64,000 bases of DNA from an uncultured Synechococcaceae cyanobacterium (GCA_902578445.1 CACHDC010000003.1:1-64000), one strand, 5' to 3'. Counted from the first letter of the stretch, positions 1 through 64,000 are shown. Translations and numbers: made by a program. The notes: generated by a model not told the origin, from the sequence alone.

Positions 1-2
1 AT

Positions 3-1223
3 TTATCCGGTCTTGATTCAATGCCTCTAATTGGTTGTTTAGACTTACTTTTAGCTGATATTGACCAAGCCTCTGCAAGGTTTTCAAGTAGTTCTGATGA
101 AAATTTACGAAATTGGCTTAATAATTATCCTGGAAATAAGTTAGAAGGGATATGTATTTTTTGTAAAAATTGGTTAGAGAATGATGTTTTAGTTGGGTAT
201 AGAGATATTGACGCAAAAGAGGTGGATTTAGATTCTTGGTTTGAAGATAGGGAAATTCAAGAATTTATTGAAAAATTAGAAAAGAAATCAAATAAAATTG
301 CAATGAGATCAAATCTTCAAAACCAACAAATTGAGAAGGATTCTTCAACAGAAACAACTGAAGATATTGATAATTTATTAGGCAATATTGATGAGAGGAG
401 ATTGCCTTGGCCTGGTGGCATAAAACAAGATTATGAAAAGGTTGAGATCAAAGAAAACGATTTCAACGATGAATACTTTAAGAAAAAACCAATAGAATTT
501 TATAAATTTTTAATTGAAAAAATTGCCGAATTAAAGTTTAGTTTTTGGGAATTCTTGAATGATAAAGAGATCATTAATCGGTCACCTTATTTAATTTATA
601 TTTATGCGTTTTTGATCCTATTTTCATTTGGTATAGGAATTGGATTTTTAAGAAATAATTTTAAAAAATCAATTCAGGACGAAGCTTTTGCTGAAAAACC
701 TTTAATTGCTGTAGATAAAAATCAAAAGCTTGGTGAGAAAGAAATTTTTCAAGAAATAAAAAAAAATCCTCTAAGCAAATTGAATTCTACTCCTGATAAA
801 TCTACTTCAATTGTTTCAGATGAATTTAAAGAACTCAATACCCCTTCACCTTCTTTAGAAGATATAAGGAATTTAATTAATGGATGGCTTCTAAGTAAAA
901 GTAATTATTTAGCGGGAAAGAGTGAAATTAATCTTTCTAAGATTGTTAGTAAAGGACTAATTACTCGAACAATAGAAGAAAGACAGAAAGATATCAAGAA
1001 GGGAATTTATAAAGAAATTAATTCCCAAATACGTAAGATTGATTTGGAATCGCAAACTTCATCTCGTATAGTTGTTTTAGTTGAATTAGATTATTTAGAG
1101 AGAATAGTAAAAAATTCTGGTGAATTTGTTAATGAAACATCATTGACTCCTCTTAAAGTTAAATATATTTTAGGTTTTTCAAATAAGTCATGGAAATTGG
1201 TGGACTTCGTAAGTGGCTTATAA
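3..1223 (+). CDS. ftn2: ARC6/Ftn2 (ZipN)-like cell division protein, C-terminal part with TM segment and IMS-type domain; truncated by left window edge
   Basis: Reading frame is open to the window edge; single TM (YLIYIYAFLILFSFGIGIGFL) followed by a C-terminal IMS-like domain (SLEDIRNLINGWLLSKSNYLAG...); located just upstream of ffh. Confidence 0.65.
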   Translation, partial: LSGLDSMPLIGCLDLLLADIDQASARFSSSSDENLRNWLNNYPGNKLEGICIFCKNWLENDVLVGYRDIDAKEVDLDSWFEDREIQEFIEKLEKKSNKIAMRSNLQNQQIEKDSSTETTEDIDNLLGNIDERRLPWPGGIKQDYEKVEIKENDFNDEYFKKKPIEFYKFLIEKIAELKFSFWEFLNDKEIINRSPYLIYIYAFLILFSFGIGIGFLRNNFKKSIQDEAFAEKPLIAVDKNQKLGEKEIFQEIKKNPLSKLNSTPDKSTSIVSDEFKELNTPSPSLEDIRNLINGWLLSKSNYLAGKSEINLSKIVSKGLITRTIEERQKDIKKGIYKEINSQIRKIDLESQTSSRIVVLVELDYLERIVKNSGEFVNETSLTPLKVKYILGFSNKSWKLVDFVSGL

Positions 1224-1270
1224 TTACAAACTTCAAGATCATCTATAATAAATAAAATTAATTTAAAATA

Positions 1271-2698
1271 ATGTTTGAAGAACTCTCGTCACGCTTTGAA
1301 GACGCAGTAAAGGGTTTAAAAGGCGAAGCAAAAATTAGTGAGAATAACATCAACGATGCCTTGAAGGTAGTTAAAAGAGCACTTCTTGATGCAGATGTTA
1401 GTTTGTCTGTAGTCAAAGAGTTTATATCAGATGTCAAAGATAAAGCTATTGGAGAAGAAGTAGTAAGGGGTGTAAATCCAGGTCAAAAATTTATAGAAGT
1501 TGTAAATAAAGAATTGATTAACATAATGGGAAACGAAAATTCTCCATTAAACGAAAATGAAAATAGTCCCACTGTTATTTTAATGGCTGGACTTCAGGGG
1601 GCGGGTAAAACAACTGCAACGGGAAAATTAGGTCTTTATTTGAAGGAAAAAGATAAAAAAGTTCTTTTGGTTGCTGCAGATATTTATCGACCAGCAGCTG
1701 TAGAGCAGCTTAAAACATTAGGAAGTCAATATGACTTGGAAGTTTTTTCAGCTAAAGAAAAAAATATGAAACCAGAAGAGATAGCTAAGGGTGCATTGAA
1801 TTTTGCTAGTGAAAATGATTTTAATTCGATAATTATTGATACCGCAGGGAGATTGCAAATTGATGATTCCATGATGAGTGAAATGGTTCGAATAAAAGAA
1901 GTTTCTAATCCTGATGAAGTTTTGCTTGTTGTTGATTCTATGATTGGACAAGAAGCGGCTGATTTAACAAAGTCATTTCATGAAAAAGTAGGAATTTCAG
2001 GGGCGATATTAACAAAGTTGGATGGAGATTCGAGAGGAGGTGCTGCTTTATCAATAAGAAAAATAAGTGGTAAACCAATCAAATTTATTGGTGTAGGTGA
2101 AAAAATAGAGGCACTCCAACCATTCCATCCAGAAAGAATGGCTAGCAGAATTTTAGGCATGGGTGATGTATTGACACTTGTTGAAAAAGCCCAAAAAGAA
2201 GTTGAACTTGCAGATGCAGAAGTGATGCAAAAGAAACTTCAAGAAGCGACTTTCGACTTTAATGATTTTGTGAAGCAAATGAGACTAATCAAAAGGATGG
2301 GATCACTGGGCGGATTGATTAAATTAATCCCTGGAATGAATAAAATCGATGATGGGATGATAAAAGATGGTGAAGATCAACTTAAGAAAATAGAATCTAT
2401 GATTTCTTCGATGACTCTCGAGGAGAAACAAAAACCTGAGGTTCTTGCTGCTCAACCCTCCAGAAGACAAAGAATCGCTCAAGGTAGCGGTTATGAGGCA
2501 AAAGATGTAGATAAAGTATTAGCTGATTTTCAAAGAATGAGAGGCTTTATGAAACAAATGTCGAACGGCGGAGGAATGCCAGGAATGGGAGGAATGCCAG
2601 GAATGGGGGGAATGCCAGGAATGGGAGGAATGGGAAGTAGTAAACCAATGAAAAAACAAAAGAATAATAAGAAGAAAAAAGGGTTTGCTGATCTATAA
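1271..2698 (+). CDS. ffh: Signal recognition particle GTPase Ffh (SRP54)
   Basis: GLQGAGKTTATGKL P-loop, DTAGRLQ, TKLDGDSRGGAALS, Met-rich M domain. Confidence 0.97.
   Translation: MFEELSSRFEDAVKGLKGEAKISENNINDALKVVKRALLDADVSLSVVKEFISDVKDKAIGEEVVRGVNPGQKFIEVVNKELINIMGNENSPLNENENSPTVILMAGLQGAGKTTATGKLGLYLKEKDKKVLLVAADIYRPAAVEQLKTLGSQYDLEVFSAKEKNMKPEEIAKGALNFASENDFNSIIIDTAGRLQIDDSMMSEMVRIKEVSNPDEVLLVVDSMIGQEAADLTKSFHEKVGISGAILTKLDGDSRGGAALSIRKISGKPIKFIGVGEKIEALQPFHPERMASRILGMGDVLTLVEKAQKEVELADAEVMQKKLQEATFDFNDFVKQMRLIKRMGSLGGLIKLIPGMNKIDDGMIKDGEDQLKKIESMISSMTLEEKQKPEVLAAQPSRRQRIAQGSGYEAKDVDKVLADFQRMRGFMKQMSNGGGMPGMGGMPGMGGMPGMGGMGSSKPMKKQKNNKKKKGFADL
2572..2634 (+). repeat. In-gene 18-bp tandem repeat (ggaatgccaggaatggga, about 3.5 copies) encoding GMPGMG units in the Ffh C-terminus
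   Basis: Direct reading of the sequence; translates as MPGMGGMPGMGGMPGMGGMG. Confidence 0.9.
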
Positions 2699-2752
2699 TT
2701 TTAAAAAATTTCCCTTTGAGTGATATTATTATTAAAAACATATTATTTAAAG

Positions 2753-3118
2753 ATGATTAAGTTGCGCCTAAAGCGCTTTGGAAAGAAAAAAGAAGCAAGT
2801 TTCAGAATTGTTGCATGCAATAGTACTTCCAGAAGAGATGGTAGACCTTTGCAAGAACTAGGTTTTTATAACCCAAGGACTAAGGAAACCAGGCTTGACA
2901 CGGAAGCTTTAAGAACGAGACTTACTCAAGGCGCTCAGCCAACTAATGTTGTAAGAACTTTATTAGAAAAGGGAGGATTATTAGAAAAAACTGAAAGACC
3001 CTCTATTGCAATTGGTAAAGCAAAGTTAGAGAAGGAAAAATTAGCAAAGGCTAAAACGAAAGATGAAAAAAATGATAGTACTGCAGCTGAAAGCGAGGGA
3101 AATGAAGCTGAAAGCTAG
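2753..3118 (+). CDS. rpsP: 30S ribosomal protein S16
   Basis: [45 protein letters not shown]; start at 2753 preferred over the ORF-track start at 2720. Confidence 0.96.
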
Positions 3119-3154
3119 TGCTTTGATAAATTTCCCTTTTTATAAAATAACTAG

Positions 3155-4111
3155 ATGAAGGAAGTTTCCAAAACTGGTCACTTCAAAATAGATTTGCCAA
3201 GCTCTGATGCTGCTACAGCATTATCTGGTCCAGGTAATTCTTTCTTAAAAAAATTTGAGTCTCTAACAGGAGTTTCTTTAACCATAAGAGGCTTACAACT
3301 TGAGATGAACGGTGTTATATCAAAAATTGAAAGAGCGTCAGCATTAGTAGAACTAACAAGGCCAATTTGGGAACAAGGATTAGAAGTACCTGAGGTAGAT
3401 CTTAAAGCGGCTTTAAGTTCTCTAAATATGGGTGAGTCATCTTCACATGCTGAACTTGGCAAAAAAGTTCTTGCGCGATCTAAAGAAGGAAGATATTTAA
3501 GACCAAGAACTATAAGGCAAAAAGAATATGTTGAATCAATTGAAAATTTTGATCTTACTTTTGCAATTGGCCCAGCGGGTACTGGTAAGACATTTTTGGC
3601 AACTGTCTGTGCAGCAAGACTATTGAACGAAAAAAAAATTGAAAAAATTGTGTTAACCAGACCAGCAGTAGAAGCTGGAGAAAATTTGGGATTTCTGCCT
3701 GGCGATTTGCAACAAAAAGTAGATCCATATTTGAGACCCCTATTTGATTCTTTACATAGTATTTTCGGGGTTGATAGAACAAATTCTTTAATAGATAAAG
3801 GAATTATTGAAGTTGCACCTTTAGCCTTTATGAGAGGCAGAACCCTAGACAAATCTTTAGTTATCCTAGATGAAGCACAAAACACAACTTGCTCTCAAAT
3901 GAGGATGTTTTTGACCAGATTAGGAGAGAGATCAAAGATGGTAGTAAACGGAGATATTACACAAATTGATTTAAGAAAAGATCAGGAAAGCGGCCTCATT
4001 GAAGCATCGAGAATTTTCTCTGAAACTCAAGGTATAAAATTCTGTTATTTAACTGTTGAAGATGTAGTTCGTCATCCCTTAGTTCAGAAAATTATTGAGG
4101 CTTATCAATAA
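3155..4111 (+). CDS. phoH: PhoH family ATPase
   Basis: FAIGPAGTGKTFLA, LTRPAVEAGENLGFLPGDLQQKVDPYLRPLFD, LDEAQNTTCSQMRMFLTRLG motifs. Confidence 0.95.
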   Translation: MKEVSKTGHFKIDLPSSDAATALSGPGNSFLKKFESLTGVSLTIRGLQLEMNGVISKIERASALVELTRPIWEQGLEVPEVDLKAALSSLNMGESSSHAELGKKVLARSKEGRYLRPRTIRQKEYVESIENFDLTFAIGPAGTGKTFLATVCAARLLNEKKIEKIVLTRPAVEAGENLGFLPGDLQQKVDPYLRPLFDSLHSIFGVDRTNSLIDKGIIEVAPLAFMRGRTLDKSLVILDEAQNTTCSQMRMFLTRLGERSKMVVNGDITQIDLRKDQESGLIEASRIFSETQGIKFCYLTVEDVVRHPLVQKIIEAYQ

Positions 4112-4184
4112 TTTTGTAACTCTGGTGATCCGTACCCTGAAATTTTAAAAATCAACTAGAATAAGATCATATTTAATAAAAAAA

Positions 4185-4922
4185 ATGCCAGCAAGTAGTA
4201 ATTTTAATCAGGCTATTCGTGAAGCACAAGCTAGTTCAATTGTTGGACCTAATGTTGTCCAAAAAGCTTTACCCTACGTTGGTGGAGGTATGGTACTAAC
4301 TTCTTTAGGTGTTTTAGCAGGTGTCTCTCTCATAGCTACAAATCCTGGGCTTTTCCAGCCTCTCTCAATAGTTGCTTTAATTGCAGAATTAATTTTGTTT
4401 TTTATAGCCACGAGTGCTGCAAATAATGCAAATAACTCAAAGGCCTTGCCTTTATTAACAGGTTTTAGTTTGTTAACTGGATTCACCTTAAGTGGAATAG
4501 TTGCATTAGCAATAGGAACGATTGGTATTGGATCGGTTGGAACCGCTGCTTTAGCGACTGGTATAACTTTCGTTATTGCCTCTTACACCGGCCAAAGAAT
4601 GAGTGATAGCGTTGGCCAAGCACTAAGTGGAGTAGTTGGCCTTGGGTTAATAGGATTGCTTATAGCAATGTTTGTCCAATTAATTGGAGGATTCTTTGCT
4701 CCAGGAGTTTTTGGAGGTTCAGGATTCGAATTGATAATTGCAGGATTTGGAACTGTCTTATTTGTTGCAATGTCATTCGTGGATTTCTACACAATGCCAA
4801 GAAGATATAATGATGATCAATACCTCGCAGGGGCTTTAGGAATGTACTTAACTTATATAAATCTTTTTGTTTTCATATTGAGATTAATGATTGCACTTCA
4901 AGGTGGCGGAAGAAGAGACTAA
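4185..4922 (+). CDS. Bax inhibitor-1 (BI-1/YccA)-like integral membrane protein
   Basis: Seven-TM hydropathy pattern, NFNQAIREAQ N-terminus, C-terminal FVDFYTMPRRYNDDQYLAGALGMYLTYINLFVFILRL. Confidence 0.75.
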   Translation: MPASSNFNQAIREAQASSIVGPNVVQKALPYVGGGMVLTSLGVLAGVSLIATNPGLFQPLSIVALIAELILFFIATSAANNANNSKALPLLTGFSLLTGFTLSGIVALAIGTIGIGSVGTAALATGITFVIASYTGQRMSDSVGQALSGVVGLGLIGLLIAMFVQLIGGFFAPGVFGGSGFELIIAGFGTVLFVAMSFVDFYTMPRRYNDDQYLAGALGMYLTYINLFVFILRLMIALQGGGRRD

Positions 4923-4945
4923 ACTATTTCTTAAATAACTCACCT

Positions 4946-4975
4946 AAAGCGTAGATTTAATCTACGCTTTTTTAT
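4946..4975. terminator. Rho-independent terminator shared by convergent genes
   Basis: Perfect inverted repeat AAAGCGTAGATT-T-AATCTACGCTTT followed by a T-tract, between stops of the convergent CDSs at 4922 and 4972. Confidence 0.85.
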
Positions 4976-5499
4976 TGGGCGATATCTAGAATTTGTTTTT
5001 TTATAAATTCCTTTTGCTCTGAGTCATATTTTATTGCATTATCAAAACTATTTCCCATATTATCTAAGTCTCTAAGAACTTGATTGACAGACCTGTTAAC
5101 TGACTTAGTTTCTAGCATTCTCAAAATAGCCTTACATCTATTTGAAATGTTTTCTGATGATATCTCATATTCATGATTATTATCTCTTCGATGAATAATA
5201 ATTTGAGCGGAACTCATTATTAAATTTTTTACTACTATTTCTGTTACAACATCACCACCTTCGTTCAGTTTGTAAAGTAGTGAGTAAGGAAGTTTATCTA
5301 ACAAAAAACAATCCTTGTCTGATAGAGCGTATGCAAAAAATCCTCTGAGTCCATTTCTTGTTTTAGTTAGTTCAGCGATTCTATCTGCTAAAACCTCTTC
5401 GCTGAGTAAATCTTCACCCCACTCTTTGCACCATTGTGCGGATATGTTTATTGCTTGCGTGAACGAAATTTCTTTTAAATTTATGGTTTTTTTTTCCAT
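4972..5499 (-). CDS. Conserved cyanobacterial hypothetical protein
   Basis: 175-aa ORF filling the gap between convergent/divergent neighbours; shared terminator at its 3' end. Confidence 0.7.
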   Translation of the reverse strand: MEKKTINLKEISFTQAINISAQWCKEWGEDLLSEEVLADRIAELTKTRNGLRGFFAYALSDKDCFLLDKLPYSLLYKLNEGGDVVTEIVVKNLIMSSAQIIIHRRDNNHEYEISSENISNRCKAILRMLETKSVNRSVNQVLRDLDNMGNSFDNAIKYDSEQKEFIKKQILDIAQ

Positions 5500-5537
5500 T
5501 TTTGATCAGAATTTTATTATTGATGCATTAAAAGTCT

Positions 5538-6449
5538 TTGGCCAATTATAGATCTGGGTTTGTAACTTTACTAGGGAGGCCAAATGTAGGTAAATCTACT
5601 TTAATAAATAAATTGATTGGAGAAAAAATAACAATTACTTCTCCAATAGCCCAAACTACTAGAAATAAATTAAAAGGAATACTTACTACAGATAATGGGC
5701 AAATCATTTTTGTAGATACCCCAGGTGTTCATAAACCTCATCATCGACTTGGAGAGATATTAGTAAAAAATGCAAAATCTGCAATTAATGGAGTTGATAT
5801 GGTGATTTTTGTAATTGATTCAAGTGAAGAACCTGGTAGAGGCGATGAATATATTTTGAACTTTTTAATCGCAAATAAAACTAACTTTATTGTGGCATTA
5901 AATAAGTGGGATTTGGTTAATAAAGAATTCAGGAATTTACGATTAGATCAATATAGAAGATTTTTTGGAATTAATAGAAACTTTCAAATTGTAAGTGCTT
6001 CTCAAGGAGAAGGATGTTCTGAATTGGTCAATATGGCACTTCATTTTCTTCCAGAGGGACCAAAACTTTATGGCGAAGAGACGATTTGCGACCAACCATT
6101 AGATAACTTATTATCTGATTTAGTTAGAGAACAGGTATTAAAGAATACAAGAGAGGAGGTACCTCATAGTGTCGCAGTAAAGATAGAAAAGAGAGAGGAA
6201 ATGAAAAGAAAAAATGGCAAAGTGTTTACAGCTATTTTGGCTACTATTATTGTTGAAAGATCAACTCAAAAAGGCATTCTTATTGGAAAGAAAGGTTCAA
6301 TGTTAAAAATGATTGGTCAGTCAGCAAGATCAAATATGTCAAAATTAATTAATGGCCCAGTTCACCTAGAGCTGTTTGTGAAAGTTGTTCCAAATTGGAG
6401 AAAAAAAGAATCAAGGTTAATTGAGTTTGGTTATGAGGAAGAGTTCTAG
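5538..6449 (+). CDS. era: GTPase Era
   Basis: GRPNVGKSTLINKLIG, DTPGVHKPHHRLGE, NKWDL and C-terminal KH domain (GILIGKKGSMLKMIG); TTG start. Confidence 0.96.
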   Translation: MANYRSGFVTLLGRPNVGKSTLINKLIGEKITITSPIAQTTRNKLKGILTTDNGQIIFVDTPGVHKPHHRLGEILVKNAKSAINGVDMVIFVIDSSEEPGRGDEYILNFLIANKTNFIVALNKWDLVNKEFRNLRLDQYRRFFGINRNFQIVSASQGEGCSELVNMALHFLPEGPKLYGEETICDQPLDNLLSDLVREQVLKNTREEVPHSVAVKIEKREEMKRKNGKVFTAILATIIVERSTQKGILIGKKGSMLKMIGQSARSNMSKLINGPVHLELFVKVVPNWRKKESRLIEFGYEEEF

Positions 6450-7670
6450 ATGAGTTGTTTTAATTTTAATGTAATTACATTGTTCCCTAAAGCTTTTGAA
6501 TTAATAAATAATTTAGGGGTCATAACAAGAGCTCTAGATAAGAATTTGATCAATTTAAATTTACATGATTTAAGAGAATATGGAGAAGGTTCTTACCGAC
6601 AAGTAGACGATAAGCCTTATGGAGGAGGTGCAGGTATGGTATTAAAACCTGAACCTGTTTATAAGGCATATGAATCAATTAGAAAATTAACTAAAAGTAA
6701 AACTTTGCTAATGACCCCACAGGGTAAAGTCTTAAGGCAAAAGGATCTTGCGAGATGGTCTACTTTGGACCAAATAATTATTATTTGCGGTCAATATGAA
6801 GGTTTTGATGAAAGGATTAGATGTTTAGCGGATGAAGAGATTTCGATAGGGGATTTTGTCCTCTCTGGAGGTGAAATACCCGCTATATCAATAATTAACG
6901 GTTTGACTAGATTATTACCAGGAACTCTTGGCGATCCAGATTCGTTAGTCGATGAGAGTCATAATTCTTCTTTATTAGAATATCCTCAATACACTAGGCC
7001 TTTAACTTTTAAAGATATGAAAGTGCCAGATATTTTAGTGAGCGGTAATCATGAAGAGATTAAATCGTGGAGAAGACGAAAAAGTATTGAAAGAACATTG
7101 GAGAGAAGAAGTGACTTAATTTCAAATGAAAACTTCAAAAAATCCCCACAAAGTAAGAGAATAATAAAAGAATATAATCAATTCATGAAGTTTAGAATAG
7201 GTAATGGATACGATATTCACAGACTAGTAGAGGATAGAGATTTAATTATTGGAGGTGTAAAATTGCATCATCCTGAAAATTTAGGATTGGATGGTCATAG
7301 TGATGCTGATGTTTTAAGTCACTCAATAATGGATGCATTATTGGGAGCACTTTCTCTTGGCGATATAGGAAAGTATTTCCCCCCATCTGATGAAAAATGG
7401 AAAAATGCTGATAGCTTGTTCTTGTTATCAAAAGTAATTGACTTGATAAGACAAGATGGTTGGGAAATAAATAATATTGATAGTGTTCTTGTTGCTGAAA
7501 GGCCAAAAATCATGCCACACATAAAACTAATGAAAAAAAATATTTCTGAAATCTTAAATATTGATGAAAATTTAATTGGGATTAAAGCAACCACGAATGA
7601 AAAATTAGGTCCAGAAGGGAGAGAAGAGGGTATAAGTTGCCATTCAGTAGTTCTACTTCAGAAAAAATGA
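6450..7670 (+). CDS. trmD-ispF: Single ORF: tRNA (guanine37-N1)-methyltransferase (TrmD, about 6450-7184) joined in frame to 2-C-methyl-D-erythritol 2,4-cyclodiphosphate synthase (IspF, about 7185-7670)
   Basis: TrmD signatures ([39 protein letters not shown]) followed without a stop by IspF signatures ([46 protein letters not shown]). Confidence 0.9.
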
Positions 7671-8113
7671 GATTTAATTTAAATTTAAAAAAAGTTTTTC
7701 AAAGATTTTGTTTATTATTAACTTGCTTAGTAGTTTTAATTTTTCAATATAGTATTCCCAATTTAAAAGCTCTTACAATGGATAATTATCAAAGTGACAT
7801 GGTCATAGAGGAATTAAGACTTAAAGTACCTGCCGATATAAAAGCAGCTTGGTTAAATGCTGAAAAAGAAATATGGGAGCCATGGTTATCTTCCCAAGAT
7901 GGTTTTTTGGGGAGACAATTATTTTGGGATAAAGAAAAAGAAGAAGCTTTAATATTGGTAAATTGGAAAAATAAGAAACTATGGAAAAGCATACCAATAT
8001 CAGAAGTAAATGTAGTTCAACAAAAATTTGAAGAGAATGTTAAAACTGCTCTTAATACTGAAGAAAATCCTTTTAAATTAATTTATGAGGCTGAGTTAGA
8101 TAAGCAAAAATGA
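7667..8113 (+). CDS. TIGR03792-like protein of unknown function with N-terminal membrane anchor
   Basis: Start at 7667 overlaps the ispF stop (ATGA); [39 protein letters not shown]. Confidence 0.65.
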
Positions 8114-8766
8114 ATTTTGATATCAAGTTTGATTTTCAAAGAAGAGAGAGGCTTGGAATAATTGAGGCTATTTGGGGGCAAGACAAGAGTATTGACCAAT
8201 TAAAGAGATTATCTGAAAGTTTATTAAGTAAAAAAGAGGTCGTTTTCATTACTAGGATTAATAGTAAAAAGGCAAATTATCTTTTGGATTTGTATGATGG
8301 TGCCCGGTTTTATGAAGAAGCAAATTGCCTTATAATTGGGGAAAATCAGAATAAAATAAATACGAAAAAAAAAGTTGCCATAATTTCAGGAGGTTCAAGT
8401 GATTTAGCCGTAACACTTGAAGCAACATTGGCTCTTGAAATTTATGGAGTGAATTGTCAATCTTTTATAGATGTTGGAGTAGCTGGACTTCATCGATTGA
8501 TGAGTCAGTTAGAAGAAATCAATAAATATGATGTATTAATAGTCTGTGCTGGAATGGAAGGGGCTCTGGCAACTGTTGTGGGAGGATTGTTGGGACAACC
8601 TATAATCGCAGTTCCTGTTTCAGTTGGATACGGAGTTAGCAAGAATGGAGTGACTGCATTAAATAGTATGTTATCGAGTTGTTCTCCAGGTATTGCAGTT
8701 ATGAATATAGATAATGGTTATGGTGCAGCAATGGCAGCTCTCAGAATTATTAAAAGTATTTCCTGA
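8110..8766 (+). CDS. larB: LarB-like (nickel pincer cofactor biosynthesis / AIR carboxylase-related) protein
   Basis: VAIISGGSSDLAVTLEA, VGVAGLHRL, VCAGMEGALATVVGGLLGQPIIAVPVSVGYG; ATGA overlap with the upstream gene. Confidence 0.85.
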   Translation: MNFDIKFDFQRRERLGIIEAIWGQDKSIDQLKRLSESLLSKKEVVFITRINSKKANYLLDLYDGARFYEEANCLIIGENQNKINTKKKVAIISGGSSDLAVTLEATLALEIYGVNCQSFIDVGVAGLHRLMSQLEEINKYDVLIVCAGMEGALATVVGGLLGQPIIAVPVSVGYGVSKNGVTALNSMLSSCSPGIAVMNIDNGYGAAMAALRIIKSIS

Positions 8767-8770
8767 ATAA

Positions 8771-8902
8771 TTACTTTTTTTCTATTTCTAATAGGTTTTC
8801 TATCCATAAATTAAGTTGTTTTGATAACATCCCTTCTTCTCTCATTTTGATTGCTTTTATCACGACTTCTGTATTTACCCACTCTGGAAATCTTTTCGGC
8901 AT
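8771..8902 (-). CDS. Small ORF (43 aa) MPKRFPEWVNTEVVIKAIKMREEGMLSKQLNLWIENLLEIEKK
   Basis: Manually translated; absent from ORF track because of length. Confidence 0.4.
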   Translation of the reverse strand: MPKRFPEWVNTEVVIKAIKMREEGMLSKQLNLWIENLLEIEKK

Positions 8903-8969
8903 TTATTCTTATATTCAGTAATTTTAATTTGGTACAAATTTTTATAAAATCAAGTTCTAAGTAACAAAT

Positions 8970-9143
8970 TTAATCTTTTATGTTTGATTTTGTACCTAAT
9001 CTAGACAGCTCAGAAGAGGTATGTTCGCTTTCTACATTTTTCAATCTTTCAATTAGCTCAGAGAGATCTTTATGTGCTAACTCACCATTTTGTTCCCATT
9101 TAAGAGATCTTGAGTTACTATCAATTTTTTCTTTCATTGTCAT
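8970..9143 (-). CDS. Small ORF (57 aa) MTMKEKIDSNSRSLKWEQNGELAHKDLSELIERLKNVESEHTSSELSRLGTKSNIKD
   Basis: Manually translated; hydrophilic helical composition, non-random. Confidence 0.45.
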   Translation of the reverse strand: MTMKEKIDSNSRSLKWEQNGELAHKDLSELIERLKNVESEHTSSELSRLGTKSNIKD

Positions 9144-9249
9144 GTTTAAGTATTAAGAATATAAAACGAAAACAGGAGAATTTTGGTTATTGTTTCAAGC
9201 TTAAACTTAAAAAAATATGAAGATTTTAAATATTAAAAGAATTTATCTT

Positions 9250-9459
9250 TTAACCACCACCAACTATTGAGACGATTTCTAAGTTATCACCATCTTTAAG
9301 CTTCACTTTTTCCCATTTCATTGAATTTATAATTAAATTATTTAACTCCACAACAATTGTGTTTGGTTTATAACCCATATGGTTAAGAGCTGTAGATAGT
9401 AGAACATTATCTTGATCAAGTTCTATTTTTTTTTCTTCTCCATTTACCCTAATTTTCAT
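9250..9459 (-). CDS. thiS: Sulfur carrier protein ThiS
   Basis: Ubiquitin-like small protein ending in VGGG; overlaps thiE. Confidence 0.93.
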   Translation of the reverse strand: MKIRVNGEEKKIELDQDNVLLSTALNHMGYKPNTIVVELNNLIINSMKWEKVKLKDGDNLEIVSIVGGG

Positions 9460-10504
9460 GAGACAGCTCTTTTAGAATCATAATAGCGTCTTCTTTCGGA
9501 TCTTCAGAATTCATCAATTGAGAAACTAAGGCAACTTTTTTAAACCCATTTCTTTTTAAATTCGAAATATTATTTGACTTGATTCCTCCAATAGCAAACC
9601 AAGGAATATTTAAATCCTTTGTTAATATTTTGATATTTTCAATACCTAAAGGTTTTTTATTCTTTTTTGTTGTCGTTTCGAATACTGGCCCTATTCCTAT
9701 GTAATCACAACCGTCCTTAACAGCATTTGAAATATCGATTGCATTATTTGCACTTATACCGACAATTTTTGAATGACCTAATAGTTTTCTTGCGGTTTTT
9801 AAGTTTAAATCGTCTTGTCCAAGATGAATTCCATCCGCATTAGATGCTAGAGCTATATCAACCCTATCGTTAACGATAAACAAAGCATTATATCTTTTAC
9901 ATAGATTTTTAATCTGAATTGCTTCTTGAAGGTGATCTTGATCAGTTCCTGTTTTAAATCTATGTTGAATAATTCTTACTCCCGCTATTAAAATCTCTTC
10001 TATTATTTCTAATAAGTTTTCCTTTTGATCTGTGATTACATATAAGTTATTTTCTTTTAATATTGCCTCCGACTTCTTACACTTGCTGTAGTTTAATAAT
10101 TTAATTTCAATAGTATAAATTTCATATCTAATTTCCGAGGCGATTTTTGAGAGCTCATGATTCTGTAGCCTTGAAAATTCTTCTATAACTCGTAATGCTT
10201 CTTGAACTCGTGCTGAATTGGCACTTATAATTTGCACAAAAGTTTTTCTGTTGATTTGCTCTTGATGAGTCAGTCCTTTACATTTGTCCTCAATGTGATT
10301 TCTCGATTGTTTATAAACTTCTAAATGATTGTTCCCTAAAATTTGTCTAAAATTTTTAATCTTTTTAACATATTTTTCTTTGCCTAGACCAAATCTAGCC
10401 CAATCTTCTAATACTCTTAGTCCTTCTCTAGCTCTATCTAGATTAGCGTCAATAATTTGATAAATTCTTAAATCTTCAGCGTCTTTAGAATTGGGATTCA
10501 GCAT
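9449..10504 (-). CDS. thiE: Thiamine-phosphate synthase, cyanobacterial long form with N-terminal extension
   Basis: NLYVITDQKENLLEII..., GIHLGQDDL, VGISANN, CDYIGIGPVFETTTK, WFAIGGI; about 150-aa N-terminal domain. Confidence 0.93.
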   Translation of the reverse strand: MLNPNSKDAEDLRIYQIIDANLDRAREGLRVLEDWARFGLGKEKYVKKIKNFRQILGNNHLEVYKQSRNHIEDKCKGLTHQEQINRKTFVQIISANSARVQEALRVIEEFSRLQNHELSKIASEIRYEIYTIEIKLLNYSKCKKSEAILKENNLYVITDQKENLLEIIEEILIAGVRIIQHRFKTGTDQDHLQEAIQIKNLCKRYNALFIVNDRVDIALASNADGIHLGQDDLNLKTARKLLGHSKIVGISANNAIDISNAVKDGCDYIGIGPVFETTTKKNKKPLGIENIKILTKDLNIPWFAIGGIKSNNISNLKRNGFKKVALVSQLMNSEDPKEDAIMILKELSHEN

Positions 10505-10511
10505 TTGTAAT

Positions 10512-11435
10512 TTATTGTTTGTAGTTTTTAAAAATTTTTAAAGCATTATCTTTATCTTTTTTAATTTGATTAGAAAGTTGATCTATATTTTTGAACTTGA
10601 TTTGAGATCTAAGTTTTTCAACTGGTTCTACAGATAATTTTAAACCATATAGATCGATATCTTTATTTATTAAATGAACTTCAACTGCAGATGGCAATAA
10701 AGGATTTATTGTTGGTTGAGAGCCAAGATTCATAATAGATTCAATTTTTTGGTTGGAATTTTCTATGGTTGTCCAAGACGCGTAAACTCCTTCTCCAGGT
10801 AAAAATTTTCTACCATCTATTTCAAGATTTGCGGTAGGCCATCCTATTTTTTTTCCAATTCCTTTACCTTTAACAACCTTTCCATTAAAACTATAAGGCC
10901 TATTTAGAATTTTGAAAGCATTTTTCAGATCACTTTTCTCTAATAAATCCCTTATTCTGCTGCTACTAATTCTACCTTCTTTGTCTTCTAAAATTTGAGT
11001 AATTTTTAGTTTTATATCCGTATCCTTAATCATATTTCTTATTGTATTTACATCTCCACTTCTTTTGAACCCAAATTTAAAATTAGCACCTACAGAAATG
11101 ATTTTTGCTTGTAATTGATTTAACAAAATATCTCTTACAAATCTTTCTGCACTTAATTTGGATAGTTCCATATCAAAAGGAATCAGAACTAATTGTTCAA
11201 TCCCTAGATCTTCAAGAATAGAAAGTTTTTCATAAGGGAGATCAAGTCTAAGACGCGTCTCTTTGTAAAGAACTTCTCGGGGATGAGGCCAGAAGCTTGC
11301 AATTGTTGGGGTATATTGTTTTTCTTCAACTACACTTTTTATTAATTGTCTGTGGCCAGCATGAAGGCCATCAAAACTTCCAATGGCTATTGAGGTAGGA
11401 CTCTTAACTTCAGATGGCGATATTAAAGAGATCAA
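10512..11435 (-). CDS. ribF: Bifunctional riboflavin kinase/FAD synthetase
   Basis: AIGSFDGLHAGHRQLI; KGKGIGKKIGWPTANLEI; GVYASW. Confidence 0.95.
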   Translation of the reverse strand: MISLISPSEVKSPTSIAIGSFDGLHAGHRQLIKSVVEEKQYTPTIASFWPHPREVLYKETRLRLDLPYEKLSILEDLGIEQLVLIPFDMELSKLSAERFVRDILLNQLQAKIISVGANFKFGFKRSGDVNTIRNMIKDTDIKLKITQILEDKEGRISSSRIRDLLEKSDLKNAFKILNRPYSFNGKVVKGKGIGKKIGWPTANLEIDGRKFLPGEGVYASWTTIENSNQKIESIMNLGSQPTINPLLPSAVEVHLINKDIDLYGLKLSVEPVEKLRSQIKFKNIDQLSNQIKKDKDNALKIFKNYKQ

Positions 11436-11503
11436 AAGATTACGTGCAATTTTATGATTTTAGTGGCAAATTTGGATTGATTACAGTTTATTCAATCAAA
11501 TGA

Positions 11504-12037
11504 ATGTCTGACAAAATTGATTTTCAGTCCCTTTCATTTGGAATGCGGCGCATTGGATGGATACGCTTTTGGGTTCAGTCCATTTTAGGTGTTGTTGTTG
11601 CAGCTGTTTTGCTTTTTTCAAATGTTGTAAATAACAGCGAAGGACAGCTTGGATTAGCGCCTGGTCTATCACTTACAACAATATCCCTGATTTTACTACT
11701 TTTTAGTCTTTGGCAAGGTTGGTTAATAGTTAGAACAGGAAGAGCAATCGTAAGCAATGCAAGACCCTCAAGAGGACAAACAGGTAAATTGATAAAAAGA
11801 GGAATAATAGTTGATTTATTTGGAATTTTGTTTGGATTAATTGGATATCAAGCTCTTATGGGAGCCTTATTTATACAAGCATCCTCTCAAACAACTGGAC
11901 AATTGATAACAGCGACATCTGATATCCCAATTACTGGTCTTGAAATATTATCAGTTCTCAGTAACACTCAAGTTATTGCTGCTCATTTTTTTGGACTTTG
12001 CTTTTCTTTATGGCTTTTAAGAAGGATTTACAAATGA
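11504..12037 (+). CDS. DUF3611-type membrane protein
   Basis: [29 protein letters not shown]; multiple TM segments. Confidence 0.7.
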
Positions 12038-12826
12038 ATTATTAATTTTAGGTAAGTTGTCTAAATTACCTCTCCAAAATAAATCTGGTTCTACAGGTGT
12101 AAGAGATATTTTATTTTCTTGTATTTGGGATACGTCACTGGGCCAGTTTTTTGGACCATAACCTTTTGATTTAAGATCTAAAACAACCTCACCTGCTAAC
12201 CAATAATAATCGTCCCCCCTTGGGTCTTCCCTTTTGGAAAATTGATTTTTATATTTTCTTACCGATAATCTTGTCCAGGATAATTCTTTTATTTTATTTT
12301 TTTCGCAGGGGGGGATATTCAAATTTAATAAAAGTGAAGCTGGCCAACTATCGTTAATCGCTTGTTCGGCAATATTCATTGCAATTTCCCCAGCAAATTC
12401 AAAATTTTTCCATTTAAAACTAGCAACACTTATTGCCATGGAGGGAACATTTTCTAAAGTCCCTTCCATGGCTGCAGCAACTGTGCCTGAACAAAAAATA
12501 TCTGTCCCTAAATTAGGCCCGTGATTTATTCCAGATAGTACCAGATCAGGTTTTTGATCCAAGAGTTCAGATAGTGCTAATTTGACACAATCAGCAGGTG
12601 TACCGGAACATCCCCAAGCTTCAATTCCTTCTCCAAATAATTCATTAGCTTTTTCCACTCTTAATGGGGATTGTAAAGTAAGACCATGACCAGTAGCTGA
12701 TCTTTCTTGGTCAGGACATACTACTTTTACCTTATGTCCTCTTTTTTGGGCTGATTTTGCTAATGCTCTTATCCCCGCTGCGAAAACACCATCATCATTG
12801 CTAATTAAAATATTTAACGGTTTCAT
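12017..12826 (-). CDS. surE: 5'/3'-nucleotidase SurE
   Basis: [49 protein letters not shown]. Confidence 0.96.
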
Positions 12827-12894
12827 TAATCAATACATTTTATTTATGGACGATATTTAAGTAAGATAAAGCAATACTTATTTTTACTATATCA

Positions 12895-13902
12895 GTGAGT
12901 CAAATTGAATCATTAAGTCAAATTGAGGAAAAACTAAATAATCTTTCTCTAACAGCAAAAAATAATATAGATAATTCTATTACTCATGAAGAACTGGATC
13001 AATTGAGAGTTTCCTTGCTAGGGAAAAAAGGTGATTTATCAATTATTTTGAAAACAATGGGTCAATTATCTGCTACTGATAGGCCAATTATTGGCCAGAA
13101 GGCAAATTTAATAAAAATAAATTTGCAAGAACTAATAACTGAAAGAAAAAATAAACTAAACAGCGAAGCATTAGATAAAAAGATTAAAGAAGAAAAAATT
13201 GATGTAACTATCCCTTCAATTGGAACCCCCCCTGGGAATAAACATCCTTTGATTTCAACTCAAGACGAAATAATAGATATTTTTTGTGGTTTAGGATACT
13301 CAGTTGAAAGTGGCCCTGAAATAGAAACTGATTTTTATAATTTTGAGTCTCTCAACATACCCAAAAATCATCCTGCAAGAGATATGCAGGATACTTTTTA
13401 CTTAAATGAAAATCGACTTTTAAGGACCCATACTTCTCCTGTTCAGATAAGATACCTAGAGGAAAACCCCCCTCCAGTAAGAATTATCGCTCCCGGGAGA
13501 GTATATAGGAGAGATGCAGTAGATGCTACTCACTCCCCTGTATTTAATCAGGTTGAGGTTTTATGTATTGATCAAGACATTAATTTTAGTCATTTAAGAG
13601 GAACAGTTCTTACATTTTTAAAGACCTTTTTTGGAGATATTCCTGTAAGATTTAGGGCTAGTTATTTCCCCTTTACTGAACCTTCAGCGGAAGTAGATGT
13701 CCAGTGGAAAGGTAAATGGCTAGAAGTAATGGGCTGCGGAATGGTAGATCCAAAGGTCTTAGAAAAATTAGGAATAGATTCTGAGAAATGGACTGGTTTC
13801 GCAGCAGGATTAGGAGTTGAGAGATTTTGTATGGTGAGACATCAGATCGACGACATCAGGAAATTTTATACAAATGATATTAGATTCTTAGAACAGTTCT
13901 AA
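12895..13902 (+). CDS. pheS: Phenylalanyl-tRNA synthetase alpha subunit
   Basis: [55 protein letters not shown] start. Confidence 0.97.
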
Positions 13903-13972
13903 TAGTATTTAATTCTTAAATTAGGATTGTCCAACAAATTAGTTTAAGATAGTTCTAGTTTAAATTTTTTGA

Positions 13973-14881
13973 TTGGTACGTAAAGCAGGACTAATCGTTA
14001 ATGACGGAAAAGAACTAGCTGTTCAAACTGCAACTTCTGTTCAAAAAAAATTGGAAAAATCCAATTATGAAGTTGTAAGAGTAAGTAGCTCTGGAGGTAT
14101 GGTTGGCTTTGCTAACCCTGATCAACATGTGCGACCATTGGGATATACAAATTGTGTACCAGAGGGGTTTGATTCGTCAATTGAGTTTGCAGTTGTTTTG
14201 GGCGGAGATGGGACTGTCTTGTCTGCTGCTAGACAAACAGCTCCCGCTAAAATACCTATACTTACCATAAATACAGGACATCTAGGTTTCCTTGCAGAAG
14301 CTTATTTATCTAATTTAGATGCAGCAATTGATAAGCTTATTTTTGGGAATTGGGATATTGAAGAAAGAACTTGTTTTATTATTAGTGTAATGAGGAATGA
14401 TCAGAGGAGATGGGAATCTCTCTGCCTTAATGAGATGGCCCTACATAGAGAACCTCTTACAAGTATGTGTCATTTTGAGATTTCTATAGGAAGACATGCG
14501 CCTGTCGATATTTCTGCAGATGGAGTAATTTTGTCTACTCCAACTGGCTCTACAGCATATTCTCTGAGTGCGGGAGGACCAGTTATTACACCTGATTGCC
14601 CAGTAGTACAATTAACTCCAATTGCTCCACATTCATTGGCATCGAGGGCACTAGTGTTTAATGATTCAGAGCCAGTAACCGTTTTCCCCGCAACTCCTGA
14701 AAGATTGGTGATGGTTGTTGATGGAAATGCTGGTTGTTATGTTTGGCCTGAAGATAGGGTTTTAATAAGAAAAAGTAAACACTCCGTGAAGTTTATAAGA
14801 CTTGAAGACCATGAATTTTTCCAAGTTTTGAGAAATAAACTAGGTTGGGGATTGCCCCATGTTGCTAAACCTGACAAATAA
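13973..14881 (+). CDS. nadK: NAD(+) kinase
   Basis: [40 protein letters not shown]. Confidence 0.95.
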
Positions 14882-14894
14882 CAATTTCTTTAAT

Positions 14895-16172
14895 TTATTT
14901 TTTCCCTTTTAATAAAAAAATAGGATTATTTGGTTCTAATCTCATTCCCTCTGAGATACTTAAGCTTTTATAGGTCTGAATTAAATTTAAATTTGTTTCG
15001 AAATTTTTATCTTCTAATTCCTCTTTCAACTCTTTAATAGATTCAATCTCAATTATTGGGATAACGATAATATCTCCAATTCTCATGCCCTTAGCCAGAG
15101 TATTAATAATTTGAAGTTTAGTTTGTTTATCACATCCTCCAATTACTAGTCTATTGGGTTTCTCAAAAGAACTTGAATTTCTCGTATTCAAGATTTTATT
15201 GATGTCTTCCTCTAAAATAAATTTTGGTTTAACGTCTAGTCTTTTTGAGTTTTCTAGTATTAATGCTTTTGAGCCAATCCTTTTATCGATACAGAATAAA
15301 TCTAAATTAGGTCTTAATTTTAATGCCTCTAAACCAATTGATCCACAACCTGCCCCTATATCCCAAATTACTCCATTTTTTGGGAGCTCAAGATCAGCTA
15401 AGATTTGAACGCGAACCTCCCTTTTAGTAAATAAATTTGGTCTATCATCAAAAGTTTTAAAAATATTGTCACTAATTCCGAAAAGAGGGAGATTTTTATT
15501 TGAGTAAATTTTCTTTGTTTTTGTAAGAATAACAATGTTCAAACTTGATATGTCAGAGGGCAATGACTCTTTAAGATTTAATTTCCTTATATTTTCATTA
15601 TCGAAACCTATCTCTTCACAGAGCCAAAAATCATAAAAGTCAATAAGATTCAATTCTGATAAGTTTTTTTGAATTATTTCTAAACTTTTGTTATTTGAAT
15701 CTGTAATAATAGCCAAACTTGAAGGCTTTGCTTTAAGAGCCTTTGCCAACCTAGTCGAATCTCTGCCGTGAATACTTAATTGAACAGTATCTTGCCATGG
15801 GATCTTTAACTTACTAAATGCTAATTGAATGCAAGTATTTGAAGGATAAAAACTTAATTCATCTTTTGTAAAATTTTCTAATAATATTCTCCCAATTCCA
15901 AACCAAAGTGGATCTCCTCTAGAAATTAAAATTACATCAGTTTTTTGAGATCTAAGCCATTGAACAAGTTCGTAATTACTTTTGCTAGAAAAAAATGATT
16001 TCTTTTTTTCTACACCATTTCTGCTCCATGATTTAATTTCTTCAAAATATGAATTTGGAACTGCAATATTTTTTGTTCCTAAAAATAGATTTTGTAATTT
16101 GAAAGAAAGATCCTCAAATTTATAAGAATTAATCCCAATTACATGAATTTTTCTATTAACTTCGGTCATCAA
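14895..16172 (-). CDS. cobL: Precorrin-6Y C5,15-methyltransferase (CbiE-CbiT fusion)
   Basis: N-terminal tetrapyrrole methylase (ILISRGDPLWFGIGR), C-terminal CbiT SAM motif (VIWDIGAGCGSIGLEALKL). Confidence 0.9.
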   Translation of the reverse strand: MMTEVNRKIHVIGINSYKFEDLSFKLQNLFLGTKNIAVPNSYFEEIKSWSRNGVEKKKSFFSSKSNYELVQWLRSQKTDVILISRGDPLWFGIGRILLENFTKDELSFYPSNTCIQLAFSKLKIPWQDTVQLSIHGRDSTRLAKALKAKPSSLAIITDSNNKSLEIIQKNLSELNLIDFYDFWLCEEIGFDNENIRKLNLKESLPSDISSLNIVILTKTKKIYSNKNLPLFGISDNIFKTFDDRPNLFTKREVRVQILADLELPKNGVIWDIGAGCGSIGLEALKLRPNLDLFCIDKRIGSKALILENSKRLDVKPKFILEEDINKILNTRNSSSFEKPNRLVIGGCDKQTKLQIINTLAKGMRIGDIIVIPIIEIESIKELKEELEDKNFETNLNLIQTYKSLSISEGMRLEPNNPIFLLKGKK

Positions 16173-16252
16173 AATTTAACGAAATGGAACTAAATTGTTT
16201 GAATGTTTTATAAAATTATCTTATTATTATTTGAGTTATAATAATAAATTAA

Positions 16253-16504
16253 TTGTCTGAAAGAAGAAAGAGATTACATGATTTATTGTTAACTCTAATT
16301 AATATAGATAATGAATTTGAATTTATTGAAGAAGATTCTAACGATCTAACATCTAGCTATTCTGAAAAAGACTCTTTGAATTTATCTCGAGTTATAGAAA
16401 AAAATCGTAAAATAATCAAAAGATATCAAGCTATTGTAAGAACAGCTGTAACTCTTGATGCCCTGATGGATTCTGAAAATGAAGAAAATTACAAAATCAA
16501 ATAA
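16253..16504 (+). CDS. Hypothetical small acidic protein
   Basis: 83-aa ORF, TTG start, overlaps next gene. Confidence 0.5.
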   Translation: MSERRKRLHDLLLTLINIDNEFEFIEEDSNDLTSSYSEKDSLNLSRVIEKNRKIIKRYQAIVRTAVTLDALMDSENEENYKIK

Positions 16505-16979
16505 AAATATTTTTTTAAAAGGAATTTTACCTTTACTTTTACTTCTATCCTTTATTTTTAACCCATTAAAAGTATCTGCTGAAGTTGCAGAAACAGAAAT
16601 AAATGGGGGATTAATAAATGCTAGCAGTGAGTTTTTAAGGGACTTGGACTTTGAAACTTGGCAATTAGTAGCTTATAAATCGCCTCTTTTTGAAGATAAA
16701 TTAATCTTGAGAGTAATAGGATATCCAGGAAATCTTAGGATTGATCATCCCACTGACTTGAGGGTTGAATCAGGCAGAAAACAGTGGCTTTTAGATGATA
16801 AAACATTACTTAATGTGGAATTAGCAAATGATGGAAGACAAGCCGCAGCAGAATTCGATCTTGATGAATTGATTCAAAATTTAGATAAAAATAGACCATT
16901 AAGATTATCTTTGTCAGGAGTTTTTTCTGAGTTGCCCGTGCCTCCCTTTGTTGTTAAAGAATGGAGATCAATAAACTGA
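16479..16979 (+). CDS. DUF3122-type exported protein
   Basis: Signal peptide; LRDLDFETWQLVAYKSPLFEDKLILRVIGYPG. Confidence 0.65.
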   Translation: MKKITKSNKNIFLKGILPLLLLLSFIFNPLKVSAEVAETEINGGLINASSEFLRDLDFETWQLVAYKSPLFEDKLILRVIGYPGNLRIDHPTDLRVESGRKQWLLDDKTLLNVELANDGRQAAAEFDLDELIQNLDKNRPLRLSLSGVFSELPVPPFVVKEWRSIN

Positions 16980-16993
16980 ATTTGATTTTTGAG

Positions 16994-18088
16994 ATGTCTG
17001 AAAGAAATATTAGCAATACAAAATGGATGAAAAGAGCAATTTTTTTGGCTTCTTTAGGCAAGAATACAACGAGTCCTAACCCTAAGGTGGGAGCGGTGAT
17101 ACTTGATAAGAATGGAAACCTTATTTCAGAAGGGTTTCATTTCAAGGCAGGGATGCCTCATGCAGAGGCAATGGCTTTTAACAACTTAAAAAAAGATGCT
17201 AAAGGTGGAACAATTTATGTGAATCTTGAACCTTGTTGCCACCAAGGTAAAACACCTCCATGTGTAGATAAGATTATATCCTCAGGGATAAGAAAGGTAT
17301 ATATATCTATTCAAGATCCCGATAAAAGAGTATCTGGGAAAGGTATTAAACTTCTTAAAGAAGCTGGAATTCAAGTTCACTTAGGATTATGTAAAAAAGA
17401 ATCCTTAGTTCTAAATAAAGCTTTCATTCATAGGAATAATACTAAAAAGGCATTTGGTGTTCTTAAATGGGCAATGAGTATAGATGGAAGAATAGCTTTA
17501 AAAAATGGAAAAAGTAAATGGATAACTAGTGATGAATCAAGGTCATTAGTTCATGCTTTTAGAGCAGAATTTGATGCAGTAATCATTGGTGGAAACACAT
17601 TAAGAAGAGACAACCCACTTTTGACTACTAGAGGTTTCAAAAATCCTGAGCCTTTGCGAGTTGTTTTCACAAAAAGTTTAGATCTCCCTTCAAAATCTAA
17701 TCTTTGGGATTGCAGTAAGGCAAAAACTTTAGTTATTTATGATTCTTCTACTGCAAATGAAAGCTACCTTTCAAGGATTCCGAAATGTGTGGAGGTTGAA
17801 AAAGTATTATCAGATAATCCAGAGTTAATTTCAAAAATACTTGCAAAAAGAGGATGTAATAAAATTCTTTGGGAATGTGGTCCTAGATTGGCTACTGCGG
17901 CTATCCAATCTAATTGTATTCAGGAAGTTATAACCTTTATTGCTCCAAAAATTTTAGGTGGAGAAAATAGTATGAATCCTTTTGGTGATTTTAAATTTGA
18001 AGAAATGCATGAAATTTTTAAATTAAGTGATTCGCAGGTTAGTTTGGTTGGGAATGATATATGCGTTAAGAGTTCATTTAAAAATTAA
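16994..18088 (+). CDS. ribD: Bifunctional riboflavin biosynthesis deaminase/reductase
   Basis: NPKVGAVIL, PHAEAMAF, YVNLEPCCHQGKTPPCVDKII; C-terminal reductase WAMSIDGRIAL. Confidence 0.94.
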   Translation: MSERNISNTKWMKRAIFLASLGKNTTSPNPKVGAVILDKNGNLISEGFHFKAGMPHAEAMAFNNLKKDAKGGTIYVNLEPCCHQGKTPPCVDKIISSGIRKVYISIQDPDKRVSGKGIKLLKEAGIQVHLGLCKKESLVLNKAFIHRNNTKKAFGVLKWAMSIDGRIALKNGKSKWITSDESRSLVHAFRAEFDAVIIGGNTLRRDNPLLTTRGFKNPEPLRVVFTKSLDLPSKSNLWDCSKAKTLVIYDSSTANESYLSRIPKCVEVEKVLSDNPELISKILAKRGCNKILWECGPRLATAAIQSNCIQEVITFIAPKILGGENSMNPFGDFKFEEMHEIFKLSDSQVSLVGNDICVKSSFKN

Positions 18089-18202
18089 TTTTTATAGTAA
18101 TTTCTATGGGTCAAAGTACCGTACGGTTCTTACCCAAAAAAAACAATACAGGAACGTAAACTAATAGTTTAGTTTATAATAAGATCAAATTTGTAAACTA
18201 CT

Positions 18203-20065
18203 ATGCCAATAAGACAGGACGATAATCAACCTAATAGACGTTTTGGAATTGTAAATATCATTCTAATTGGAGTGGGAGCATTACTTTTATTTAGTAGCCT
18301 TTTCCCTAATCAAAATATGCAAATTCCAAGGGTTCCCTACTCCCTATTCATAGATCAGGTTAATGATGGAGAGGTAAAGCGTGCATATATCACTCAAGAA
18401 CAAATCAGATATGAATTGAATGGAGCTGAAGAAGGGGCACCTTCAGTATTGGCGACTACTCCGATTTTTGATATGGACCTCCCACAAAGATTAGAAAATA
18501 AAGGGGTGGAATTCGCTGCTGCTCCCCCAAAGAAACCTAATTTCTTCTCAACTATTTTGAGTTGGGTAGTTCCTCCTTTAATTTTTATCCTTGTTTTACA
18601 ATTCTTTGCCAGAAGAAGTATGGGAGGAGGAGGAGCTCAAGGAGCTCTAAGTTTTACTAAAAGTAAAGCTAAAGTTTATGTACCTGATGATGAATCCAAA
18701 GTAACATTTGCAGATGTAGCAGGGGTCGATGAAGCTAAAGACGAACTGACAGAAATAGTTGATTTTTTAAAAAAACCAGAAAGATATACAGATATTGGTG
18801 CACGAATACCTAAAGGTGTACTCCTTGTGGGACCTCCAGGGACGGGTAAAACTCTTCTTTCAAAAGCAGTTGCGGGAGAAGCAGAAGTTCCTTTCTTTAT
18901 TATTTCAGGTTCTGAATTTGTTGAACTGTTTGTGGGTGCTGGTGCGGCAAGAGTGAGGGATTTATTTGAACAAGCAAAGAAAAAAGCGCCGTGTATAATT
19001 TTTATTGACGAATTAGACGCAATTGGTAAAAGTCGTTCTGGCTCAATGGGAGTTGTTGGAGGTAACGACGAGAGAGAACAAACTCTAAATCAGCTTCTTA
19101 CCGAAATGGATGGATTTGCCTCAACTGATAAGCCAGTTATAGTTCTTGCAGCTACAAACCAGCCAGAGGTTCTCGACGCGGCACTTTTAAGACCAGGAAG
19201 ATTTGACAGGCAGGTTTTAGTTGATAGACCAGATTTATCTGGCAGAAAAACCATACTTGAGATCTACACAAAAAAAGTTAAACTTGCGGATTCAATAGAT
19301 TTAGATTCCATTGCACAAGCCACTAGTGGATTTGCAGGAGCTGATTTAGCTAACATGGTAAATGAAGCTGCTTTACTTGCAGCAAGAGCTAAAAGAACAA
19401 GTGTAGAGCAACAGGATTTAAGTGAAGCGATTGAGAGAGTTGTAGCTGGTTTGGAAAAGAAAAGCCGTGTATTGCAAGATGATGAAAAGAAAGTCGTTGC
19501 ATACCATGAAGTAGGTCATGCAATTGTCGGTCATCTTATGCCTGGAGGTTCAAAAGTTGCAAAGATTTCGATTGTACCAAGAGGTATGAGTGCACTTGGT
19601 TACACTCTTCAATTGCCAACTGAAGAAAGATTCTTAAATTCAAAAGAAGAATTAAAAGGTCAAATAGCTACACTTCTAGGAGGAAGATCTGCTGAAGAGG
19701 TGGTTTTTGGAAAGATTACTACGGGAGCTTCAAATGATCTTCAAAGAGCAACCGATATAGCCGAACAAATGGTTGGCACATTTGGAATGAGTGAAATTCT
19801 TGGCCCACTTGCTTACGATAAACAAGGTGGTGGTCAGTTTTTAGGTAATGGTAATAATCCAAGGAGATCGGTTAGTGATGCTACTGCTCAAGCAATAGAT
19901 AAAGAAGTTCGAGATTTAGTTGACGATGCGCATGAAACTGCACTTAATATTTTGAGGAATAATTTACCTCTTCTAGAGTCGATTTCTCAAAAAATCCTCC
20001 AAGAAGAAGTTATTGAAGGGGAAGATCTTAAAAATCTCCTGGCAGAAAGTAAAATGCCAGCATAG
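18203..20065 (+). CDS. ftsH: ATP-dependent zinc metalloprotease FtsH
   Basis: [21 protein letters not shown] motif, [10 protein letters not shown] zinc site. Confidence 0.97.
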
Positions 20066-20093
20066 TAGAATCTTGATCTAACTATAAATTTTC

Positions 20094-21020
20094 ATGCTAA
20101 AACCAAATAGGCTTGCTAATAATAATTTCCTATCAAGCTTGGATTTATCAACCGATGAGGTTTTACATATTTTAGATCTTGCAAACAATTTTAAAATTAA
20201 AAAATTAAATATTGATCTTGGCAATAAAGTTTTAGGATTAATTTTTGATAAGTCATCAACACGCACAAGAGTAAGTTTTCAAGTTGCGATGAATAGACTT
20301 GGTGGAACCACTATTGACCTGAATCCCACAACATCACAAATAGGAAGAGGTGAGCCAATTAAAGATACTGCAAGAGTTTTAAGTAGATATTGTGATGTTA
20401 TCGCAATTAGGACATTTGATCATTTTGATTTAGAAGAATATGCAAAGTGGTCTACAAAGCCAGTTATTAACGCTCTTACAGATTTAGAACATCCATGCCA
20501 GGCTTTAGCTGATTTCTTAACGATTAGGGAGGAATTTAATGATTTTGAAGATGTAGTTTTGACATTTATTGGAGACGGTAATAACGTCGCAAATTCTCTT
20601 ATTTTATGTGGTGCGTTATTAGGGGTAGAAGTTAGAATTGCATGTCCTAAAGGTTATGAACCTAACTCTTTAGTGATCGAAAAAGCATATCAAATATATA
20701 AAAATAAGAATTTATTGAAAATTACTAATGACCCCAATACTGCTGTTTTAGGATCAAATGTTCTTTATACGGATGTTTGGTCGTCTATGGGTGAAGAAAA
20801 TAAAAAGGAAGAGAAAGATAAATTTTTTAATGGTTTCTCTATTGACAGTGATTTAGTTAGTAAGGCTGATAAAGATGCAATTATTCTTCACTGCCTTCCT
20901 GCGTATAGATCCAAAGAGATAACTGATGAAATATTTGAAAGTCACAAAAGTAGAATTTTTGATCAAGCAGAAAATAGATTGCATGCTCAACAAGCACTTT
21001 TATCCTGCCTTCTCCACTAG
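20094..21020 (+). CDS. argF: Ornithine carbamoyltransferase
   Basis: FDKSSTRTRVSFQVAM, HPCQALADFLTI, HCLPAYR. Confidence 0.96.
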   Translation: MLKPNRLANNNFLSSLDLSTDEVLHILDLANNFKIKKLNIDLGNKVLGLIFDKSSTRTRVSFQVAMNRLGGTTIDLNPTTSQIGRGEPIKDTARVLSRYCDVIAIRTFDHFDLEEYAKWSTKPVINALTDLEHPCQALADFLTIREEFNDFEDVVLTFIGDGNNVANSLILCGALLGVEVRIACPKGYEPNSLVIEKAYQIYKNKNLLKITNDPNTAVLGSNVLYTDVWSSMGEENKKEEKDKFFNGFSIDSDLVSKADKDAIILHCLPAYRSKEITDEIFESHKSRIFDQAENRLHAQQALLSCLLH

Positions 21021-21047
21021 AAATACTTGCTAACTAGCTAAATAAGA

Positions 21048-21074
21048 GGTACAAATGTATTAGAGTACATTTGT
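21048..21074. promoter_or_regulatory. Putative LexA/SOS operator: inverted repeat upstream of lexA
   Basis: ACAAATGTA(21051-21059)-TTAGAG-TACATTTGT(21066-21074) perfect 9-bp inverted repeat 3 nt before the lexA start; contains two near matches to the cyanobacterial LexA consensus RGTAC-N3-DGTWCB. Confidence 0.6.
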
Positions 21075-21077
21075 TTC

Positions 21078-21695
21078 ATGGAAACTTCTTCGGGTGGCGA
21101 TCTTACCCAAGCTCAAAATGAGCTTTATGGATGGATAAAAGATTATATGAAAAACTTTCAACATAGTCCTTCAATTAGGCAGATGATGCAAGCTATGGGA
21201 TTAAAATCTCCTGCTCCAATTCAAAGTCGCCTAAAGCATTTGCAAGAAAAGGGATACATATCATGGCAAGAAGGTAAGGCTAGAACGATGCAAATAGTTG
21301 ATGAAATTATTGAAGGAGTACCTATTTTGGGTTCAGTGGCAGCTGGGGGCTTAATTGAAACTTATTCTGATGTTAGTGAAAATCTAGATATTTCTGACAT
21401 TCTTAAAAAGAAAGATATTTTTGCTCTTACAGTAAATGGAGACTCAATGATTGATGCCTGTATTGCTAATGGAGATATGGTATTGATGGAGCCAATAAGA
21501 GATTCATACTCACTTAGGAATGGAACTATTGTTAGTGCAATGGTTCCAGGTTTAGGGACTACTTTAAAATATTTTTTTAAGAGGCAAGGTAAAATTTTTC
21601 TAGAGGCTGCGAATCCAGCATACGAGCCAATAGAATTAAATTTAGATGAAGTTGTTTTCCAAGGGAAACTTCTAGCAGTTTGGAGAAAAGTTTAA
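21078..21695 (+). CDS. lexA: LexA repressor
   Basis: HTH (SIRQMMQAMGLKSPAPIQSRLKHLQEKGYI), GSVAAG cleavage site, VNGDSMID. Confidence 0.95.
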   Translation: METSSGGDLTQAQNELYGWIKDYMKNFQHSPSIRQMMQAMGLKSPAPIQSRLKHLQEKGYISWQEGKARTMQIVDEIIEGVPILGSVAAGGLIETYSDVSENLDISDILKKKDIFALTVNGDSMIDACIANGDMVLMEPIRDSYSLRNGTIVSAMVPGLGTTLKYFFKRQGKIFLEAANPAYEPIELNLDEVVFQGKLLAVWRKV

Positions 21696-21749
21696 ATTTA
21701 TTTCTTAATTTATTAATTTAAATTAATTAAAAATAACGCCTTATTTTTA

Positions 21750-23546
21750 TTAATTCACTAACTCAGTTAATAGTATAATTCCTTTAAAAATAACTTTATT
21801 AAATTCTGATCTTTTCTTTATGTTTAAAATTTCTTGGTAATTGATTTTACCTAAAGTAGTTAATAGAAAAAAAGAACCTTTTGAATTTACTTTTGAAAAA
21901 TCATCAGAAATAAATTCTATATCTTTTTCAAGATCTAATGATTTGGAAAAGTAATTCTTTAAATCTTCTAGGAAATCAGATACTATTTCTGATGATAAAA
22001 ATATATTTAATTTATCTTTAGACTCCTTCTTTATCTCATTAATTTGTAATTCATTGGGAGATTCTTTAATCTCTCCCTCTTCATAAATCAGTCTTTTTAA
22101 AATTGGTAGGCCAAATAAATTTTCTAATTCTTCTTCTTCAAAAATGATTTGCGAACGTTTTTCTTTGTATATAGATATTGCCAATCCTAAAATAAGTCCG
22201 ATAAAAGATCCAGTTAATGCTATTCTTCTTCTATTAGGTGAAACAGGAATAGTTTTTAAAGTAGGATTAGTAATTAATTTCCAAGGATCCACTTGTCTTG
22301 CAGCTCTTAATTCAACTGATCTCAATTTATTCTCCAATTCAATTAAAGTTCTCTCATCTCTCTCAGCTTCTCTCATCAACTCTTTACCTTTTATAGTTGT
22401 TCCTTTTGGTCTTTTTACTGATTCCATTATTCCTTGTGCTGCAAGTTTACGTGCCTTAAGGTAACCTATTGATCTTTCTTTTAATAGTTTTATATATAAA
22501 TCTCTTTTCTCAAGTACTCTTGTAATGCTTATGTCATCAGGCATGTATTTTGATCTTAATTCTATAAGTTCAGTTTCAATATTTTCTAAGATTTGAGGTA
22601 AACCTAATCTTAATAAAGAAGGAACAGTTGATCCAAGATATTGAAGATCTTCAACTTCGGTTAATTGTTCAATTTTTTTTATTTGAAAATCTATATTCTT
22701 AATTTCGTTCGCAGCACTTACCCTAATGCTCTCTATAGAATTGGTCCTAATGTTTGATGAATCAGAAGGAGTTCGAAAATTGTTTATATATTGATCAAAT
22801 TTTCTGGAATTAAAATTACCCAATTGAGGAGATATGCTACCTATTTGTGGGACTAAATTTCCTAAGGTTTCACTATTATTTAAGTTTCCTTGAAGATCTG
22901 AAAAAGTAAGGTCATTTTCGATAGCATATGAGACTGCTTTTTTTATTGAATCATTACTTTTTTGCTTAAATAATTTTATTTGACTCTTGATATACTCTTT
23001 TGCTATTTCATTGCTTCTTCTGGCACTTTTGCCAGAATAGTCTTGATAGGCAGAGGAAATTTTTTTTAAAACTGGAATAATTAAATCTTTTTCTTCATCA
23101 ATGTAAGAGATATTCAATATTGAGGTTTTTTTTCTTAATTTGATATTTAGATTTTTTGATCTCCAAGTTGAAAAGATGAGATCCTTTGATTTCTTTTTTT
23201 GTACCTCTTCAAATATCGGCATCAACACAGAGGGACTCTCTAAGATACCTACTTCTGTATTTAGAGATTGATTTTGTTCTGAAACAATGCCAGTTATTCC
23301 AAAATCCTGAATTGCACCAATAAGCGAAGATCTTGTCGGGCTTGAAGCTGGTTGATTTTTGCTTAAAACAATTTCAAATTGTCCTTGCCAAACTCTCTTT
23401 TTTGTTAATCCATAAACACAAGAAATTACAAATGAGATAAAAGTAATAAAAATAATGAAATTCTTATTTCTTAAAATAAGATTATATATTTTTTTAAGAT
23501 CTAATTCCTCTAAATTACTATCACTATTAGGATCAAAATTTTTCAT
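21750..23546 (-). CDS. Wzz-type polysaccharide chain-length/co-polymerase protein
   Basis: N-terminal TM, KKRVWQGQFEIVLS, C-terminal NPTLKTIPVSPNRRRIALTGSFIGLILGLAISIY; no Walker A seen. Confidence 0.85.
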   Translation of the reverse strand: MKNFDPNSDSNLEELDLKKIYNLILRNKNFIIFITFISFVISCVYGLTKKRVWQGQFEIVLSKNQPASSPTRSSLIGAIQDFGITGIVSEQNQSLNTEVGILESPSVLMPIFEEVQKKKSKDLIFSTWRSKNLNIKLRKKTSILNISYIDEEKDLIIPVLKKISSAYQDYSGKSARRSNEIAKEYIKSQIKLFKQKSNDSIKKAVSYAIENDLTFSDLQGNLNNSETLGNLVPQIGSISPQLGNFNSRKFDQYINNFRTPSDSSNIRTNSIESIRVSAANEIKNIDFQIKKIEQLTEVEDLQYLGSTVPSLLRLGLPQILENIETELIELRSKYMPDDISITRVLEKRDLYIKLLKERSIGYLKARKLAAQGIMESVKRPKGTTIKGKELMREAERDERTLIELENKLRSVELRAARQVDPWKLITNPTLKTIPVSPNRRRIALTGSFIGLILGLAISIYKEKRSQIIFEEEELENLFGLPILKRLIYEEGEIKESPNELQINEIKKESKDKLNIFLSSEIVSDFLEDLKNYFSKSLDLEKDIEFISDDFSKVNSKGSFFLLTTLGKINYQEILNIKKRSEFNKVIFKGIILLTELVN

Positions 23547-23550
23547 TAAT

Positions 23551-24831
23551 TTAATCGTTTACAGCCTTAATAAGTGAATATGTAGTAAATATGCCTGTAA
23601 ATGGAGCAGTAAATTCATTAATTATATCATTAGTTATTGATAGAGCAGAATCTCCAATAATAATTACATCCCCACTACTTAGATAAGGGTTTTTATAGCT
23701 GCCTCTCTTATGTTTTCTGTTATATCTAAATGTTCTTTTATCAAGTGTTCCATTATTGTTAAAACTTACGTAACGCACTGGTCCTTTTAATAGCTTAGTT
23801 CCTCCTGCTAAGTCTATGGCATCGTTTAATGTACTATCTCTAAAAACCCTAGTGAGGCCTGGATTATTTACTCTGCCTGCAACTAGTATGTTTATTGAAG
23901 CTGGATTTATTTTAGCTTTAATCGCTCTTGTTAAAATTAAACCATTGGGCTTCTCTAGCCTGCTTAGATTAATTATGTCCCCATCATAAATCCTAATATT
24001 TTGAGAGTCATCAGTACTATAAAAAAGTCCCTCTAAATTTAAAGTAGTTTTCATTTTCCCTCCACCCTCAGAAATATTGTTTCTTCTAACGATCTCAACA
24101 GATTTTAAATCAGAATATTCAGTTAATCCACCACTTTCCCTTATAGCATCAATAACAGTAGGAAAATAATAATTTGTGGTACTTCGATATTGCATTAGAT
24201 TATATTCAGGATTCATTGGGCTATTATTATTAAGATTATTCTCTCCCAGTAGCTGAATTAGATTTGGATCAATCTCTTGATTTATATTAGGAGTATCTTG
24301 AGGTATCTCAATAGGGGCAAAGTTAAGTTCTTGATCTTGGTTTTGTAATGACATTGATCCTTGAAGTGTTTTAACTCCTGGATTTGCTACTTCTCCATTA
24401 ACTAAAATTTTTATTGGCCTATAAGATGTTACTTCAACTTCAACATTAGGAAATTTAACGAACTCTTTATATCTTTGATCAAGAAGATTGTTTAATTCTT
24501 TAATTGATAAACCTTCAACAAAAATTCTGCTTGTCCTGGGAAGATAAATAGTTCCTTCTCCATCAACTGTTACTAAAGAAAGTAATTCTGGATATTCTCT
24601 TGATATAGATATTCTTAAAGTATCTCCTGATCCAATAATATAATCATTTTGTGGGATTTTTTTAAAGTAATTAGTATCTAAGCTATTTGCTTTATATTTA
24701 AAATCAATAGTATTTTTTTCAGCAGTATTTGTTTCGGATAATAAAGGAGTAATTGAAATACTATTTAAAGATAATGTTGAAATTATCAAATAATGGATAA
24801 CTTTTTTCAGTTTGCTGAATATTAACTCCAA
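23551..24831 (-). CDS. Wza-like periplasmic polysaccharide export protein (Poly_export + SLBB)
   Basis: YIIGSGDTLRISISREYPEL, ILVNGEVANPGVKTL, VAGRVNNPGLTRV. Confidence 0.9.
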   Translation of the reverse strand: MELIFSKLKKVIHYLIISTLSLNSISITPLLSETNTAEKNTIDFKYKANSLDTNYFKKIPQNDYIIGSGDTLRISISREYPELLSLVTVDGEGTIYLPRTSRIFVEGLSIKELNNLLDQRYKEFVKFPNVEVEVTSYRPIKILVNGEVANPGVKTLQGSMSLQNQDQELNFAPIEIPQDTPNINQEIDPNLIQLLGENNLNNNSPMNPEYNLMQYRSTTNYYFPTVIDAIRESGGLTEYSDLKSVEIVRRNNISEGGGKMKTTLNLEGLFYSTDDSQNIRIYDGDIINLSRLEKPNGLILTRAIKAKINPASINILVAGRVNNPGLTRVFRDSTLNDAIDLAGGTKLLKGPVRYVSFNNNGTLDKRTFRYNRKHKRGSYKNPYLSSGDVIIIGDSALSITNDIINEFTAPFTGIFTTYSLIKAVND

Positions 24832-24961
24832 ATTATTATAGTAAATATCAAGTGAAAAGTAAATTTATTAATTAGTTAAATATATCTTAAAATAAGACTA
24901 TAAATAGGTTTCTCAAAAAGCTATTCTTTCTTATAATATCTTTTTGACTATGAACTTTAAT

Positions 24962-26089
24962 TTAAGAATTCTTATAATTAGATAAAGTATATTTTTTATA
25001 TAATTTTTTAAATGGAATCACAAAGTAACAAACTAGAGGATGATATTTATTGTATTCGCTAGTTGGATCGCCATAACCCTTAATATCTTGAAGGTGTTCT
25101 TCCCCTAAATAAGTGCCAAAAATTCTATCCCAAAAAGAGAAGATTGTTCCGAAGTTCGATTCAAAATGATCAGGATTATTTGAATGATGAAGCCAGTGAA
25201 GTGCAGGACTTAAAAACACATAAGAAATCGGCTTAGGAAATATTATTCTTGTGGACCCATGACCCAAATGTATAAACATTTGAAGAATAACATTATAAAT
25301 AATGTAAAAAGTATAAATAGACCAATTGCCTTGGGAAAGTGACTTTGTAACCAAAATAATTGATAAAACTCTAAAGGGTAATATGGGAGCTTCAACAGTG
25401 AAAGTCTCTAATAGACCATTTCTGTAAAAACTAAACATGGTCATTTCTGTCGCTGAATGATGGAATTCATGCAATTCCCAGAAAAATTTATGAGATAAAC
25501 GATGGGAAAAATAGCTTACACAATCTCCCAATAAAATAGAAAAAATGAATATTAAAAAAAGATTATTATTTATAAATGAATAAGGTAAGATTTTATTTAA
25601 AACTTGATTCAAATAATCATTATAAGAATTGTAATAATTAGCAATTCCTAAAGTCCCAACCAAAGTGATAAAAGGAAGTTTACTCTGAAAAATTGATAAT
25701 AAAAAGTACCAAATATCAGCGAACTTCCATCCGTGAGATTTTCTTAATCTATAAAAACTAGTATTTTTTAAAATGCTTGTTTTATCAGTTTGGGAATTTC
25801 TTATAATCTCAACTAAGCTAACACTGAGAAATGGAAAAAGTATAAAAAATAACTTTACAGGGTATTTGAATAGAGTAGAAATTGTCTTTTTTATAAAATC
25901 GAAATTTTGCTCGTAAATATAATTAAAATTGTTAGGTAAATAATTTTTTGTGATCCAAATAGAATGGATGCATAAAAATAAAACTAAAAGAATCAAAGCA
26001 ATATTATTAATATTTAATCCTTTTTTATAAAATATATTTTTAGGTTTTAATTCTTTCAAATTTTTAGCCTTTTTAAAGTTATTTTCCAT
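24962..26089 (-). CDS. Fatty acid hydroxylase/sterol desaturase-superfamily membrane protein (copy 1)
   Basis: HRLSHKFFWELHEFHHSATEMT ... HLGHGS ... LHWLHHSNN His boxes. Confidence 0.88.
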   Translation of the reverse strand: MENNFKKAKNLKELKPKNIFYKKGLNINNIALILLVLFLCIHSIWITKNYLPNNFNYIYEQNFDFIKKTISTLFKYPVKLFFILFPFLSVSLVEIIRNSQTDKTSILKNTSFYRLRKSHGWKFADIWYFLLSIFQSKLPFITLVGTLGIANYYNSYNDYLNQVLNKILPYSFINNNLFLIFIFSILLGDCVSYFSHRLSHKFFWELHEFHHSATEMTMFSFYRNGLLETFTVEAPILPFRVLSIILVTKSLSQGNWSIYTFYIIYNVILQMFIHLGHGSTRIIFPKPISYVFLSPALHWLHHSNNPDHFESNFGTIFSFWDRIFGTYLGEEHLQDIKGYGDPTSEYNKYHPLVCYFVIPFKKLYKKYTLSNYKNS

Positions 26090-26109
26090 AATTCTATGAT
26101 TTATTATTT

Positions 26110-27231
26110 TTAACTATTAAATAAAATTGGGTAAAATAATTTTCTGATTTTTGTAAAAAGCTTTTTTAATGGCAATATATAATATGAAAAAAAAGGATTG
26201 AATTTATTGTAATCACTATTATCGACTCCAAAGAACTTTATTTCATTGAGGTGACTCTCATCCATATAAGTTCCGAATAGTTTATCCCATATGCAAAGAA
26301 CTCTTCCAAAGTTTTTATTAAAATGTTTTGGATTGTTTGAATGATGTAGCCAATGTAAACTAGGGCTAAGAAATATATACGAAATAGGTTTAGGGAAGAT
26401 TAGTTTCAAGGAACTATGACCAACATATCCAAAAAGTTCACCAGCTATTCCAAAGATAGTCCAAAGAGTGAAAATAACCCATTGACCTTGCTCAATTGAA
26501 TTGTTTATAACTACAACTGCTAATAACATAATTGGGAGGGTAAATAAACTTTTCAAAGCACCTTCTAGAATACTGCCCCTGTTTACATTTAAAATTGTCA
26601 TCTCAGTGGCAGAGTGATGAAACTCATGAAGTTCCCATAAAAAACTGTGAGATATTCTATGAGATAAGTATTCTCCAAATTCAAATAGTAATAAGGCAAG
26701 AATAAAAACGATATATGTCCCTAATCCTTTAGAAAAAATTTCATTAGGAATTAAATTTTTGTAGATAGAATTTAATTGATCGCTAAAACCCCCTGAAATT
26801 CTCGCAATTCCGAGTGTCCCAATTACATTTAAATATCTAAGTTTGAATCCAAATTGAGATAATAAAAAATAAATTAGATCTGCATATTTTCCTCCCTTTG
26901 AATGAAAAATTCTAGCGAGACTTAATTTTCTTAAATTGTGTGATTTAGAAAATTCAAAGATACTTATGACAAGAAATATCCATGTAATTGAAAGAACTTT
27001 TATAAAATTCAATTTGAAAAGACTTAACATTTCTGCAAAGTCATTAATACTTTGATTTAGGTCTGTTTGAAAAATAATCTCATTAGGAATAACGTCCTTA
27101 GTCATCCAAATAACTCTTGGAATTATCGCAAGACATAGAATTATATAAGCAATTTTGCTCCTTCTTAAATTTAAAACATATTTAAAATAGGTTAATGAAT
27201 TATCAATATTTTCTTTGATATAACTATTCAT
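26110..27231 (-). CDS. Fatty acid hydroxylase/sterol desaturase-superfamily membrane protein (copy 2)
   Basis: HRISHSFLWELHEFHHSATEMT ... HSSLKLIFPKPISYIFLSPSLHWLHHSNN. Confidence 0.88.
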   Translation of the reverse strand: MNSYIKENIDNSLTYFKYVLNLRRSKIAYIILCLAIIPRVIWMTKDVIPNEIIFQTDLNQSINDFAEMLSLFKLNFIKVLSITWIFLVISIFEFSKSHNLRKLSLARIFHSKGGKYADLIYFLLSQFGFKLRYLNVIGTLGIARISGGFSDQLNSIYKNLIPNEIFSKGLGTYIVFILALLLFEFGEYLSHRISHSFLWELHEFHHSATEMTILNVNRGSILEGALKSLFTLPIMLLAVVVINNSIEQGQWVIFTLWTIFGIAGELFGYVGHSSLKLIFPKPISYIFLSPSLHWLHHSNNPKHFNKNFGRVLCIWDKLFGTYMDESHLNEIKFFGVDNSDYNKFNPFFSYYILPLKKLFTKIRKLFYPILFNS

Positions 27232-27390
27232 TACTAGTTATTATATTTATGCATGTATTATATATATTTATAAATAAAAATGAAGTTAAATGGGATTATA
27301 TATTTTGATAAAAATATTAAAATTTTTTATAAAAATTCCTTGTTGAGATAATTATTATTGAATATCTTTAGAAAAACTATAAACAATTAA

Positions 27391-28839
27391 ATGAAAATAG
27401 CAGTAGTAGGAAGCGGTATTATTGGATATGTAGCATCAAGCTACTTATCTGATCAAGGCCATACCGTCGATTGTATCTCTCCAAAAAGTAAACAAACATA
27501 CACTAAAAGTAATGAAATAAGTAAAAATAAAAAATATCACAAACCCGTTTCACCAAAATTTGAAAGACCAGACTTTATTGAGAATAGTATTGAAAGTGAA
27601 AGCTATTTCCCGAAGAGTAAGTTTAATTTTATTGGAACTGAATTAATTAATGAAATTGGATTAGCAAAGTTTTGGGGCGCAAATCTAGCAGTTGATGCCT
27701 TAGCTAAAGATATTGAAAACCTTCATTTAAGTAAAAATGAAAAATTATCTTTAGAAAAATATATTCCAATTTTAAATGTTCAAAATTATTATGAAAAAAA
27801 CATAAATAATCTAAACCAGAAATCTAAATTTAGTTTTTTTAAGTTGGAAAATAGAAAATTATCTAAAAATTTCTTTACTTCTAAATTAGCGATATTTTCC
27901 GATAAAATTGATCCTCAACAATTACCTGACGATAGACCTGATAATGCAATATTTGGAAGTTATTTTCAGTCTCCAAAAACATATAATCGCGTTGATGCAA
28001 AGGTAGAAAAAATAATATTTAATAGTGATGGGAAGAACCCTTTTGTTCTTCTTGAAGACTCTTCGCTACTAGAATATGATTATATTATTGTGGCTTGTGG
28101 TGCGATTGGCTCATATAGATTAATTTTAAATTCCTTGAAAAACGTCCCAAACTATAATACTTTTTCGAGATTAAAACATCATCCTTTAGTTTCAACAATT
28201 TGTTTGGTCCCAAAAATTAGGTACCCAAATAAGTTTATAAGCATGAGTAATTTTGACTTTAAATTTAGTGAAAAGAATGCAGAGGGTTACTTGAACTTCT
28301 TTCCTCTTTATGGAGCTGTTAAAGCAATCATGAGAAATAGAGATAGTGAAATATCTAAGAAAACTATTTTGTTGATATCAAAAGTAAAGAAATTGATTGA
28401 TAAATTACCTGACAATCCTCTCTTCCCTGGATGGTGGATTCATAGATTGTATGTAGTTAATATTTATTTTCAGTCAGATTTTTCTGCTTCATTTATAAAT
28501 TATGAAAAAGGAATGATAAATTTATTTGGAGGTTTTCGTTTCGATTTTGAGAAGACCTGTTTAAGGTCTTCTTATCCATTACTTATTAAAACACTTTTGC
28601 GAAAAAAAATATTTACATTTCTTCCGTTCCCAATTTTGGCAGAGACTGGAGCTGACCTTCATTACTCAAGTACACTTACAAATTATGTAGATGAAAATGG
28701 CCTTATTAAAAATGATTTTTTAGAGGAACAAAAAGTTATCATAGTAGACTCCTCATCCACAAATTATCTTCCAAATCCAAATCCCACTTATTATTTTATG
28801 GCTCGCGCAATTAAACTTTTGCGTGGAATCAAAAATTAA
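27391..28839 (+). CDS. GMC-like FAD-dependent oxidoreductase
   Basis: AVVGSGIIGYVASSYL Rossmann motif; C-terminal ADLHYSSTLT...VIIVDSSSTNYLPNPNPTYYFMARA. Confidence 0.7.
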   Translation: MKIAVVGSGIIGYVASSYLSDQGHTVDCISPKSKQTYTKSNEISKNKKYHKPVSPKFERPDFIENSIESESYFPKSKFNFIGTELINEIGLAKFWGANLAVDALAKDIENLHLSKNEKLSLEKYIPILNVQNYYEKNINNLNQKSKFSFFKLENRKLSKNFFTSKLAIFSDKIDPQQLPDDRPDNAIFGSYFQSPKTYNRVDAKVEKIIFNSDGKNPFVLLEDSSLLEYDYIIVACGAIGSYRLILNSLKNVPNYNTFSRLKHHPLVSTICLVPKIRYPNKFISMSNFDFKFSEKNAEGYLNFFPLYGAVKAIMRNRDSEISKKTILLISKVKKLIDKLPDNPLFPGWWIHRLYVVNIYFQSDFSASFINYEKGMINLFGGFRFDFEKTCLRSSYPLLIKTLLRKKIFTFLPFPILAETGADLHYSSTLTNYVDENGLIKNDFLEEQKVIIVDSSSTNYLPNPNPTYYFMARAIKLLRGIKN

Positions 28840-28915
28840 CTTAATCCTATAAATATCTTAAAAGGAACTTTGTAATTTCATCAAATAGAAATATGTTATT
28901 ATCAAATCAATCATT

Positions 28916-30097
28916 TTGAATTTAGTGCTTCCTAAAGAAGAATTTATAGAAACGTCTTTTGTTATTCCATGTCTAAATGAAGCAAGAACATTAAAAAATG
29001 TTTTGGATGTTTGTCATAATGCAGGAAAATATTCTTCTTCTTACGAAATAATAGTTGCAGATAATGGAAGTAATGATGGCTCTATTCAGATTGCTGAAGA
29101 AAATGGTGCAAGAGTTATCAATGTAGAAACTAGGGGATATGGAGCAGCTTTGAAAGCAGGGATACTTAACGCGGCAGGAAGATTTGTTGTTATGGGGGAT
29201 GCAGATTCAACTTACGATTTTAATGATTCTGTTGAGATGATAAATAAATTAAGAACTAATAAATATAGCTTAGTAATGGGTAATAGATTCGGAAGAATAG
29301 AAAAGAACGCGATGCCACTCTTGCATAGATATCTTGGAAATCCAGTTTTAACTGCGTTAGGAAATACACTTTTTCAAGCTAATATCAGTGATTTTTATTG
29401 TGGTATTAGAGCATTTTTAAGGAAGGATATTTTGAATTTAAATTTGAAATCTAATGGGATGGAATATGCCTGTGAAATGGTACTAAGGTCTTGTCTTGCG
29501 GGTTATCCAATAACAGAAGTTCCTGCAAAGCTTAGAAATGATCATCCTGATAGAAGTCCACATCTTAGAACATGGAGAGACGGATGGAGGACAGTTAAAT
29601 TTATGTTTTCATTTAGTCCGAAATATTCCTATTTCCCATTATCTTTATTTTTCTGGTTAACTTCAGTTTCCCTTTTGGCAATTAACTTATTTGGTCAAGA
29701 TCCATTCTCTGGCAGTAACACACTCTCATTAAGCGTTGTTCTTTATGCTTGTGGCCTTTGGACTTCTTCTGAGTATATTAGTTCGAGACTTTTATTGGCT
29801 ACAAAAATAAAACATCGGCATTCAATTTTCTCTGAATTACTCTTTAAAATCGTAAAATCAAGGTCATTTTTAGACAAAGCATTCCAATTAATTTTTATAT
29901 TAATTTTAAGTTCTCTTCTTATTATTTTTGGATTAATTTATAGTTCGAAAGGTGATTTTACTTTTTTTAATCAACGTTCTTCACAACTTAGTTTCTATCT
30001 CTCAATGATTTTTTCTACAACCTCATTGTATCTTTATATTTTAGCTTCGAAAATTTCAACTTTTTCATGGACACATGATGAAATTAGCGATAATTAG
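28916..30097 (+). CDS. Family 2 glycosyltransferase with C-terminal TM region (polyprenyl-P-sugar synthase-like)
   Basis: SFVIPCLNEARTLKNVL, VADNGSNDGS, GDADSTYDF; TTG start. Confidence 0.85.
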   Translation: MNLVLPKEEFIETSFVIPCLNEARTLKNVLDVCHNAGKYSSSYEIIVADNGSNDGSIQIAEENGARVINVETRGYGAALKAGILNAAGRFVVMGDADSTYDFNDSVEMINKLRTNKYSLVMGNRFGRIEKNAMPLLHRYLGNPVLTALGNTLFQANISDFYCGIRAFLRKDILNLNLKSNGMEYACEMVLRSCLAGYPITEVPAKLRNDHPDRSPHLRTWRDGWRTVKFMFSFSPKYSYFPLSLFFWLTSVSLLAINLFGQDPFSGSNTLSLSVVLYACGLWTSSEYISSRLLLATKIKHRHSIFSELLFKIVKSRSFLDKAFQLIFILILSSLLIIFGLIYSSKGDFTFFNQRSSQLSFYLSMIFSTTSLYLYILASKISTFSWTHDEISDN

Positions 30098-30112
30098 CTG
30101 GAAAAAATTTTT

Positions 30113-30853
30113 TTAATTTATATCCATAGAACTTTTGAAGGCGATAGGAGGAACATCTGAAAATGCTTTCCCACCTACATAAGCCTTTAATCTAGGAGAA
30201 ACTAAAGATAATATTCTTAGAATAAAGAATGATAATAATGGTATCCTAAATTTTTTATAGTTACTGAAGTTTTGCAAATCTGAAAATTTAAATCTTTTAA
30301 TGCCGATATTGATTTTTTTTTCTGAATAAAAATCCAAATTCGACCCTATTTTTAAAATCGAATGATAAATATCTTCAATAGTGCAGGCCGTAGTTTTAGG
30401 AATATCGTTTTGGAAAGTCAAAATACTTTTAGAAGATTGATCCATTGAAGGAAGGGTAAACCTGCTTGTTTTTGTATTGAAAATCATTCCCAGTCTGAAA
30501 ATTGTATAGTTTTTTAATTGTGAGCAAAGCATTTTTTCGATACTATTTTTTGCTTTGCTATAAAAAGTTTTATTTGTGAGTTCAAGGGTAATTGAAGATA
30601 TAAAGATTAGATGTTCTTTCTCTTTCATATTATTTATTAATTCTTGATAGTATTCCAATTCTTTAAGATAATTTTCCTCATTATCTGCTCTTAGCGTAGG
30701 ACAAAATGTAGCAATTTTGATCAACTCTATATCGTTAGGAATAGATTTCTTTATTTCGTAATTTGGATTTATTTCATCAAAAATTTTTTTTAAACCTTTG
30801 CTAAGTCCACCATATTTTCCTAATAAATTTATTTTTAAATTTTTATTTTTCAT
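30113..30853 (-). CDS. Divergent SDR/epimerase-like protein
   Basis: Operon position after galE; ...KTFYSKAKNSIEKML (YxxxK); weak N-terminal nucleotide motif. Confidence 0.45.
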   Translation of the reverse strand: MKNKNLKINLLGKYGGLSKGLKKIFDEINPNYEIKKSIPNDIELIKIATFCPTLRADNEENYLKELEYYQELINNMKEKEHLIFISSITLELTNKTFYSKAKNSIEKMLCSQLKNYTIFRLGMIFNTKTSRFTLPSMDQSSKSILTFQNDIPKTTACTIEDIYHSILKIGSNLDFYSEKKINIGIKRFKFSDLQNFSNYKKFRIPLLSFFILRILSLVSPRLKAYVGGKAFSDVPPIAFKSSMDIN

Positions 30854-31937
30854 TTTTTAATTCACAATTATTTTTCAAAATTGAATGCCAATTATAAGCA
30901 TGTTTAACTATTAGATCAATATTCTCATATTTTGGCTTCCAACCGAGTATTTTTTTTGCTTTTTCAGAAGAGGCTACTAAAACAGCTGGATCTCCTGCTC
31001 TCCTCTCTACAAAAGAGACAGGAACTTTTTTGTTTGCAATTTTTTCAATAGCACTTATTATTTCTTTTACTGAAATACCCTTGCCGTTTCCTAGATTAAA
31101 TTCATTACAGCAGTTATCCTCAGATGATTGCGCAGTTTTTTTTGAGTTTTTTAAATAGTCTAAAGCTAGCACGTGAGCATCTGCTAAATCGCAAACATGG
31201 ATATAATCTCTTATGCAGGTTCCGTCATGAGTATCGTAATTATTTCCAAATACTTTGAGCTTCCCTCTCTTTTCTAGTACCGTTTCTATTGCTAATGGAA
31301 TTAAATGAGTTTCTGGATCGTGCAATTCCCCTAAATCCCCTGATGGAGAGGCACCCGCAGCATTAAAATACCTTAATATCACACTTCTAAACCCGTAAGC
31401 TTTAGCCAAGTCTTTAAGTATTCCTTCGATTATTAATTTACTTTTGCCATAGGGACTTATTGGGTTTTGCGCCATATTTTCTCTGATTGGGATTATATTT
31501 GGAATCCCATAAGTAGCACATGAACTTGAAAAAACTAATGGAATTTCGGAATCTTTATCTTCTTTACTAGTGTTATTTTTACAAATAACTTCAAGCATTT
31601 TGATAGTTTCACATACATTATTTAAGTAATATCTAAATGGCTTTTGCATTGATTCCCCAACATATGCATAAGCAGCAAAATGCAAAACCCCTTCAATCCT
31701 CTTATTCTCATGAATAGTTCCAATCAAATCTTTGTGCTTTCCACTAATTAGACTTTCTATTAATTTTTTATCTCCTATGGAGCCCTTAATTAATGGAACC
31801 TTTAAGACATCTTTGACTATCCATTCATTTCCGTTTGTAAGATTATCTAAAATTATAGGATCATGATTAGCAAGCATTAATGATCTTGCAGTATGAGATC
31901 CTATATATCCTGCTCCCCCAGTAACCAAAACTCTCAT
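30843..31937 (-). CDS. galE: UDP-glucose 4-epimerase-family protein
   Basis: MRVLVTGGAGYIGSHTARSL, YGKSK, FNLGNGKGISVKEII; start at 31937. Confidence 0.9.
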   Translation of the reverse strand: MRVLVTGGAGYIGSHTARSLMLANHDPIILDNLTNGNEWIVKDVLKVPLIKGSIGDKKLIESLISGKHKDLIGTIHENKRIEGVLHFAAYAYVGESMQKPFRYYLNNVCETIKMLEVICKNNTSKEDKDSEIPLVFSSSCATYGIPNIIPIRENMAQNPISPYGKSKLIIEGILKDLAKAYGFRSVILRYFNAAGASPSGDLGELHDPETHLIPLAIETVLEKRGKLKVFGNNYDTHDGTCIRDYIHVCDLADAHVLALDYLKNSKKTAQSSEDNCCNEFNLGNGKGISVKEIISAIEKIANKKVPVSFVERRAGDPAVLVASSEKAKKILGWKPKYENIDLIVKHAYNWHSILKNNCELKNEK

Positions 31938-33355
31938 AAGGATGGTTCTGTTCCTAAAGTCCATACTTTCATCCCTGCTGCTTTTGCTGCATTGGAATTA
32001 GCACATCTTCTTGTATCAAATAGCCAACTTGGCTTCCTCATCATACTTGCTAATTTATTCCAGTTAAGGTGTTTGAATTCTTCCCATTCTGTAAGAATAA
32101 GAATTGCATCCGAACCAGAAGCCGCAAGAGTAGAAGATTGAGAACATTCGAAATGTTTGTTAAGTAAGTCTTTTTCTAAGAATTTTTCTTCAATATTTAG
32201 ATCTTTTTTTATTTGTTCAGGAGAGACTTTTGGATCATATATTGCTAGTTGGGCTCCCTCTTCTAAAAGATCCTTACAAATTCTAATAGCAGGGGATTCT
32301 CTAGTGTCATTAGTATCAGCTTTGAAAGCAAAACCAAAAATAGCTATCCTCTTATCAGTAACAGTCCCAAATAAATTTTCAACAACTTTTTCAGCAATTC
32401 TATCTTGCTGCCAGTTATTTAATTCAATTACTTGTTGCCAATAATCGGAAATTTGATGTAATCCATAATGGCCACAGAGATAAACTAAATTTAAAATATC
32501 CTTCTGAAAGCAACTTCCTCCAAAACCTGGACCTGATTTTAGAAATTTACTGCCAATCCTCGTATCTGTCCCTATAGCTTGGGATACTTCCTCAATATCA
32601 GCACCGGTAGATTCACATAAAGCAGCTATTGAGTTAATTGAAGAAATTCTTTGAGCTAAAAAGGCATTAGCTGTTAATTTTGATAGTTCAGAACTCCATA
32701 AGTTAGTACGTATAATTTTTTTTGAATCAACCCAAATCTCATAAAGATTAGCTAACGCCTCTATTGCATCCTGGTTATCACCACCTATTAAAACTCTATC
32801 AGGATTTTCTAAATTCTTAATTGCAGTGCCTTCAGCTAAGAATTCAGGATTTGAAATTACTGAAAAAGTTTTTTGTTTATCTCCTTGATTAATACCTAAT
32901 TGTGCTGCATTTAAAATGGTTTTTATTGTTTCTGCTGTACGAACTGGTATTGTACTTTTTTCAACCACAATAGTATGCCCCTTGGAATAAGTCGCAACTT
33001 GCCTTGCCGAGGCTTCAATCCATTTTAAATCACTTGCTTTCCCTGCTCCATGACCTTTTGTTTTGGTAGGCGTGTTTACCGAAAGAAAAACTACATCCGC
33101 ATTAGAAATACATTTATTGACTTCAGTAGAGAAATGAAGATTTTTATTCCTGCATTTTAGAATTATTGCATCAAGACCAGGTTCATAAACTGGAAGGTTG
33201 GACAAATTTTGATTATTCCAAGCATTAATCTTTTGTTCATTTAGATCTACAACGTTAACTTGGATATTTGGACAATGATTTGCAATAACTGCCATGGTCG
33301 GTCCTCCAACATATCCTGCGCCAATACAACAAATATTTTTTATCTTAATGCTCAT
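31934..33355 (-). CDS. ugd: UDP-glucose 6-dehydrogenase, eukaryote-like type
   Basis: NICCIGAGYVGGPTMAVIANHCP, SVNTPTKTKGHGAGKASDLKWIE, GFGGSCFQKDILNLVYLC. Confidence 0.93.
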   Translation of the reverse strand: MSIKIKNICCIGAGYVGGPTMAVIANHCPNIQVNVVDLNEQKINAWNNQNLSNLPVYEPGLDAIILKCRNKNLHFSTEVNKCISNADVVFLSVNTPTKTKGHGAGKASDLKWIEASARQVATYSKGHTIVVEKSTIPVRTAETIKTILNAAQLGINQGDKQKTFSVISNPEFLAEGTAIKNLENPDRVLIGGDNQDAIEALANLYEIWVDSKKIIRTNLWSSELSKLTANAFLAQRISSINSIAALCESTGADIEEVSQAIGTDTRIGSKFLKSGPGFGGSCFQKDILNLVYLCGHYGLHQISDYWQQVIELNNWQQDRIAEKVVENLFGTVTDKRIAIFGFAFKADTNDTRESPAIRICKDLLEEGAQLAIYDPKVSPEQIKKDLNIEEKFLEKDLLNKHFECSQSSTLAASGSDAILILTEWEEFKHLNWNKLASMMRKPSWLFDTRRCANSNAAKAAGMKVWTLGTEPSL

Positions 33356-33357
33356 AT

Positions 33358-34299
33358 CTATGTAAGTATCTCTTTAAAATATTCAATTGTATCTTGTAAA
33401 CCTTCATTTAATTCAATGTAAGGTTTCCAATTTAATTCTTTTATTGCGAGATCAATTACAGGTTTACGCTGTAAAGGATCATCTTGGGGTAAAGGTGAAA
33501 AGGTTATTTCTAGTTCGGGGTTTATTTTATTTTTCACCATATTTGCCAATTCTAAAATTGTAAATTCCCCAGGGTTTCCTATATTAATTGGGCCTGAATG
33601 AGTGCCATTCATAGCAAGAATTATTCCTGATATGAGATCATTTACATAACAAAATGAACGAGTTTGAGAGCCGTCCCCAAATATTGTCAGTGGTTTATTA
33701 CACAATGCTTGTACAATAAAATTACTTACAACTCTTCCGTCATTAGGAAGCATCCTTGGCCCATAGGTATTGAAAATTCTTATTACTCTGATATCTACAT
33801 TATGCATTCTTTTGTAGTCAAAGCATAGAGTTTCTGCAATCCTCTTGCCCTCATCATAACAACTCCTAATACCTACAGTATTGACACACCCTCTGTAGTC
33901 TTCTGGCTGAGGATGAACTTCAGGATCTCCATATACCTCGCTAGTGCTAGCTAGTAAAATTCTTGCATTTACTCTTCTTGCAAGACCTAACATATTATAT
34001 GTCCCTAAAAAACTAGTTTTTGCAGTCTTGATTGGATTACTTTGATAATGAACAGGTGATGCTGGACAAGCAAGATGCCAAATCCTATCAACTTCTAGAT
34101 GTATTGGTTGAGTTACATCATGTCTAATTAATTCAAATTTGGGATTTCCAATCCAGTGGCTAATATTGTTTTTTCTTCCAGTAAAATAATTATCTAAGCA
34201 AATCACTTCTTCATTAGCTCTCATTAATTGATCAATTAGATGTGAACCTAGAAATCCTGCACCACCGGTAACTAAATTTCTTGTGGAATTGCTTTTCAT
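33358..34299 (-). CDS. UDP-glucuronate decarboxylase (UDP-xylose synthase)-like SDR
   Basis: [66 protein letters not shown]. Confidence 0.88.
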
Positions 34300-34386
34300 A
34301 TAATTGATAATATTTTACTTATTTAATTAGAACAATATTAATAAAATTATCTCATTAAATTTGTAATTATTCTTTAAAAAAATTTT

Positions 34387-36060
34387 TTAATAATTTTGTG
34401 AGATATTGAATCTTTCAAATACAACTATTTTTCTTAATTTTTTTTTATCAGAAATTTGGAATGTTTTTTTATATTTGACTCCATTAATCGTAAAAAAGTT
34501 ATCTTTTAATTTACTTATTTCCCAAGAAGTAGGGCTTGGCATACTGTCATGTGAAATATCGCTCAACAAAAAATAATCTATATCCTTGACACATTTTTTA
34601 TTTATAACTGTAATAGGTATTTCTTTATAAGATTTTTCTTGAATTACTTTTACATCATTACAAGTATTTATAGCTTTGTTATACAAAGAACCTGTTAAAT
34701 CTCTTGACCAAATATTGATGTATTCCCCTCCACTTCTATTAATGTTTGAGCTTACTTTCTCAACAGCTTTATAGTAATAAGTTGGTGTATCAGTCATAAA
34801 GCTAATAGAGAATATTGGATAAGTAGAATTAAACAATGATAATACTGTTAAAAAAGAAATTAAAGGTGAAAACTCGATAATTTTCCTTCCTTTAATAAAA
34901 AAAACTTTTTTATAATCAAAAATTTTCCCATAAACCTCAGAAGAAATTAAAACGATAATAATAAGAATGGGTATAAAACAAAATATTGATCGCCCATAAG
35001 GATCATATTTGATATATGAGTAAGTACAAAATGGTAAAGGTGCACAAAAAATTAAAAGGTCTTTTGTTTTTCTTTGTATATTTTTTAAATATAAACTTTT
35101 GGGTTTTATTAAAAAAGTAATAAGAATAACTAAAGATATAAAAGAAAATGTAATCCCAAGAAAATAGGGAGATGTGAAAATCACATCAAGCAATGCTGAA
35201 AAGTTACTAAAGTAATTTGATGAGAGATCAGATGATTTTAATGTATTTAATTCAGACCAATTTAAGCTTTTACCCGTCAAAGCTATGATCCCTAATTCTC
35301 GATAAAGGTAAATTACGTAGGGGAAGACAATTAAAGATAAAGGTATTAAAAAGGAACCAGCAAGAAATAAGAAATCAAATATTCCTTCGTTTTTTGATTT
35401 GTTATCGTTTTTATTGAGATTATTTAAATAGAAAAATGATGCCATCAATGAGGAACAATAAAATAGAATTCCTTCAGGCCTTATTAAGTAAGATATTGAA
35501 AAAAATGTATTAGATAAAATTAAAAAAATTAATTTATGATTTCTAGTAAATTTTATACAAAGTATTAGCCCAATAAGAGATGTAGTTAAAAACCAATTTT
35601 CAGAACCAATTGTTATTGTTCCTACACCATAAACAAAAACTGGTGTTAAAAAAGTTAGGAGTACTGCAAGACTTTTTCTTTTGGCGGCTATAAACCAGCT
35701 GAGATTTAGAAGCAAGATGCTATTAGTAGTTCCTAGGAATATCCATTCAAAGGCTTTAATATCCTTTGGAGTTTTAAATATTAAAGATTCAATTCCTATT
35801 ATTATGGGATATCCAGGAGGAAAATGTATATGGTTACCAGTATGGTTATTTTTCATATGAGGAACTAGTTCTCCCATATCAAAAATGAATCCATTACCAG
35901 AAAAAAGATTTTCAGCTAATTTGAAATATGCAATGTCATCATTATTGAAAAAACCAAATTCTTTTAGGAAAAATATCCTTAAAAATATTGAGATGAAGAA
36001 AATTAAAACTGTAAAAATAAATAATTTATTATCGAACTTTTTCTCCAATCCTAATAGCAT
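34387..36060 (-). CDS. Multi-pass membrane glycosyltransferase (GT39/ArnT-like)
   Basis: N-terminal TM then FFNNDDIAYFKLAENLFSGNGF; many TM helices. Confidence 0.7.
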   Translation of the reverse strand: MLLGLEKKFDNKLFIFTVLIFFISIFLRIFFLKEFGFFNNDDIAYFKLAENLFSGNGFIFDMGELVPHMKNNHTGNHIHFPPGYPIIIGIESLIFKTPKDIKAFEWIFLGTTNSILLLNLSWFIAAKRKSLAVLLTFLTPVFVYGVGTITIGSENWFLTTSLIGLILCIKFTRNHKLIFLILSNTFFSISYLIRPEGILFYCSSLMASFFYLNNLNKNDNKSKNEGIFDFLFLAGSFLIPLSLIVFPYVIYLYRELGIIALTGKSLNWSELNTLKSSDLSSNYFSNFSALLDVIFTSPYFLGITFSFISLVILITFLIKPKSLYLKNIQRKTKDLLIFCAPLPFCTYSYIKYDPYGRSIFCFIPILIIIVLISSEVYGKIFDYKKVFFIKGRKIIEFSPLISFLTVLSLFNSTYPIFSISFMTDTPTYYYKAVEKVSSNINRSGGEYINIWSRDLTGSLYNKAINTCNDVKVIQEKSYKEIPITVINKKCVKDIDYFLLSDISHDSMPSPTSWEISKLKDNFFTINGVKYKKTFQISDKKKLRKIVVFERFNISQNY

Positions 36061-36231
36061 AGCTCTAGACCTGAATATTAATTATAAAAATTATGATAAG
36101 TTATAGATTAATTTTATATTTTTATATTTAAAAGAAAACTTTGAATTAATATTAGGTATTGTTATTTAATAAAAATATTTATTATTAAATTTCTCATAGA
36201 AAATGCTTCTCAAAATTAATCAAAACCTGAA

Positions 36232-37422
36232 ATGTCAAATAAACATCTAAAAAAGTGTTCAATATGTAGTTCAAGTAATCTACAAGAGTTATTAGATCTG
36301 CCATCGCTACCATTAACAGGCTTGTATTTTCCAACCAAAGAACAAGCATTATCCTCAGACTCCTATGACCAAGGATTAAACATATGCAAAGACTGTGGAC
36401 ATGTACAACTCAGAAACGCAATTGATCCTGAAAAAGTTTATGACGATACCTATACTCACAGATCATCTGGTTCTCCTATATCAAAAAGTGGAAATGATTT
36501 TCTCTTCAATTATTTAAATACTAAATTTAACATTAATTCAGAAACTAAGCTTCTTGAGGTTGGGTGTAATGATGGCTACCTCTTGGAGAAGATTTCTCCC
36601 AAAACAAAATCAGCTGTTGGAATTGATCCGATTTGGATTAATAATACTCCTCCGGAATCTGACTCATATAAGATTTTTGGTGGATATGCTAATGAAGTTC
36701 ACAATAAAATCCCTCCAAAATATTCCCCAAACTTTGTTGTTTCTGCCCATACTTTTGAACATACTGTATCCCTTTTTGATGAGCTTAAATTTGTAGTTGA
36801 TTTTGCTGAAGAAGACTCTGATTTTGTCATCGAAATGCCAAGTTTTGATACACTCTTAAGACTAAGGAGATTTGATCAGGTATTTCATCAGCATATTCAA
36901 TATATTTCTGAATCTTCTATATCAGTATTAGTAAAAAGACTTAAATGTTCTCTTATAGATATTAAATATAACTATAGTTATTGGGGCGGAACAGTAATTT
37001 TTAGTTTCAAAAAGGGCCTATCTAATAATCATAATTTCTCTACAAATCAAATTAATAGTCAAGATTTAATCGATGAGGCAATCTCAGACTTCAATTTATA
37101 CCGGAATTTACTAGCAAAACAGGTTTGCTTTCATGAAAAGATTTTTTATTTAGGTGCAGCACAAATGTTGCCAATACTTCATTATCATCTTAAATCAGAG
37201 ATACCAAATATTGAGGCAATATTTGATGATAATAAATTAAGAATAGGAAAATTCCTACCTTCTCTTCATCAAGAAATTATTCCTTTGGCGGGAATAAAAA
37301 AAGAAGAATTATTCTCAGCAGGTTTAATTGTGGGAGCAGTTGACTCAGGTAAGGCTTTAATTTCAAGAACAAGAGATATAGGATTGGCAAATATTTATTC
37401 TTACTATCAAAATATAATTTAA
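36232..37422 (+). CDS. Class I SAM methyltransferase of the sugar C-methyltransferase type (zinc-binding N-terminus)
   Basis: CSICSSS...LNICKDCGHVQL zinc motif; LLEVGCNDGYLLE SAM motif; FDQVFHQHIQYIS. Confidence 0.85.
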   Translation: MSNKHLKKCSICSSSNLQELLDLPSLPLTGLYFPTKEQALSSDSYDQGLNICKDCGHVQLRNAIDPEKVYDDTYTHRSSGSPISKSGNDFLFNYLNTKFNINSETKLLEVGCNDGYLLEKISPKTKSAVGIDPIWINNTPPESDSYKIFGGYANEVHNKIPPKYSPNFVVSAHTFEHTVSLFDELKFVVDFAEEDSDFVIEMPSFDTLLRLRRFDQVFHQHIQYISESSISVLVKRLKCSLIDIKYNYSYWGGTVIFSFKKGLSNNHNFSTNQINSQDLIDEAISDFNLYRNLLAKQVCFHEKIFYLGAAQMLPILHYHLKSEIPNIEAIFDDNKLRIGKFLPSLHQEIIPLAGIKKEELFSAGLIVGAVDSGKALISRTRDIGLANIYSYYQNII

Positions 37423-37536
37423 CTTATGAGTAAAAGTTAACTTTTAAAGTAACTAAATCAATTACTAAGTTGTTGTTGATAAAGTTAATTTAATAGAGGT
37501 TTACTTATTTTTATTTAAAAGTTTTAGCTAGTTTTT

Positions 37537-38325
37537 ATGGACCTAGGAATACTAAACAAAAGAGCATTAGTGACTGGAGGATGTAATGGTATTGGAAGGC
37601 AACTGACTCTAGATCTTTTGGAGGAAGGTTGTTATGTTACTGCTACTACAAGGTCATTGGATGTTGGAGAGGAATTTATTAATTCGCTTAATAAAAAATT
37701 TAGAAATAGATTTAACTTTCTTATTGCAGAACTATCTTCTAAAGCAAAACTTCTCAATTTTATCAATACAAATAAATTTGATTTTGATATTTTGATTAAT
37801 AATGCTGGACATACTTTAAATTTAAAAAGCCCTAACTGTTCTATGGATGAGTGGGAAAGCATTTTTACTTTAAATTTTTTAAGTGTTGTTAAATTAACTG
37901 ATGAATGCATTCCTTATATGAGAAATAAAAAATGGGGAAGAATTGTTAATATTACATCATGCGCAGGATTCGAAAACTCTGGACCTGTTACATATACATG
38001 TTCAAAATCAGCGTTAACGGCTTATACGAGAACAATGGGCCGAATCCTTGCGGTAGAAGATCCGGGGATAGTTATGACTGCTGTTTATCCAGGAGTAATC
38101 AAGACAAAAGGAGGACATTGGGAAAAGGTTTTAGAAGTTAATCCTGAACACGCAAAAAAATATTTAGCAGAGAGATGCCCTCTTGGCAGATTTGGAGAGA
38201 CTTCAGAATTTTCACCTACAGTTATTTTCTTTTGTTCAAACCAGGCTTCATTTGCTCATGGAACTATTGTTGGGATAGATGGCGGACAAAGTCGCCATTT
38301 TTTGCATGCTAATTATGAACCATGA
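37537..38325 (+). CDS. Short-chain dehydrogenase/reductase
   Basis: RALVTGGCNGIGRQL, NNAGHT, YTCSK (YxxxK). Confidence 0.9.
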   Translation: MDLGILNKRALVTGGCNGIGRQLTLDLLEEGCYVTATTRSLDVGEEFINSLNKKFRNRFNFLIAELSSKAKLLNFINTNKFDFDILINNAGHTLNLKSPNCSMDEWESIFTLNFLSVVKLTDECIPYMRNKKWGRIVNITSCAGFENSGPVTYTCSKSALTAYTRTMGRILAVEDPGIVMTAVYPGVIKTKGGHWEKVLEVNPEHAKKYLAERCPLGRFGETSEFSPTVIFFCSNQASFAHGTIVGIDGGQSRHFLHANYEP

Positions 38326-40139
38326 TGAACGATTTAAAACTAACAGATGTAGTTGCATTAAATCTGCAAAATTTCGGAATTAAAAATGCTTTTGGTGTTC
38401 AAGGTGGTGCAGTAGTACATATTTTCGATTCTCTCGAGAGATTAACTGATATTAATGTTTGTTATAACCATCATGAACAAGCTTCTTCATTAGCAGCTGT
38501 GTCAAATTCCAAAATAAAAAATAATATTGGAGTCTGTATTGTTACTACTGGTCCCGCGACTACAAATGCCTTGACAGGGTTGTTATCTGCTTGGCAGGAC
38601 TCTATACCTGTTTTATTTATTTCTGGACAAACTCGCAAAGAACAAACTAGTTATGGAAAAAATGTAAGGCAAAGAGGTTCTCAAGAATGTAATATCCTTG
38701 ATGTTGTGAAACCTTGGACAAAAGCACAATATTTTATTGATTCTGATTCTGATATTGATACCGTGATGAAAGAAGCATTATCAATAGCATCTCAACCAAG
38801 GCGAGGACCTGTTTGGATTGATATCCCAGTCAATTTGCAATGGTCTAAATATGAATTCAAAGAAAGTTTGAATGAAGATAATTCAAAAAGAGTTCTCGTC
38901 CATAATAGAGAAGTTGATCCAGTAATAAATTCACTAATTGCAAAACTGAAGTCCTCACAAAAACCACTTTTTGTATTAGGTAGACAAGCTTATAGCGATA
39001 AGATTTTAAATCAATTCCTAGGCTTTTTAAATTCTAATTCAATTCCTGTTGTCACCACTTGGGGTAGTGCGGGTCTTGTTGGTTCTAAAGCAAATCATAT
39101 TGGCATTATTGGGGTAAGTGGTCAACAGGCAGCTAATTTTGCTATTAGGGCGTCTGATCTGGTTATTTTTGTTGGATGTCATTTTTCAGCTACTCAAGCG
39201 GGCAATAACTACACTAAAATCTCTCAATCTCAGAAGTTTTTTTATGTAAATATCGATGATGCGGAATTGAGTGATTTATTTGTAAAAAATAATCATTCCA
39301 AGATTCTTTCAAATACCAGTTATTTCCTAGAGAAGGTATGTTCCTTTAGTGAAATTAAAAATGAATTCTTTAATAAATGGAAAAATTTTTTAAGTGAAGT
39401 TTCAGATGATTTATCACCAAATAATTGTGTAGATAAACTTGATATAACTGGTTACTCTAATCCTCATAAATTTATTTTTGAACTTTATTCTCATCTAAAT
39501 AGTGATGATTTGGTGGTTGTTGATGGTGGTGGATGTGCTCTTTATGCAGGATTCCAATGTTTACCCAAAAAAGCAAACTTTAAAGTGATTTGCAGCACAG
39601 CAATATCTGCTATGGGAACAGGATTGCCTGAATTAGTCGGAGTATCAACAATAGGCGCGCACAAAAGGTATTTTTGTATAATAGGAGATGGTAGTTTGAT
39701 GTTTAATTTACAGGAGCTTCAAACTTTAAAAACTAATTCTCCTTCATGCCTCATTATTGTTATAAATAATAATGGTTATCTAGCAATTAGACATACTCAA
39801 AGCCAATTTTTAGGAAGTAGATATTACGGGACTTCTCCTTTTAATGACGGGTTACAAATACCTAAAATTTCAGATATTGCTAAAACGTTTAATTATGAAT
39901 ACTTAAGGTTGGATGAAACTTCCGATTTTAATTCAATATTAAAACAGGGATTAGGGCATGACCAGCATACAATTATTGAGATTTTTGCAAGTCCCTCTCA
40001 TTCAAATTTATTTAGCGCAAGTTTTACAGATAATAAAGATGGTACTTTTTCTCCTAATGACATTCATCAGATGATCCCGTTTGACAATTATGATTATGTT
40101 TCTAAAGCATTAAAGCATAGGGTGAATCTTGAGAAATGA
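38322..40139 (+). CDS. Thiamine diphosphate-dependent enzyme (acetolactate-synthase-like superfamily)
   Basis: NHHEQASSLAA catalytic Glu region, TGPATTNALTGLLSAWQDSIPVLFISGQ, GDGSLMFNLQELQTL...NNNGY ThDP motif; ATGA overlap with previous gene. Confidence 0.92.
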   Translation: MMNDLKLTDVVALNLQNFGIKNAFGVQGGAVVHIFDSLERLTDINVCYNHHEQASSLAAVSNSKIKNNIGVCIVTTGPATTNALTGLLSAWQDSIPVLFISGQTRKEQTSYGKNVRQRGSQECNILDVVKPWTKAQYFIDSDSDIDTVMKEALSIASQPRRGPVWIDIPVNLQWSKYEFKESLNEDNSKRVLVHNREVDPVINSLIAKLKSSQKPLFVLGRQAYSDKILNQFLGFLNSNSIPVVTTWGSAGLVGSKANHIGIIGVSGQQAANFAIRASDLVIFVGCHFSATQAGNNYTKISQSQKFFYVNIDDAELSDLFVKNNHSKILSNTSYFLEKVCSFSEIKNEFFNKWKNFLSEVSDDLSPNNCVDKLDITGYSNPHKFIFELYSHLNSDDLVVVDGGGCALYAGFQCLPKKANFKVICSTAISAMGTGLPELVGVSTIGAHKRYFCIIGDGSLMFNLQELQTLKTNSPSCLIIVINNNGYLAIRHTQSQFLGSRYYGTSPFNDGLQIPKISDIAKTFNYEYLRLDETSDFNSILKQGLGHDQHTIIEIFASPSHSNLFSASFTDNKDGTFSPNDIHQMIPFDNYDYVSKALKHRVNLEK

Positions 40140-41305
40140 ATTTTGCTGATTTTACTGATGATCTTAAAGGTCAGAAGATGTTTCAAATTCTTTCTAAAGC
40201 CAAAGAGTTGGAGACTAAAGGACAAGATGTAATTCACTTAGAAATTGGTGATCCTGATTTCAATAGTCCTGAAATAGCCAAACAAAGCATAAAAAGATGT
40301 ATTGATAAAAATATTACTCACTATGTACAAAGTTCTGGATTGCCAGAATTAAAAAATTCATGTGTTAGGGCAACTCAAAAATCAAGAGGGTTTTCTCCCA
40401 GCCATAATCAGCTTCTTGTTACATCAGGTGCAAATATACAGATATATTTAGCCCTAGCATGTTTAATTAACCCTGGTGATGAAATAATATTGCCTGACCC
40501 CTCATTTGTTAGTTATTCATCTATTATTCATTCATGTAGAGGTGTTGCAAGATATGTTCCATTACGAGAATCAAATCTTTTTAAATTAGATCCAAAAGAT
40601 ATCGAAAAAGTTATCACTAAAAAAACTAAAGCAATTATTATAAATTCCCCTCATAATCCAACTGGAGCAGTCTTAGATGAAGATGTAATGAGATCAATTT
40701 ATTTGATTTGTGAGAAGTATGGTCTTTTTTTAATATCAGATGAAGTTTATGGACGAATGATATTTAGTGAATTTGAAAATTCTTTTTTTTCTCCTTCACA
40801 AATTGATCATTGTAAAGAAAGAACAATTTTAATTCATTCTTTTAGTAAAACTTTTGCCATGACTGGATGGAGAATTGGTGCGGTTACTGGTCCAGAGATA
40901 TTAATAAAAAAAATGGGATTACTATTTGAGACAATTACATCATGTGTGCCGCCTTTTATACAAATTGCAGCAGCAGAGGTTTTAGATGCGGGCCCACAAT
41001 TAACTAAAGATATGATTAATGAATATCAATTGAGAAGGGATTTATTAGTGAATGGACTTAATTCAATAGAGGGTATCTGTTGTAATAAATCAGAGGGAAC
41101 TTTTTATGCGTTTGCAAATATAAAATCAATAAATGCCAGTAGTGAAATCTTTTCAAATGATTTATTGAATAAACAATTTATTGCAACTTGTCCAGGAGTA
41201 TATTTCGGAAAAAATGGAGAGGGGTTTGTTAGATTTTGCTTTGCTAATTCTAGAGAGAATATTAAAAAAGCAATTGATAGATTACAAAAAAAATTTAATA
41301 AATGA
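40136..41305 (+). CDS. Class I/II PLP-dependent aminotransferase
   Basis: EIGDPDFNSP, NSPHNPTGAVL, SFSKTFAMTGWRIG; ATGA overlap with previous gene. Confidence 0.92.
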   Translation: MNFADFTDDLKGQKMFQILSKAKELETKGQDVIHLEIGDPDFNSPEIAKQSIKRCIDKNITHYVQSSGLPELKNSCVRATQKSRGFSPSHNQLLVTSGANIQIYLALACLINPGDEIILPDPSFVSYSSIIHSCRGVARYVPLRESNLFKLDPKDIEKVITKKTKAIIINSPHNPTGAVLDEDVMRSIYLICEKYGLFLISDEVYGRMIFSEFENSFFSPSQIDHCKERTILIHSFSKTFAMTGWRIGAVTGPEILIKKMGLLFETITSCVPPFIQIAAAEVLDAGPQLTKDMINEYQLRRDLLVNGLNSIEGICCNKSEGTFYAFANIKSINASSEIFSNDLLNKQFIATCPGVYFGKNGEGFVRFCFANSRENIKKAIDRLQKKFNK

Positions 41306-41571
41306 TATTTTGATTGCTTATTTTTCTAATTAATAGGAATTTTTTAAATAGACATTTATTATTTTTTTAAGTCAATAATCTAAAATAGTAAAGTTATAAA
41401 TCTGAGAGAAATGAAACTATTCTTTTATATTGCAATCTAATTAAATCATTAAAAATTTTAAATTGTATAGTGTTAAAAAAATTCAGATTTTAGGTAATTA
41501 TCTTTTAATATTATGATTATAATTTTTTTACCAAATATAAAAAAATTGGATTAAGGTTAATGAAATTAAGC

Positions 41572-42612
41572 TTACTGTTTGAAATATTCTTGGAGACAAG
41601 AATAATTTGTACTAGAGAAATCCCAATTATTGAAAAAATTTATAATATCTTTCTTTTGAAACAAAGATCTAAACTTTTCATTATCAGTCCAAGTATACTC
41701 TTCCCTCCATTTGAGTCTGTCAAATGTATTTTGTAAAATATTATTCTTAGGATAAACATGTTGGAAGAATTCATAAATTTTTCTTAAGTTTTTATTTTGA
41801 GTAAAAAATTTTTTATCTCCATATTCGTATAAAGAAATGAATATTGATAAAATAGCTGATCTTTGAAAAGCATATAAAACAAATGGATGTTTATCTTTGT
41901 CTTTAATAGCTAAGTCATGAATTCTAATATCAAATGATATTCTTTGTTTACTTTTTGGCTTTGTAGCTCCGTGTAAATCGTACCAGCTAAAAACATAAGC
42001 TTGACCTTTTTCTAATTGAGGTCTTTTAATGTAATCAGACATTTCTTTGTCTACCAAGAGATGGTTCTTAACGTATTTTGTTGAATCATATTGATTTATT
42101 TTGCTTTCAGATGGGAAAAGATTATTAACATTTCTTGCTTTTTCAAAGAAACAAAGACCTCCAGTTTCATCGTTAATATCTACCAAAGCCAACCAAAAAG
42201 AAAAAGCTTTAATTCCAAAAGATCTGTCGTAGTGTGGTTGAGAATCAAAAAGGGCATCATTTATCGTGTGTTTGTGATTTATTTTTGGAGATGTAATCCT
42301 AAAATAAAATATGGGATGTAGAAAATATTCGTGATTAGGGTCAAATTTATTCATCGCTATTGTAAGCTTTTGATGTAACCAGTTGGGCCCTAATTTTAAT
42401 AATATTCTTGTGGCTAAAATCTTCATGCCAATTGATTCGTGCCATATGGTTTTTTCACAGAAAATTTTAAAATTTTCGTCACCTATTTTATAGTCGTTAT
42501 ATAGTTCTTCTAATTCATTTAATGCAAGCTGATTAAATAAATCTGATTCTTCATTATTTAGAATATCTGCTACTTTTGGAAATGATGTTTGCAGCTCTTT
42601 TTCAGAAATCAA
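41572..42612 (-). CDS. PhyH-like 2-oxoglutarate/Fe(II) dioxygenase-type protein
   Basis: HYDRSFGIKAFSFWLALVDINDETGGLCFFEKARN and distal AYVFSWYDLHGATKPKSKQRISFDIRI give an HxD...H...R arrangement. Confidence 0.65.
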   Translation of the reverse strand: MISEKELQTSFPKVADILNNEESDLFNQLALNELEELYNDYKIGDENFKIFCEKTIWHESIGMKILATRILLKLGPNWLHQKLTIAMNKFDPNHEYFLHPIFYFRITSPKINHKHTINDALFDSQPHYDRSFGIKAFSFWLALVDINDETGGLCFFEKARNVNNLFPSESKINQYDSTKYVKNHLLVDKEMSDYIKRPQLEKGQAYVFSWYDLHGATKPKSKQRISFDIRIHDLAIKDKDKHPFVLYAFQRSAILSIFISLYEYGDKKFFTQNKNLRKIYEFFQHVYPKNNILQNTFDRLKWREEYTWTDNEKFRSLFQKKDIINFFNNWDFSSTNYSCLQEYFKQ

Positions 42613-42705
42613 AATTAAATTAAAATTATTCTTAGAATCATAACTTAAAATTTATTAAATTATAAATAGAGATTATATAAATCATCCTCTTTGTAAATCA
42701 TTGAA

Positions 42706-43803
42706 CTAATTCTTATGAAGAATTTTCATGATACTTTTTAAATCTAAAACTGAATAGTTCTTATAGTTTTCATACCACATTAGATATGTTCCAAGGGAAA
42801 GATATGGTTGATCACCTATTTCTAAATTATAAAATTTTTTAAAATATTGATTGTTATCATCAATTGAACCTTTTCCATAATTAGTAATAATTGTTTTCGA
42901 ATTGTTTAATAAGGTTGAAGCTCCTGATGGTCCTGATGGTTGAATTAAATTAACTAAACTATTTTTATAAATTAAGAGTCTCTGATATAGATTTTTACGA
43001 GCTAATTCGCATATATCAATATTTTGAGTGTTGTAACTTGTGATTTTATTTATGTCATCAGGAACTAATAAAATCTTACAGTTTAATTCTTTTGAAAAAT
43101 CGTAGGCTATATCGATGTCTTTTTGTGAACTGTTTCTGCCGGGGGAATGTCCGTAATCTCTTAAAGTGATTGTTATGTATTTTTCTTTTAGATAAAAATT
43201 ATTATGATCTCTTTCTTTTTTTGGTACTTTCTTAATATCCATAAAATTGTTTGAATTAACATTTTCTTTCCTTAAGATTTCATGAACTTTCCAATAACAT
43301 AAAGGTTCAGGATAAAAGTATTTTGGATGATAATATCTTGGCATTAAACTTGCATATTTTATTAATCTTTGCAATTTATTTTTTTCATTACAAAACTCAA
43401 TGCTGTTTATACAATTAAAAGACTTTGCTAAAGGTAATATCAAATCTTCAATCCTGCTTTTTAAATCATTACTACTTAAATATTTATTATAAGAATTAAA
43501 TTTTGGGACAATATATTTGTAATCTCTCGGAATAAAAATTATTAATTTAAATCCATTCTTTGGCTTTTTGAATTTATAAAAACTATAAAAAATTACCCAA
43601 ACGAAATCAAAAGTTATCGCGTTATTTCTTATATCCCAAACTAAAACTTCATCTTTTGATTTGTATTTATAAATATTCTCAATAATTATTCTTAATATTT
43701 GAAAAAAGAAAGAAATTAAATAACTATAACTTCTGCTTGGCTTAATAAATTCATTTCTAATCTTAAAAAGAAAACAGTTTATTTTCTTTGATAACTGTCT
43801 CAT
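42706..43803 (-). CDS. Hypothetical protein, possible glycosyltransferase-like
   Basis: 365-aa ORF, charged, in island; C-terminal region resembles GT-B donor-side layout but no diagnostic motif. Confidence 0.6.
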   Translation of the reverse strand: MRQLSKKINCFLFKIRNEFIKPSRSYSYLISFFFQILRIIIENIYKYKSKDEVLVWDIRNNAITFDFVWVIFYSFYKFKKPKNGFKLIIFIPRDYKYIVPKFNSYNKYLSSNDLKSRIEDLILPLAKSFNCINSIEFCNEKNKLQRLIKYASLMPRYYHPKYFYPEPLCYWKVHEILRKENVNSNNFMDIKKVPKKERDHNNFYLKEKYITITLRDYGHSPGRNSSQKDIDIAYDFSKELNCKILLVPDDINKITSYNTQNIDICELARKNLYQRLLIYKNSLVNLIQPSGPSGASTLLNNSKTIITNYGKGSIDDNNQYFKKFYNLEIGDQPYLSLGTYLMWYENYKNYSVLDLKSIMKILHKN

Positions 43804-44295
43804 TTTTATGTTTTAAAATCTTATTTGTTGTCAAAAAATTTTTCTAATTTTATACATATTTAAAGACCTTAAATAAAATTGGTTGTATAATTTTACAATG
43901 AATTTTTTTAAATATTATGAATTAATTTCTAATACTATAAATAAATAATTAATCAATATTTATTATTTGCAATTATTTAATTGATAAATAAAACTTTTTA
44001 AAGTTATATTTTTAAACAAGCCTTCCAGTTGCTACTACTTTTTTAAAAGTTTGCATATCTTAGTTTGTAGATCATATTCTTAACAAGCAACTCTAAAAGA
44101 GTTTATTTATAATCCATATCAGAATCATACTGGTCAATTATTTCCGCAGATCAACCATTTGAAACTTGACTTCTTTAGTAAGTGCATAATCGTTTAAGTT
44201 CAGCCAAATAAAGCATACTAAACTTGTAAATCTCTTGATGCACTTTAAGGTTAAGATTTTAATAATCAAATGCTATAAAGTACTATAGAAATTAC

Positions 44296-44334
44296 AACAG
44301 TTACTAAAGAAATCTTTAGGTTGATGTAACTGTT
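44296..44334. other. Hairpin (9-bp outer stem, 5-bp inner stem) 13 nt upstream of tRNA-Ala
   Basis: AACAGTTAC-TAAAGAAATCTTTAGGTTGAT-GTAACTGTT. Confidence 0.6.
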
Positions 44335-44347
44335 ATTTTATTTAAAT

Positions 44348-44420
44348 GGGGCCATAGCTCAGATGGTAGAGCACCTGCATGGCATGCAGGGGGTCAGGAG
44401 TTCGAATCTCCTTGGCTCCA
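44348..44420 (+). tRNA. tRNA-Ala (anticodon GGC)
   Basis: Cloverleaf: acceptor GGGGCCA/TGGCTCC, anticodon arm CCTGC-ATGGCAT-GCAGG, T arm AGGAG-TTCGAAT-CTCCT. Confidence 0.96.
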
Positions 44421-44711
44421 CTCAAGTTATCTGTTATAGAATTTGATTGAAGAGATTCCCAAGTTTCAAATGATTAAACTGAAAATTTCATCTTTTTTCA
44501 AAAAGTAGGCTGATCTTGTGATCCTCCTAGCTTTGCAATAGGAAATCGTATATTTTTGGGCTAAAAATGAACATAATAGAATTAAAGCTTTGACCTGCCA
44601 CTAAATTAAACGCATGATAAACTCAAATTTCTTACTCTTTTTTATTTGATCTCTTTGACATAATTTTCTCTTTAAACAATAAACTGTATAGTTATAAAAA
44701 AAACTAACATT

Positions 44712-46154
44712 TTGTCTGAGAATAGTCTTCTTCAACCAGTTATATTATCAGGGGGTTCTGGTACAAGGCTATGGCCTTTATCAAGAAAAAATTTTCCTAA
44801 ACAATATATTCAATTCAACTTAAATAGTAAATACTCTTCTTTGCAGAAAACGCAAATCAGATTATTTGGTATAAAAAATATTCAAAACCCACTCATTATT
44901 TGTAATGAAGAACAAAGATTTCTCGTGGCAGAACAAATGAGAGAGATTAAGGTCAAGCCAAGGTCTATTATTTTAGAACCTGAAGGAAGAAATACTGCCC
45001 CAGCAATTGCTATTGCGGCTTTAAAAGCAATAGAAGAAAATAAAGACCCTATTTTATTAATACTATCTTCAGATCATGAGATTGAAAATCAAGAAAAATT
45101 TATTGAGATTGTAAAGGCTGGTATTAAAACTGCAAATAGAGATAAATTAGTAAACTTCGGAGTTAAACCTACTTGCCCAGAAACGGGTTACGGATATATT
45201 GAAGCAATTGAAAATATACAAAATGATTCTTTAGAGTCTGTTAAAATAAACCGCTTTATTGAAAAGCCAAATAAAGAAAAGGCAATTTGTTATGTAAGAG
45301 ATGAACATTATTTTTGGAATAGCGGAATCTTTTTATTCAAAGCAAGCATAATATTAAAAGAATTAGAAAAATTCCAACCAAAATTATTAGAGTATTGCAA
45401 ATTATCGATTAAAAATTCTTCAAAAGATTTTGATTTTCAGAGATTAGAAAAACAGTCTTTTAAAAAATGTCCGGATTTATCTATTGATTATGCAGTGATG
45501 GAAAATACTGATAATGCTTATGTAATTCCATTCAACGCTGGGTGGAGTGATGTAGGGAGTTGGAAGTCCTTATGGAATTTAGAAAAAAAAGATAAAAATG
45601 GAAATTCTGTTATTGGAGATATTAAAGTCAGAAGTGTAAAAAATTGCTATTTAAATAGTACAAAAAAATTATTAGTAGCTATTGGAACTGAGGATTTGAT
45701 AATAGTTCAAACAAACGATGCCACACTCGTTGCTAATCATAATTATTCTCAAGAAATTAAAGATGTTGTAAGTCACTTGAATTTAGAAAATAGGTCAGAA
45801 GGAAGAGAACATCGAAAAGTATTCAGACCATGGGGTTATTACAACACAATAGAAAAAGAGTCTAATTGGCAAATAAAAGAAATATTAGTCAAGCCATATT
45901 CATCTCTTTCCTTGCAAAAACATAAATTTAGATCCGAGCATTGGATTATTCTCAAGGGAGAAGCCAAGATTGAAATTAATAATGAAAAAATAACCTTAAA
46001 AGAAAACCAAAGCACATTTATTCCCGCTGGAGCAAAACATAGGTTATCAAACAACCAAGAAACTTCCTTAAGATTAATAGAGGTTCAATCTGGATCATAT
46101 TTGGGTGAAGATGATATTTACAGATATGATGATAATTATGGTCGAAAATCCTAA
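44712..46154 (+). CDS. manC: Mannose-1-phosphate guanylyltransferase/mannose-6-phosphate isomerase
   Basis: ILSGGSGTRLWPLSRKNFPKQ, EPEGRNTAPAIA, FIEKPNKEKA, RPWGYYNTIE, LQKHKFRSEHWIILKGEAKI; TTG start. Confidence 0.95.
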   Translation: MSENSLLQPVILSGGSGTRLWPLSRKNFPKQYIQFNLNSKYSSLQKTQIRLFGIKNIQNPLIICNEEQRFLVAEQMREIKVKPRSIILEPEGRNTAPAIAIAALKAIEENKDPILLILSSDHEIENQEKFIEIVKAGIKTANRDKLVNFGVKPTCPETGYGYIEAIENIQNDSLESVKINRFIEKPNKEKAICYVRDEHYFWNSGIFLFKASIILKELEKFQPKLLEYCKLSIKNSSKDFDFQRLEKQSFKKCPDLSIDYAVMENTDNAYVIPFNAGWSDVGSWKSLWNLEKKDKNGNSVIGDIKVRSVKNCYLNSTKKLLVAIGTEDLIIVQTNDATLVANHNYSQEIKDVVSHLNLENRSEGREHRKVFRPWGYYNTIEKESNWQIKEILVKPYSSLSLQKHKFRSEHWIILKGEAKIEINNEKITLKENQSTFIPAGAKHRLSNNQETSLRLIEVQSGSYLGEDDIYRYDDNYGRKS

Positions 46155-46182
46155 AAACCCTTTTTTCCCAAATCAATATTAA

Positions 46183-47319
46183 ATGATATCAAGTAAGAAA
46201 GCATTAATAACGGGAATAACAGGCCAAGATGGAAGTTATCTTGCTGAATTTCTTTTGGAAAAAGGTTATGAAGTTCATGGAGTTAAAAGAAGATCAAGTA
46301 GCTTTAATACGGAAAGAATTGATCATCTCTATCAAGATCCTCATGAGCACTCACCAAACCTAACCCTGCATTATGGCGATTTAACTGATAGCACAAATCT
46401 AATAAGAATTCTTCAAAATATTCAACCTGATGAGATTTATAATTTGGGAGCGCAAAGTCATGTTGCAGTAAGTTTTGAAACTCCTGAATACACAGCTAAT
46501 TGCGATGCAATTGGAACTCTGCGAATTTTGGAAGCTATAAGGATATTGAAACTTACTAAGAAAACTAAATTTTATCAAGCAAGTACAAGTGAACTCTATG
46601 GAAAGATTCAAGAATCGCCCCAAAATGAAACCACACCTTTTTATCCAAGAAGTCCGTATGGGGTTGCAAAATTATATGCTTACTGGATAACAATAAACTA
46701 TAGAGAAGCTTATGGGATTTATGCTTGTAACGGAATATTGTTTAATCATGAAAGTCCTAGAAGAGGTGAAACTTTTGTTACTAGAAAAATAACAAGGGGC
46801 CTTGCAAGGATTGATGCTGGTTTAGATAAGTGTATATATCTTGGAAATTTGAACTCCAAGAGAGATTGGGGGCATGCTAAAGATTATGTAAGAATGCAAT
46901 GGTTAATGCTTCAACAAAATGAGCCTGAAGATTTTGTTATTGCTACAGGAAGGATGGAAACAGTAAGAAAATTTATAGAAATATGTGCTAAAAAACTTAA
47001 ATGGGATACAAACTCAGATGGCAAGGGCATTATATGGGAAGGTACAGGACTTGAAGAAGTTGGTAGAAGAGCAGATACTAAAGAGATAGTTATTAAAATA
47101 GATCCAAGATATTTTCGTCCTACTGAAGTCGAAGAACTAAGAGGAGATTCTCAAAAAAGCTTTAAAAAACTGGGATGGGAACCTGAGTTTACGCTAGAAG
47201 AGATGATTGAAGAGATGATCAATGAAGATAAAAATAAAGCAATGCAGGAATCTTTTCTAAAAAAAGAGGGGTTTCAGATTTCAAGCAATTTTGAATCTCC
47301 CCCAACTAATAAAAATTAA
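46183..47319 (+). CDS. gmd: GDP-mannose 4,6-dehydratase
   Basis: [53 protein letters not shown]. Confidence 0.97.
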
Positions 47320-47332
47320 AATTAAGTTAGAA

Positions 47333-48328
47333 ATGATAAATAAAAATGAAAGAATTTTTATTGCGGGAGCTACTGGTATGGTAGGTAGCGCAATTAAGAG
47401 GGCATTTGTAAAAGAAAATTCTGAAAAAAATGGAAGTAATCACATATTACTTACACCTTCTAGAAAGGAACTAGATCTTTTTGATTTAGTTGCAGTAAAA
47501 AATTGGTTTCTTAAAAACAAGCCCACAATTGTCATAATAGCTGCCGCAAAAGTTGGAGGTATTTACTCTAATATGATTTATCCAGCAGATTTTTTAATTA
47601 AGAATTTAAAAATACAAACTAATATTATTGAATCTGCTTATTTAAATAAAGTAAAAAGATTATTATTTCTTGGGAGTAGTTGTATTTATCCTAAATTCTC
47701 GGAGCAACCAATAAAGGAAGAATCTTTGTTGAGAGGTTCTCTTGAAAAAACAAACGAATGTTATGCAATTGCAAAAATATCAGGTCTTAAACTTTGCGAA
47801 TCAATGAGAAGTCAATTTGATTTTGATGCAATTTCTTTAATGCCTACAAATTTATATGGACCCAACGATAATTATCATTATGAGAATAGTCATGTTATCG
47901 CATCTTTAATAAGAAAATTTTTAACTGCAAAAGCAAATAACTTACCTTCAGTTACTTGTTGGGGAACTGGTAATGTTTTTAGAGAATTTATGCATGTAGA
48001 CGATCTTGCAGATGCAATTATGTTTTCATTAAAATATTGGAATCCAGATCATGAAAATTCTCCAAAAGATATTTATGGAAATTCACTTAACCATCTTAAT
48101 GTTGGGACAGGTAAAGATATTACTATAAAGCAACTTGCTGAGATGATATCTAAGATTACGAAATTCGATGGAAATATAATTTGGGATGGATCAAAGCCAG
48201 ATGGAACTCCTAGAAAAACTTTAGATGTTTCTCAAATAAATAATTTAGGTTGGAATGCCAAGATTGAGTTATCTTCTGGATTACGAAATACTATAGATAA
48301 TTTAGATAAATCAGATTTTTCAAGTTAA
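47333..48328 (+). CDS. fcl: GDP-L-fucose synthase
   Basis: IFIAGATGMVGSAI, AAAKVGGIYSN, NLYGPNDNY, FREFMHVDDLADA; start at 47333 preferred. Confidence 0.95.
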   Translation: MINKNERIFIAGATGMVGSAIKRAFVKENSEKNGSNHILLTPSRKELDLFDLVAVKNWFLKNKPTIVIIAAAKVGGIYSNMIYPADFLIKNLKIQTNIIESAYLNKVKRLLFLGSSCIYPKFSEQPIKEESLLRGSLEKTNECYAIAKISGLKLCESMRSQFDFDAISLMPTNLYGPNDNYHYENSHVIASLIRKFLTAKANNLPSVTCWGTGNVFREFMHVDDLADAIMFSLKYWNPDHENSPKDIYGNSLNHLNVGTGKDITIKQLAEMISKITKFDGNIIWDGSKPDGTPRKTLDVSQINNLGWNAKIELSSGLRNTIDNLDKSDFSS

Positions 48329-48546
48329 TAAAAAAATAACCAACTTTTTCCCCAATAGCATTTATTATGCATATTAGAACTTTTGAATGATTAAAAAAAG
48401 TTTAATAAAGTAATAAAATCGGCTATTTTTATTTATTTAATTTTTTTATACCCTATATTGCACGAGAACTAATTTCCCCATTTTATATTTAGTTTTAACC
48501 TCTAATGCGTTTTATGATAATGGTGATACAATGTTTTATTCTTAAC

Positions 48547-48586
48547 GGCATGCAGTGGTTTAGAGGTTCAAATTCTCTTGGCTCTA
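48547..48586 (+). pseudogene. Degenerate 3'-half tRNA-Ala copy (anticodon region to acceptor 3' end), att-like relic
   Basis: GGCATGCAGTGGTTTAGAGGTTCAAATTCTCTTGGCTCTA aligns ungapped to tRNA-Ala 44381-44420 with about 31 of 40 identities; TCAAGTTAT also recurs just downstream of both copies. Confidence 0.8.
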
Positions 48587-48709
48587 TTGGTAATTTCAAG
48601 TTATTTCTATTAAATTATTAAAAAAAAATAGTGTTATTATTAAGATAAAATATTAAAAAGAAATATCTAAAGCCTTATATAAATTTAATAGTGTAAGGAT
48701 CAATTTCAA

Positions 48710-50143
48710 ATGAAAATCAATTTTTTTAAACCAAGTTTTTTTTTACTCTTGTCTTTAATTTTTGGATTTTCTTTTTTATCTTACAAAAGTGCTGAATGTA
48801 AAAATCAAGCAATAGATCAGAGAAACAAATATTTATGCAAAAAAATAAAGCTTATTTCAAAAACAAATTTTTTTCTAGATAAAGGATTTTATACAATAGA
48901 TCTTTTATTAAATAATTATAGGAAATTAGGTTATTTTTCTTTAACAAATAGAGTAGTTAATAATTCTGAAGATACAAAAAAAAGATTTTCACAACTTAAG
49001 CCAAAATTTAACTTTAATTACGAAAAAGGCTCAAGAGAAAATGCAGGTTATATTTTAATATCCTTTGCAGATCCCAAAAAAGATGGAAATCCCTCAGTAG
49101 AACTTTGGGATCTAAATGAACAAACATTAATACATTCTTATGATTTTAATAATGAAGAACTTAGAAAATATATGGGAATTAATTTATCAGTTGGTCATCC
49201 ATTATTATTAGATGACGGCTCTCTTATTTTTAATACGACGAAAGGTATTTTGCTCAAGTCTGATATATGTGGAAGAATCATAAATTCAAATGAGAAAGGA
49301 TTTTTTCACCATAGTATAGAAATGGATGATTTGGGTAATATATATGTACCAACTTCAGTTAGATTTCATAAGTCAGAAAAATTACGTGAAGATTTTATTG
49401 AAGATAAAATAACACTTATAGATAAAGAATTAAATATAGTTGAGAATTTATCACTTATTGATTTGTATAGAGAAAATGGGTTTATAAATGATATATTTTC
49501 TTCAGAATATATACCAAAAGATCCTTTTCATATTAATGATATCCAACCTTTTGTAAATTCGAATAATGAACTTATCGCACTAATTAGTCTTAGAAATAAA
49601 TCTACACTCTTGGCAATTGATATAGAGAAAAATAAAATAATATGGAAAATAGAGAGGATTTCTTCTGGTCAACATGATATAGATATTATTAATACAAAAG
49701 ATGATTATATAGATATTTCTATTTTTGATAATAATACATTCATGTACAAAAATATTAGTTCAAAAGGTAATCGATTTTTAACATTTTCAAATCTTCCTAC
49801 AATTTTTAAAAACCAATCAAAACTTATTTCAACTGAGAAAGACTTTAAAAACCATAAATATGTAGTAGAGGATTTTTCTTGGTTGCCTTATAATTTTAGA
49901 CCTATAACAACATATCAAGGCCAATTTGAATATATCAAAAATAATAATTCTTTAATGATTGAGGAAACTGACTTTGGAAGGATTTTCGAAATTGATATAA
50001 AAAATAAAAAAATACTTTGGCAGTTCATCAACAAAAAAAAGATAGATTCAGTTAATTTTTTTACAAGTTGGTCAAGAAGAATGGAGAAACTTCCTGGTAA
50101 CTTAAGAAAAAAAGATTTTAAAACTTGTTTAAAAGATTATTAA
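48710..50143 (+). CDS. Arylsulfotransferase (ASST)-like beta-propeller protein with N-terminal membrane/signal segment
   Basis: HHSIEMDDLGNIYVP, DPFHINDIQPF, IIWKIE...GQHDIDII, ISIFDNN, FTSWSRRMEKLPGN. Confidence 0.7.
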   Translation: MKINFFKPSFFLLLSLIFGFSFLSYKSAECKNQAIDQRNKYLCKKIKLISKTNFFLDKGFYTIDLLLNNYRKLGYFSLTNRVVNNSEDTKKRFSQLKPKFNFNYEKGSRENAGYILISFADPKKDGNPSVELWDLNEQTLIHSYDFNNEELRKYMGINLSVGHPLLLDDGSLIFNTTKGILLKSDICGRIINSNEKGFFHHSIEMDDLGNIYVPTSVRFHKSEKLREDFIEDKITLIDKELNIVENLSLIDLYRENGFINDIFSSEYIPKDPFHINDIQPFVNSNNELIALISLRNKSTLLAIDIEKNKIIWKIERISSGQHDIDIINTKDDYIDISIFDNNTFMYKNISSKGNRFLTFSNLPTIFKNQSKLISTEKDFKNHKYVVEDFSWLPYNFRPITTYQGQFEYIKNNNSLMIEETDFGRIFEIDIKNKKILWQFINKKKIDSVNFFTSWSRRMEKLPGNLRKKDFKTCLKDY

Positions 50144-50338
50144 TTTATCTAAATAATTTATTAACTTTCTTTTCTTACTTAGAAATTAGATTGCTAATTT
50201 AAGATTTCAGTTTTCATTTACAAAAATATAAGCTATATATTTGAATTCTAAAATATGTAAATACTGTTTGAAAAAATTTAATTTATAACTTTTTTTCTTG
50301 AAAAAAGATTAATATTTTTTTTTAATTGGCTTTTCAGA

Positions 50339-52093
50339 TTACTCAAGTAATTTATCTCTAATGTCTTCTTCTCTTGTTCCATTTTCAATAATTATTTTTA
50401 ATTTCTTATTTAATTCTTTTAGAGGTGACTTTGTGACTTTTAAATCACTATTTTCATCCATACTTACTAAATAATTAAATTGACAAGAGGGTTCAAGCAT
50501 TGGGAAATCACTTCTTTGGTGTGCTCCTCTACTCTCTTTTCTTTGAAGTGCTGAAAAAATTGTAGCTTTTGCACTTATTAAAGAAGATTGCAAATCAAAA
50601 ATTAAAGCAAGATCTTCACAATTATATTTATCGATTCTTACGTCAATATCACTTAGCTTAGTTTTAATGCTTTCAATTTTTGATAACCCTTCTAAAAGTA
50701 AAATTTCATTTTTAATGACACCACAATATTTCCACATTATTAACCTCAATTCATGTTGCAGAGGCCTTACGAATTCATTCCCTTTTTTAATAAACTTATT
50801 AATATTTTCATGAGCACAAGCAATGGTTTTATTAGATCTTAATTGTTTATCTATTCTTGTTGAATAATTTGAAGCTGCAATACCAGCACGTTTTCCAAAA
50901 ATAAGAATTTCTGCTAAAGAATTGCCACCTAAACGATTAGCTCCGTGAAGCCCTCCTGCAACCTCTCCTGCCGCGAAAAGACCTTCAACAGAAGTTGATA
51001 AATTCTCTGGATTAACTAGGATTCCACCCATAGAGTAATGAGCCGTAGGGGCCACTTCCATTGGGAATTTTGATATATCAAGCATTTGCGCTTCAAGAAA
51101 TTGTCTGTATATACTTGGAAGTTTTTCAACTATGAAATCTTTACTTTTATGACTTATATCTAGAAAAACCCCACCATTTTTTGTCCCTCTGCCTTCTATG
51201 ATTTCCGTATAGTTTGCTATAGCTACTTTATCTCTCGTTGATAACTCCATTCTTTTTGGATCATAATTTTTCATAAATCTTTCTCCTTTATTATTGATTA
51301 ACTTTCCACCCTCTCCTCTTACTGCTTCGGTAACTAAAGTGCCTTCAATTTCCTCAGGCAAAACCATCCCAGAAGGGTGAAATTGTACCATTTCCATGTC
51401 TATTAATTTACATCCTGCTTTAAGGCTCAAATAATATCCATCCCCTGTATTTTCATTTTTTCTAGATGAACTTTTTTTCCACAACCTTGTATGTCCACCT
51501 GTACATAAAATAACTGCATCAGCAAAATGCACAGTTCTCTCTGAAGAATAAATATTAAAAGACATTGCTCCGAAGCAAGTATTATCTCTAACTAGTAGTT
51601 CAGTAACATATTGGTCGTCATAAATAGGAATCTTTAAATCATCTGATTTTTTTAAAAGTGTTTTTAAAATAGATAATCCAGTGAAATCTCCTGAATAGCA
51701 AGTTCTACGATATTTGTGGGCACCAAAAAATCTTTGATCAAGTTTACCATTATTTAATTTTGCAAAATTTGCACCCCATTCATCTATTTCTTTTACTAGG
51801 TATGGGGCTTCTTTGGCCATTATTTCAACCTTTAAAGGATCTCCGATGCCATAACCTTCTAAGTAAGTATCTATAAAATGATGTTCCCATGTGTCTTCTT
51901 TATCTAAATTTCCTAAAGCAGCATTAATCCCCCCTGCAGCTAAAACGGTATGGGCATCTGTTTTAGGCCTTTTCCCAAGAATGCATACATTAAGACCTAA
52001 CTTTTTTATCTCAATAGCAGATCTTAAACCAGCCCCTCCACAACCAATAACGAGAACATTTGTTATGTTAGAAAGATGATTTTTATCAAACAA
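50339..52093 (-). CDS. Succinate dehydrogenase/fumarate reductase flavoprotein subunit-like protein
   Basis: VLVIGCGGAGLRSAIEIKKLG, DAHTVLAAGGINAALGN (FAD-His context), QFHPSGMVLPEEIEGTLVTEAVRGEGG, GLHGANRLGGNSLAE. Confidence 0.92.
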   Translation of the reverse strand: MFDKNHLSNITNVLVIGCGGAGLRSAIEIKKLGLNVCILGKRPKTDAHTVLAAGGINAALGNLDKEDTWEHHFIDTYLEGYGIGDPLKVEIMAKEAPYLVKEIDEWGANFAKLNNGKLDQRFFGAHKYRRTCYSGDFTGLSILKTLLKKSDDLKIPIYDDQYVTELLVRDNTCFGAMSFNIYSSERTVHFADAVILCTGGHTRLWKKSSSRKNENTGDGYYLSLKAGCKLIDMEMVQFHPSGMVLPEEIEGTLVTEAVRGEGGKLINNKGERFMKNYDPKRMELSTRDKVAIANYTEIIEGRGTKNGGVFLDISHKSKDFIVEKLPSIYRQFLEAQMLDISKFPMEVAPTAHYSMGGILVNPENLSTSVEGLFAAGEVAGGLHGANRLGGNSLAEILIFGKRAGIAASNYSTRIDKQLRSNKTIACAHENINKFIKKGNEFVRPLQHELRLIMWKYCGVIKNEILLLEGLSKIESIKTKLSDIDVRIDKYNCEDLALIFDLQSSLISAKATIFSALQRKESRGAHQRSDFPMLEPSCQFNYLVSMDENSDLKVTKSPLKELNKKLKIIIENGTREEDIRDKLLE

Positions 52094-52195
52094 TTTTATT
52101 GTGGTCCTAAATAATTTCTTTAATTCTAACTCTTCTAATTTTAATTTTTTTTAATCCTCTTAAAAAGTTGTATTAATTTCCACGTTTTGGAAATT

Positions 52196-53020
52196 TTATC
52201 TTATTAATTTAAATTCTAATTTCATATATGGAATTAAATTAGGAAAAAATTTTAAAAATTTAATGATACCTAATTTGTACATTACCAATGCAAAAATTCC
52301 AACGAATATTTGCCTTTTTCGGAATTCTTTATCTTTTAATATTCTTAAAATCATAAAATCAATTATGTTTAAATCGTCCTTAAGTCTTAAATTATTAAGA
52401 TAGATATTGTTATTTACAAAATTCATAACATCTTTTTTCTTGATAAAGTTTAATGACTTCCACAAACCATCAAAATTATTTAACTTTTCAAAATTCCTTA
52501 TATAGTTTCGGAAAATGTATTGTGTTGTTTTCTTATTAAAGATAATAGGTATCCTGAAGTGACTTTCATATGGGAAACCGTAATTAGGGCAAAGTATTAT
52601 CAATTTGCCATTCTTCTCTAATAGGTTTTTAACTCTTATTAAAAAATTTGGCCAATCTTCTAAATGTTCAAATACATTTACACAAAAAATCAAATTATAT
52701 TTTGAGTTGGTTTTGAATTCTTCATAAGATTTATTCTCTATTGAAATACCTGCATCTTTAATTATTGTGTTCAATATCTCAAGTGAAGAAAATCCATCAT
52801 TGAAAGGTTCGATACCTTCAAAATGTAAGTTCTTGAAATTTTCCACTAATAAAGATAATAAAATACCACTCCCACAACCTATCTCAAGTACTTTATTCCC
52901 AGCTTTAAGATTATCGCAATATTTATAAATATTTTCATATCCAAAGATTGCTTCATTTATCCAGACAGAAGAGTCTTTTATCTCAAGACATCTAATATTA
53001 TCGAGAATTTTTGACTTCAA
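52196..53020 (-). CDS. Class I SAM-dependent methyltransferase
   Basis: GNKVLEIGCGSGILLSLL; NVFEHLEDWPNFLIRVKNLLEKNGKLIILCP. Confidence 0.87.
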   Translation of the reverse strand: MKSKILDNIRCLEIKDSSVWINEAIFGYENIYKYCDNLKAGNKVLEIGCGSGILLSLLVENFKNLHFEGIEPFNDGFSSLEILNTIIKDAGISIENKSYEEFKTNSKYNLIFCVNVFEHLEDWPNFLIRVKNLLEKNGKLIILCPNYGFPYESHFRIPIIFNKKTTQYIFRNYIRNFEKLNNFDGLWKSLNFIKKKDVMNFVNNNIYLNNLRLKDDLNIIDFMILRILKDKEFRKRQIFVGIFALVMYKLGIIKFLKFFPNLIPYMKLEFKLIR

Positions 53021-53073
53021 ACTTATTACATTATTTAGAAATTACTTTATTATAGTATCGAAATTTAAACCAT

Positions 53074-54669
53074 CTAATTATTTATTAAATTAATCCAAAT
53101 TTTCATATCACTTAAATTTCTAGGATCTACAAATTTATAGAGAGTAACTGAATTTTTAGGATAATCTTTGGCTATTTTTTTACTTATAAAAATATTCTTA
53201 TTTAAGCCAATATTTTTTATTTTCTTAGAAGAATATTTAATCTTATCCATTGCTTCTAGCATTTTAATTTTTGTTGAATATGAAAAATTATTAAACCCCC
53301 TAAAATTATCAACGACAATAGAACACTTATTATTATCAGAATTTAGTATTTTATTAAGATCATTTTTATTTACATATGGTGATTCTATTTCTAAATATTT
53401 TGAGGTTTTTGATACTTTATATTTCGAGTTTTCTATATGTGAAATTGAAATAATTTCTTTTCTATTTAAATGAAAAGATAAGGCATTTATGTGATGAAAA
53501 ACAATAGGCTTAGATCCACATTCATTAGCAAACTTATCTATTTCTTGAATAACTTCATGAACAGGTATATTAAAATATGATTTAGTTGTACCAGAATGAC
53601 TAATTACATTTTGAATCCCGTATAGTTGAGAAATAAGGATTATAAAAATTGGGAAAAAATATTTTTTCTTATTAATTTTTAAGTCACTTATCCATTTGCT
53701 TTGTATTGGGGTCAATGTTACAAAGATTCTCAAGTACCCAGCTGCACCAGAAATTATTAAGGCGAGTAGTGATATCAAAAGAGGAATAAATATATTTGAT
53801 ATGGGCTTTGATTTTATTAAATTACGAAAACAAAAAATCATCAAAAAAGTTGTACTAACTATAGATAATATTCCAAGTGAAGAAAAAGGTAATACTCCCT
53901 GATTTGATAAAAAAGATGAAAAGACACCAATTATTAAATTTTTAATAGGGAAAAATAAATTCCCATCAAAACTAGATTCAGCAGAAGCATGATATTTAGT
54001 AAAAAAGAATAGTTGAGGAGAGAAAAGAAGAATATATATAACAATATTTTTAGATATTAAAATAAACTTTTTGCTCCAAGTGATTTCATGTTTGGAGTAG
54101 TAGTATAAAAAAATAGGAATTATAAAAATAAAAGTTATATATCCTGTAAGGGATAATAACAAAATAGAAAATACTAATTTTATTTCAAACCATTTAGAAT
54201 TTTTTTCTGGGATAATTAATAGCCAATTAAAAATAATCAAAAAATATGTATACCATCTTAATGATGTTCCCCACATTAGAACGGCTGGGTTACTTAAAAA
54301 AAATAAAGGGTATATTAAAGCGTGAATATCATGAGTATTCCTTTTAATATAGAAAGTAAGATTAAAAGTTGATGCAATTAAGAATATAGATAATAGTCCT
54401 CTAACATAATTCCAATTTTTTAAAAAATCGAAAATTAACCTATCAAAAATGTAAGACAAAGGTGGGTGGATATCATTTGTCTGGAGATAACGTAACATAT
54501 TCCCCCAACTTGTATTTTCTATAATTCCTATCGTCCAAAATTCATCATCATAACCTTTGGTTGTTAACGCAAATTGAAAGTAAATTATGCCAAAAATTCC
54601 GAAAATAAATATGTAAATATAATTTGGTATTTTGTTGATTCTTTGCAAAGAGATTAACAGTTTGTTCAT
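53074..54669 (-). CDS. Multi-pass membrane glycosyltransferase (GT-C like)
   Basis: N-terminal TM then GYDDEFWTIGIIENT...NDIHPPLSYI; many TM segments. Confidence 0.72.
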   Translation of the reverse strand: MNKLLISLQRINKIPNYIYIFIFGIFGIIYFQFALTTKGYDDEFWTIGIIENTSWGNMLRYLQTNDIHPPLSYIFDRLIFDFLKNWNYVRGLLSIFLIASTFNLTFYIKRNTHDIHALIYPLFFLSNPAVLMWGTSLRWYTYFLIIFNWLLIIPEKNSKWFEIKLVFSILLLSLTGYITFIFIIPIFLYYYSKHEITWSKKFILISKNIVIYILLFSPQLFFFTKYHASAESSFDGNLFFPIKNLIIGVFSSFLSNQGVLPFSSLGILSIVSTTFLMIFCFRNLIKSKPISNIFIPLLISLLALIISGAAGYLRIFVTLTPIQSKWISDLKINKKKYFFPIFIILISQLYGIQNVISHSGTTKSYFNIPVHEVIQEIDKFANECGSKPIVFHHINALSFHLNRKEIISISHIENSKYKVSKTSKYLEIESPYVNKNDLNKILNSDNNKCSIVVDNFRGFNNFSYSTKIKMLEAMDKIKYSSKKIKNIGLNKNIFISKKIAKDYPKNSVTLYKFVDPRNLSDMKIWINLINN

Positions 54670-54677
54670 TATTTAAT

Positions 54678-55682
54678 TTATTTATAATTATCAACTTTGT
54701 TGAAGTTATTGATAGACCTTATAAAGTAATGTGGTCTTGATTTAGTATCCAAATAAATTCTCATAATATATTCGCCTAAAACACCAATACCAATTAATTG
54801 AATTCCACCAAGAAATAAAGATGTAATAATTATTGATGCATAACCGGGCACACTTACTCCATTAATTAAAGTATTAAAAAAAATAAAAGAAGCAAATATC
54901 AAACTCAAAGTAGAAACTAACAAACCTAAAAAAATCCAAATCTTTAGAGGAAGTGGAGAAAATGAAAAAATTCCATCTAATGCATACCTCCAAAGTTTTG
55001 TGGGGCTCCAAGAGGTTTTACCTGCATATCGAGTATCTCTTTTATATTTTATATCTATGCTTTTGTAGCCTGTCCAAGGAATTAATGCTTTCGTAAAACG
55101 ACTTGATTCTCTCATTTCCGTAAGAGCTTTTAGAGCGTTAAAATTAAGTAATCTATAATCTCCAGCTCCATCTTTAAGTTGAATAGTATCTACCAATCGA
55201 TTAAAAACCTTATAAAACCATCTAGCCGTTGATGATTTAAAAAATGTTTCTTCTTTTCTATTGTCCCTAATCGCGGTCACAATTTCTGCACCATCATTCC
55301 AGCTTTTAATCATCTTAGGAATCAGTTCAGGAGGATCTTGTAAATCGCAATCAATCATTACTAATGCATCACACTTTTCCTTTGAATAATCTAAGCCAGC
55401 TAGAAGAGCAGCTTCTTTCCCGAAATTTCTACTTAATTCAATAAGAGTTAAATTAATTTTAGAATTGGAAATGTAAAGTTTATTTTTATATCCTTTAATT
55501 ATCTCTACTGTGTTATCTTTTGAACCATCATCAACAATGATTAAATCTGTAATAAAGTCTATTGATGAGACTCTTTCTATAAATTTATTTATTACCTCCT
55601 CTTCATTAAAACAGGTAGTTAAAACATGAATTTTTTCACCCCTCATGAATGAATTTCCTTTAAATCTAGAAATATCTTCCAT
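54678..55682 (-). CDS. GtrB/DPM1-like family 2 glycosyltransferase with two C-terminal TM helices
   Basis: VLTTCFNEEEVINKFIE, IVDDGSKDNT, IDCDLQDPPELIPKMI, RDTRYAGKTSWSPTKLW, LGEYIMRIYLDTKSRPHY. Confidence 0.93.
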   Translation of the reverse strand: MEDISRFKGNSFMRGEKIHVLTTCFNEEEVINKFIERVSSIDFITDLIIVDDGSKDNTVEIIKGYKNKLYISNSKINLTLIELSRNFGKEAALLAGLDYSKEKCDALVMIDCDLQDPPELIPKMIKSWNDGAEIVTAIRDNRKEETFFKSSTARWFYKVFNRLVDTIQLKDGAGDYRLLNFNALKALTEMRESSRFTKALIPWTGYKSIDIKYKRDTRYAGKTSWSPTKLWRYALDGIFSFSPLPLKIWIFLGLLVSTLSLIFASFIFFNTLINGVSVPGYASIIITSLFLGGIQLIGIGVLGEYIMRIYLDTKSRPHYFIRSINNFNKVDNYK

Positions 55683-55842
55683 AATATTTCCCCATTTATT
55701 TCTTGTTTTAATAATACTAATATCAAATCTAGATTACTAATTTATTTAATTAAACTTATATAAATATTTTAGTTAGATTAAAATATAATTTACTAAAAAG
55801 ATATTATTTAAAAATTTATAATTTATATCTATTATGCATTTT

Positions 55843-56886
55843 TTAACTAAGAAATGCTCTAGTTCTTAATTTAGAATATAAGTCATTTGCATAATTTAAA
55901 TTAACTTCATTTAATTTTGGCAAATTTTCTTCGTATTTTTCGTTAGCCAATCTAAAAGAGATTCCAGATTCGAAATTATTTATATTTACTAATTTGCAAA
56001 TTTCTCTATAAACATTTTTGTTTATACACAAATCCTCATATGAAATCAAAAAAATATTTTTATTGTTTAAGATTCCACTCTCAAAAATCCATTCATAAGT
56101 ATTAATCCATTGAGAAATCCAATATTCAAAAGATAGTTTATTTTTATCTTTATACCAGAAATTAGATCCATAAATAAAAGGTTTTGCATTTAAACCAAAT
56201 TCAAAATGTCCTAGTGTATTCATATATTCAAGAACAAATGGATCTTTTCTTTGAATCTCTAAAAAATTCAAATGTTGGTTAAGTAATGAGAATGCATGTG
56301 AAATAGGTTCTCTTATCATTAATAGAAAGGTTGCATTTGGAAATTTTTTTGATAAAAAATGAAGCCTTTGATGATTATTATTATTTTTTACTATTAGTCT
56401 ATTCGAACCTTTATTAGAAGCATGTTTGTGAAGTAAAAATGAATAACCATGCAATAATTTTTCTGGAATCTCAATTAATTCTTGAAAGGGTTTATCTTCG
56501 CAAGGAGAAAATAACTTTAACCAAAATGGTTCATCTAAACACTCGGGAGAATCATTATTAATATGGATTCCGTCTTGATGAAATCTTTCCATTAAATTAT
56601 CATTATTTTTAGAAAAATTACTGTAATATTTTGATAATGACGGTGAGAGAACAAAAGGCATATCTTTATAAGTAATACTAGCTATTTCTCCACTTGAATA
56701 TATTTTATTTAGTAAAGCAGTACTTCCTGAGCGAGCTAAGCCAGTAATAAAAATATGATTTCCTAAATTATGATTTTTATTATAAAGACTTTTTTTAATT
56801 AACCTATTGAATAAAAATTGAGATAACACACTATCTCCAACGAATTGCCTGTGAAGAATTTTTTCTAAATTATGATAACTTGTCAT
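55843..56886 (-). CDS. Sulfotransferase-family (PAPS-dependent) protein
   Basis: HIFITGLARSGSTALLNKI P-loop-like PSB motif; FLLMIREPISHAFSLLNQH. Confidence 0.82.
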   Translation of the reverse strand: MTSYHNLEKILHRQFVGDSVLSQFLFNRLIKKSLYNKNHNLGNHIFITGLARSGSTALLNKIYSSGEIASITYKDMPFVLSPSLSKYYSNFSKNNDNLMERFHQDGIHINNDSPECLDEPFWLKLFSPCEDKPFQELIEIPEKLLHGYSFLLHKHASNKGSNRLIVKNNNNHQRLHFLSKKFPNATFLLMIREPISHAFSLLNQHLNFLEIQRKDPFVLEYMNTLGHFEFGLNAKPFIYGSNFWYKDKNKLSFEYWISQWINTYEWIFESGILNNKNIFLISYEDLCINKNVYREICKLVNINNFESGISFRLANEKYEENLPKLNEVNLNYANDLYSKLRTRAFLS

Positions 56887-57202
56887 TTAAAAGCAATATA
56901 AAGTAAGGAGATAAGGGAATAATAAACATTATTTGGCTATTTATTTGAATTAAATTAATTATTAAAAAAACGATCAAGTAAGGTAATGAAAATAATATTA
57001 GTTTAAAAATTAGTATTGAACCTGTTTTGCTTAATTTATTTAGTGAATATTTTAAATCATTTAAATCATTAGAAAATTCTTTAAATTGAAATAGTGAATC
57101 AATATAATTTTTTAGTGAGTCTCTCAAATTTAATTTTTTTATATTCCTTTTAATTAAATAAGATGAAAAAACACAAATTAAGATAATTATTATTAGGTTC
57201 AT
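56870..57202 (-). CDS. Hypothetical small membrane protein
   Basis: 110 aa, three predicted TM segments; overlaps sulfotransferase gene start by 17 nt. Confidence 0.6.
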   Translation of the reverse strand: MNLIIIILICVFSSYLIKRNIKKLNLRDSLKNYIDSLFQFKEFSNDLNDLKYSLNKLSKTGSILIFKLILFSLPYLIVFLIINLIQINSQIMFIIPLSPYFILLLNDKLS

Positions 57203-57217
57203 ATTGATTTGATTAAG

Positions 57218-57487
57218 TTACCTCTTGTTTAGCTTCTCATCACTTTTTTTATTAATATGTTTCTTTTTGGTTCTGTTTAAAAAGAATTTTTTAAACATTT
57301 CATATATCCCTATAATTAAAGAAGCAATAAATGCAAAAATAACTGTTATTGCTACAATTATCGCTCCAATAGCAGCTCCTGGGCCAGCATAAGCATGAAC
57401 AGGTATTTGTAAAAGCAAACTCAGGTAAAATATAAAAAGATATTTTTTTTTAAATTTCATATTTATTTTAAAAAATAAACTCATCAA
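57218..57487 (-). CDS. Small exported/membrane protein with AYAGPGAAIG motif
   Basis: Signal peptide ending near HAYA, GPGAAIGAIIVAITVIFAFIASLIIG TM, basic tail. Confidence 0.65.
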   Translation of the reverse strand: MMSLFFKINMKFKKKYLFIFYLSLLLQIPVHAYAGPGAAIGAIIVAITVIFAFIASLIIGIYEMFKKFFLNRTKKKHINKKSDEKLNKR

Positions 57488-58102
57488 AGTTCAATTAAAA
57501 GACTTCAATTTAAAACAATCCTATCATTATGAGATAGAGTAGAAAATATTATGAAGCCACTATTTATTTTCAGTAACTAATATAGAATCTCATTAAGATT
57601 GTGTGCATGGATTGGCTGTAAGATTATTTAATGAAGAAATTTGTACTATCAATTATTCACTTCGCTAGATTTAAAAAATTATTTAGAAATTTAAAAAATC
57701 TTTGTAATATTATTAATGAAAAAGAATAAAAAAAATTTAAAAATAATCGTTCAGAAATAATCTAAAACCATAATCTAATTTACTAATTTTTATTAAAAAA
57801 AGTTATAGTACTCTGTAAATCCCTCAAAGGTATTAATTTTGGAATATTAGAGACTTATGCCAAAAAATTATTATAAATTGGTAGGAGAAGGCCAAATACA
57901 ATATTTGATGCATATAAGTCCCTTATTAGTAATATGAGAAAGTAGCCACTCCAAGAAAATGCAATAATAAAATTATTTTTGTGAATTAAATCAGTATGTG
58001 TTTAATATTTTTAGTCACAGTTGGCAATATATTTAATAGGTATTCAAATATGATCTTTTTTGATACTTAAAATAAAGTAATCTAAATTAAATATTTAAAA
58101 AT

Positions 58103-58846
58103 ATGGAAAATAACAGTTCAAAATATATTAATTTAATATCTAATAACATCAAAAATAGAAAGTTAGGTATAAAAGGATTAAAATATTACTTACTAAGAAT
58201 GGTTTGCAGTAACACTTCAATAGCTAATTATCAGTTAGATCAATTGATTAAAAATTATTTTTTTTATTCAGATAAAGGTTTAAAGATTCTTGATATAGGA
58301 TCTGGATTATGTAATTATTATCCAGATAATGTAATTGAATCAAAGAATATTTATTACGCCTGTGATTTAAGTGATGAATTAAGAGAATTAATTGAAAAAA
58401 GAGGTATAACTTTTGTTAGAGGTGATATGGTAAAGGATAAATTAGCATTTGAAGAAAATTATTTTGACATTATAATTTGTTCCCATGTCATTGAGCATAT
58501 TGAAGATCCATCTAATATTTTATTTGAGATTAATAAATTATTAAAAATCTCAGGGATTTTGTTTTTAAAAACACCTGATATAAAAGTAGTCAAATGGAAT
58601 TTTTTTAATGACTTTACACATAAAAAAGCATATACAAAAAATAGTCTTTTAGAACAAATAGAATCAGATTCTTTAAAAGTAGAGATGTGCTTTTCATCAA
58701 CACTTTATAAAGACTTTGCATTTAACTTATTAAAAAATAATCCATTAAACCCATTTAATATTATTTTCTTAATTATTGGCTTTTATACGTATTTTATAAG
58801 AACCGATATGCGAGAACTTATCTGTATAGTTAAAAAATTAAAATGA
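58103..58846 (+). CDS. Class I SAM-dependent methyltransferase
   Basis: LKILDIGSGLCNYYP; IIICSHVIEHIEDPSNILFEINKLLK. Confidence 0.82.
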   Translation: MENNSSKYINLISNNIKNRKLGIKGLKYYLLRMVCSNTSIANYQLDQLIKNYFFYSDKGLKILDIGSGLCNYYPDNVIESKNIYYACDLSDELRELIEKRGITFVRGDMVKDKLAFEENYFDIIICSHVIEHIEDPSNILFEINKLLKISGILFLKTPDIKVVKWNFFNDFTHKKAYTKNSLLEQIESDSLKVEMCFSSTLYKDFAFNLLKNNPLNPFNIIFLIIGFYTYFIRTDMRELICIVKKLK

Positions 58847-58946
58847 TAAGAAAAGGGATTTAAAAGATGATAAGAATATGCTTTCTTATTCTCTTCAAAT
58901 TATGATAAATTTAGGATCTTAATAAAGTCAATTTTCCCAAATCAAT

Positions 58947-59318
58947 ATGGCAATATTTAGGCAAGGAAAAAATTTTTTGTTTTTTGGGATAATTAATTTC
59001 ACAATTACAAATATTATTCTTCAAATATTACTTCTTTTCCTAAATGTTTGGACTTCTGCAATATTGAGTCAAATAATTAATACCTTAATTGGTTACCGGC
59101 TCTATAGTAGATATGTTTTTAGAATTAAAAATTATAGAAGTTCGTTCTATTTGAAATACATTTCATTCGCTTTAATAATTTATATCTTAAATGCAAAATT
59201 AATAATTTTGCTCTCAAGCATTTTTTCAATATCTAATAATCTATCAGCATTAATTTTAGTTCCTTTTTTAACTTCTTTTTCTTTTATTTTTCAGAAGTTT
59301 TTAATTTTTAAAAAGTAA
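58947..59318 (+). CDS. GtrA-like flippase family protein
   Basis: 123 aa, four TM segments, NFLFFGIINFTITNIILQILL...NTLIGYRLYSRYVF. Confidence 0.75.
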   Translation: MAIFRQGKNFLFFGIINFTITNIILQILLLFLNVWTSAILSQIINTLIGYRLYSRYVFRIKNYRSSFYLKYISFALIIYILNAKLIILLSSIFSISNNLSALILVPFLTSFSFIFQKFLIFKK

Positions 59319-59326
59319 ATAAATTT

Positions 59327-60268
59327 TTATTTTTTCTTGAGAAGAATTCTAATACTGCAATCGTAATAAATGAATGAAAGAAAAAATTGAATACTAATTA
59401 TACTAAAAATAGTAAATAAACTAGAATTTCCGGCTGATGTGAATTCATTAGTGATATTGGAATTGATTAGAAAATAAACTCCAAATAAAAATGAAACAAA
59501 TCCAAATATAATTGATAGTATTAATTCAATTGAACCTACATTAAAATCTAATAAGAAATATTGGTATATTATTCTTTTCAGCAATAATTTTAAGTTTTTA
59601 GTTAAAAAAGGGTATATTTCTTTTAAGGGTTTTAGAGAAGAATAATTATCGCCATAATTTGCATCTATTGAGACATTTTTGATGATGATATTTTTTAGAG
59701 AACATCTGAATAAGAGATCAGTTTCAAAAAAAAATCTATCATCTGTCTTGTGCCAATCAATATCCCTTGCGACAGTTGAACTAAATGCTAAAAAACCATT
59801 TGTAGGATCAAAGATTTCCCAGTACCCAGTAGATAATTTGCATAAATAACTTAAAAAAGTATTTCCAATCAGCCTGATTTTCGGCATTTGAAATAATTTA
59901 TCAATGTTGGTAAATCTGTTCCCTTTAGTTGCATCGCATTCTTTTTTAATTATAGGACTGCACATTTTTGGGATGTCTTCAGGATACATTTGATAGTCAG
60001 CGTCCATTTTTAAAATAATGTCTAAATCTTGTTCTAATAACCAAGCAATACCTATTTTTGTGGATCCCCCAACGCCAAGATTCTTTGTGTTAAATATTAC
60101 GTGTACTTTGCTATTAAAATCGCAATTTAAAATTTTTTCTCCTGTTTTCAATGGACATTTATCGTCAACTAAAACTACTTTGTTTACGTAAGGTAAAATA
60201 TCCTCAATAAATTTTAATGTGATTTCTCCTCCCATAAAGCATGGAACCACAACTCCTAAAGAGGTCAT
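59327..60268 (-). CDS. Family 2 glycosyltransferase (polyprenyl-P-sugar synthase-like)
   Basis: LGVVVPCFMGGEI, VLVDDKCP, LKMDADYQMYPEDIPKM; C-terminal TM segments. Confidence 0.88.
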   Translation of the reverse strand: MTSLGVVVPCFMGGEITLKFIEDILPYVNKVVLVDDKCPLKTGEKILNCDFNSKVHVIFNTKNLGVGGSTKIGIAWLLEQDLDIILKMDADYQMYPEDIPKMCSPIIKKECDATKGNRFTNIDKLFQMPKIRLIGNTFLSYLCKLSTGYWEIFDPTNGFLAFSSTVARDIDWHKTDDRFFFETDLLFRCSLKNIIIKNVSIDANYGDNYSSLKPLKEIYPFLTKNLKLLLKRIIYQYFLLDFNVGSIELILSIIFGFVSFLFGVYFLINSNITNEFTSAGNSSLFTIFSIISIQFFLSFIYYDCSIRILLKKK

Positions 60269-61536
60269 TTTAATTTTGCTTTTGATACTCCTTGCAATGT
60301 ATCATGTATCATCTTTGCTGAAAACAATATGAATGGTGGATAAAACATCATTAAATATCTACTCATCGATACCCCAATAAGACTAGGAGATATAGCAAAA
60401 AATGATGCTAGAAGAATTATCCATAATTCTGATTTTAAAATAAAATTTTTATTAGTTACGATACCTAAAAAACTAAAAAAATTGATAGGAAATAAAAAGA
60501 AAATCCCAGTAAATGTTCTCATTACAAATGGAAACATTGATTGAGAAAATATCCCAGAATGACTATCTCTAATATCGGACATCCCAGAAACAAAATCTGT
60601 AATTTTCCATAATGCAAAATAAAATAAAACCTTTGCGTTATTTAAAATATCGCCATCAATTATTGTTAGCCTTGAACGTAATTCATCTCTAGAAAATCCA
60701 AAAAATGAACCACCTTCTCTCGCAAATAAAGAAACGTTTGCTAATGAATATCCATAGGTTAATTCTAAATTATAAAAAGTTACTCCAATACCAAAGATAA
60801 TAATTATTAATTTTAAAACGCTTAAAGAATTAATTTCATTGATAAAGAAAGTATTTTTGATATTTTTCCACAATAATATTATTAAAATGATGATACTAAA
60901 TAAACCAGCATTAGGCCTTAGAAAAGACAAATAAGAACATCCTAAAGTTACAAGAAAAATATCATAAATATAGTTTTCTTTTGTTAACCTATAACCTTTA
61001 TAAAAGCATTTACAAAATAAATATAATATAAAACTAACACCTATAATTAAATAATTTGTTATTCCACCAGAAAGAGAATAATAAAACGTATATGGATTAC
61101 AAATATATATAATACAAGCAATTCTTGATATCTTTTCATTAAAAATATAGTAAGACGATAATCTAAGGAGCCTTAATGAAATTATAGAAAAACTAGATGA
61201 TATAAGTATTACAATTAGGTTCCAAATTCTTGAATATTGATCTTCTCCAAATATGCCTACAAAATAAGTAACCAATTTTAAAACAAGAGGATAAAGAATA
61301 TTTCCTGAGTAATCTTCATAACCATAACCTTTTATAGTTTCATTTATATAAAAAATCCTATCTCCAATTCCTAGAATTGAAGATGATATCCCAATCCCTG
61401 TAGTGTCGGAGGGGATACTTATAAAATAACTAAAAAATATAAATGAAATTATAGAATAAATATATATTTTTTCGAAGATATTTGTTCTAAAATTAAAGAA
61501 GATATTTAAGTTGATTGAACTTAATTTCTTATTCAT
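60265..61536 (-). CDS. Multi-pass membrane protein, GT-C-like glycosyltransferase candidate
   Basis: About ten TM segments; ATGA overlap with downstream GT2. Confidence 0.65.
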   Translation of the reverse strand: MNKKLSSINLNIFFNFRTNIFEKIYIYSIISFIFFSYFISIPSDTTGIGISSSILGIGDRIFYINETIKGYGYEDYSGNILYPLVLKLVTYFVGIFGEDQYSRIWNLIVILISSSFSIISLRLLRLSSYYIFNEKISRIACIIYICNPYTFYYSLSGGITNYLIIGVSFILYLFCKCFYKGYRLTKENYIYDIFLVTLGCSYLSFLRPNAGLFSIIILIILLWKNIKNTFFINEINSLSVLKLIIIIFGIGVTFYNLELTYGYSLANVSLFAREGGSFFGFSRDELRSRLTIIDGDILNNAKVLFYFALWKITDFVSGMSDIRDSHSGIFSQSMFPFVMRTFTGIFFLFPINFFSFLGIVTNKNFILKSELWIILLASFFAISPSLIGVSMSRYLMMFYPPFILFSAKMIHDTLQGVSKAKLK

Positions 61537-61889
61537 TTAATTGATAGTAATAAACCTTTATTAAAGAGTATTTTATCTATGATAACTATAGTGATACAAA
61601 CTAATTACAGTGTAACAAAATAAAACATCAAAAGTTTATAATTATTAATTCATGAGATACCAATTTACAAACTATATATTTAATTAACTTTTAAAAAAAA
61701 AAGAGATTTATTTGCATCCTAAATATATTTTTTTTATTTATTTTTAATGATTAATTATTTATTAAGCAAATTTTTGATTTTTCTGTATTTCATTTATAAC
61801 ACAGTATGATATATTTGTGGTTATTCAAAAATATTAAGTGTTTATAAATCTTTTTTTAATACTTAAAAGCAAATTGCAATAGCGATACT

Positions 61890-62906
61890 ATGTCTATTCT
61901 AGTTACTGGAGCGGGAGGATTCATTGGCTTCCATTTATGCAAGCGTTTAATAGGAGAAGGACAGGAAGTTATTGGAATTGATAATATTAATAATTATTAT
62001 GACGTGAAATTAAAAAATAAAAGAATTGAAATATTGAAAAATTCTTCGAAAAATTTTTTTCATTTTTTTAATGAAGATATTGAAAATAAGGAGAATATTT
62101 TTCGAATATTCGATAAATATAATCCAACTAAGGTTGTTAATCTTGCCGCTCAAGCTGGAGTTAGATATTCCATAGAAAATCCAGATGCATATATTCAGGC
62201 TAATCTGGTTGGCTTTTTAAATATCATTGAATGCTGCAGAAAATTTAAAGTTGATCATTTCGTATATGCAAGTAGTAGTTCTGTCTATGGAGGTAATGAG
62301 AAGATGCCTTTTTCTGAAGTTCATAATGTTGATCATCCTGTAAGTCTTTATGCAGCTACTAAGAAATCTAATGAATTAATTGCTCATTCTTATAGTCATC
62401 TATATAGCATTCCTTCTACTGGTTTAAGATTTTTCACTGTATATGGGCCATGGGGTAGGCCTGATATGGCACTATTCCTTTTTACAAAAGCAATTATTGA
62501 AGATAATCCAATTGAAGTTTTTAATCAAGGAAATATGATTAGAGATTTTACTTACATAGACGATATCATAGAAAGTCTTTTTAGGGTTCTTAATAAGCCG
62601 CCTAAAAGTGATCCTTTATTTAATAAGGCCAATCCTAATCCATCAATAAGCTGGGCTCCTCATCGAATTTTTAATATTGGGAATTCAGAACCTACTCCTT
62701 TGATGGAATTTATAGAGGCAATTGAAAGCTCATTGGGGAAAAAAGCAAAAAAGATTTTTTTACCAATGCAGCCTGGAGATGTTAAGGCAACTTCAGCAGA
62801 TACAAAATTATTAGAGCAATTAATAGATTTCAAACCTCATACTTCTGTTGAAGTTGGAATAAAGAATTTTGTTGATTGGTATAGAGATTTTTATGAAGTT
62901 TCTTGA
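61890..62906 (+). CDS. NAD-dependent epimerase, UDP-glucuronate 4-epimerase type
   Basis: [58 protein letters not shown]-like motif ([18 protein letters not shown]). Confidence 0.9.
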   Translation: [338 protein letters not shown]

Positions 62907-62923
62907 ATTGAATATTTAAAGAA

Positions 62924-64000
62924 TGCATTCTCTCCCTGATAAAAATTGTTGCACTATTGCTGTAATTGGTCTTGGCTATGTAGGTTTACCAGTAGCTGTA
63001 GAATTTGCTAAGCAAAAAATATCATTTGTAGATAATAAAGAATTTAATCATAAAATAATTGGATTTGATATTAATGAAAATAGAATAAATGAACTAAGAA
63101 AAGGTTTTGATAAAACAGGTGAGGTTGATGTAAGTGTCATTAATAAATTAGAGAATATTATTTTCACAAGTGATCCAAGTCGTCTTGTCGAGGCAGAAGT
63201 TTTCATTGTTACTGTACCTACTCCTATTGACAAATCTAAAAACCCTGACCTTAGTCTTATCAAGCAAGCTTGTAAAACAATTGGAAAAGCAATTAAAAAT
63301 AATACTAAATCTTCTTCTCCAGTAATTATTTTCGAAAGTACTGTTTACCCTGGAGCATCAGAAGAAGAATTTATGCCTATTATTTCTTCGTTTTCTGGTT
63401 TGCCAATTTTTGATGAAAAAAATATGGAAAGATCTCTTGCGTTTGGCTATAGTCCTGAAAGAATTAATCCTGGGGATAAAGATCATAGAATATCTTCTAT
63501 TGTCAAAGTAACAAGTGGGAATACTGAAAATGTCTCGTATTGGGTTGACTATTTATACGCTTCTATAATTAAAGCAGGAACATACAATGCCAAGAATATA
63601 AAAGTAGCAGAGGCAGCTAAGGTTATAGAAAACACTCAAAGAGATTTAAACATTGCTTTGATAAATGAACTATCTATAGTATTCAAAAAAATGAATATCG
63701 ATACTTTAGATGTTATTAATGCTGCAAAGACTAAATGGAACTTCCTACCTTTTAAACCAGGTTTAGTAGGTGGGCACTGTATTGGTGTAGATCCTTATTA
63801 CCTTACTTATAAGTCAGAAAAAGTTGGTTATTATCCAGAGGTTATATTAGCTGGGAGAAAAATTAATGATGGGATGGCTATCTGGTATGTAGAAGAGCTA
63901 ATTAAAGAGATGTATATTAAAGATCTCAAAATTGATTCGGTTGAAGCATTGGTTTTGGGATTTACTTTTAAAGAAAATTGTCCAGACACACGGAATACAA
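62924..64000 (+). CDS. Nucleotide-sugar dehydrogenase (TviB/WbpO type); truncated by right window edge
   Basis: Manual translation [30 protein letters not shown]...[15 protein letters not shown]...[39 protein letters not shown]; no stop before 64000. Confidence 0.92.

Follow-up and report, generated by a model that had tools for sequence, protein, structure and literature searches.

The question raised by this locus is what four adjacent genes, encoding a methyltransferase (MT), a short-chain dehydrogenase (SDR), a ThDP enzyme and an aminotransferase (AT), make together in an uncultured cyanobacterium. There is a probability of about one half that their product is a branched-chain sugar of the surface polysaccharide, made along a modified YerE route for which the substrates, the product and the role of AT are predicted. 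Branching of the YerE type is known chemistry, and the combination of genes is new. The window considered here is the whole stretch of DNA that was analysed, 64,000 nucleotides in length.

Organisation and setting of the cassette

The window (30% GC) lies on contig C3 of a genome of 1.23 Mb that is approximately 74% complete. Gene content and composition suggest that the host is a Prochlorococcus-like picocyanobacterium and that the window from approximately 21.7 kb onwards is a surface-polysaccharide island, with NDP-sugar enzymes, glycosyltransferases and polysaccharide export. The same island encodes a mannose-1-phosphate guanylyltransferase/phosphomannose isomerase (44712-46154, + strand; TIGR01479) and a GDP-mannose 4,6-dehydratase (Gmd; 46183-47319, + strand; TIGR01472), both scoring over the model cut-off, and the product of Gmd is GDP-4-keto-6-deoxymannose.

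The cassette occupies positions 36232-41305 of the + strand as four co-oriented ORFs, with coordinates confirmed to the base by ORF reading of the window. MT (36232-37422, + strand, 396 aa; METHYLTRANSFERASE) matches PF08421 and PF13489, SDR (37537-38325, + strand, 262 aa) matches PF00106, the ThDP enzyme (38322-40139, + strand, 605 aa) matches PF02776, PF00205 and PF02775, and AT (40136-41305, + strand, 389 aa) matches PF00155; all of these Pfam matches exceed the cut-off. Read directly, the SDR stop and ThDP start overlap in ATGATGA at 38322, and the ThDP stop and AT start overlap by 4 nt in ATGA at 40136. MT and SDR are separated by a gap of 114 nt, within which no terminator-like site was found. 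The flanking genes on both sides are in the opposite orientation to the cassette, and the four genes can therefore form a single transcript. The first-pass annotation had described four co-oriented genes, the last three translationally coupled, and this is borne out by the ORFs and both overlaps.

The carboligase and its partner enzymes

The ThDP enzyme is a YerE-like carboligase by sequence, fold and tree, a membership held at the level of the family. Among PDB sequences it is matched best by 8rph (JanthE, 230 bits) and 5ahk (173 bits), with AHAS at 151 bits or less; the PDB title of 5ahk is acetohydroxy acid synthase from Pseudomonas protegens, and we take this entry to be PpYerE, a structure of which is mentioned in a review. 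The closest fold to the AlphaFold model (mean pLDDT 78.7, pTM 0.85) is also JanthE (E 3e-43, TM 0.85; 27% sequence identity), with AHAS and PpYerE behind. In a maximum-likelihood tree, AHAS and glyoxylate carboligase (Gcl) are split from all other enzymes with support of 100/100, and the window enzyme groups with that of L118, from Pelagibacterales (99/96), then with L004, from Pelagibacter (95/93), and with L038, from the same genus as the host (100/99). In the residue table, every YerE-like row shows HHEQ, against RHEQ, RHVE or RHEE in AHAS, Gcl and PoxB. The window enzyme has both its catalytic E52, within HHEQ, and the ThDP cofactor motif GDG (455-457)...NNN. A housekeeping acetolactate synthase/AHAS was considered and rejected, as the enzyme lies outside the AHAS group in the tree and is matched by the NCBIfam acetolactate synthase models far below cut-off (243 bits for TIGR00118, against a cut-off of 538); a separate IlvB-like gene (L001) is present in the same genome.

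JanthE, from Janthinobacterium sp. HH01, is thus the best match in both sequence and fold, but its CDG motif contrasts with the canonical GDG of the window enzyme, and it clusters with actinobacterial enzymes (100/100), the genes of which adjoin an aldolase/dehydrogenase pair, rather than with the window clade. In addition, the FAD-stabilising Y268 and P293 of JanthE are replaced by S266 and T291, and FAD binding by the window enzyme is therefore uncertain. The equivalent of JanthE K567 was dropped from the comparison, the C-terminal alignment being unreliable there. The window enzyme probably attaches a carbon side-chain to a sugar.

MT belongs to the family of the sugar 3-C-methyltransferases TylC3 and TcaB9, and its best PDB matches are 4rv9 and 3ndi. 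It shares with this family an N-terminal Zn-binding domain, in which cysteines C9, C12, C52 and C55 are invariant in four homologues, a SAM domain and a C-terminal GA...DDN..R.GKFLP region. However, its active-site motif is FDQVFHQH, in place of FDQIYDEH in TcaB9 and FDTIYHEH in TylC3. TcaB9 residues Y222, E224 and H225 align to F218, Q220 and H221, leaving one of the three, the His, with Phe replacing Tyr222 and Gln replacing Glu224. Both of the altered positions are important for catalysis in TcaB9, and the deposited TcaB9 chains 4e2x and 4e2y carry single changes at these same two positions. The Phe and Gln are common to two of the three SAR11 homologues (L004 and L107), the third, L108, reading HHQH with His and Gln. 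Either the substrate or the mechanism may therefore differ from that of TcaB9, and C-methylation by MT, with its altered active site, is predicted from the family.

The YxxxK motif is intact in the SDR of the window. The SDRs of L108 and L118 have Phe in place of the catalytic Tyr, suggesting that not all SDRs of this kind need be ordinary reductases. An aldo-keto reductase reduces the C-4 acetyl branch of paulomycin, and the yersiniose cluster has no homologue of this enzyme (PMC4753412); a different reductase family is therefore expected in that cluster. The window SDR is a candidate branch ketoreductase.

For AT, Aminotran_1_2 scores 220 bits against 42 bits for DegT_DnrJ_EryC1, so that DegT is not its main family; to our knowledge, the sugar aminotransferases known are of the DegT type. 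The features of a class I alpha-amino-acid aminotransferase, namely the PLP lysine, NPTG and the carboxylate-binding arginine, are all kept, and because this lysine and arginine are retained, amination of a sugar is less likely than supply of a 2-oxoacid. Asn occupies a position that is Lys in most of the paralogues compared, as it does in Pyrococcus 1gd9, and this counts suggestively against an aspartate aminotransferase. Within the genus, AT has only paralogues of 31-34% identity, present in most genomes. A close orthologue was not found outside the host genome, and a search of 170 Pseudomonadota, made without a positive control, gave none at E 1e-75 or better.

At the level of Pfam, the enzyme families named in the first-pass annotation hold for all four proteins, as does its view of AT as a class I enzyme and not one of DegT type, and of the FAD and ThDP pocket residues that it proposed to check, the GDG...NNN motif and the catalytic Glu are kept. 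Its label of an acetolactate-synthase-like enzyme is better replaced by YerE-like. A sugar-type C-methyltransferase is correct as to the TylC3/TcaB9 family, with the reservation that two residues of the TcaB9 triad, Tyr and Glu, are absent, and amination of a sugar by AT, which would give the amino sugar that it considered, has become less likely with the retention of the alpha-carboxylate arginine.

Distribution of the module, donor supply and acceptors

Close orthologues of MT and SDR are rare. At 1e-40, MT was found in one of 386 cyanobacterial genomes, the host only, with no match among the 199 further genus genomes or the 385 further cyanobacteria; SDR was likewise confined to the host (one of 145 genomes; none in 144 others of the genus). 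Relatives of the ThDP enzyme are present in 15 of 200 genus genomes, at 28-37% identity with the window itself excepted. Outside the cyanobacteria, SDR (44%), MT (36%) and ThDP (36%) homologues are contiguous in L004. In a second SAR11 genome (L108), ThDP (45%, over the N-terminal 290 aa only, the sequence beyond being masked as N), MT (28%) and SDR (43%) lie within approximately 4 kb, and in the third (L118) ThDP (43%) adjoins SDR (44%). L107 has MT (34%) near a contig end, and its genome yielded no SDR orthologue. In the three SAR11 genomes with an SDR orthologue (44-45%; 43% in L108), the gene is single copy at 1e-30 and stands beside ThDP and/or MT, and the module genes are ordered differently from one genome to another.

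Chance does not account for close orthologues this rare occurring together in two phyla with their order rearranged, and lateral transfer of MT, SDR and ThDP as a functional unit is the natural reading. Independent co-occurrence supports these three genes as a transferable core. Of the four-gene set for which the first-pass annotation proposed a neighbourhood search, MT, SDR and ThDP recur linked, and a full-length AT homologue was found beside none of approximately 45 related loci. Neither outcome that it named as a refutation was seen: the genes did not prove to be orthologs of a characterised pathway, and co-occurrence of three of them was found. Literature searches gave nothing relevant on this gene combination; a survey of more than 200 YerE-like enzymes, cited in PMC12247030, may already list some of the loci. 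Phage origin was considered and rejected, with no relatives of MT or SDR on viral contigs and only weak matches for ThDP and AT; huge-phage records gave two distant MT matches (23-27%). Among plasmids, no relative of MT was found, those of ThDP were only AHAS-like and those of AT were generic (34-36%).

In the synthetic direction, the DmpF/DmpG family forms 4-hydroxy-2-oxovalerate from acetyl-CoA and pyruvate. Genes for acetaldehyde dehydrogenase and 4-hydroxy-2-oxovalerate aldolase (DmpF/DmpG) adjoin ThDP in L011, L012, L013, L015, L017, L018 and L038, the examples checked scoring above the NCBIfam subfamily cut-offs, and in L004, where the contig stops short, the aldolase and the end of a dehydrogenase are present. 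The preferred donors of ErwE are 4-hydroxy-2-oxoacids (PMC12247030), and 4-hydroxy-2-oxovalerate is accepted by JanthE (PMC12188165). DmpF/DmpG are absent from the window cassette, in which AT occupies the place of the donor-supply genes of the relatives. The donor-supplying genes may thus be exchangeable, with DmpF/DmpG in the relatives and, by analogy, AT here.

Possible acceptors encoded by the host are GDP-, dTDP- and CDP-4-keto-6-deoxysugars, with Gmd in the window, RmlA and RmlB on contig C22, and glucose-1-phosphate cytidylyltransferase (RfbF) and CDP-glucose 4,6-dehydratase (RfbG) on C15. The 3-deoxygenase RfbH/DdhC was found neither in the window nor on contig C15 of this approximately 74% complete genome. 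As no RfbH was seen near the cassette or the CDP-glucose island, an acceptor of the yersiniose/erwiniose route is not supported here; Gmd and the guanylyltransferase may be linked to the cassette as suppliers of its acceptor.

Candidate pathway, alternatives and significance

The YerE pathway to yersiniose A in the Yersinia pseudotuberculosis O-antigen resembles the cassette in its ThDP carboligase, which belongs to the same broad group, in its surface-glycan context and, as a candidate here, in a 4-ketosugar acceptor. However, the donor there is pyruvate and the acceptor CDP-3,6-dideoxy-4-keto-glucose, whereas the window is without a recognised RfbH and its carboligase is linked to MT, an SDR of the classical type and a class I aminotransferase. 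ErwE (erwiniose) and MMAR_2332 (caryophyllose) use longer 2-oxoacid donors, and the window-ThDP relatives L004, L038, L011, L012 and L018 adjoin 4-hydroxy-2-oxovalerate genes, L012 also with RfbH and L018 also with CDP-glucose cytidylyltransferase. The window differs from these systems in the addition of MT and in having no aldolase pair, which AT may replace.

In the proposed variant of the YerE route, AT would transaminate an amino acid to give the 2-oxoacid donor. The ThDP enzyme would decarboxylate this donor and transfer the acyl group to the ketone of an NDP-4-keto-6-deoxysugar, creating a tertiary-alcohol branch, the keto group of which would be reduced by SDR, as in the ketoreduction of other C-4 branched sugars. 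MT would C-methylate the sugar, probably ahead of branching and at a carbon adjacent to the ketone. For AT, formation of a 2-oxoacid is the simplest role suggested by position and analogy, this locus being the only one in which such an aminotransferase gene accompanies a ThDP gene of this kind.

Alternatively, a YerE-like core could be followed by amination by AT of a product carbonyl, either the branch ketone or one on the sugar, so that a branched amino sugar would result. A late step would suit the last gene of the cassette, with its 4-nt overlap with ThDP, and class I enzymes are of a broad type; nevertheless, the alpha-carboxylate arginine would have no partner in a ketosugar, which lacks a carboxylate, and the family of AT is not that of the known sugar aminotransferases, making this outcome unlikely. 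Somewhat less probable still is a non-sugar acyl or amino-acid substituent, for which ThDP would join two 2-oxoacids, SDR reduce, MT methylate and AT aminate the product before its attachment to the glycan. All four chemistries fit 2-oxoacid metabolism and AT resembles an amino-acid enzyme, but ThDP falls outside the AHAS group and most resembles enzymes for which ketone acceptors have been characterised, the nearest matches of MT are sugar 3-C-methyltransferases, and no ligase or amino-acyltransferase was recognised beside the cassette. It is equally doubtful that MT, SDR and ThDP form a branched-sugar module, with AT an unrelated gene carried along in an island of rapid turnover: such islands shuffle genes, the module order varies and AT is missing from the related loci, yet the overlap makes co-translation of ThDP and AT likely, and AT stands at the site of the relatives' donor-supply genes.

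A branched sugar made with a donor from AT is therefore the preferred reading, and of the branched or amino sugar or glycan substituent first envisaged, the YerE-type carboligase in a surface-glycan island has held, and a conserved unit of four genes has not. A broader proposal, put forward tentatively and with less confidence than the pathway itself, is that a module for a new C-methylated, C-branched surface sugar is common to Prochlorococcus-like cyanobacteria and SAR11 through horizontal transfer, with a modular donor side (an aldolase pair or an amino-acid aminotransferase) and possibly a branch derived from an amino-acid skeleton.

New YerE-like carboligases of this kind may be of use in biocatalysis, and a genomic rule is offered whereby the donor would be predicted from neighbouring genes, either an aldolase pair or an aminotransferase. 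Prochlorococcus and SAR11 are among the commonest cells in the ocean, and their surface-polysaccharide islands vary under phage pressure and encode chemistry that is mostly unknown. The linked MT-SDR-ThDP module suggests a branched surface sugar that has yet to be described and, being common to both lineages, provides a testable class of structure, the tertiary-alcohol branched sugars.

SDR variants and split transketolases in other genomes

In SAR11 genomes, where genes for the methyltransferase, the short-chain dehydrogenase (SDR) and the YerE-like ThDP carboligase form a linked module, the module SDRs of two of the compared loci (L108, 11332-12108; L118, 10215-11000) have Phe replacing the catalytic Tyr (FNASK). 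The SDRs of the window and of another SAR11 locus, L004, do not have this change. Near methyltransferase or YerE-like ThDP genes there is also a split transketolase, with the N and C halves encoded by separate genes (L118, 11000-12732; L107, 8087-9324; L108, 17162-18879; L021, 9939-11730), and its hosts are SAR11 and one Succinivibrionaceae MAG. Sugar branching has also been proposed for transketolases.

Downstream genes and a second sugar island

Convergent with the cassette lies a gene (41572-42612, minus strand) that matches phytanoyl-CoA dioxygenase weakly (PF05721, E 0.003, below the cut-off) and may encode a sugar-modifying oxygenase. The gene at 42706-43803 (minus strand) has no Pfam match, and its homologue in another genome of the genus (L038, 7956-9055, minus strand), broken into two ORFs, immediately adjoins a YerE-like ThDP gene. 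On contig C15 of the window's own genome, a second sugar island (L134, 16616-18477; L135, 6510-8557) encodes CDP-glucose 4,6-dehydratase and its cytidylyltransferase, together with two genes that on visual inspection resemble an E1-type dehydrogenase pair.

Other genes of the polysaccharide island

The surface-polysaccharide island of the window has two tandem fatty-acid-hydroxylase family genes (PF04116; 24962-27231, minus strand) in its opening part, and contains a tRNA-Ala (GGC) gene (44348-44421, plus strand) and a fumarate reductase/succinate dehydrogenase flavoprotein-like gene (50339-52093, minus strand; PF00890, PF02910). The island also carries an arylsulfotransferase-like gene (PF14269; 48710-50143, plus strand) and a sulfotransferase gene (PF13469; 55843-56886, minus strand), which suggests that the surface glycan may be sulfated.
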